Below are positions 1-39,945 of a stretch of DNA of 39,945 bases, one piece after another (position 1 is the first letter of the stretch; each line of letters starts with the position of its first letter). The stretch is taken from positions 1 through 39,945 of the forward strand of contig JAJRQE010000185.1 in assembly GCA_024280415.1 (NCBI GenBank), in the 5' to 3' direction. Source of the stretch: Spirochaetota bacterium (lineage in GTDB: Bacteria; Spirochaetota; Spirochaetia; B11-G9). The notes beneath the pieces are model-generated. The model saw only the letters and a program-made list of their open reading frames with translations. It searched no databases and was not told where the DNA came from. The position numbers and the translations under genes are program-made.

Positions 1-2
1 CA

Positions 3-989
3 GACTCAGCAGGTTCCGGAATATTACAGGTTCCTCCTTTCCCTTATTATAATCCAGATACCGGTGAAGTGGATAACGGTTCATCCTCAGAAATATCATT
101 TACTATTGCTGCAGATTCCAGCAAAAATAGCGATATGGAAGTAGAAGATCTTTTTCCATTTGCTCCCGGTAAATTAGGATCGGAAAGATTTTCTTCCAAA
201 AGCAGATATAAAGATCTCTCAAGTTATCTGTGGTTGCTGCCCGGACCTCTTGTATTTCTTATCTTTCTCCTGACAGGTCGAAAAAAGAATATTATCGTAA
301 CTTCTATATTTTTGATTGTGGTTTCCGGAACAGTTGCAGATAGTTCATTGCTGAATAATGGTATAGAGAAGTATGAGTCAGGGGCTTTCTCCGAGGCTCT
401 CGGCTTACTTCGGAAGGCACAGGATGAGGATCCTGGTAATCAGCATATCAGCTATAATTTATCCTTATCATACTATCAGACAGGCGAGATGGGGTATGCG
501 ATTTATGAGGCAAGGAACGCCTTTTACCATGATCCATTGAATAAAAATTACAGGGATCTTATAGAATACCTCGAAGAAAAACAGGGAATTACTTTTCCTG
601 TCGAACCATCCTTCAATCTTTACCCGGATTTGTTTCTTTTTCTCCTTATGATTTTTGTAAATATGGCTGCTTTTGCAGGAGTTGTTTATCTTATAAAGAA
701 TAGAAATTTCTTTTTTATTCTATCTATTCTGCTTCTAAGTCTGAGTGTTTTATCTTTTGGAGGGTTGGTCTTTTCCATACTGCAGAAAGATCGAATGGTG
801 GGCGTAGTTACTGGTAACGCTATCAGTGTAAAAAAAATTCCTTCAGATAATTCTGAAAGTATAATAAATCTCAAATCAGGTGAAAGTGCTATTATTAATG
901 GTAATTCCGATAACTATCTCTTTATAACAACAGGTACCGGTATTAAGGGCTGGGTTCAGAATACTGATTTGATGCTGGTAGAGGATTAA
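3..989 (+). CDS. Bat-type (BatD/BatE-like) membrane protein with TPR and SH3-like C-terminal domain; 5' truncated by window edge
   Basis: Frame is open from base 3 (DSAGSGILQVPPFPYYNPDTGEVDNG...) into the 69..989 ORF. TM segment, TPR-like LLNNGIEKYESGAFSEALGLLRKAQDEDPGNQHISYNLSLSYYQTGE, and a terminal SH3b-like VVTGNAISVKKIPS...GIKGWVQ. Confidence 0.65.
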   Translation, partial: DSAGSGILQVPPFPYYNPDTGEVDNGSSSEISFTIAADSSKNSDMEVEDLFPFAPGKLGSERFSSKSRYKDLSSYLWLLPGPLVFLIFLLTGRKKNIIVTSIFLIVVSGTVADSSLLNNGIEKYESGAFSEALGLLRKAQDEDPGNQHISYNLSLSYYQTGEMGYAIYEARNAFYHDPLNKNYRDLIEYLEEKQGITFPVEPSFNLYPDLFLFLLMIFVNMAAFAGVVYLIKNRNFFFILSILLLSLSVLSFGGLVFSILQKDRMVGVVTGNAISVKKIPSDNSESIINLKSGESAIINGNSDNYLFITTGTGIKGWVQNTDLMLVED

Positions 990-992
990 TTA

Positions 993-1376
993 ATGGATTT
1001 TGATGAGATGATGAATAAATGGCTCGATACGGACAACAGATGGGCTGACTTTGAGAGGATCGACCATTCCCGGGTTACAAATAGCAGGGATCACCGATCT
1101 TTTTTAAAGCGCCTTTCTCCTGAAGCTGAAATAGATCTTCATGGCAGAACAACTGAGGAATCAGAGTATCTGCTCTCGGAATTTCTTAAATCTGCAGTAA
1201 AAAAAGGTCTCAGAAAAGTTCTTATTATTCATGGGAAAGGGATTCATTCCTCAGGGGTTCCCGTTCTTGCGGCCTGGGTAAGGCAATACCTGGAAGTATC
1301 TCCGGTTTGCGGCGAAACAGGGCATCCGGATAAGAGAGATGGTGGAAGTGGTGCTACCTGGGTAATTTTAAAATAA
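993..1376 (+). CDS. Smr (MutS2-type) domain protein
   Basis: AEIDLHGRTTEESEYLLSEFLKSAVKKGLRKVLIIHGKGIHSSGVPVLAAWVRQYL is a canonical Smr motif (DLHG...HGKG). Confidence 0.85.
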   Translation: MDFDEMMNKWLDTDNRWADFERIDHSRVTNSRDHRSFLKRLSPEAEIDLHGRTTEESEYLLSEFLKSAVKKGLRKVLIIHGKGIHSSGVPVLAAWVRQYLEVSPVCGETGHPDKRDGGSGATWVILK

Positions 1377-1390
1377 AATTTTATCGGGGT

Positions 1391-1428
1391 ATAAAAAAAC
1401 CAGTTCTGTCCAATGACAAAACCGGTTT
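1391..1428 (-). terminator. Rho-independent terminator of the minus-strand ABC operon
   Basis: Minus strand reads AAACCGGTTTTGTC-ATTG-GACAGAACTGGTTT followed by a T run; 14-bp stem with two G:U pairs, just past the 1453 stop codon. Confidence 0.8.
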
Positions 1429-1452
1429 ATAATACAATAATACTGAGTTTAT

Positions 1453-3156
1453 TTATTCAACAACGACAACATCTTTCTTTTTTCTGGTAAATAGACCAAA
1501 TATTACGAGAACAACTACTACCACAAGCATAATTAGTGTTGACATAGCCGCAGAAGATCCATCCTTTCCATCTTTTTCCAGATTTATTACAGAAACTGCT
1601 GCCAGATGAACATCCGGAGATATTAAAAACAAAACGGCACTAACTGTTACCATAGATCTCATAAAGTAGTAGATAAGGTTACTCATGAATGAGACGCGGC
1701 TTAGAGGGAAAATAACCTGTAAAAAGGTTTTGGTGACACCTGCACCGAGACTTGTTGCCGCTTCATCCATCGAATTATCAATATTCTTCATATTTGTAAT
1801 ACTCGAGAGTGTTCCGAGAGTAAAATTACTTACAATTACATTTATTATAATCAGCAGGGGCATTCCATATAAAATATCATCAAGATTAAGAAATCTTGTA
1901 TTGTATATCAGGATATAACCAAGGCCCATAACCAGTCCAGGTATTGCAGCAGGAATTATTGAAAGAAGGTAGAGGGGCTGTGCAAAAAAAGGATTCTTTT
2001 TTTCTATTACATAGCCGTTAAGCATTGTAAAGATAGCACCGAAAACACCCACAGTTAAGGAAATCCAGAGGCTGGTCCATAAGACACCCATTCCTCCAGG
2101 GATTCTGAAGTTAAAATGGGCAAGAGTCGGTGTCCAGTTATACATCCATACCTTAACAAATGATTTATAGATAATAACCCCAACGATGGATAATAGAATA
2201 AATGCTATAGTCCAGCTGTAGGCGGTAAAGAAAATCTTTTTCCCCTTTCTGGATGGTGGAATTTCCGGATTGGCAAGACTGCTTATCAACGAGGCACTTT
2301 TCTTTGTAAAATAATAGTTCAGAAGAAAGGCGATAACAGAAGGTACCATGAGGATAACTGCAACTGTAGTTCCCAGATCGAATCTCTGCATTCCTATAAC
2401 CTGAAGGTATATTTCTGTTGAAAGAACCCTATATCCCCTTCCTATAATTATAGGATTTCCAAAGTCTGTTATTGCCAGATTAAAAACAAGTGCTGCTGCA
2501 GAAAAAATTCCGTATCTGGAAGTTGGAATTGTAATCTTAAAAAAAGATGTAAGCCCGGATGCACCCAGACTTGATGCTGCTTCATCCATTCTGGAGTCGA
2601 CGGCAGAGAGTGTTGTATATAAGATTACCATTGCATGGGGAAATGAATAGAGGACTTCAGCGATAATTATCCCATTAGGGCCGTATATGTTCCAGTCAGT
2701 GTTAAAAAGACCTGCTGTTATCAGTCCATTGGATCCAAAGAGGGAGATCAGAGCCATTGCCTGAAGCATTGAAGGTGCAATGAGTGGGATCATTGCCAGA
2801 TAGTATAAAGATTTTTTCCATCTTATTGTTGTTCTTGTAAGTCCATAAGCAAAGATAAATGCCAGTACCGTTGTAAAAAGTGTCGTCCATAAAGCAATCC
2901 ACAAACTGTTCAGGAGAGCCTGTACCATTGCAGGTTTCTGGAAGTATCCTGTAAAATTACTGAAAGATAGTTTCCCTGTAAACTGATGCTGCTCGGGGAT
3001 ATACTCGGTAAGGCTCAGCCTGAGAATATTGAGAACAGGAAGCGCAAGAAAGATTATAAGAAAAAGGCCTATAAGACCCCCAATAATATAGACTATATAT
3101 TTATCTTCGATAATTGTTCTTTTATCCTTCAGGCTTCCTGTAGATGTTGTAGACAT
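1453..3156 (-). CDS. Iron(III)-type ABC transporter permease, two fused permease domains (AfuB/FbpB-like)
   Basis: 567 aa with two repeats of the permease EAA-like motif (DEAASSLGASGLTSFFKITIPTS and DEAATSLGAGVTKTFLQVIFPLS). Confidence 0.85.
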   Translation of the reverse strand: MSTTSTGSLKDKRTIIEDKYIVYIIGGLIGLFLIIFLALPVLNILRLSLTEYIPEQHQFTGKLSFSNFTGYFQKPAMVQALLNSLWIALWTTLFTTVLAFIFAYGLTRTTIRWKKSLYYLAMIPLIAPSMLQAMALISLFGSNGLITAGLFNTDWNIYGPNGIIIAEVLYSFPHAMVILYTTLSAVDSRMDEAASSLGASGLTSFFKITIPTSRYGIFSAAALVFNLAITDFGNPIIIGRGYRVLSTEIYLQVIGMQRFDLGTTVAVILMVPSVIAFLLNYYFTKKSASLISSLANPEIPPSRKGKKIFFTAYSWTIAFILLSIVGVIIYKSFVKVWMYNWTPTLAHFNFRIPGGMGVLWTSLWISLTVGVFGAIFTMLNGYVIEKKNPFFAQPLYLLSIIPAAIPGLVMGLGYILIYNTRFLNLDDILYGMPLLIIINVIVSNFTLGTLSSITNMKNIDNSMDEAATSLGAGVTKTFLQVIFPLSRVSFMSNLIYYFMRSMVTVSAVLFLISPDVHLAAVSVINLEKDGKDGSSAAMSTLIMLVVVVVLVIFGLFTRKKKDVVVVE

Positions 3157-3170
3157 TGTGCTACCTCCTA

Positions 3171-4229
3171 TTAGTTGGCAAAAGTAAGAAAGCTGTCAGG
3201 TGGGAGGTGAAGTTTTATTTCCTGCCCGCGTTCGAGTCCCATTTTGGTAAAATTCTTTTCCAGAATATCAACAATAATTTTCTGATCATTTTTATGAACA
3301 ATTAGTCTTACAATAAGTCCGAGAAATATTACTACCACAAGCTTTCCTGTAATCACATTTTCTTTAAGAGTGCTGTCTTTTTTGAGGACTTCAATTTTTT
3401 CCGGGCGGATTGCAGCAACACTTTTACCTGGCTCTGAGATGCCTGCAGAGTTGATTTTCAAGTGACAGATACTGCAGATAAGAGTTCCCTTGCTGATCTC
3501 CCCTTTAAAGAAATTAGTTGTACCTACAAAGTCGGCAACATAGTGGGACTTGGGTTTCTTGTATATTTCAACAGGTTTATCAATCTGTTCAATTGTTCCC
3601 TGATTCATTATAACTACTCTGTCAGATATTGAAAGAGCTTCCTCCTGATCATGGGTTACGTATATTGTTGTAATACCAAGTTCCGTCTGGAGCTCTTTTA
3701 TTTCAGCCCGGAGTTTTACCCTTATTTTAGCGTCCAGGGCACTTAAGGGTTCATCCAGAAGAAGTACTTCAGGGCTTGGAGCAAGTGCACGTGCCAGGGC
3801 AACTCTCTGCTGCATTCCTCCGGAGAGCTCAGGCGGGTATTTATGTTTATGTTTTATCAATCCCACAATGTTAAGAAATTCGTCTACCCTTTCGGTGATT
3901 TTGTCCTTTGGGTATTTGTGCATTTTTAAACCAAATGCAACATTTTCACTGACCTTCATATGGGGGAAAAGGGCGTAAGACTGGAATACTATTCCAAAAT
4001 TTCTTCTTTGGGGTGTCAGGTCATTAATTACATTTCCATTATAGATAATTTCTCCTGCAGTGGGAGTTTCGAAGCCTGCGATCATTCTAAGAGTCGTCGT
4101 TTTCCCGCATCCCGAGGGTCCAAGGAGTGTTAGGAATTCTCCTTTTCCTATTTCCAGATTAATTTTCTTTACAGCTTGAAATTTATCAAAGTTTTTAGAT
4201 ATATCTTTTAAAACAAGATTGTCAGCCAT
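3171..4229 (-). CDS. ABC transporter ATP-binding protein (FbpC/PotA-like)
   Basis: Walker A GPSGCGKTT, signature LSGGMQQRVALARAL, Walker B LLLDEPLSALD, TOBE-like C-terminus. Confidence 0.93.
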   Translation of the reverse strand: MADNLVLKDISKNFDKFQAVKKINLEIGKGEFLTLLGPSGCGKTTTLRMIAGFETPTAGEIIYNGNVINDLTPQRRNFGIVFQSYALFPHMKVSENVAFGLKMHKYPKDKITERVDEFLNIVGLIKHKHKYPPELSGGMQQRVALARALAPSPEVLLLDEPLSALDAKIRVKLRAEIKELQTELGITTIYVTHDQEEALSISDRVVIMNQGTIEQIDKPVEIYKKPKSHYVADFVGTTNFFKGEISKGTLICSICHLKINSAGISEPGKSVAAIRPEKIEVLKKDSTLKENVITGKLVVVIFLGLIVRLIVHKNDQKIIVDILEKNFTKMGLERGQEIKLHLPPDSFLTFAN

Positions 4230-4294
4230 TTGTGTACCTGCTATTTTTTATTTTTTAACCTATTCCAAACAGGGGTATAGATTGTAAGTACAAA

Positions 4295-4424
4295 ACTGGC
4301 TGTAATCTATTTAATTACAGCCAGTAAAAGATAGTTTATTGAGCTTCTTGCAAAACTATTGTTTTACAAGAAGCTGTTCTAAAGATCCTTGCCAAATTCA
4401 AAACCCGAGAGTTTTGAATTTGGC
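4295..4424. other. Three consecutive perfect or near-perfect hairpins between binding-protein and ATPase genes
   Basis: ACTGGCTGTAAT/ATTACAGCCAGT (4295-4306/4314-4325); AGCTTCTTGcAAAAC/GTTTTaCAAGAAGCT (4342-4356/4361-4375); GCCAAATTCAAAAC/GTTTTGAATTTGGC (4391-4404/4411-4424). Confidence 0.85.
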
Positions 4425-4478
4425 TCTATTAACTCCGAAACTTAAATAGTTCCAGGATTAGAATATTTTTAAAAAATC

Positions 4479-5519
4479 TTATTTTGCGATAGTTTTGTCC
4501 TGAAAAAGAGTTGTCCATTTATCTACAACAGCTGTTTTATTCGCTGCTGTCCAGTCGAAATCCATGTCGAAAAGTTTAACTTCGCTTGCAGGAGGCAAAG
4601 GAATGGAACTTTGTGACTCTACACCTGGAAGAGTAACCATGATTTTATACCTGGAGTAAAGTTCCATGGCATTCTTTGAAATTGCCCAGTCCAGGAATTT
4701 TTTTGCATTTTCTGCATTCTTAGCCCCTTTGAGAAGGGAATTTGCTTCCAGTTCATCACCGCTTCCTTCGGAAGGGAAAATTACTTCTACAGGATATCCT
4801 GAATCGAGCTGTTTTGCAGCACGGTAACCAAATGAAGCACCGATTGCCACTTCGCCCTTTGATGCTATTTTCGCAGGAGCTGAACCTGAGTTTGTATATT
4901 CTACAATATTTTTATGGAGTCTCTGGAGAAATTCCCAGCCTTCTTCGCTTCCGTCTTTAATTCCTTTCCAAAGGAGGATAGATGATACCTGCAGGTATCC
5001 TGTCCCTGAACTTCCCGGATTAGGCATAATAATTTCACCTGCATATTCCGGTTTTGTAAGATCTTCCCAGCTTCTTGGAATAGGGAGTCCTTTCTTTTCC
5101 AGTCTGTCGGTGTTTACACAGAAGGCTGCCACATACATATCTATAGCTGTCCAGTAACCGTCAGGATCTTTGAATTCGCTGGGAAGAGCATTCCATCCTT
5201 CAGCTTTGTATGGCTCAAAAAGATCTTTCATGTTGGCAAGTACAGTAACGGCTGTTCCCCATACAAGATCAGCCTGAGGATTATCTTTTTCTGCTATAAG
5301 TTTTGCTGCCAGTTCGCCGGTTGAATATCTTACCCATTTGATATCCAGACCAGGCAGTTCTTTTTCAGCCAAAGCCAGATAATCTGCTGTCTCATCCTCT
5401 TCAAGAGCAGTGTAAATTACAACTTCTTTTGATCCGCCTTCCTTATCCCCACCAGCAAAAAGAAAAGCAGGCGAAAGCAGTAATGTTATTAAAAGTACTG
5501 TAAATAGTTTCTTATACAT
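4479..5519 (-). CDS. Extracellular substrate-binding protein of iron(III)-type ABC transporter (FbpA/FutA-like)
   Basis: Signal peptide MYKKLFTVLLITLLLSPAFLFAGG; YTALEEDETADYLALAEKELPGLDIKWVRYSTGELAAKLIAEKDNPQADLVWG is typical of FbpA-type SBPs; followed by ATPase and permease genes. Confidence 0.85.
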   Translation of the reverse strand: MYKKLFTVLLITLLLSPAFLFAGGDKEGGSKEVVIYTALEEDETADYLALAEKELPGLDIKWVRYSTGELAAKLIAEKDNPQADLVWGTAVTVLANMKDLFEPYKAEGWNALPSEFKDPDGYWTAIDMYVAAFCVNTDRLEKKGLPIPRSWEDLTKPEYAGEIIMPNPGSSGTGYLQVSSILLWKGIKDGSEEGWEFLQRLHKNIVEYTNSGSAPAKIASKGEVAIGASFGYRAAKQLDSGYPVEVIFPSEGSGDELEANSLLKGAKNAENAKKFLDWAISKNAMELYSRYKIMVTLPGVESQSSIPLPPASEVKLFDMDFDWTAANKTAVVDKWTTLFQDKTIAK

Positions 5520-5548
5520 AGAAACCTCCCTGTATTAGTAATTTATAT

Positions 5549-5576
5549 AGTTTAAACCATAGAAACTGTGAGTCAA
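5549..5576 (-). promoter_or_regulatory. Predicted sigma70-type promoter for the ABC operon
   Basis: Minus strand TTGACT-16 bp-TAAACT about 30-55 bp upstream of the 5519 start; SD GGGAGG precedes the ATG. Confidence 0.5.
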
Positions 5577-5800
5577 GGAGAAAAAAATGTCTTTTTTTAT
5601 ATAGAAATAATTATATAATAGGGGATTCACTACAAAATGCTATGAAATCCGTTTATTATAATGATTTGTAATAATAAAAGTCTTAATTAGTAAATTAATC
5701 GTAGTACAATCTCCTTTATGGCCTTTAAATAAAGAATAATACAGCAAAACTAACCAAAAAAAAGTAAAAAGTATTTAATTAATAATATACAACTATGTAT

Positions 5801-6019
5801 TTATCTTTCTCTGTAGATAATTCTACCTCTTGTAAGGTCGTAAGGGGAGAGAGCAACACGAACCTTGTCGCCTGGAACTATACGTATATAGTGTTTACGC
5901 ATTTTACCCGAAAGATGGGCAAGTATGACATGTCCATTTTTAAGCTCTACTTTGAACATTGTGTTTGGAAGAGATTCCTTTACAATTCCTTCAACTTCTA
6001 TCGCTTCCTCTTTTGCCAC
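5801..6019 (-). CDS. infA: Translation initiation factor IF-1
   Basis: 72 aa [75 protein letters not shown] start with GGAGG SD. Confidence 0.97.
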
Positions 6020-6048
6020 GTTGCCTCCACAGAAATATTTGTGGGCTT

Positions 6049-6077
6049 ATACTATGGTAATAGAAAAATTTTGTCAA
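6049..6077 (-). promoter_or_regulatory. Predicted sigma70-type promoter of infA
   Basis: Minus strand TTGACA-17 bp-TAGTAT upstream of infA. Confidence 0.6.
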
Positions 6078-6150
6078 GGAGTTGACATTTCTCCGTTTTT
6101 GGGGCAAATTAATTTGCTTTTAGGACTTGGGTAATTTTGAAGGTTGTAAA

Positions 6151-6507
6151 ATGGAAAAGTTAATGGAAAAGAGATTTCTGGAACTTCTGGTACAGGCAAA
6201 AGAGGATATTATGTCCTCTCTTATCTCAGAAAGCAAGGAGTTTGAAGCTATAGTTGATGATATGGATCCAAAGGATCTTGCTGATCTTGCTGCAGATGAT
6301 ATAGATAAAAAAACTCTGGAGGCTCTAAATCAAAAGGATCTCAGGAAGCTGAGATTAATTGATTCTGCGTTATCAAGGGCTAAAAACGGTCGTTATGGTC
6401 TATGCATGCGTTGTGGATCAAGAATCCCGGAAGAACGTCTTGTAGCAATTCCCTATGCTCTTATGTGTATTGATTGTAAGAGTAGTGAGGAACGAAAATT
6501 AAGATAA
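6151..6507 (+). CDS. DksA/TraR-family zinc-finger protein
   Basis: C-terminal YGLCMRCGSRIPEERLVAIPYALMCIDCKS is the DksA/TraR C4 zinc finger. Start chosen at MEKLMEKR rather than the longer ORF start. Confidence 0.85.
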   Translation: MEKLMEKRFLELLVQAKEDIMSSLISESKEFEAIVDDMDPKDLADLAADDIDKKTLEALNQKDLRKLRLIDSALSRAKNGRYGLCMRCGSRIPEERLVAIPYALMCIDCKSSEERKLR

Positions 6508-6579
6508 GGTCATAGTTCAGATGTTTTGATCCGGCATTATTTTCGTTATTGAGGAACGAAAATTAAGATAAGGTCATAG
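6486..6579 (+). repeat. 30-bp exact direct repeat at the 3' end of the DksA-like gene
   Basis: TGAGGAACGAAAATTAAGATAAGGTCATAG at 6486-6515 and again at 6550-6579 (64-bp spacing). Confidence 0.9.
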
Positions 6580-6660
6580 AAGAGTGAAAATTATGATAAA
6601 ACTGTAAATTCGTATTAAATAAGTTTTGTTTTCTTCCGAAAATTAAAGAAGGAAACATTT

Positions 6661-7050
6661 ATGGAAATACAAACTACTGCGCCATTATCCTCAATTTCTC
6701 TTTCAAATGTTGTCAGGGCTGCAAGTGGTTCCGGGAGGATAAGCTTTCCTGTTGACTCTACAACCCTTGTTTACACAAATTTTAAAAATATTAAGACAGT
6801 ACCTTCCTCCGGAGATACCGGAACTTATTCTGTTTCAAGACTTAGAGCTCTGGATAATTTAATAGAACAGCTAAATCGAATGAAAGAATTAAAGGGTTGG
6901 AAGTTTCCTGAAATTAACAAAATGGAAACACCAGAGCTGGACTCCCTGATATCGGAGCTCTCTGACAGGATCCATTCGGGACTGCAGACAAACAGATCCT
7001 TTAAAACACCGATTGATACATCCGGTTTGCTTTTTAATCTGATGGCTTAG
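6661..7050 (+). CDS. Hypothetical protein
   Basis: 129 aa ORF with AAGAAGG upstream of ATG; no recognisable domain. Confidence 0.6.
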   Translation: MEIQTTAPLSSISLSNVVRAASGSGRISFPVDSTTLVYTNFKNIKTVPSSGDTGTYSVSRLRALDNLIEQLNRMKELKGWKFPEINKMETPELDSLISELSDRIHSGLQTNRSFKTPIDTSGLLFNLMA

Positions 7051-7131
7051 AAACATCTTCGACATTGGAATTTCAAAAAAGAGCAACTCAGATATTGTCA
7101 CTATCTTCATAATAGTAAATTTATCGTAACT

Positions 7132-7800
7132 TCAGGTAATAAAGGGATTGTGTTTTCGCTCTCTTTCAATTGTACTGAAAGGTCCATGTCCTGGAAATAC
7201 GCGTGTTTCATCCGGTAGCTGCAATAATTTATTTTTAATGCTATGGATAAGGATATCCATATTCCCTCCAGGCAGGTCAGTTCTTCCCACCCCCTCGAAG
7301 AAAAGTGTATCACCTGAAAATAAAAAATTCTGGGATTCACTGTAGAGACTTATTCCTCCAGGACTATGCCCTGGTGTTTCGATTACTTTAAGGTCAGAGT
7401 CAAACAGGAAATCTCCTTCTTTAAGAATTATATCTGCTTCGGGGATTGTATGTATTTCAATATTGTAGCTCAGAAGCAGTTCGGTGGAAATCCCTTCGAT
7501 GCTTTTTGTGTGGATATCCTCAGATTCGGAACCAAAAAAATGAACTTCCTTTTCATGCACTGCCAGAGGGAGTTGTATTCCTTTATTGTAATAATAGTGC
7601 TGGATATCCTTAATTGAAGAGATATGATCGATATGGCCATGAGTGCATACTATACCCCTTGGGGTAAGGTTTTTACCTGTCATATGGGAGATGATCTTTT
7701 CTGTATCACCACCTGGATCTATTATTATACACTCTTTTTTCCATTCTGAAAAAAGATACGAATTTGTGGAGAAAACTCCTACTACAATACGATCTACCAT
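7132..7800 (-). CDS. MBL-fold metallo-hydrolase (glyoxalase II-like)
   Basis: Motifs THGHIDHISS, TPGHSPGGISLY, FSGDTLFFEGVGRTDLPGG, VFPGHGP. Confidence 0.9.
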   Translation of the reverse strand: MVDRIVVGVFSTNSYLFSEWKKECIIIDPGGDTEKIISHMTGKNLTPRGIVCTHGHIDHISSIKDIQHYYYNKGIQLPLAVHEKEVHFFGSESEDIHTKSIEGISTELLLSYNIEIHTIPEADIILKEGDFLFDSDLKVIETPGHSPGGISLYSESQNFLFSGDTLFFEGVGRTDLPGGNMDILIHSIKNKLLQLPDETRVFPGHGPFSTIERERKHNPFIT

Positions 7801-7827
7801 GTTAATCTCTAGTTTAAGGTATTTACT

Positions 7828-9005
7828 GTGACATTACAAGCAATAGTTTATCAGCGACTGTTTATTATTATTATGGTTACTCTTTTTTTTATGGCGTCGT
7901 TCCATTGATTGGGGCTTTTTCTGTAAGGCGAATGTGGCGCCATTTCAGATCCAGGTTAATGACAGCTGCTCTCAAACCTTCTTTGTCCTACAGATCGGTT
8001 TATGGTAGTAATAAAGATGGGGAATATAGATTTTTTGGTTCCCTCCAGGCTGTACAGGATGAACACAGGATATGGCTGTCAGACGGTAATATATCTGTAA
8101 ATGTCGACCTGGAGGGAGGTCCTGTATATATTCTTCCTCCGATCGTTGAAGGGGAGTTATTTAATACGAACTATTACCATCAGGATAACAGTCCCAGGAA
8201 GACCTATTGGAACAGGGTTTTTTCTCTGCCTGAGGGTACACGCTTTTTTGTTTCGGGACAGTTTGTCCATGAAAATGGTAAATCTTTCTTTACAAAAACA
8301 AAGGAAACGCCCCTTGCTGTTGTAATTTATGATTGTGAGGATTCAGTTTTTTTCAGTCATGCAGTTCTATCCGGCAGGCAGAGAAATGAGTATTGGAATG
8401 CTCTTACTCCCGGATCCCTCACTATCGGATCATTTACACTGTTTATATATTTTTATCTGCTCATCCAGATGCCGTATATGCGGTTTGCCGCAGTAACAGC
8501 AGTAACTTTCAGTCTGGTTCCTATTATGCCGTTTCTTCCCCCAGGGGTAGTATTTTACTATATTTACCGAAATTACTGGAAACGTGCACGAATTCTTAGG
8601 GCAGAGAGAGATATTCTGTTAATTCCGGTAAATTTCTTTTCTAAAGTAATGGATTTTCAAGAGGATAGCTCAGTTACCCTTGCCAGTGGTCTGAAATATG
8701 GTTGTTTTGTAAGAAGAACAAGAGATGAAGCCTTTGGTGTATTTGAGAATGCAGTTGAAAGGGATTTGTCTCTAAAAAAAATCCGGAATGATCAGGATAA
8801 ATTCTATATATTCGGCTTGCTTTCCGTAAAAGGTAAAGACTATATGGCTGAAACTCTGGTTGTTCCCGGAAACCCGAATGAGCTGTCATTACACGCAACT
8901 AAAAAAGCAAGAAAATATGAGATAATATCAATTCTCTCATTTGGAATTGGTTTTTTTATGAATTTATTGATATTTCTCACTTTTCTAACCCTGATTGTTC
9001 CCTGA
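7828..9005 (+). CDS. Hypothetical membrane protein; apparent -1 nt frameshift near 7897-7904
   Basis: GTG 7828 after TAAGGT opens MTLQAIVYQRLFIIIMVTLFFMASF, then the frame shifts to ...PLIGAFSVRRMWRHFRSR and continues to 9005 (the ORF track gives only 7905..9005 from a TTG). Two C-terminal TM regions. Confidence 0.6.
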
Positions 9006-9030
9006 AAACTTTTGTGATGTTGCAAATATC

Positions 9031-10191
9031 CTAAGTTCTTTTTTTGGCAAAATCGACTGAAATTTTTCTGCCCCTGTATTCCATTCCATTCATTTTATCA
9101 ACTGCTGTTTTACATAAATTTTCATTAAGATCAACGAATGAATAGTTATCCAGGACTTTAATGGGACCTATTGCAGTCGATTTAATATCGAGAGATTTCT
9201 GAAAAAGTTTCATGAGATCAGCAGGGTGAACCCTTCTTCTTCTTCCAATGCTGACAAAAAGAGTTTTCATGTTCCCTGGAACCGAAGACCCGGAAGTTTT
9301 TATTGTGATCCCTTCTGTATCCCTAAGTAGTTTTGCAGCAAAATAGGATCGTAAAAATATGGGAACATTTTTCTTGAATATCTTTCTGTACTCAGTTAGG
9401 CTATCTGGATTTGCCTTTATTTCCTGTACAATAGACTGTATTTTTGCTTCTAGTTTCTGTGTATCCATTGATGATTCTCCTGACGGTATAGTATCTAATT
9501 TCTCCCTATGTGTATACAGGAGAGTTTGAGGATGAGTTAACATCTTATTCATATTTCCAAGATGATCAATATTAGTAATAAATATCTGGAACTTTGTTTT
9601 TCTATTCAGTTTTGAGGCAATAAACAGCATATCCTGTTCAAATCTGGATTCTGCCGGATTTTCAGATAACAGTAATATTATTTTTTTAATTTCTGATAAT
9701 ACAATATTGTTTCTTCGTATATGATCAATAATCCTGCTGGTAGTGCCGACAATGATAGCAGGTTTTTTTCTGAACAGATGCAGATCATTTCCCGCCTTTC
9801 CTTCGATTCCCAGGGGAGCAAGGCTCATGTTGAATTTGTTTGCATTGCTCAGAATTAGAAATTCATGAGTAATTTTTTCGATTGAGCCGGGTAAATCGGT
9901 AAGTATAATAACCCTGGGAGAGCTATTTTTAGGGAATTGTGTCAGCATCAGGGGAAGAAGGAAGGCTATTTTAATTCCTTTTGCACCTTTTGTTTCTGCA
10001 ACCAGATCTCTGTTTTTTAAAAGTGCAGAAAAAACATGTGACTGGAAAGATGTTGGTTTGATAAAACCGCACATTTTTAAAGCAGAATGAACAGTCGTAA
10101 TTTTACTGTGATGCCTTATCGGGTATTCCAAACTAGTATCCTGCCTGATTTTCTTTAAAATCAGGATATATTCAGAGTTGAGCTTTGTCAA
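9031..10191 (-). CDS. Degenerate DEAD-box helicase-like protein with DbpA-type RNA-binding C-terminus
   Basis: Q-motif-like GFIKPTSFQ; eroded motif I (AETKGAKGIK), motif II (LLLSENP) and motif III (FITNI); C-terminal TLFVSIGRRRRVHPADLMKLF...IGPIKVLDNYSFVDL...GRKISVDFA resembles the DbpA RBD. Confidence 0.75.
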   Translation of the reverse strand: MTKLNSEYILILKKIRQDTSLEYPIRHHSKITTVHSALKMCGFIKPTSFQSHVFSALLKNRDLVAETKGAKGIKIAFLLPLMLTQFPKNSSPRVIILTDLPGSIEKITHEFLILSNANKFNMSLAPLGIEGKAGNDLHLFRKKPAIIVGTTSRIIDHIRRNNIVLSEIKKIILLLSENPAESRFEQDMLFIASKLNRKTKFQIFITNIDHLGNMNKMLTHPQTLLYTHREKLDTIPSGESSMDTQKLEAKIQSIVQEIKANPDSLTEYRKIFKKNVPIFLRSYFAAKLLRDTEGITIKTSGSSVPGNMKTLFVSIGRRRRVHPADLMKLFQKSLDIKSTAIGPIKVLDNYSFVDLNENLCKTAVDKMNGMEYRGRKISVDFAKKRT

Positions 10192-10216
10192 GAAATTGAT
10201 AAAGACAGGGGGCAGA

Positions 10217-11419
10217 GTGAAGAAAATTGTAATAATTCTATTCTTGTTTATGGTTTCTATATCCGTTTTCGGAGAAATTTTCAGCTATAGGTATATTAAA
10301 GGTGAAAAATATAAAATAATTTCTGTTGTAGATGAAACTGTGTATATCGATGGGTTGTATCATCACAAAGCCAGGATATTGAATAAAATTTCAGTGGAAG
10401 TTCTTAATAGTTCAGAGGATGGTTCCTCTGGAGAGCTTGAAGCTAATTATTCAACTTCTGAAGAAAGAAGTGGAAATGTAAGAGTTTATTCTCTGGCCCA
10501 GGAGTATTATTCCAGGTTTAACAGGGACAGTACAGGTTTAATCGATATTGGTCCCGATTTTTTTATGCCGGTTGTAAGAAATGTCCCTCTTTTTGATGAT
10601 GGGGATTACAAACCCGGGGATACCTGGAGTTCAAAAGGATATGAAGTTCATGATTTACGAAACGGATATGGAATAAAGGAAGCTTTTGGTTTTCCCATTG
10701 ATGTCGATTATAAATATCTGGGAAAGGGGACAAAAGATGGAAAGGAGTACGATATTATCTCAATATTCTATTCTGTATAATATAAAACTCCGGAATATTT
10801 TTCCCGTTATCCCCTTTATCCTGTAAGGGTCACAGGCTACTCAGATCAGACTCTCTATTGGGATAATGAAATTGGCAGACCCTATTCCTACGAAGAGGAG
10901 TTTAGTATTCAGTTTAGTGTCTCCAATGGATCGACATATGAATTTACCGGAACTGCCGGAGCCCGGGTGACAGAATCTGAATATATGGATAAAAATAGAA
11001 TTGCCAGCTCTATTGAAACCCGGCTGGAAAAGGAAAAGCTGGAGAATGCAGTGGTAAATATTGATGAAAATGGGGTAACCATAACTCTTGGAAGTATTAA
11101 TTTTGGGGCAGATTCCTCCATTCTTAACTATGAGGAGAGACGAAAGCTTGATGTTCTTGTTGACATAATAAAAAATTATCCTGGAAGAGATATCCTTGTA
11201 ACCGGACATACTGCTCTGGCAGGAACCGAAGCAGGGCGAATGGCCTTATCGGAAAAGCGAGCTGCGATAGTTGCTGAATATTTTATAGTTCAGGGTCTCA
11301 AAAAAAGAGAGCAGCTGATTATTGTCGGGAAAGGTGCAACAGAGCCGGTAGCAGATAACAGCACTTCTGAAGGAATGACCAGGAACCGAAGGGTTGAAAT
11401 AACAATCGTTGAAAATTAA
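10217..11419 (+). pseudogene. OmpA-family outer membrane protein interrupted by in-frame TAA (10778-10780)
   Basis: ORF 10178..10780 (GTG start at 10217 gives signal peptide VKKIVIILFLFMVSISVFG) and ORF 10967..11419 share one frame. The intervening 10781-10966 is open (YKTPEYFSRYPLYPVRVTGYSDQTLYW...). C-terminus GSINFGADSSILNYEERRKLDVLVDIIKNYPGRDILVTGHTA...NRRVEI is an OmpA peptidoglycan-binding domain. Confidence 0.75.
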
Positions 11420-11446
11420 AATTAGAAGAAGGGCAGGTGATTAAAA

Positions 11447-11836
11447 ATGGGAGCATCAGTGGTTCTCTACAGGGGAATTGAAAAAACTGTAAGTAATATT
11501 GAAGAAGGTTTTGAGGAAAAGAAAAATAAAATAGGAGATCTTTTTATTAAATCAGGGTTTATGGTTCCTGATGATCTCCTGGAGGATTTATTTCAGTTTT
11601 ATATTGACCGGGGAGATCTTCAGGATTTAAATGATGACTCTCTCCGCAACTTTGCCTATCATCTTGTAGATGTTATTGATTTATTTTCAATGGACTATGA
11701 TTTAGCAAAGGACTCTCTTGAACTGGATGAATGGGTAACTCTAAGGAATCTTTTTTCAACATATTCTGACGATATTGATGATGATCTGCTAACTTATGTA
11801 ATGCAGCTGGCTATTGAAAAGGGAGCGTTTCGTTAG
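11447..11836 (+). CDS. Hypothetical acidic protein
   Basis: 129 aa ORF, downstream of GGGCAGGTG region; no domain recognised. Confidence 0.6.
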   Translation: MGASVVLYRGIEKTVSNIEEGFEEKKNKIGDLFIKSGFMVPDDLLEDLFQFYIDRGDLQDLNDDSLRNFAYHLVDVIDLFSMDYDLAKDSLELDEWVTLRNLFSTYSDDIDDDLLTYVMQLAIEKGAFR

Positions 11837-11865
11837 GGGCGAAGGGCCGTTCGCTCCTAACGAAA
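11828..11865. terminator. 16-bp-stem hairpin between convergent genes (probable bidirectional terminator)
   Basis: TTTCGTTAGGGGCGAA-GGGCCG-TTCGCTCCTAACGAAA; spans the stop codon of 11447..11836 and abuts the stop of the minus gene at 11867. Confidence 0.6.
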
Positions 11866-11866
11866 T

Positions 11867-12604
11867 TTATGACCATATCCCCTGTTCAATTAGCTGCTGT
11901 GTAACAGCATCTGCCCAGCCTCTGTTTGCATGGGGGTTTGCAGGACTTGGATGCAGTATTGAAGTTATTGTGTATCTATCCTTCTTTTCCAGGGATGCTG
12001 CTACTCGTTTAAGATTTTTCTCGGCATATTTCCCGATTCCTACAAGGTACTCCGGTTCCAATATAAGGATTACTTTCTTCAGATGGATATCGCAGATATG
12101 TGTCAGTAGATCTCTTTCTCCTGGGGAAAGTTCGTCAGGAGTAAGGTTTTTTCCGGTCTCCTCCATAAAAATAAGAGGACAGTAGTTTTCAACATAGTTA
12201 TCTTTAAAGAAATTATCTGCATTTCCGAACCTGGTTTCCATAAGACCCCATAATCTCCTTCCGCTCACTTCGCTTCTTCTGCATTCCCATCCCTGAACAG
12301 GGCGTTTGGGATGGGAGGTTTTCGGCTGGTGAATATTCCCCTCGATTTTTAGCCAGTCTCTTGTGTAGCTGATCTCTCCGAAGGGGATTCCTGTCTGAGC
12401 CATTCCCCATGGTCCCGGGTTCATTCCGAGAAAAAGGGCACGTTTTTTCCCGGAGGCATACCTTCTTATATAATATTCATGAGTTTCTGCAGCATATCTC
12501 AGGGGGTTGTAAATATGATTGACTTTTCCCCCAAACTTCAGATTATCCGCTGCATGAGCCAGAGTTCTTGAAGTATTAAGAATTTCATTGATTGATGAAT
12601 CCAT
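11867..12604 (-). CDS. SMUG1-like single-strand-selective uracil-DNA glycosylase family protein
   Basis: Motifs FLGMNPGPWGMAQTGIPFGE and ILHPSPANPHANRGW match the SMUG1 family. Confidence 0.85.
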   Translation of the reverse strand: MDSSINEILNTSRTLAHAADNLKFGGKVNHIYNPLRYAAETHEYYIRRYASGKKRALFLGMNPGPWGMAQTGIPFGEISYTRDWLKIEGNIHQPKTSHPKRPVQGWECRRSEVSGRRLWGLMETRFGNADNFFKDNYVENYCPLIFMEETGKNLTPDELSPGERDLLTHICDIHLKKVILILEPEYLVGIGKYAEKNLKRVAASLEKKDRYTITSILHPSPANPHANRGWADAVTQQLIEQGIWS

Positions 12605-12624
12605 TGAGTTGTCCTGGTTTAGAT

Positions 12625-13230
12625 TTACTGTATTGTCAAATTAAGATAGATATTGATTTGGTCAACTGATCCCCGGAATAGTTCTGAATGAATTATTTTT
12701 ATTTTAATACCTGGAATTATACCCGGTTTACCGAATCGGAGCCCTTTAAATATATATCCGGCACTGACACCAATACCCGATCCAGATTCTACTGCTCCCG
12801 AATAACTGAGATCTGTATTTGGAATAAGAAGTGAATATCCAAGATCCAGACCCATTGTCAGATCGATAGGGAACGGGGTGAATTCAATTCCCCCTGAGAG
12901 GAGTAGGGAATAGAGCTGGAAAAGACCAGTCTTGTCTGAGTAACTGTCAAGACCGGTAGTGAGTGATGTATTCCAGGACAGCTTCTCGGTCATTTTACTG
13001 CCAAACTGGAAATAGATAGTCCCGGGAAACCGGATAAGAGATCCTGAATCCATGGAATCGGTGGTTGTTTTGATAAGTGGGGGGTACGCAGCATAGAAGG
13101 ATCCTATGCCCATTTGATAAACAAATCTGGTTTTACCGGACAGGGGTTTCCCGGCAGGTGTAATTTCCTGTGAAAAACCGGAACTCACAAACAGTAGAAT
13201 AAAAATAAGGGAAAAGAAAAGTTTTCGCAT
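12625..13230 (-). CDS. Hypothetical secreted protein, possible outer-membrane beta-barrel
   Basis: Signal peptide MRKLFFSLIFILLFVSSGFSQ; Gly/aromatic alternating strands; ends ...INIYLNLTIQ. Confidence 0.6.
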   Translation of the reverse strand: MRKLFFSLIFILLFVSSGFSQEITPAGKPLSGKTRFVYQMGIGSFYAAYPPLIKTTTDSMDSGSLIRFPGTIYFQFGSKMTEKLSWNTSLTTGLDSYSDKTGLFQLYSLLLSGGIEFTPFPIDLTMGLDLGYSLLIPNTDLSYSGAVESGSGIGVSAGYIFKGLRFGKPGIIPGIKIKIIHSELFRGSVDQINIYLNLTIQ

Positions 13231-13255
13231 TTTTCACCCCCGGAATAGTTATAAT

Positions 13256-13339
13256 TACCGGCGATCGGAGTTGAACCGATACACCCTTGCGGGCGGCAGA
13301 TTTTGAGTCTGCTGCGTCTACCAATTTCGCCACGCCGGC
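13256..13339 (-). tRNA. tRNA-Leu (anticodon CAA)
   Basis: Minus strand GCCGGCGTGGCGAAATTGGTAGACGCAGCAGACTCAAAATCTGCCGCCCGCAAGGGTGTATCGGTTCAACTCCGATCGCCGGTA; long variable arm, loop CTCAAAA, GGTTCAACTCC T-arm; CCA not encoded. Confidence 0.95.
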
Positions 13340-13472
13340 ATATTATGAGGCTTACGTTATCCTATAAATGGAGAATAATCAACTGAGATAATTTCAAAAA
13401 TGAAATATTTCTAAAATCATCTTTTAGTGAAGAACTGGCTTTTAAAGTTCAAAATGTGATACATTCCTTTTT

Positions 13473-15779
13473 ATGTGGTTGTTTGGAAAGAGAAAAAAAG
13501 CGGAAAAAGAGAGTATAGTCAGGGAGTTTTGGGAGTATCATTTCAGCCGGATAAGTAATAACAGGTTTGAACTTGAGGATACCAGTGATTTAAAGTCAGA
13601 AATAGTAAATTCGTCCCTCAGCTTAACAGCAAGGAGACCAGATGTATTTGTCTGGAGTGTCAATAATCATTACAGGTACAGAGATTTTGTACTTGATGCC
13701 GGTTTTTCCATAGCAAAAAGCAATGGTCATTCTGCAGGAGGAATTCTTTTTCGCTATGCAGATGATAGAAATTACTACTATATGATGGTTTCCGAAGACG
13801 GTTATTTCAGGCTGGATATTGTCTTTAACGGAACTCCCAGGATACTTATACCATGGACTGTCTGTGAATTTAATGATCAGGATGAAATAAAAATCAAAAT
13901 TATTGCCCATGGTTTTTCAATTGCGCTGTTTGTGGATAATATCTGGGTTGGTGAAATTGAAGATGACACTATTGATGCAGGGTATATTGCTTTTGGAGGG
14001 CAAAATTATTCCAATGAGGGGATAGCTCGTTTTAATCTAAGGGAAATACGCCTGGAATCCCGGGGTGTTGAAGTTGAACTGATATATTTCAGCCGTGTCA
14101 GGGAGGGGTCTGTACCTGTTGAAAATAGAAAACGACTTGCCGATAGATTATTTGAATCGGGACAGTATGGAGCTGTTCTGGTTCAAATAAAAAAGATAGC
14201 AAAAACAAATTCTCCGGATACTGAGCTTACCTTTCTTTTAGCCAGGAGTTTAAGTCTTCTTGGTTCTAATGAAGAGGCTCTTAAAGTCATGGATAGTAAT
14301 ATTCTAAATGGGGGAGATTTAACAGAAGAACTGCTTATCGAGAAAGCCGGTTTATTATACAGAATGAACAAGTTGCTGGAACTAAAGGAGCTACTGGACA
14401 GCTGTTCTGAAATTCTTGCAGAGAATCCTTTTCTCCTGAATCTTATGGGGAATGCCGAAGACGGTCTTGGTATGTTCGGTATGGCTGTCAGCTGGTATGA
14501 GAAGGCATGCAGCAAAGATGACTATAATGGAATATACCGGATGAATTTAGCAAGAACTCTCGAAAAAACAGGAGCCAGGGAGGAGGCTTTCTCTCTTTAT
14601 CATGAAGCTGCTGTTTTATTTTTTAGGGATGAAAGTTTTATTGAACTGAGGGAAATGATTTTAGGCATGAACAGGTTAAAGCCGGGAAGTCAGGAGAGCA
14701 GAATACTGGAGGGAAAGGTTCTTTTTCAGGAGGGAAATACTCAGGAAGCCTTTGATCTTTTTCAAAAACTGAGGAAAGAGGGTGTTGATGACACAACTGT
14801 TGATTTTTTATTTGGAATACTTTTAAAGGAGAGGAATAGAAAAAAAGAGGCACTTATACTCTTTAAGTCTGCTGCAGAAAAGGAAGAAGCCTGTTATCCT
14901 TACTGGTTCCGGTATGGGGAAACTCTCCACCTTATGGGACTTCCGGCAGAAGATGCTGTTTTAAAAGCTATTGAACTTGAACCGGATAACCCCTGGGCCA
15001 GTAATCTCTACGGTCTTATTCTTATTTCAGAGGACCGATATGAGGAAGCGAAGGTAATTCTTAACAAGGCTCTGGATCTTGAACCGGATTCAGTTGATAT
15101 TTTGATTAATTATTCCACTGCTGCAGCCCGTGTTGACGGGATAGAAATTGCACTTGAGCTTTTGTTGGAGAAATCTGATATACCTCCAGTGCAAAATCAG
15201 TTTGGTAATCTTCTCTATGATTCAGGTGATTTTGAAAGAGCAGTGGAGGCATACCGTAAAGCTGTCGCTGGTGATCCTGAAAACAGGAGCTACAGGGAAA
15301 ATCTGGCATCTGCATTTATAAAACAGGACTATATACTGGGGGCAGAAGAAATTTTATCTTCCCTTATGGAGGAATATCCGAATTCTGCAACTTTGGAGAT
15401 GATAGCACAGGTTGCTTTTCGAAAAGGGGAATACCGGAGGGCAGATATTTCCTTCCTTGAAGCAGTTAAGCTTGAACCGGAGAATTACAGAATACTGTTG
15501 AACTATGGTGATTTTCTCTATACCCGGCTGGATTACAGTGCTGCAGGAGAAATTGCTTCCAGGGTTTTGTCTGAATATGCTAAAGATGAAGCAGCTGTAG
15601 GTGAAGTGGAAAAGAAGGATGCAGAGCATCTGTTGTCCATGGTTCAGACTGCTCTGAATGATACTTATAATTGTTCCAGCTGCGGCCGGGAGTGGATGGT
15701 ACCGAAAAATATAGCTGTAATCAATACTGTCAGGCTTCATGGTGAGCCGGATGGAGATTCGCCTGCAGGAAAATGTTAA
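13473..15779 (+). CDS. TPR-repeat protein with N-terminal LamG/DUF1080-like region and C-terminal zinc-ribbon interrupted by TAA
   Basis: Many TPRs (e.g. AVEAYRKAVAGDPENRSYRENLASAFIKQDYILGAEEIL); C-terminal CSSCGREW...GKC then TAA; frame stays open to 15917 (VCGKVYCVACAVDHIRNSRFVCPDCDEYLK). Confidence 0.8.
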   Translation: MWLFGKRKKAEKESIVREFWEYHFSRISNNRFELEDTSDLKSEIVNSSLSLTARRPDVFVWSVNNHYRYRDFVLDAGFSIAKSNGHSAGGILFRYADDRNYYYMMVSEDGYFRLDIVFNGTPRILIPWTVCEFNDQDEIKIKIIAHGFSIALFVDNIWVGEIEDDTIDAGYIAFGGQNYSNEGIARFNLREIRLESRGVEVELIYFSRVREGSVPVENRKRLADRLFESGQYGAVLVQIKKIAKTNSPDTELTFLLARSLSLLGSNEEALKVMDSNILNGGDLTEELLIEKAGLLYRMNKLLELKELLDSCSEILAENPFLLNLMGNAEDGLGMFGMAVSWYEKACSKDDYNGIYRMNLARTLEKTGAREEAFSLYHEAAVLFFRDESFIELREMILGMNRLKPGSQESRILEGKVLFQEGNTQEAFDLFQKLRKEGVDDTTVDFLFGILLKERNRKKEALILFKSAAEKEEACYPYWFRYGETLHLMGLPAEDAVLKAIELEPDNPWASNLYGLILISEDRYEEAKVILNKALDLEPDSVDILINYSTAAARVDGIEIALELLLEKSDIPPVQNQFGNLLYDSGDFERAVEAYRKAVAGDPENRSYRENLASAFIKQDYILGAEEILSSLMEEYPNSATLEMIAQVAFRKGEYRRADISFLEAVKLEPENYRILLNYGDFLYTRLDYSAAGEIASRVLSEYAKDEAAVGEVEKKDAEHLLSMVQTALNDTYNCSSCGREWMVPKNIAVINTVRLHGEPDGDSPAGKC

Positions 15780-15953
15780 GTCTGCGGAAAGGTTTATTGT
15801 GTTGCCTGTGCAGTTGACCACATTAGAAACAGCAGGTTTGTATGTCCTGATTGTGATGAATATCTTAAATTATCCGAGAATTATTTAAAATACCTTGCAA
15901 TGGAATATACCGACTGACAGGATCCTGAATAGGTATTTGCTGATTATTCCGAC

Positions 15954-15981
15954 TTGACAAATCCATACCAATAAGTAAGAT
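15954..15981 (+). promoter_or_regulatory. Predicted sigma70-type promoter of lolA cluster
   Basis: TTGACA-16 bp-TAAGAT, about 50 bp upstream of the 16030 start. Confidence 0.45.
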
Positions 15982-16029
15982 TACCTAGATACAATTCTGT
16001 GTAACGTATCTGTTTTAGGAAGTAGATGT

Positions 16030-16716
16030 ATGATAATAAATAAATCTGTTATATTCTCTTTTATTGTTTTTGTTTTAGGTTTCTTTACTCTTGGAGCTCA
16101 GGATATACTGACTGCCGCTCAGTTTTTTGACTCAATCTCTGAGCAATATGGTTCTGTGGATGATTATGAGGCACGGATTACAATAAATACCGGTAAGGTT
16201 GAAATGGTCGGGATCCTCTTTTATAAAAATCCAAACATGCTCAGAATAGATTTTTCTGAACCTGAGGAACAGGTTATTTCTGTTAAAGATAACCTTCTTA
16301 CACTCCATATTCCGGATCAGAATGTTATAATGCAGCAGAAACTTCAGGATCACTCTGATGCTGCACTTGCAGTTATGGCAAGTAAGCAGGGACTTGATCT
16401 ATTGAAAAGAGGATATAGTGTTGCTTTCCTAAAAGGCCCGGATCCCGTTCCTCTGGAGGATGGTTCCGATGAGCTTGTCAGGAAGTTAAAACTGGTATGG
16501 CGTCAGACTGATGAAGGTTACAGACAGATTGAGATGTCTGTGGACAGTGACGGGATGATAAGGCGAATGAAGGGTCTTACGGTAAACTATGAAACTTTTC
16601 AGTTTGATTTTACTCAGATCAGAATAAATCAGAATATACCGGAGGCAAGATTTCAATATGATCCCCCTCCTTCTGCATATGTAATGAATAATTTTCTATT
16701 TGAACCGGAAGAGTAA
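16030..16716 (+). CDS. lolA: LolA-family outer-membrane lipoprotein carrier
   Basis: Signal peptide; YEARITINTGKVEMVGILFYKNPNMLRIDFSEPEEQVISVKDNLLTLHIPDQNVIMQQ is typical LolA. Confidence 0.8.
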   Translation: MIINKSVIFSFIVFVLGFFTLGAQDILTAAQFFDSISEQYGSVDDYEARITINTGKVEMVGILFYKNPNMLRIDFSEPEEQVISVKDNLLTLHIPDQNVIMQQKLQDHSDAALAVMASKQGLDLLKRGYSVAFLKGPDPVPLEDGSDELVRKLKLVWRQTDEGYRQIEMSVDSDGMIRRMKGLTVNYETFQFDFTQIRINQNIPEARFQYDPPPSAYVMNNFLFEPEE

Positions 16717-16718
16717 AT

Positions 16719-17810
16719 ATGGATACATTTGGAGAAATTTTACGATCATCAAGAGAAAAAAAAGGTTATTCACTGGAGCAGGTAGCAAGGGATACAAATA
16801 TTGCAAAGAAATATTTGAATGCTCTTGAAGAAGAAGATTTTTCAATTTTTCCCGGAGAGCCCTATTTAGTCGGTTTCTTAAAAAACTATTCTGAGTACCT
16901 TGGGCTTGATCCTGTCGAAATGGTTACTCTTCATAAAAATATGAGGCTCCAGGAGCAGCCTGTTCCGATTGATGAACTTTTGGATACTGGAAAATCACCA
17001 TATAAGGTTACAGTGCTAATAGTGTTGGCGGCTTTGGTTCTTGGGATTGGAGGATACTTTCTCTATCAGTATGTCAGTACCCTGCCGGAAAAAGCAGCTG
17101 TTGCAGAGCCTGTTCCTGTGGAGGAACCAGTTACTAAGTTTTCCTATGACCTTTCTTCCGTAGATATTGAGGACAGATTTCCCGAAGGGACAGAGCTGGA
17201 GCTTCTTGTTTTTGAAAAAACTTTTAATCTCGGAATAGACAGTGTCGGGTCGGATATTATCCTCTCATATTCAGGTGGAGATATTGTCTTTAATCTTGGA
17301 GATGAAAAGGATGTAGATCTTGATAATGACGGGAATCCTGATATATCCTTTACTGTAAATGACATTGACATCAATGCTAAAACTGCAGTATTGAAAATGG
17401 CTTCAATAAAAAGTGCTGCAGGAAATATTTCCCAGGTGAAAGGATCGCCGGTTCCGGAGCCTGGTTTGTCAAATGTAGAATCCAGGAATCGTAGAGTATC
17501 AGTTATTCTGGAATCTCCTACAGCTGATCCTTTTGTCCTGAAAGTAGTTTTTCGGGGGTATACTCTTGTTCGATACCTGGTTGACCGAAATGAGAGGGTT
17601 GAACAGTATTTTGACAAGGGAGAAGCTTTTCGTCTGGATGTTAACAGGGAAGTAATGCTGTGGATCTCCAATTCCGGATCTTTTAAAGCAAAAATATCAG
17701 GTGTTGATGTTAATCTCGGTGCTCCCGGTGAAGTTTCAGCACATATTATAAAGTGGACACGAATTCCGGACAGTGGTAGATATAAGCTGGAATTAATTCC
17801 GGTTTATTAG
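16719..17810 (+). CDS. RodZ-like helix-turn-helix membrane protein
   Basis: MDTFGEILRSSREKKGYSLEQVARDTNIAKKYLNALEEEDFSIFPGEPYLVGFLKNYSEYLGLDP plus single TM VTVLIVLAALVLGIGGYFLYQYV and C-terminal beta domain. Confidence 0.8.
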   Translation: MDTFGEILRSSREKKGYSLEQVARDTNIAKKYLNALEEEDFSIFPGEPYLVGFLKNYSEYLGLDPVEMVTLHKNMRLQEQPVPIDELLDTGKSPYKVTVLIVLAALVLGIGGYFLYQYVSTLPEKAAVAEPVPVEEPVTKFSYDLSSVDIEDRFPEGTELELLVFEKTFNLGIDSVGSDIILSYSGGDIVFNLGDEKDVDLDNDGNPDISFTVNDIDINAKTAVLKMASIKSAAGNISQVKGSPVPEPGLSNVESRNRRVSVILESPTADPFVLKVVFRGYTLVRYLVDRNERVEQYFDKGEAFRLDVNREVMLWISNSGSFKAKISGVDVNLGAPGEVSAHIIKWTRIPDSGRYKLELIPVY

Positions 17811-17860
17811 AAGGGATAAAGGGGAAGAAGACTAATTGACTTCCTTTAATAAATGTTATT

Positions 17861-19206
17861 ATGCAAAAAATAAAAGACAACAAAAAGAAATTTTATCTGG
17901 AAAATCTGGGATGCTCAAAGAATCAGGTAGATGCTGAGGTAATGATAGCTTCTCTTGGAAAAGAGGGGTGGGAGTATGTCAGCAGTTCTGACGATGCAGA
18001 GCTGATAATTGTAAATACCTGTGGATTTATCGAAGCTGCGAAACAGGAATCTATTGATACAGTGATGTCCCTAAGAGAAAACTATCCGGAGAAAAAAATT
18101 CTTCTTGCAGGTTGTTTTGCCCAGAGATACGGTTCTAAGCTTCTTGATAAACTGCCGGAGATTGATGGTGTTTTCGGTAATCTTAATCTTGAAATGGTGA
18201 CCAGTGCAGTCTCATCAGTAGTAAAAGGTGAAAGATCAGCTCTCCTTCCCCTGGAAGGATCTTCCCGGCCTGAACGAAAAAGACTGTTGTCTTTTCCCGG
18301 AACAGCCTATGTGAAAATATCTGAGGGGTGTAACCACAGGTGCTCTTACTGTGCTATTCCGTTAATTCGGGGAAATCTCCGGAGCAGGAGTGTTGAATCT
18401 ATACTTGCTGAGATAAGAGGATTGCTCGATAAAGGCGTTATCGAGATAAATCTTATTGCCCAGGATCTTTCAGCTCTTGGAACAGAGAAAAAAGAGAAAG
18501 ATTTTGTAAGACTTTTAAAGGAGATATCTTCTCTGGAGGGGAATTTCTGGATACGACTCCTCTATATTCATCCTGATAATTTCCCTCTGGAACTTACTGA
18601 TATCGTGAATTCAGATAAAAGAATTCTTCCCTATTTTGATATACCTTTCCAGCATGCTTCGGCAAAAATTCTTAGGAAAATGGGGCGCAAAGGGAATAGT
18701 TCGAATTATCTTGAGTTAATCTCAGCTATAAGAGATAGAATCCCCGGGGCAGTTATAAGGTCTACTTTTATGGTAGGTTTTCCGGGAGAGGATAGCTCTG
18801 CCAGGAAAGATCTTCTGAATTTCCAGGAAAGGCTGAGATTGACTGGGTCGGTATTTTTATATATTCCAGAGAGGATGATACCCGGGCATATTCTTTTCGT
18901 GGAGATTTTGGACACCGTCTTGCCCTTCCGGGAGCTTCCAGATTAAAACGAAAGCTGGAAATGCGTCAGTTACAGATAACAGAGAAGCGAATGGAACGTT
19001 TTGTTGGAATGGATCTTGATATACTTGTCGAGGAAAGGGTAAAGGATGAGTCTGTTTCTCTTGGCCGGGGATATCTTCATGCCGCTGAAGTGGACGGTTC
19101 TGTAGTTATTCTCTCTGGGAAACCGGTTCCGGGCACCCTTGTGAGATGCAGGATTATTAAACGTAATGGTATAGATCTGGAGGCAGTTCCTGTTGATGAA
19201 TTGTGA
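17861..19206 (+). CDS. rimO: Ribosomal protein S12 methylthiotransferase RimO, with apparent -1 nt frameshift at about 18839-18840
   Basis: YLENLGCSKNQVDAEVM, SEGCNHRCSYCAIPLIRG radical SAM motif; the C-terminal part continues in another frame as DWVGIFIYSREDDTRAYSFRGDFGHRLALPGASRLKRKLEMRQLQITEKRMERFVG...VDEL (19206). Confidence 0.88.
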
Positions 19207-21292
19207 GGATAACAGATATCTAAATGGTCTGAATAGTCAGCAGTACGATGCTGTTATGCATGAGGGCTCCCCTCTTCTGATTCTTGCCGGCGCAGGTTCG
19301 GGCAAGACGAGGGTTATTACTACAAAAATTGCACATCTGGTTTCTACTGTCGGAATAGATCCCAGATCCATATTGGCAGTTACTTTTACAAATAAGGCAG
19401 CTGGAGAGATGAGAGAACGGGTTTTGAAAATGGTTCCTCAGGCTGAGGGTGTTATGATCCGAACTTTTCATTCTTTCGGTTCATGGCTTCTTAGAAGAAA
19501 TGCAGAGATTCTTAATCTTCAGCAGAGATTTTCAATATATGATGATGATGATTCATTAAGCCTTCTTCATTCTGTTTTTAGTGATTATAAGAGGAAAGAT
19601 TTAAAGTCCTATGGACGATGGATAAGCAGGGCAAAGGACTACTCCCTCTATCCTGATGATGATCTCAGCTCAATCTCATTTGACAGGAGGCTGCCCGAAA
19701 TGTACAGAGCCTATGAAAAGCGGCTGAGAGAAGTGGGGAGTGTCGATTTTGGGGATCTCATTCTTCGGTCAGTGGAGCTTCTTGGAAACAATATAAACAT
19801 CAGGAGGAGACTCCAGGATAGATTTCAGGTGATACTTGTCGATGAATATCAGGATTCAAATATTGCTCAGAATGAACTTTTAAAGCAGCTCTACAGTGGT
19901 ATGAATTATATCTGTGTAGTTGGAGATGATGATCAGTCTATCTACAGCTTTCGGGGAGCAGAGGTTAAAAATATTGTAACCTTTCCCGAAAGTTTCAGAG
20001 GAGCGGAAATTATTAAGCTCGAAGAGAATTACAGGTCTACCGGAAATATATTAAAAATAGCCACGAGAGTTGTAAGTGTAAACCGGGGAAGGCTTGGTAA
20101 AAAATTATGGACCAGGAAAGAGGACGGTCCCATGGGAGTTGTTAAGATTGTTGCGAACCAGGACAAGGAAGCTGAGTTCTGTGCATCCCTTCTCGGGGAC
20201 GGCAATCTCGATGGAACTGCAATTCTCTACAGAACAAATGCCCAGTCTCTCAGTTTGGAGTCATACTTCATTAATCATAAAATCCCCTATAAAATCGTGG
20301 GTTCTCTCAAGTTTTATGATAGGGAAGAGGTAAAGGATGTTACTTCGCTTTTTTCTCTTTTCCTTAATCCCCGGGATGAAATTGCTTTTAGAAGGATAAT
20401 TAATAAACCTTCCAAAGGCATTGGGAAGGTAACTGTTAATAAAATTGTGGAAACTGCATTAGCGGAAGGTATGGATCTCCTAGAGGCTTCCAGGCGGCTC
20501 TCTTCAGGGTTGTCAGCGAAAGCTTCCAGGGGTGTCGGGGAATTTGTAAAACTCTTTGATGAACTGGATGAGCTCGTAGATATAGCAAATCTGGCAGAAT
20601 TCTCAAATCAGGCAATCCATAATTCCGGAATACTGGAATATCACAGAGCTCAGGATGAAATTGCTCTGACTCAGAAGGTTAAAAACCTTGAAGAGATGGT
20701 TAATGCTGCTTCAAAATACCCGGAAGGGAGGGATGGACTGCTCTCTTTCCTTGAGGATATGGAGCTTGACAGATCTCGCCTGGCCGGATCAGATCCCTCT
20801 TCACTTAAGGGTGTAACACTGATTACAATGCATAATACCAAGGGTCTGGAATTTGACAGAGTGATAATTGTAGGAATGGAAGAGGGACTTTTCCCCTCGC
20901 GTCCGGAAGAGAGTGATGATGATCTGGAAGAGGAACGACGTATCTTCTATGTAAGTATAACCAGGGCAAAAAAAGAGATCTACTTTACTTCCTGCCGACA
21001 GCGCAGGCTCTGGGGTAAACTGAATTTTCAGACTCCTTCCAGATTTTTGAATGAAATTCCCCGGGAATACCTTTTAGATTCTTCAGGATCAGATTCAACA
21101 GGATATTCAAAAAATGAATATCCTCCCGGAAGCTATGTGTATCATGATGATTATGGTTCGGGACAGGTCATAAAAGAGTGGAATAATGGTAAAGAAGTTC
21201 TGATTATAGTAAGATTTGAATCTGGGAGAACAGCGCAGTTTATCCCTAAATATGCAGGTCTGGAAAAAATTTCCCCTGAAAATGACTGGTGA
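19196..21292 (+). CDS. pcrA: UvrD/Rep/PcrA-family ATP-dependent DNA helicase
   Basis: LNSQQYDAVMHEGSPLLILAGAGSGKTRVITTKIAHL, VDEYQDSN, VGDDDQSIYSFRGA, TMHNTKGLEFDRVIIVGMEEGLFP. Confidence 0.95.
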   Translation: MNCEDNRYLNGLNSQQYDAVMHEGSPLLILAGAGSGKTRVITTKIAHLVSTVGIDPRSILAVTFTNKAAGEMRERVLKMVPQAEGVMIRTFHSFGSWLLRRNAEILNLQQRFSIYDDDDSLSLLHSVFSDYKRKDLKSYGRWISRAKDYSLYPDDDLSSISFDRRLPEMYRAYEKRLREVGSVDFGDLILRSVELLGNNINIRRRLQDRFQVILVDEYQDSNIAQNELLKQLYSGMNYICVVGDDDQSIYSFRGAEVKNIVTFPESFRGAEIIKLEENYRSTGNILKIATRVVSVNRGRLGKKLWTRKEDGPMGVVKIVANQDKEAEFCASLLGDGNLDGTAILYRTNAQSLSLESYFINHKIPYKIVGSLKFYDREEVKDVTSLFSLFLNPRDEIAFRRIINKPSKGIGKVTVNKIVETALAEGMDLLEASRRLSSGLSAKASRGVGEFVKLFDELDELVDIANLAEFSNQAIHNSGILEYHRAQDEIALTQKVKNLEEMVNAASKYPEGRDGLLSFLEDMELDRSRLAGSDPSSLKGVTLITMHNTKGLEFDRVIIVGMEEGLFPSRPEESDDDLEEERRIFYVSITRAKKEIYFTSCRQRRLWGKLNFQTPSRFLNEIPREYLLDSSGSDSTGYSKNEYPPGSYVYHDDYGSGQVIKEWNNGKEVLIIVRFESGRTAQFIPKYAGLEKISPENDW

Positions 21293-21297
21293 TAATA

Positions 21298-22095
21298 ATG
21301 AAGAAGAGTAGTAAGTCAATACCAAAAATTAAAAGATCCAGGGGGTATCTTCTCTATGATACCCATGGGAAAAGATACCTGGATCTTTTCCTGGATAACG
21401 GCAGAGCCATTCTGGGGCATCGGCTTGATGGTATTTCCGGAGTAATAAAATCTACTGTGTCAAAAGGGCTGACAGCTGCTTATCCATCAATATATGAGAA
21501 TCGCCTGGAGAAGCAGTTAAGGCAGCTGTTTCCTTTTGTCAGGGAGTTTCTTGTTTTTGGAAATATGGAGAGAGCTGTTAGTGCACTCTTTTCGGGAAAA
21601 AAAATGGGCAGTAGAGAGGCTGCTTTTGTTGATTTTCCCTCTTTAACAGATAAGTATGGGGTGTGGCGTCCATTTTGGGATAATACTTTGGACTGGAGCA
21701 GGTTTAAGTACTTTATACCTGTTCTTCCCTCAATAGGATCTTTCGGTCCTGTAGTCATCTGCAGCAACACCGATGAAGCTGTTACCGGATCAGATCTGCT
21801 TTCACCCATGTTCTATGATATACTCATAAAGTCAGTTGTCTCGTTAAGACGATCTCTGGATGAAAATAATCCGGGACAGAAGGATTGTTTTGATTCCCCT
21901 GTCTGGACTAGGGAAGGAATATATCTCCGGTTTAATATTGGTGGAACGGAATATTCAGCACTTTTTGAAGAAGCCTTGAAATGTGGGATTCTTCTGCCTC
22001 CTGAGGAGGATATTCCTGGAATAATTCCTCTTAGGTTTGAATCTGGTCAGATTAAGGCATTCAGAAAGATGATAAGGAGTGAATATGGTTCTTAA
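21298..22095 (+). CDS. Truncated class-III-aminotransferase-like protein (likely non-catalytic)
   Basis: N-terminal SRGYLLYDTHGKRYLDLFLDNGRAILGHRLDGI resembles the aminotransferase III start and the C-terminal FEEALKCGILLPPEEDIPGIIPL resembles its end; the central PLP/Lys region is not recognisable. Confidence 0.55.
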   Translation: MKKSSKSIPKIKRSRGYLLYDTHGKRYLDLFLDNGRAILGHRLDGISGVIKSTVSKGLTAAYPSIYENRLEKQLRQLFPFVREFLVFGNMERAVSALFSGKKMGSREAAFVDFPSLTDKYGVWRPFWDNTLDWSRFKYFIPVLPSIGSFGPVVICSNTDEAVTGSDLLSPMFYDILIKSVVSLRRSLDENNPGQKDCFDSPVWTREGIYLRFNIGGTEYSALFEEALKCGILLPPEEDIPGIIPLRFESGQIKAFRKMIRSEYGS

Positions 22096-22384
22096 TGAAA
22101 TGGTAACAGTTATTTCCCGGATTTCCTTTGGTGCAATTGCTACTTTCATGGCTATTCTCTACTGGTCCCATACCAGAGACACTGCATGGATGCTTATAAT
22201 CATAGCTGTCATTATTCATTATGGACAGATTATGTATTCTATTTTTATTAAATTCGGGATTCTGGGGTCTGATTTCTTTATTATACCAGGATTACTGGAT
22301 ATAGGTACCCTTCTGTCAGTTCTTCCTTTGATTTTTATCTCTATTGCTTTTATTGTACTAATGGTGCGCTATAACAGAGGCTAG
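22085..22384 (+). CDS. Small membrane protein, about three TM segments
   Basis: ATG 22085 preceded by AAGGAG; hydrophobic stretches ISFGAIATFMAILYW, AWMLIIIAVIIHYGQIMY, VLPLIFISIAFIVLMV. Confidence 0.6.
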   Translation: MVLNEMVTVISRISFGAIATFMAILYWSHTRDTAWMLIIIAVIIHYGQIMYSIFIKFGILGSDFFIIPGLLDIGTLLSVLPLIFISIAFIVLMVRYNRG

Positions 22385-22464
22385 GTTCAGCAGTCGGTAT
22401 TTTGACAATTAAGAGAGTCCATAACAGTAATTCCTGCACGTTGGCCTTTTTCTGGAAAATTCGA

Positions 22465-22493
22465 TTGACAAGAAATATAACTTTTCCTATCAT
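22465..22493 (+). promoter_or_regulatory. Strong sigma70-type promoter immediately before phnD-like gene
   Basis: TTGACA-17 bp-TATCAT; -10 ends 8 nt before the ATG at 22502. Confidence 0.65.
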
Positions 22494-22501
22494 TTATTAC
22501 T

Positions 22502-23395
22502 ATGACTGTCAGGTATTTAATATTTATTATTGCTGTTATTTTTTTGTCTGTCCTGTTTATAAGGTTCAAACAGGATGAATCTAGGGGTGCTGGGGAGAAA
22601 AAAATACAGTTTACAGCCATTCCCGACCAGGATGAAAGCCGTTTGACTGAAAGGTTCAGTCAAATTGCCTTATATCTCTCGAAAGAAACCGGAGTTGAAT
22701 TTGTGTATATTCCTGTAAAATCCTATGCCGCATCTGTGGCTGCATTTAAGAATGGAGAAGTTCAACTTGCATGGTTTGGCGGATTATCCGGTGTCAGGGC
22801 AAGAAGGGCTGTAGCAGGTGCCAGAGCCATTGCCCAGGGAGAAGAGGATAAGCAATTTGTTACTTATTTCATTGCCAATTACAGGACTGGTCTGACTTAT
22901 TCCCAGCAGCTTTCGAAAGAGCTGGAGGGGCGTACATTTACATTTGGTTCAAAAGGTTCGACATCCGGGCGTCTTATGCCGGAGTATTATCTTCGTAAAA
23001 TATTTAACAGAACTCCCGGGAAAATTTTTAAACGTGTCGGCTATAGTGGTAACCACTCCAAAACCATCGCTCTGGTTCAATCCGGTTCTTACGAGATCGG
23101 TGCTGTAAATTATCGAGTCTGGGAGAAAGAGCTAAAAGAGGGGAAAATTGATCTGACAAAAGTATCGGTAATCTGGAAAACACCTGAATACACAGACTAC
23201 AACTGGACCATAAGGCCTGATGTTACAGAAGATTTCGGAACAGATTTTATAGATATTGTGCAAAACGCACTCTTAAGTCTGGAGAACCGGGACATTCTGG
23301 ACACATTCCCCAGAAAGTCATTTATCAAAGCAGACAACAGCATGTACGATGCCATTCTGGAAACCGGTTTGGCAATCGGAATTTTCGATGAGTAG
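22502..23395 (+). CDS. PhnD-family ABC transporter substrate-binding protein (possibly selenate/oxyanion subgroup)
   Basis: N-terminal signal/anchor; TAIPDQDESRLTERFSQIALYLSKETGVEFVYIPVKSYAASVAAFKNGEVQLAWFGGLSGVRARRAV...AIAQGEEDKQFVTYFIAN. Confidence 0.85.
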   Translation: MTVRYLIFIIAVIFLSVLFIRFKQDESRGAGEKKIQFTAIPDQDESRLTERFSQIALYLSKETGVEFVYIPVKSYAASVAAFKNGEVQLAWFGGLSGVRARRAVAGARAIAQGEEDKQFVTYFIANYRTGLTYSQQLSKELEGRTFTFGSKGSTSGRLMPEYYLRKIFNRTPGKIFKRVGYSGNHSKTIALVQSGSYEIGAVNYRVWEKELKEGKIDLTKVSVIWKTPEYTDYNWTIRPDVTEDFGTDFIDIVQNALLSLENRDILDTFPRKSFIKADNSMYDAILETGLAIGIFDE

Positions 23396-24056
23396 TACTT
23401 TGTCTCATTTGAATCTGAAAAATTTCACCTTCTCCTATCCACAGGCCGAAAACCCTGTTTTAACAAATATAAATCTCACTTTTAAAGATGGTGAATCTGT
23501 TGCCCTGATCGGTCCCAGCGGTGCCGGAAAGAGTACATTACTGAATCACCTTAAAAGGAAAACACCCCAATCATCCATGATCCACCAGGAATACCTTCTT
23601 GTTCCACAGTTATCTGTATTTCACAATATTTTTATGGGTCGCCTGGATAAAAACCGAACCATTTATAATTTGATCAATCTGATATATCCCCTAAGGAAAG
23701 AGAGGGCGAATGTGCAGAGAACAGCCAGACTTCTCGATATGGACAAATTTATCGATGTACAATGTCGAAAGCTTTCGGGTGGTGAGCAGCAGAGGGTGGC
23801 TGTGTCCCGGGCACTATACAGAGATTCCAGTCTGTGTTTTGCCGATGAGCCTGTTTCTGCCATGGATCCCGAAAATGGAGAAAAAACCATCTCTTTGCTG
23901 ACTACTGGCAGAACAACGATTGCCTCAATGCACAATACGGAATTGGCCCTAAAGTATTTTGACAGAATTGTTGCATTGAAAAACGGCGGGATCCATTTTG
24001 ATCTCAAGCCATTAGATGTAGATGCAGGAGAATTAAAAGAGCTCTACAGCGAATGA
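23388..24056 (+). CDS. ABC transporter ATP-binding protein (PhnC-like)
   Basis: Walker A GPSGAGKSTLL, signature LSGGEQQRVAVSRAL, Walker B SLCFADEPVSAMD; start overlaps the phnD-like stop. Confidence 0.9.
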   Translation: MSSTLSHLNLKNFTFSYPQAENPVLTNINLTFKDGESVALIGPSGAGKSTLLNHLKRKTPQSSMIHQEYLLVPQLSVFHNIFMGRLDKNRTIYNLINLIYPLRKERANVQRTARLLDMDKFIDVQCRKLSGGEQQRVAVSRALYRDSSLCFADEPVSAMDPENGEKTISLLTTGRTTIASMHNTELALKYFDRIVALKNGGIHFDLKPLDVDAGELKELYSE

Positions 24057-25518
24057 GAAAAACTACCCTGATTTTTATTGCACTGGGAATATTGTCTTTT
24101 TTTTTGCTGATATCGAGATCCTTACTTTAGAGCCCTGGACAGAATTAGGTCGTATTCTGAAAGGGGTAATAACACCCGATATCTCTGTGCTGTTTTATTT
24201 AAAGGAAGCTGTTTTGAATACAGTGGCTTTTGCATTTACAGGAGTATCCATAGCTATTGTATCGGGATCTCTTTTCGCACCTTTCTACAAATATAAATTA
24301 GTTCGCATTGTTCTGACAATTTTCCGATCCATACACGAAATATTCTGGGCTTTTATTTTTCTCCCTGTATTCGGATTAAATTCTGTTACAGGAATTTTTG
24401 CTATTGCTGTCCCCTATAGTGCCATTTTTGCGAAACGGTTTTATGAAATTTACCAGAGTACAGATCTTCGTGCCTGTAATGAACTTCCCCGTAACAGCAG
24501 CCCTGTCCTGCGCTTTCTCTTCGGAGCACTTCCTCTGTTGTACGAAGAGATGCGGGAATTTTCCAGTTACAGAGTTGAATGTGCCATTCGTTCCAGTGCC
24601 GTACTGGGCTTTATTGGGTTACCCACTTTGGGTTTTCATCTGGAAAGCTTCTTCAATGAGGGGAAGTACTCCCAGGCTTTTGCTATACTGCTTCTCTTTT
24701 ATGTTATAATCGGAACAAAAAAATATTGGCTGCGCAGGAAGCTGGTTCCTGTTTATTTCTTAACAAGTATAATTTTCGTTTGGGGAAATACTCATGTGGT
24801 CTGGGCAAATATTGTAAGATTTTTCACATATGATATTATCCCCTGGCCCATGAGACGGGATGGTTTTATTAATAATACAAAACAGATTCTCTGGCGTCCT
24901 TCAGAGACGATTGACTGGTTTTTTACACTGTTACGGGGAGAGGTTCTGCCGGGAGCAAGGGATACGCTGATACTGACTCAAATTACATTTCTCCTGTCGG
25001 GTGTTTTCGCCATATTGTTTATTGGTTTGATTGTCAGGAAGATTAATAAGCCCCTGAGCAGAAAATTTAACAGGATTCTGCTATTGGTATTAAGGTCTAC
25101 CCCGGAATACATAATTGCCTATATTGCTATACAGCTTTGGGGCCCCTCAATGGTGCCGGGAATTGTCGCTCTTGTACTGCATAATTCTGCGGTGGTGACA
25201 ATACTCACAATCAGAAATGCCGATTCCCTTGTATTGCCACTTGATGTTGCAAAAGGTAAAATTAACTGCTTTTTTTTCCATATATTGCCTCAAATATACA
25301 GTTCATTTCTGGGAAACCTGTTTTACAGATGGGAAGTGATGGTTAGGGAATCCTCCATCCTGGGTGTACTGGGAATATACACTCTCGGATTTTATATTGA
25401 TAGTGCCATATCCGATGACAGGATGGATAAAGTTATTTTCCTGATAATGTTTATGTCGATAATTAATATTGTTATCGATAGTGTTTCGAATAAGGTCAGG
25501 AGTGTACTGCTGGAATAG
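24053..25518 (+). CDS. PhnE-type permease, two fused permease domains, with a frameshift at a T9 tract (about 24107-24115)
   Basis: ATG 24053 overlaps the ATPase stop (ATGA). MRKTTLIFIALGILSFF then the frame moves at CTTTTTTTTTG to ...FADIEILTLEPWTELGRILKGVITPDISVLFYLKEAVLNT, continuing to 25518. Two copies of the PhnE-like permease core. Confidence 0.8.
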
Positions 25519-25572
25519 TCGATGGAGGGACGGAACCGGAAAAAGCTGTCCGGAAAAGCTGGTTTGCAGCCA

Positions 25573-25590
25573 GGGGAAGACTTTCCCCTT
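25573..25590 (+). terminator. Short hairpin with T run, weak terminator candidate
   Basis: GGGGAA-GACT-TTCCCC-TTT downstream of the permease stop. Confidence 0.35.
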
Positions 25591-25613
25591 TATAATCGGG
25601 ACTGTAATGAAGC

Positions 25614-25757
25614 GTAGCCGAACAGTAGTGTTAACACTGAGCGTAGTCGAACAGTAGTGTGTAGTCGAACAGTAGTGTGTAGTCGAACAGTAGTGTGTAG
25701 TCGAACAGTAGTGTGTAGTCGAACAGTAGTGTTAACACTGAGCGTAGCCGAAGTGTT
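25614..25757. repeat. 18-bp tandem repeat array flanked by longer variant units
   Basis: Five perfect copies of GTAGTCGAACAGTAGTGT at 25643, 25661, 25679, 25697 and 25715; flanking GTAGCCGAACAGTAGTGTTAACACTGAGC (25614) and GTTAACACTGAGCGTAGCCGAAGTGTTGAC (palindromic end). Confidence 0.95.
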
Positions 25758-25848
25758 GACATTATCATCCAAATATGAAAAACTGCACATCACTTTTAGT
25801 AGTGGTTACATTATCAGTTTGAATTTAAATATAAAGGCAGAGAAAGCA

Positions 25849-26277
25849 ATGGAAACGATTTTTGTTAAACCAAAAGACGTTGTAAGAAAGTGGTTAATTA
25901 TAGATGCAACCGGGAAAAAACTCGGGCGTGTAGCTGTAAAAGCTGCCAATCTTCTTCGTGGTAAACATAAACCAGAATTTACTCCTCACCAGGAAGTTGG
26001 GGATTATGTTATTATTATTAATGCAGATAAGGTTGAAGTAAGCGGAAATAAGGAAACACGAAAGATTTATTACAGACATTCGGGTTATCCAGGAGGGCTT
26101 ACTGCTGAAAGGTTTATCGATATGATAGGCAGAAAACCCACTTATCCCATAGAACATGCAGTTAAAGGGATGCTTCCCAATGGACGTCTTGGAAGGACTC
26201 TCTTTACAAATCTCAAAGTATATGCAGGCTCAGATCATCCACATGCAGCTCAAAAGCCTGAATTACTCGAATTTTAA
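25849..26277 (+). CDS. rplM: 50S ribosomal protein L13
   Basis: METIFVKPKDVVRKWLIIDATGKKLGRVAVKAANLLRGKHKPEFTPHQEVGDYVIIINADKVEVSGNK; start corrected downstream of the ORF-track start (25657), which runs through the repeat array. Confidence 0.97.
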   Translation: METIFVKPKDVVRKWLIIDATGKKLGRVAVKAANLLRGKHKPEFTPHQEVGDYVIIINADKVEVSGNKETRKIYYRHSGYPGGLTAERFIDMIGRKPTYPIEHAVKGMLPNGRLGRTLFTNLKVYAGSDHPHAAQKPELLEF

Positions 26278-26295
26278 GGTCAGGAGAAGATAAAC

Positions 26296-26688
26296 GTGGT
26301 TAAGAATCTTGCATTAGGAACAGGACGAAGAAAAACTGCTATTGCACGGGTTTTCCTAAGAGAGGGAAACGGTAAAATAAGTGTTAATGGCAAGAATGTT
26401 GATGATTATTTTGGTAACCCCAGTTTTGTTTATGTTGTAAAACAGCCCTTGGGAGTTACTGCAACAGAAGGTAAGTATGACCTGCTGATTACTGTAAAGG
26501 GTGGTGGTCCCTCCGGACAGGCTGGTGCCTGTCGTCATGGTATTTCCAGGGCTCTTGTTGAGTATGATGAGACAAATAAAGCTGCTCTAAGAGCAAATGG
26601 ATTTCTTACCAGGGACTCCAGGATGGTTGAAAGAAAGAAATTTGGACAGAGAGGCGCCAGAAGGAAATTCCAGTTCTCAAAACGTTAA
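26296..26688 (+). CDS. rpsI: 30S ribosomal protein S9
   Basis: [26 protein letters not shown]...[16 protein letters not shown]...[27 protein letters not shown] start. Confidence 0.97.
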
Positions 26689-27322
26689 ACAAACGATTCT
26701 TGAAATCAGGAGAGGAGCAGGGAGAGGTAAAACTGAGGTTTTACTCTCTGGCGGCTCCTCTTTTTTTGTTACCCGGAGAATGGTTGATGAAAATGATCTC
26801 AGTGCAGGAACTGCTCTTTCAGAATTACAGATTACGTTACTCAGATCACATGGAGAGTATATTTTTGTTAAAAGGAAGGCTTTTGAACTTCTGGGATTCC
26901 GTGAGCATTCTGTTTATCAGTTAAAGCAAAAGCTGCTTCAGAGAAATTTCAGCTTAGATATTGTAGAGAAGGTTCTGGAAGAATTGATTCTGGATGGTTC
27001 AGTTAGTAATACAAGGTTTATGGAAATCTGGCTGAGTAATCGTCTTCGAAGGCATCCTGAAGGTTTCCGGGCTCTTTTTGCCGGCTTGATCAGGACTGGA
27101 ATCTCTTCATCGGAGATACTGGATTATCTGATACCTTACATGGAAACTGTTGATTCTGAGAAACTGCTGAAAGCAGCCGCCGGGAAAATTATGAAAAACA
27201 GGAAAGTTACAAAGGATAAACTCATAAAAAGTCTAGGTTCCAGGGGATTCGATACGGCTCAGATAATCCAGTACATTGAACAAAACTTTTCAGGTAAGGA
27301 TGACTCTGCAACTGAAAGATAA
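26597..27322 (+). CDS. recX: RecX-family regulatory protein (start uncertain, probably near the rpsI stop)
   Basis: [62 protein letters not shown] is the RecX pattern. No good ATG between the rpsI end and the conserved region. Confidence 0.75.
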
Positions 27323-27400
27323 AAGTATCTTTTCAAAAATAAGCTGTTACCATAGATCTTATGGGAGTCTCCGGGGCAAAAGCCTCTGGCAGAAATCTTC

Positions 27401-27428
27401 TTGACATATTGGACTTTTTTGCTATACT
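27401..27428 (+). promoter_or_regulatory. Strong sigma70-type promoter for the HTH-receiver gene
   Basis: TTGACA-16 bp-TATACT; supports a start at 27481 rather than the ORF-track start 27361. Confidence 0.6.
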
Positions 27429-27480
27429 CATTGATGTTAGAGAAAGTGTTCCGGCAGAATTTTTGAATGAGGTATATTAT

Positions 27481-28092
27481 ATGAAAAAAAGGGTTAAAAA
27501 AGTTAGAATTTTTTCTGCATTGGAAGTTGCAAATATCTGCGGTGTTGTAAATCAGACTGCAATAAACTGGATCAAGAGTAATCATTTAAAAGCATTTACC
27601 ACCCCTGGAGGGCAGTATCGAATCTACTCAGAAGATCTTATCGACTTTTTGAATACCAGGGGAATGAGAATACCCGATGAACTTGCAGTTATTATCACGG
27701 ATCATAAAAAAAGAAAAAAAGTTATTATTATCGATGATGATAAAGATCTTAATGAAATGATGAAGCTTATGTTTATTAAGAGCCTCGAAGATTATGAAAT
27801 TATTCAGGCCTTTGATGGCTTTGAAGCCGGTAAGCTGCTTGCATCAGAAAAACCTGATGTAGTTATTCTGGATATAGATCTTCCCGGAGTTAATGGTCAT
27901 CTTCTGTGCACCCGAATTAAGGAAGATAAGAATCTTAATTCTCCTGTTGTTATTTCCATCAGCGGTCTGAATGATACCTTCGAAGAGGAAAAAATTCTTT
28001 CTGAGGGTGCAGATGCTTTTTTTACCAAGCCTCTGGATTTCGATAAAATAATAACAGCCTTAAAAGATCTTGTAGAAACGAGGACTGTATAG
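27481..28092 (+). CDS. Response regulator with N-terminal excisionase/MerR-type HTH and C-terminal receiver domain
   Basis: FSALEVANICGVVNQTAINWIKSNHLKAFTTPGGQYRIYSEDLIDFL then VIIIDDDKDLNEMMKLM...DVVILDIDLPGVNG...ISGLND...FFTKPLD. Confidence 0.85.
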   Translation: MKKRVKKVRIFSALEVANICGVVNQTAINWIKSNHLKAFTTPGGQYRIYSEDLIDFLNTRGMRIPDELAVIITDHKKRKKVIIIDDDKDLNEMMKLMFIKSLEDYEIIQAFDGFEAGKLLASEKPDVVILDIDLPGVNGHLLCTRIKEDKNLNSPVVISISGLNDTFEEEKILSEGADAFFTKPLDFDKIITALKDLVETRTV

Positions 28093-28093
28093 T

Positions 28094-28465
28094 ATGTCGG
28101 TTTCTCCACAATTTGTTCTTCTCGTAGAGGATGAGGATTCTGTCAGGTTGACATTGCGGGATTATCTGCAGAAAAAGGGTCATAACATGCTTGTTGCATC
28201 TGATGGTGTGAGTGCGATCAAGCAGCTCCTTGATCACGATATAAGTATTATTATTTCCGATTACCGTATGCAGGTGCTCGGGGGTGATTACTGGGTGAAG
28301 TTTCTGGATAGGTACTGTAAGGATAAGCATATTGTAATTACCAGTGGATTTCTTCGTCCTGATTTTTCCATTCCTTTTGAGGTTATCTATAAACCCTACG
28401 AATATGAACAAATTTCGGAACTTATTAACGAGCATTTAAATTCTTCAAAACCCCTTGAAGGATAA
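28094..28465 (+). CDS. Stand-alone receiver-domain response regulator
   Basis: VLLVEDEDSVRLTLRDYLQKKGH...IIISDYRMQVLGG...IVITSG...VIYKPYEYEQ. Confidence 0.85.
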   Translation: MSVSPQFVLLVEDEDSVRLTLRDYLQKKGHNMLVASDGVSAIKQLLDHDISIIISDYRMQVLGGDYWVKFLDRYCKDKHIVITSGFLRPDFSIPFEVIYKPYEYEQISELINEHLNSSKPLEG

Positions 28466-28733
28466 ATCTTTAACAATAAAAGTTTACGGCCGGGTTCAGG
28501 GAGTAGGATTCAGGTTTTCAGCACAACGTGCAGCTGTTTCTTTCGGGGTTGCGGGCTGGGTGCGTAACGAATGGGACGGTACAGTTCTGATCCATTGTGA
28601 GGGGGAAGTCTCCTCTGTAGATCAGTTTGTTAATTGGTGCAGGAAGGGACCCTCTCTGGCTCATGTTATATCCCTGGATATAACTGTACTTCCCTATCAG
28701 GGGGTTCATTCAGGGTTTAAAATTGATTATTAA
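28455..28733 (+). CDS. Acylphosphatase
   Basis: LTIKVYGRVQGVGFRFSAQRAAVSFGVAGWVRNEWDGTVLIHCEGE; TTG start overlapping the upstream stop. Confidence 0.93.
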   Translation: MKDKSLTIKVYGRVQGVGFRFSAQRAAVSFGVAGWVRNEWDGTVLIHCEGEVSSVDQFVNWCRKGPSLAHVISLDITVLPYQGVHSGFKIDY

Positions 28734-28735
28734 AA

Positions 28736-28764
28736 GGAAAAACAGACGCCCTTCCGGGCGCCTG
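28736..28764 (-). terminator. Rho-independent terminator of eno
   Basis: Minus strand CAGGCGCCC-GGAA-GGGCGTCTG-TTTTT immediately downstream of the eno stop. Confidence 0.9.
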
Positions 28765-28783
28765 ATACAGAAAATCCCAATAC

Positions 28784-30121
<1,338 letters not shown>

Positions 30122-30228
30122 TTACTACTTATCTATATTTTCAGGAACCTGCAAAACAATAATCCTGCAAGGTATCTGTTTAGAATATCGTATTTATAAA
30201 TTAAACAGTCAAGTAGGGACTATAAAAC

Positions 30229-30258
30229 TTGACCCTATGAATAGTAGTTAACTAAAAT
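30229..30258 (+). promoter_or_regulatory. Predicted promoter upstream of the UPF0158/GNAT gene
   Basis: TTGACC-18 bp-TAAAAT before the 30281 start; SD AGGAG follows. Confidence 0.45.
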
Positions 30259-30280
30259 AGAATAAAGTATAGGAGATTGT

Positions 30281-31213
30281 ATGGAAGATGGACTTTTATT
30301 TGAATTGACCGATGAAATTATAGATCTGATTATTTTTGGGATGGAGGATCAGGGAGAAGATTACTATGTCAACATACAAAATGGGATTGTAGGTTCCCGA
30401 TCTTTTATTCTTAGGGATCAAAATGCAGCAAATATTGATTCCACTGCCATTCCCGTTCCCGAATGGCATCCTTCGGATGGGTTTCAGCTTATGGAGCGTT
30501 TTGTAGCTGCAATACATAATCCTGTGCATAAAGAAGCTTTGGTAGATATTCTTTCTGCAGGCAGAGGAGCTTTCAGGAATTTCAAAAGCTATGTAAAAGA
30601 ATCAGAGATCCTGTCAAAACAATGGTATTCCCATAAAGATAAAATTATGCGGTCAAGGGTTGTTGAATGGTACAATACCAACTGTGATATTCTTAAATAC
30701 AAGGATATAGAAGAAAATACTGATGAAACAGAGAATCTTATCCTGGATGATTTTGTTTTCAGGATAGATTATTCAGATCAGGAAGATCTTATTAAATGTA
30801 AAGCAGAAGTTTCTATCCGGGAAAATCTGGATAAGAGAGGGAAGGGTATTGCTGATTTTTTTATTAAAAGAAATATTCTTTTTTTGGAGAGCCCGGGAGT
30901 AGAAGCGCTGTCTGTTTATGCTGAAACGCTGGAGGGGGAGTATGCAGGGTCGATAACCGGAGGTAGTTTTTCTGATACTGATTCAGATACAAAACTGGGA
31001 GTTGTTCATTCTGTGTGGGTAGAGAAAAAATTCAGAGGAATGGGTCTCGCAAGACATCTGATTGATCAATTTCTGAAAGAAGCTGTAAACCGAAGTATCA
31101 AAACCGTACTTTTTGAACTTCCCGGAGGTAGTTCAGAACTAAAATCGACTCTGGAAGCAAGGGCAGCTTCATCAATTTTTACTACTATGGCAGTAAATAT
31201 TATAAATCTGTGA
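30281..31213 (+). CDS. UPF0158-like protein fused to GNAT acetyltransferase domain
   Basis: GFQLMERFVAAIHNPVHKEALVDILSAGRGAFRNFKSYV...WYSHKDKIMRSRVVEWYNTN is UPF0158-like; C-terminal VVHSVWVEKKFRGMGLARHLIDQFLKEAVNRSIKTVLFEL is the GNAT acetyl-CoA loop. Confidence 0.75.
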   Translation: MEDGLLFELTDEIIDLIIFGMEDQGEDYYVNIQNGIVGSRSFILRDQNAANIDSTAIPVPEWHPSDGFQLMERFVAAIHNPVHKEALVDILSAGRGAFRNFKSYVKESEILSKQWYSHKDKIMRSRVVEWYNTNCDILKYKDIEENTDETENLILDDFVFRIDYSDQEDLIKCKAEVSIRENLDKRGKGIADFFIKRNILFLESPGVEALSVYAETLEGEYAGSITGGSFSDTDSDTKLGVVHSVWVEKKFRGMGLARHLIDQFLKEAVNRSIKTVLFELPGGSSELKSTLEARAASSIFTTMAVNIINL

Positions 31214-31301
31214 CTATTTTAACATTTATCTATATTTTAGTTGCAGGAGTTTACTTTATGGTTTAGACTGAAGGGCAATAAAATTCATAAAAGGAGATAG
31301 T

Positions 31302-32888
31302 ATGAAAAAACTATTGATCACACTTCTTATGATCACAGTTGCATTTGCAGTTTTTGCAGGTGGTGGCAAAGAAGAAGCAGCTCCAACGGCAGATCCTGTT
31401 GTTTTCAGTTTTAACAATGGAACAGAGATTCAGTCCCTGGATCCAGGGAACATCGAAGGTGTCCCTGAACACAGAATCTACATGGCACTCTTTGAGGGTC
31501 TTGTAAGTTATGATCCTGCAACTCTTGATCCGATTCCAGGTCTGGCAAAAAGCTGGAGTGTTTCCGATGATGGTCTTACCTGGACTTTCAAACTTCGAAA
31601 AACAAACTGGTCAGATGGCACACCTATAACAGCACAGACAGTTGTCGACTCATGGCTCAGATTTCTAAGCCCTGAACTCGCCGCTGTATATGCATATCTT
31701 CCAGGCATGATCATAAAGGGTGCAGACGCATACAATTCCGGAAAGGGAAGTGCTGACGATGTTGGAATCAGAGCTCTTGATGACTATACCTTTCAGTTTG
31801 AGCTGACAGGACCCGCTCCCTATGCTCTTGGTATGCTGACTCATTATGCATTTGCAGTTGTTCCAATGCATGTTATTGAAAAGTATGGTGATAAATGGAC
31901 AATGCCTGAGAATTTTGTAGGCAATGGCCCATATACTCTTACTTCATGGGATCCTCAGGAAAAAATCGTAATGGATAAAAATCCTGGTTACTGGGATGCG
32001 GATAATGTGAAAATTGATACAATAGTTGCCTATCCTATCGAAGATGAAAATACATCACTTAATATGTACAAACAGGGTGATCTCGACTGGGTTATGACAG
32101 TTCCGGATGCTCAGCTTGACTCAATGAAGCTCGATCCGACCTATGTAACAAATGCAACCTTTATCACCTACTACTATCAGTTTAATACAACGAAAGCACC
32201 TTATGACAATGCTGATGTTAGAAAAGCACTTTCTATGGCAATAGACAGACAGGAGCTCGTAGACAAGGTAACCAGGGGCGGTCAGTTTCCTGCTTACGGT
32301 CTAACTCCTCCTCTGGCAAATTATCCCAAGGTTGTAGCTTTTAAGGAAGATTTTGATGCCGCAAGAGCATTGCTTGCAAAAGCAGGTTTCCCGAATGGTG
32401 AAGGTTTTCCAAAGGCAACAATTCTTTACAATACTTCCGAAGGTCATAAAAAAATTGCTGAGTATGTTCAGCAGAAATGGAAAGAAGTTCTCAATATTGA
32501 TGTGACAATTGAAAATCAGGAATGGGCAACTTATCTTGATAATAAGCAGAATCAGAATTTTGATATTGCAAGAGCTGGATGGCAGGGTGACTATGTAGAT
32601 CCGAATACATTCTTAACAGATCTCCTCTACTCTACAGCAGGGAACAATGACGGCAGATATAATAATCCTAAGTATGATGCTCTTCTTGATAAAGCAGCTA
32701 CCATGCCTGAAGGTAAAGCCAGATACGATGTTCTCCGTCAGGCTGAAGAGCTTGCCTTTAGTGAAGATATGGCTCTTATGCCTTTCTACTACTATTCGAC
32801 AGCAAACTGGATTGATACAAATGTCTGGGGCGGATGGACTCCAACCATTCTTGATGTACATCCCTGGAAAGGTATGTTTAAAAAGTAA
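31302..32888 (+). CDS. oppA: Oligopeptide ABC transporter substrate-binding protein
   Basis: Signal peptide; NNGTEIQSLDPGNIEGVPEHRIYMALFEGLVSYDPATLDPIPGLAKSWSVSDDGLTWTFKLRK is SBP family 5. Confidence 0.92.
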   Translation: MKKLLITLLMITVAFAVFAGGGKEEAAPTADPVVFSFNNGTEIQSLDPGNIEGVPEHRIYMALFEGLVSYDPATLDPIPGLAKSWSVSDDGLTWTFKLRKTNWSDGTPITAQTVVDSWLRFLSPELAAVYAYLPGMIIKGADAYNSGKGSADDVGIRALDDYTFQFELTGPAPYALGMLTHYAFAVVPMHVIEKYGDKWTMPENFVGNGPYTLTSWDPQEKIVMDKNPGYWDADNVKIDTIVAYPIEDENTSLNMYKQGDLDWVMTVPDAQLDSMKLDPTYVTNATFITYYYQFNTTKAPYDNADVRKALSMAIDRQELVDKVTRGGQFPAYGLTPPLANYPKVVAFKEDFDAARALLAKAGFPNGEGFPKATILYNTSEGHKKIAEYVQQKWKEVLNIDVTIENQEWATYLDNKQNQNFDIARAGWQGDYVDPNTFLTDLLYSTAGNNDGRYNNPKYDALLDKAATMPEGKARYDVLRQAEELAFSEDMALMPFYYYSTANWIDTNVWGGWTPTILDVHPWKGMFKK

Positions 32889-32908
32889 TCGATCAATTTA
32901 AATTACCG

Positions 32909-32939
32909 GCTGCCTTGAATTTCAAGGCAGCTTTTTTTT
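32909..32939 (+). terminator. Intra-operon terminator/attenuator between oppA and oppB
   Basis: GCTGCCTTG-AATTT-CAAGGCAGC-TTTTTTTT. Confidence 0.9.
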
Positions 32940-33056
32940 GAAATCTTTTAGTTTTTTGGTATTGTTCATATATTTTATCTTGTTAAATGGATCCCGGTAT
33001 AATACCATGCCCAATAAATTACAAGTTTCTTTAAATTTTTAATAGAGAGGTTTTTA

Positions 33057-33983
33057 ATGTCTAAGTACATTTTCAGAAGAGCTCTGGGCCTGATACCCAC
33101 CATGTTTATTATTGTAACAATCTGCTTCTTTTTTATCAGATTGGCTCCAGGCGGCCCATTTTCCAGTGAAAAGAAAATATCACCCCAAATTATGAAAAAT
33201 ATTGAAGCTAAGTATCATCTGGATGAACCCCTTGTAATTCAGTATGTCAGATACCTTGGGGATGTTATAAGAGGCGATCTTGGACCCTCTTATAAGTATA
33301 AGGATTATGATGTTAATTTTTATATTTCCAGGAGCCTGCCTAAATCGATTCTTCTTGGATCTCTGGCGTTGTTTTTTGCGGTTATAATGGGAATGGGAGC
33401 AGGGATGCTTTCGTCATTGAGGCAGAATACCTGGATTGATTATATGTCAATGTCAGTTGCAGTTGTGGGTATATCGGTGCCGCTCTTTGTTATAGGACCT
33501 GTATTGATGTATATTTTTGCAATGCAGCTCAATCTCCTGCCTGTTTCCGGATGGATAAGCGAAAGGGGCTATTCAGCTTTAATTCTCCCTGTATTTTCCC
33601 TCTCTCTCCCTTACTTTGCAACTATCGCCAGGCTCTCAAGGGCAAGCTTTCTGGAGGCTCTGCGGAGTGATTATGTCAGAACTGCTAAAGCCAAGGGATT
33701 AAAAACTTCGGTCATAATGTTTAAGCATGTCTTAAAAGGAGCATCTCTTCCTGTAGTAAGTTATCTGGGGCCGGCATTTTCCGGAATTATAACAGGATCC
33801 ATAGTAATAGAACAGATCTTCAGAATTCCTGGACTTGGACGCCACTTCGTTCAGTCTGCATTTAACCGGGATTATACAATGATAATGGGTACTGTAATAG
33901 TTTATTCACTGTTTCTGGTTATTATGAACTTTGTCGTGGATGTCCTCTATGGTTATCTCGACCCTAGAATATCATATAAATAA
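33057..33983 (+). CDS. oppB: Oligopeptide ABC transporter permease
   Basis: MSKYIFRRALGLIPTMFIIVTICFFFIRLAPGGPF...YVRTAKAKGLKTSVIMFKHVLKGASLPVVSYLGPAFSGIITGSIVIEQIFRIPGLG. Confidence 0.93.
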   Translation: MSKYIFRRALGLIPTMFIIVTICFFFIRLAPGGPFSSEKKISPQIMKNIEAKYHLDEPLVIQYVRYLGDVIRGDLGPSYKYKDYDVNFYISRSLPKSILLGSLALFFAVIMGMGAGMLSSLRQNTWIDYMSMSVAVVGISVPLFVIGPVLMYIFAMQLNLLPVSGWISERGYSALILPVFSLSLPYFATIARLSRASFLEALRSDYVRTAKAKGLKTSVIMFKHVLKGASLPVVSYLGPAFSGIITGSIVIEQIFRIPGLGRHFVQSAFNRDYTMIMGTVIVYSLFLVIMNFVVDVLYGYLDPRISYK

Positions 33984-34108
33984 GGGGAATGAAAAAAATG
34001 ATTTTTATGAATAATAATCTGATTGGGTTGAACATTTTTTTTCATTCGGCGACAGAGACTTTTCCGAAGAATGAGGGAAAGTGCTCGAAAGCGATTAAGG
34101 AGCTGTAG

Positions 34109-35200
34109 ATGTCAGATACAATAATTAAAAATAAGGATACAGTCCTTAATGAATTCGATCAGCCTGTTAAGGGTGTGAGCCTCATGCAGGATGCATGGAG
34201 ACGTTTAAAAAAGAATAAGATGGCAATGTTCGGCCTTGTTACCTTGATTTTTTATACAATTATTTCACTCTCAGCACCACTTCTTCCCATCCATTCATAC
34301 AAGCAGCAGGTATTGGGACATCAGTTCCTTAAACCCTCTCTGCGTCCTGCAGGGGAGCTGATGTATGAAAGGCAGGATAAACTGATTCGTGGAATGGCTG
34401 CAAAAGAGGGAAGAACAGAATTAAATGAAGCAGAAATAAAGAAACTTGCAGATCTCAAAGCCAGTATTACCACCGAGAAAAAAGTCCTCTTAAATGGTGA
34501 AGAGGTTCTTGTTCATGAGAGAGTTTATCCTCTTGGAACTGACTCTCTTGGAAGGGATCTCCTTGCCAGAATTATTTATGGAGGTCAGGTTTCCATTCTT
34601 ATAGGTCTTCTCGGTGCTATAACTTCGGTATTAATAGGGGTTGTTCTAGGTGCTTTATCGGGTTATATCGGAGGAACCTTCGATTCTCTGATGATGCATT
34701 TTGTTGATATTATGTATTCCCTTCCCTATATGCTTCTTGTAATAATATTTATGGCAGTTTTCGGCAGAGCCATTCAAAACTTATTTTTTGCACTTGCCAT
34801 AGTCAGCTGGCTTACCGTTGCAAGGGTTGTAAGAGGGCAGATTATCTCCCTAAAAAACTCCGAATATGTCGAGGCAGCAAGATCCAGTGGTGCAGGTACG
34901 GGAAGAATAGTTTTTCGCCACCTTATTCCCAATACTGCAGGGGTTATTATTGTTTATACAACCCTTAGAGTTCCTTCTTTTATAATGCTGGAAGCCTTTC
35001 TCTCATTTCTTGGACTTGGAGTTCAGGCTCCTTTTGCATCATGGGGAGTACTCATTCAGGATGGTGTATATGCCATGACAACCTATCCCTGGCTTCTCTG
35101 GTTCCCTGCTGCGGCAATGACACTGTTTCTGTTTTCAATGAACTTTCTTGGTGACGGCCTTAGGGATGCAATGGATCCGCAAAGTAAGAACAAACTATAA
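34109..35200 (+). CDS. oppC: Oligopeptide ABC transporter permease
   Basis: DAWRRLKKNKMAMFGLVTLIFY...LGTDSLGRDLLARIIYGGQVSILIGL...FLSFLGLGVQAPFASWGVLIQDG. Confidence 0.93.
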   Translation: MSDTIIKNKDTVLNEFDQPVKGVSLMQDAWRRLKKNKMAMFGLVTLIFYTIISLSAPLLPIHSYKQQVLGHQFLKPSLRPAGELMYERQDKLIRGMAAKEGRTELNEAEIKKLADLKASITTEKKVLLNGEEVLVHERVYPLGTDSLGRDLLARIIYGGQVSILIGLLGAITSVLIGVVLGALSGYIGGTFDSLMMHFVDIMYSLPYMLLVIIFMAVFGRAIQNLFFALAIVSWLTVARVVRGQIISLKNSEYVEAARSSGAGTGRIVFRHLIPNTAGVIIVYTTLRVPSFIMLEAFLSFLGLGVQAPFASWGVLIQDGVYAMTTYPWLLWFPAAAMTLFLFSMNFLGDGLRDAMDPQSKNKL

Positions 35201-36201
35201 TGGAGAAATCTGGAATGAATAATGATGTAATCCTTAAGGTAGATGGTTTAAAAACCTATTTTAATACAGATGATGGAATAGTTAAGGCAGTTGACGGTGT
35301 TTCTTTTGAACTGAAAAAGGGAGAGACTCTCGGGCTGGTAGGTGAGTCAGGATCAGGAAAGTCTGTATCCAACCTTTCGATAATGAAATTGATTCCTTCT
35401 CCTCCTGGAAAAATAATGGCGGGTACTGCAATTATTGATGGCAAGGAAGATATTTTTACTATGACCGAGGCTCAGATACGCGAGCTGCGGGGAAACAGAA
35501 TTGCTATGATCTTTCAGGATCCCATGACCAGTTTAAATCCGTTCCTCAGGATTTCAACACAGATGATAGAAACACTGGTTCTCCATCAGAATATGAGTAA
35601 AAAAGAGGCTCTTGTAAAATCAATCGATATGCTTGAACTTGTTGGAATACCTCATCCCGATAAACGTGTGCATGATTATCCTCACCAGTTTTCCGGAGGT
35701 ATGCGACAGAGAGTTATGATTGCAATGGCTCTTAGCTGTGATCCTGAAATACTGATTGCAGATGAACCTACATCGGCTCTGGATGTTACAATACAGGCAC
35801 AGATACTGGAATTGATACAATCTCTCTCAAAACGTCTTGGAACAGCAGTAATAATGATAACCCATGATCTGGATGTAGTCGCAGGTATGTGTGATACGGT
35901 AATTGTTATGTATGCCGGTCGTATAGTTGAGAAGGGTACTAATGACGAAATCTTTGATGATCCGAAACATCCCTATACCAGAGGATTGATTAAGTCGGTA
36001 CCCCGTCTTGACCGACCCGCAGCAGGCCGTTTGTTTTCTATTGAAGGCCAGCCGCCGAATGTTATTGATCTTCCTGCCTGCTGTCCCTTTCATCCAAGAT
36101 GCGGTGAAGTTATGGCTAAGTGTAAAAATATTACTCCAGGAGTTACAAAACTGGAAAACGGCAGAGAAGTAAGATGTTTTCTGTATGAAGGGGATAAATA
36201 G
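35200..36201 (+). CDS. oppD: Oligopeptide ABC transporter ATP-binding protein
   Basis: GLVGESGSGKSVSNLSIMKL, FSGGMRQRVMIAMALSCDPEILIADEPTSALDVTIQAQIL, C-terminal CCPFHPRCGEVMAKC. Confidence 0.95.
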   Translation: MEKSGMNNDVILKVDGLKTYFNTDDGIVKAVDGVSFELKKGETLGLVGESGSGKSVSNLSIMKLIPSPPGKIMAGTAIIDGKEDIFTMTEAQIRELRGNRIAMIFQDPMTSLNPFLRISTQMIETLVLHQNMSKKEALVKSIDMLELVGIPHPDKRVHDYPHQFSGGMRQRVMIAMALSCDPEILIADEPTSALDVTIQAQILELIQSLSKRLGTAVIMITHDLDVVAGMCDTVIVMYAGRIVEKGTNDEIFDDPKHPYTRGLIKSVPRLDRPAAGRLFSIEGQPPNVIDLPACCPFHPRCGEVMAKCKNITPGVTKLENGREVRCFLYEGDK

Positions 36202-37221
36202 ATGAGTGATAAAAATAAACTTCTTGAAGTAAAGAAACTGAAGATGCACTTTCCTATTACTTCCGGGGGGATTTTAAAGAGAAAAGTAGGTTTGATCCGG
36301 GCAGTAGACGGTATAGACTTTACAATTGAAGAAGGTGAGACTCTGGGACTGGTGGGAGAGTCGGGTTGTGGTAAGTCTACTACTGCACGATGTGTGGCAC
36401 AACTGCACAGACCCACTTCCGGAGAGGTTATTTTAAGAGGCAATGACATAACAAAGACCGGAAAGACGGAGCTGCTAAAGGCAAGGATGGATATGCAGAT
36501 GATCTTTCAGGATCCCTATGCATCTTTGAATCCCAGAATGACAGCAGGCTCAATAATTGCAGAACCTCTGCAGATCTATAAAAGCAGGGGGATGCTTGAA
36601 ATTACAAAAGCAGAGATTATAGAAAAGATTGAGACATTAATGGAAAAGGTAGGATTGTCACATCATTTCCGCAACAGATATCCCCATGAGTTTTCCGGAG
36701 GACAGAGACAGAGAATTGGAGTTGCCAGGGCTCTTGCTCTTAATCCGAAACTGATACTGGCGGATGAACCTGTAAGTGCCCTGGATGTTTCCATTCAATC
36801 ACAGATTCTGAACCTTCTCACAGATTTACGGGAAGAACTTAATTTGTCTTATCTCTTTATTGCCCATGACCTTGCTGTTATTCAGCATATAAGTGATCGG
36901 GTAGCAGTCATGTATCTGGGGAAAATTATGGAAGTTTCCAGATCCAAAGAGCTTTATAAAAATCCTCTCCACCCATATACGGTTGCCCTTCTTTCTGCAG
37001 TACCAATCCCTGATCCCAGAATTGAAAGGGAGAGACAACGAATTATCCTGACCGGAGACGTTCCTTCTCCGGATAAAGAGCGACATAACTGTTACTTTTA
37101 TGACAGGTGTCCAAAAAGCTTTGGAAGGTGTAAAGAAGCTGTACCTGCTCTGGTGGATGTTGGATCCGGACAGCATGTTGCCTGTTTTCTTCATCATGAT
37201 AAGGAAGCTGATAATAGTTAG
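36202..37221 (+). CDS. oppF: Oligopeptide ABC transporter ATP-binding protein
   Basis: GLVGESGCGKSTTARCVAQLHRPTSGEVILRG, EFSGGQRQRIGVARALALNPKLILADEPVSALDVSIQSQILNLL. Confidence 0.95.
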   Translation: MSDKNKLLEVKKLKMHFPITSGGILKRKVGLIRAVDGIDFTIEEGETLGLVGESGCGKSTTARCVAQLHRPTSGEVILRGNDITKTGKTELLKARMDMQMIFQDPYASLNPRMTAGSIIAEPLQIYKSRGMLEITKAEIIEKIETLMEKVGLSHHFRNRYPHEFSGGQRQRIGVARALALNPKLILADEPVSALDVSIQSQILNLLTDLREELNLSYLFIAHDLAVIQHISDRVAVMYLGKIMEVSRSKELYKNPLHPYTVALLSAVPIPDPRIERERQRIILTGDVPSPDKERHNCYFYDRCPKSFGRCKEAVPALVDVGSGQHVACFLHHDKEADNS

Positions 37222-37284
37222 TGGTTTGTAGTGGGGAGTAGAATTGGTTTATTTTTTGCTCCCCTCCCAATATACTGGATCTGT

Positions 37285-37791
37285 TTAATTTAAAGTTACT
37301 GATAATTCTATTCCGCAGTAGTCTGCAATTTTTTCTGCTTTGTTTTTTAGTTCTTCACTTTCAGTTCTCCCCTTTACTATTTCTATATCAAGAACTTCTC
37401 CTGAATTTAGAATAAGAGAAAATTTTATCATTGTTTTTCTTAATCTCTCCAGACCTTTTTCATTAGTTTTGTGGATTGTACCGGTAATAAGAAAGTTTTC
37501 TACATCTGTCATTTTGTAAGAGCTCTTTTTATTAAGAATTACTAAGCCAGCCTTGTACTCAATCTTATTCAGAGCTTTACTGAATATCCATTTTTCTTCA
37601 TAAAGGGATCCCATTAAAGAGCCCAGGATCAGAATTGCCGGAAGCCACAACCTTGAATTTCCGGAAGATATAAAGAGACCAGCACCAAGCAGAAGAGCAA
37701 TAAATAAAAATATTCCCCTAAACCAGACAGGCAATACCAGTTTTAGTGAGCTGTCTTTGGTTTTTTTTAGAATTAAATTCATACTGAACAT
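37285..37791 (-). CDS. Hypothetical membrane protein
   Basis: 168 aa with two N-terminal TM segments and a soluble C-terminal domain. Confidence 0.6.
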   Translation of the reverse strand: MFSMNLILKKTKDSSLKLVLPVWFRGIFLFIALLLGAGLFISSGNSRLWLPAILILGSLMGSLYEEKWIFSKALNKIEYKAGLVILNKKSSYKMTDVENFLITGTIHKTNEKGLERLRKTMIKFSLILNSGEVLDIEIVKGRTESEELKNKAEKIADYCGIELSVTLN

Positions 37792-37810
37792 TACAGATAC
37801 TCCGGCTAAT

Positions 37811-38527
37811 TCAATTTATTTCAATATATGAAATTGGGTTGCCTCTGCTGTCAGTTACTTTGTGTGGATTGTTGGGATCCCTAACTGTAACACCATCGGA
37901 AATAAAGGTGTAAAAGTGTTTTCCCGGGGACATGCGGAGTGATATTTCATAAGTTCCTGGGTCTCTTTCATCTTCTTTTAATTTCAGCATAAAAGGATCC
38001 CAGTTGTTAAAATTTCCGGAAAGATAAACATTTTTATTAGTCTTGTCTCTGAAAACGAATTTCACATTACCATTATCTTCAATTATAGGTGTTGAAGCAG
38101 TATCCATATAATTCTCAGGAATTTTAAGTTGAGATATTTTTATATTTTCAGGAGTATAGACTGAATAAGAGTTTTCGGGATCACTTATCCATACCCCGTC
38201 TACTATCAAGCGGTAGTTCAGGATTCTGGTTTTTTCCGGAATAGCTTTTACGAGGAAAAAAACATTATTTTCATTTTTCATAAAAGGAAATATTTGTTTA
38301 TAACCATCAAGATCGAAAGCAATGGCTACTCGTCGAATATAATCATCTCTTTTAAAGTAGGTAAACAATATATGATTGTCAATAAACTGCGGAGCTTCAG
38401 CTTTTTCCAGTTCAGATACAGCTATATGTATACTGATACTGGTTCTGTCAAAAGAGAAGGCAGTCATCAGGGGGGTAAAAAGAATAATACCGGTAATGAT
38501 TAATATTTTAAAAAGTTTGTCTGTCAT
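37811..38527 (-). CDS. Secreted protein with glycogen-binding/CBM48-like (early-set) domains
   Basis: Signal peptide MTDKLFKILIITGIILFTPLMTAFS; VKFVFRDKTNKNVYLSGNFNNWDPFMLKLKEDERDPGTYEISLRMSPGKHFYTFISDGVTVRDPNNPHKVTDSRGN; start taken at MTDKL. Confidence 0.75.
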   Translation of the reverse strand: MTDKLFKILIITGIILFTPLMTAFSFDRTSISIHIAVSELEKAEAPQFIDNHILFTYFKRDDYIRRVAIAFDLDGYKQIFPFMKNENNVFFLVKAIPEKTRILNYRLIVDGVWISDPENSYSVYTPENIKISQLKIPENYMDTASTPIIEDNGNVKFVFRDKTNKNVYLSGNFNNWDPFMLKLKEDERDPGTYEISLRMSPGKHFYTFISDGVTVRDPNNPHKVTDSRGNPISYIEIN

Positions 38528-38625
38528 AATATCTATATATTCGGTAAAATAATGGTGATCTTTAGAATCTGAAAAAACTCTCATAGATTTTGCTTTTATT
38601 CCGAAATTTATGAACAGGAAAAACT

Positions 38626-39945
38626 ATGCCGACTCTAGATGATTTAAATGAAGTCAAGCAAACTCTACTCGAAATTGGGAATGAAACAGAGATCCTCGCT
38701 GCAAAGGGAGAGACTCCTGTAGATATTGGTCCTCCTGAGACTGGTTTATCAGATGATTTAAATGAACTCTTTGATGGTTTTACAGATGTTTCGGGTGAAG
38801 ATCCGGATACTATAGCGGAAGATCCGGATGGTACAGGAATAGATGATTTTGAATTCGAGCTGGATGATGATGAACCTCTGTTTGATATGGATGGTTTTGA
38901 TGCACCCGAGGATATTGGAATAGTCGCTGATGATCCCGAGACTGTTGAAGGGGAGCAGTTTGATGATGATTTGGGGTTTGACGATTTAGATACTGTAACT
39001 ATGGATCCTGAAGAAGTTACGGTTCCTGATTCTGATGATAGTGATTTAAGTTTTGACGATTTAGATAACGTAACTATAGATCCTGAAGAAGATACGGTTC
39101 CTGATTTTGATGATGATGATTTGGGATTGGATGATTTAGATACCGTAACTATGGATCCTGAAGAGATCCCTGTTCCTGATTTTGATGATAGTAATTTGGA
39201 ATTTGACGATTTAGATACTGAAACCCCTGATCTTGATGAGCTCACTGTACCACCTGTCGAAGGTGTCCCTGAGCTCCCTGTCGAAGGTGTCCCTGAGCTC
39301 CCTGTCGAAGGGGGATTTGAGGATCTTGTTGGTGGATCAGTTGAAGATATTAACATGGCAGAACCAGATCAGGAAGAGATCTCACTGGATTCAGATGGTG
39401 AATTTATGCTACCGGATGAAGAAGCTCTGGAAATTGGTGAAGATGATTTTAATCTGGATGAAAGTTTGGATTTTGATCTTTCCGGAGATGATTCAGATGA
39501 TTTTTCAATATCTGAAGATGAGCCGGATTTGGATGTGGGAGATAATTCAGTCCCTGAGTCAGAAGAGGATGATAGTTCCCTTGATCTGGACGATTTTGAT
39601 CTGGATGAGGAGCTTGAGATTGATGAGTTTAATCTTGGAGATCTTGGTCAGGATTTTGGTGTCCTGGAAAATGATATTGCAGAATCCGATGAGATGGATC
39701 TTTCATCTGATACCTCATCTGCAGATGAAACCGAACTGGAAGAGGATGACTTTGAACTGAGTGAGGAAGCATTTCAAAGGGTTAAAGCATCACTTCTTAA
39801 CCTCCCTCTGAATTTAAAGTTAATTATTGAAGAACTGATAGGGGAGAAGGATCTGAAAGGTGCTCCTCTGGAAAAATTGCTCACTGCTCTGGCAGAGGGG
39901 AAGTCTGCCAAAGATATTGCAGTAATTACTGGTAAAATAACCGGA
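38626..39945 (+). CDS. Asp/Glu-rich low-complexity repeat protein, 3' truncated by window edge
   Basis: Open frame from ATG 38626 (MPTLDDLNEVKQTLLEIGNETEILAAKGETPVDIG...) with no stop to 39945. Not in the supplied ORF track because unterminated. C-terminal part FQRVKASLLNLPLNLKLIIEELIGEKDLKGAPLEKLLTALAEG appears folded. Confidence 0.88.
   Translation, partial: MPTLDDLNEVKQTLLEIGNETEILAAKGETPVDIGPPETGLSDDLNELFDGFTDVSGEDPDTIAEDPDGTGIDDFEFELDDDEPLFDMDGFDAPEDIGIVADDPETVEGEQFDDDLGFDDLDTVTMDPEEVTVPDSDDSDLSFDDLDNVTIDPEEDTVPDFDDDDLGLDDLDTVTMDPEEIPVPDFDDSNLEFDDLDTETPDLDELTVPPVEGVPELPVEGVPELPVEGGFEDLVGGSVEDINMAEPDQEEISLDSDGEFMLPDEEALEIGEDDFNLDESLDFDLSGDDSDDFSISEDEPDLDVGDNSVPESEEDDSSLDLDDFDLDEELEIDEFNLGDLGQDFGVLENDIAESDEMDLSSDTSSADETELEEDDFELSEEAFQRVKASLLNLPLNLKLIIEELIGEKDLKGAPLEKLLTALAEGKSAKDIAVITGKITG
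38962..39246 (+). repeat. 75-bp (25-aa) in-frame tandem repeat, about 4 degenerate units
   Basis: GATTTAGATA motif recurs at 38983, 39058, 39133 and 39208, exactly 75 bp apart; protein units DDSDLSFDDLDNVTIDPEEDTVPDF / DDDDLGLDDLDTVTMDPEEIPVPDF. Confidence 0.9.
39253..39310 (+). repeat. 24-bp (8-aa, PVEGVPEL) in-frame tandem repeat, 2.4 units
   Basis: CCTGTCGAAGGTGTCCCTGAGCTC at 39253-39276 and 39277-39300, partial 39301-39310. Confidence 0.95.

Follow-up and report, generated by a model that had tools for sequence, protein, structure and literature searches.

What does a reading frame encode when it resembles a DEAD-box helicase but has every ATPase motif altered: a failing enzyme, or something that has been kept for another use? 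We addressed this question for ORF 9031-10191 on the minus strand of the window, by which we mean the whole 39,945-nucleotide stretch of contig JAJRQE010000185.1 from a Spirochaetota bacterium (assembly GCA_024280415.1). The first-pass annotation had placed a single protein here, starting with TTG at 10191. Its reading frame is present and stands; the start most likely does not, its TTG being the first half of the TTGACA box of a promoter. The boundaries that we use are as follows:

9031..10131, minus strand: pseudohelicase gene, long product of 366 aa (TTG start at 10131, stop at 9033-9031; Shine-Dalgarno (SD) sequence and TTG conserved in the genus)
10139..10142, minus strand: SD (AGGA) of the long product, from sequence and genus comparison
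10163..10191, minus strand: sigma-70-type promoter TTGACA-17-TATCCT (10/12 matches; same boxes visible in relatives)

Promoter-like sites of this kind are not more numerous than in shuffled sequence; the genus keeps TTGACA-N17-TATCCT across the position of TTG 10191, and the SD CAGGAT ahead of TTG 10131 is conserved in the genus as well. Because two relatives (L006 and L008) carry in-frame stops upstream of the conserved CAGGAT-N-TTG and downstream of the equivalent of 10191, the true start is most likely the TTG at 10131, and residues 1-20 of the 9031-10191 reading are most likely non-coding.

The helicase resemblance lies in the N-terminal part of the protein. Pfam gives a weak DEAD match at residues 47-173 of ORF 9031-10191 (E 3e-7), and the best NCBIfam helicase model, DbpA, reaches 78 bits against a cut-off of 524. 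An AlphaFold2 model, computed from 45 aligned relatives and numbered from the corrected start at 10131, has a mean pLDDT of 86.5 and comprises a RecA1 domain (1-205), a disordered linker (214-221), three helices (224-272) and an RRM-like domain (288-361). In Foldseek searches, the first RecA domain of CshA, Hera and UAP56 was matched at 2.3-2.6 Å, with DbpA structures on top. A second RecA domain with motif VI (HRxGRxGR) is absent from the window protein by Pfam and AlphaFold2, and the HMM search that had been proposed for a cryptic Helicase_C domain returned no Pfam match in the window ORF. Pfam, AlphaFold2 and Foldseek agree with the original description of a DEAD-box-derived protein with the first RecA domain only and a DbpA-type RNA-binding domain (RBD).

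9517..10131, minus strand: RecA1-like pseudohelicase domain, residues 1-205 (Pfam, AlphaFold2, Foldseek)
9970..9993, minus strand: degenerate motif I, TKGAKGIK in place of AxTGxGKT (alignment with active helicases)
9712..9747, minus strand: conserved motif Ib region GTTSRIIDHIRR (I135, D136, H137 and R139 at least 90% conserved)
9661..9672, minus strand: degenerate motif II, LLSE in place of DEAD (alignment with active helicases)

Motifs I, Ia, II and III had been reported as altered, and alignment with active helicases bears this out: the catalytic lysine of motif I is replaced by isoleucine, PTREL reads DLPGS, DEAD reads LLSE and SAT is gone, the last judged by eye. The Q motif GFIKPTSFQ is retained. 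Judged by the defining motifs, which it fails, the window protein is not a DEAD-box helicase, and its RecA1-like domain is predicted to be unable to work as an ATPase.

Alteration of all the ATPase motifs, together with a RecA part that evolves faster than the C-terminal part, is also what a decaying helicase pseudogene or a strain-specific defect might look like. Conservation makes that explanation extremely improbable: the frame is open in the same genus at 57-64% identity and in other families at about 27-39% over most of its length, open frames are maintained across about 30 families, and dN/dS is well below 1. Most dN/dS values in the genus fall at 0.14-0.33 for RecA1 and at 0.05-0.2 for the C-terminal part, many pairs being saturated; L008/L009, the full comparison least affected by saturation, yields 0.14 and 0.10, respectively. 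The choice between a conserved form and strain-specific decay, which had been posed beforehand, thus falls to the former, since the degenerate form is family-wide. DEAD occurs in 0/69 aligned relatives of the window gene and HRxGR in 0/37 relatives having a second RecA domain, while GKT or GKS is retained in 20 of the 69 aligned loci; orthologues with intact ATPase motifs, sought as a refutation, were not found. The most conserved stretch of the RecA part across relatives is the motif Ib region (GTxxRIIDHIRR). By these sequence measures, the degenerate RecA domain is under purifying selection and not in decay, and the family combines a helicase fold under selection with the loss of catalytic motifs, as expected of a pseudohelicase. 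The proposal of a pseudohelicase repurposed as an RNA-binding factor is well supported by this conservation over genera and families.

With a profile of the C-terminal part, 326 of 395 Spirochaetia genomes give a match, although the active paralogue may account for some of the weaker ones; family f20, with genomes of about 0.9-1.8 Mb, is without the C-terminal part. The source genome itself encodes several active DEAD-box helicases, one of them of DeaD type and equipped with a DbpA RBD; beyond this RBD and that of the window protein, no further one of the kind was found in it.

Two domains make up the C-terminal part:

9316..9462, minus strand: helical domain, residues 224-272, probably a DeaD/CshA/Hera-type dimerization domain
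9049..9270, minus strand: DbpA-type RNA-binding domain, residues 288-361 (Pfam, profile comparison, AlphaFold2)

The DbpA RBD (PF03880) is matched at residues 310-379 of ORF 9031-10191 (E 8e-18; 64.7 bits against a gathering score of 25.6) and in 29/29 relatives. The window RBD is closest to that of YxiN (2g0c/3moj; E 6e-9), which like DbpA is a helicase directed at hairpin 92 of 23S rRNA. The one base-specific contact common to Hera and YxiN is with a guanine, bound in YxiN through the main chain of I436, G437 and I439; YxiN K427 contacts a uridine (PMC3695512). All four positions are matched in the window RBD; G423, a loop contact, is replaced by lysine. Because the guanine-contact positions and K427 are kept, the window RBD likely binds RNA, and hairpin 92 is a putative target, with the reservation that G423 is not kept. 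Unlike DbpA and YxiN, the window protein is without an active core and has an extra helical domain.

The helical domain occupies the place of the dimerization domain in DeaD, CshA and Hera. PF25399 (DeaD_dimer, the DeaD-type dimerization domain) matches weakly in 2/29 members (best E 0.022), and hhalign against the dimerization domains of active members of the phylum gives a probability of 55% and E 1e-4 over 54 collinear columns, which is of modest significance. From this position and modest alignment we infer dimer formation, the domain probably being of the DeaD/CshA/Hera type.

The gene was at first taken to encode one odd protein, which overlooked a second set of initiation signals inside it:

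9477..9481, minus strand: internal Shine-Dalgarno AGGAG, 8 nt ahead of the internal ATG
9031..9468, minus strand: predicted short product, 145 aa, helical domain and RBD (internal ATG at 9468-9466)

The window linker reads TCAGGAGAATCATCA-ATG, that is, AGGAG at 9481-9477, 8 bases and ATG at 9468. This start sits within the modelled disordered linker, just ahead of the helical domain, and the 145 residues that follow coincide exactly with the helical domain plus RBD. In each of the six genus members (6/6), AGGAGA or an AGGAGA-like sequence precedes ATG or GTG at the same spacing; in profile coordinates, the internal start of the window genus lies at +6.

We examined 70 fused genes with an SD-first test, in which an SD core within an 18-codon site was followed by an in-frame ATG, GTG or TTG at initiation spacing, with the expectation computed from the same ORFs. 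An SD core lies within the site in 67/70 genes, and a core with a correctly spaced in-frame start codon in 62/70, compared to 1.2 expected. Counted by core, a spaced start codon follows 62 of 73 cores at the site versus 32 of 355 elsewhere (Fisher p 4e-39, which overstates independence because the loci are related), and the ATG or GTG after the core is in frame at 61 loci and out of frame at 1. A second test with sliding windows of 16 codons, which treated all places in the ORF alike, put the site in the top 5% of its own ORF's SD windows in 68 of 72 genes and found it to be the best window in 55 of 72. Among the eight misses of the SD-first test, four (L012, L017, L019 and L109) carry a comparable SD and ATG that stand further apart, and a fifth (L102) has a GGGGGAG variant; the fused genes L103 and L125 have no clear internal start. 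An excess of GAG codons at the site is biased, as the site was chosen by SD strength, and was not relied on.

Within coding regions, SD-like sequences have been proposed to make ribosomes slow down, and Gln-Glu is common in the linker, so that AGGAG might mark a site of ribosome pausing, or simply reflect conservation of a linker peptide, in a gene that makes only the long pseudohelicase. We consider this improbable. The SD core occurs in all three codon phases (42/13/7), the start codon may be ATG, GTG or TTG, and the residues encoded at the core differ between lineages (QE, GE, GD, KE and EE), so nucleotides rather than a peptide are conserved; the spaced in-frame start codons counted above also speak against it, as do the stand-alone homologues, 22/22 of which begin at the same aligned point behind an SD. 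The conserved internal start is absent from the phylum's active DEAD-box proteins that share this C-terminal layout (L127, L128, L130 and L131) and its signal from the DeaD paralogues of the window genus and family (L003 and L167-L170); in this paralogue control, a good but unconserved SD turns up in a few active helicases, at some point of a much wider junction region. No Rfam RNA family overlaps the pseudohelicase gene. These patterns argue strongly for a second translation start, and we infer that both proteins are produced: a two-product gene, with a long pseudohelicase and a short RNA-binding protein, is the highly likely prediction.

As a separate observation, the active DeaD paralogue of one genus member (L171; G004:C103) has an isolated AGGAG and ATG inside its C-terminal domain (-7.3 kcal/mol) that is not found in relatives.

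The family occurs in three forms: proteins of about 500 aa carry two dead RecA domains, those of about 370-400 aa, among which we count the window protein, carry a single one, and those of about 150-300 aa have no RecA domain. The initial reading of a single-RecA pseudohelicase holds for the window protein, but had not seen the other two forms. One two-RecA member (L023) is modelled with two RecA-like domains, the helical domain and the RBD (pLDDT 85.9; Foldseek to DbpA E 5e-33). A remnant of the end of RecA2 seems to survive at the junction of several one-RecA members, a pattern indicative of an internal deletion. In a tree of the C-terminal part whose root is not fixed, the stand-alone form needs about 10 changes, at least 6 of them forced by well-supported branches, and three families (f31, f34 and f37) hold both fused and stand-alone forms. 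Three stand-alone genes (L157-L159) also share a neighbourhood with fused genes, in which a 290-396 aa protein without a Pfam match comes first, followed by varying sets of a metallo-beta-lactamase-fold hydrolase, an OmpA-like protein and a DksA/TraR zinc-finger protein. Together, the tree changes, the mixed families and the shared neighbourhood suggest that the RecA part was probably removed in place more than once, with the short protein retained. A search for helicase remnants upstream of stand-alone genes found none, the sole match being a fused gene truncated by its contig.

The opposite direction would be a gene merger, in which a stand-alone RNA-binding gene with its own SD was fused in frame to an upstream helicase fragment. 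This concerns origin only and is compatible with the two-product anatomy, the internal start then being inherited. Sister classes do carry stand-alone homologues, which fall outside the Spirochaetia clade in the tree. We nevertheless think a merger rather unlikely: active DeaD-type helicases are also arranged as RecA1-RecA2-helical-RBD, pseudo forms with two RecA domains exist, and a mere leftover would not stay so consistent in about 30 families.

Two further observations concern stand-alone proteins. Other classes of the phylum carry a widespread and apparently undescribed stand-alone protein of about 165-200 aa with the helical domain and RBD (L132-L139). In treponeme-type and related stand-alone forms (L140 and L143-L146), a long low-complexity linker separates the helical domain from the RBD, and some of these proteins have acidic C-terminal tails.

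In a genome that we presume to be Treponema pallidum, the stand-alone form is a 234-residue ORF, probably TP1029. TP1029, which has a mass of 25 kDa and is annotated as a DbpA RNA-binding domain protein, ranks in the top 50 both for protein abundance by mass spectrometry (PMC5015957) and for transcripts by RNA-seq (PMC8525777). Based on this abundance and the RBD evidence, we tentatively take the short form as the main product and a general RNA/ribosome factor, with the long form as a partner that adds a docking surface; this division of roles is possible, though less likely than not as stated. A role in 23S rRNA assembly, as first suggested, is plausible, with rRNA as a conjectured target.

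The proposed mechanism is as follows. The spirochaete family would descend from a DeaD/DbpA-type DEAD-box helicase. Its long protein (366 aa) would consist of an ATPase-dead RecA1-like domain, a flexible linker, a helical, probably dimerizing domain and the RBD; its short protein (145 aa), the helical domain and RBD alone, would arise from ribosomes initiating at the built-in SD and ATG in the linker. The short RNA-binding protein would be the part that selection keeps in every lineage, probably working as an abundant dimer associated with RNA or ribosomes; the long form would probably dimerize with it, adding a docking surface in the conserved motif Ib helix. This explanation seems to us very probable in its anatomy (two proteins and a dead motor), and clearly less so in its functional part (a general RNA/ribosome factor and a docking surface). 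We hold with good confidence that the gene is a class-wide, programmed two-product gene and that the helicase part was discarded repeatedly in different lineages, where the internal start then took over as the sole one; what treponemes and others retain would be an abundant RNA-binding protein, as yet uncharacterised.

To our knowledge, bacterial pseudohelicases have hardly been described, and the present family is conserved through most of a bacterial class. Its internal start suggests a path for the disassembly of a multidomain enzyme, from a dead motor through a second start to loss of the motor, and the family points to the highly expressed T. pallidum protein TP1029 as a probable general RNA/ribosome factor.

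Our search of the accessible literature found no published description of the family or its internal start. The closest relatives in design are DeaD/CshA/Hera-type helicases, which share the domain order (in two-RecA members), the RecA folds, the DbpA-type RBD and a helical domain in the same place; in contrast to these, the family has destroyed motifs and an internal start codon, and the window protein is without a second RecA domain. By analogy, the family would fit the notion of a pseudohelicase as used for Utp25/Def of the yeast SSU processome, which has a DEAD-box fold with dispensable motifs (PMC9539457). Utp25 is eukaryotic, of an unrelated lineage and has two RecA domains, and the abstract of that study mentions no RBD or internal start. 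Cas8b/Cas11b likewise obtains two products from one gene, a long protein and, by way of an internal in-frame start, a small subunit made of its C-terminal end (PMC11899642), but is a CRISPR effector, whereas the spirochaete family yields a helicase-derived RNA-binding protein and has, in other lineages, a stand-alone small protein at the same locus.

The gene neighbourhood within the window (5801-10131) is partly conserved across Spirochaetia and includes genes for a DksA/TraR zinc finger, a 129-aa protein of no assigned kind, a metallo-beta-lactamase-fold hydrolase and a 366-aa protein without a Pfam match, followed by the pseudohelicase. Other features of the window are:

1453-5519, minus strand: 2-aminoethylphosphonate-type ABC transporter (permease, ATPase and binding protein; NCBIfam, all scores below curated cut-offs)
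5801-6019: IF-1
13256-13339, minus strand: tRNA gene, the only Rfam match in the window

An OmpA-family gene (10178-11419, plus strand) adjoins the pseudohelicase gene. Relatives encode one protein of 399-414 aa here; in the window the gene is split by a single in-frame TAA at about 10780, which may reflect either an error in sequencing or a genuine nonsense allele.
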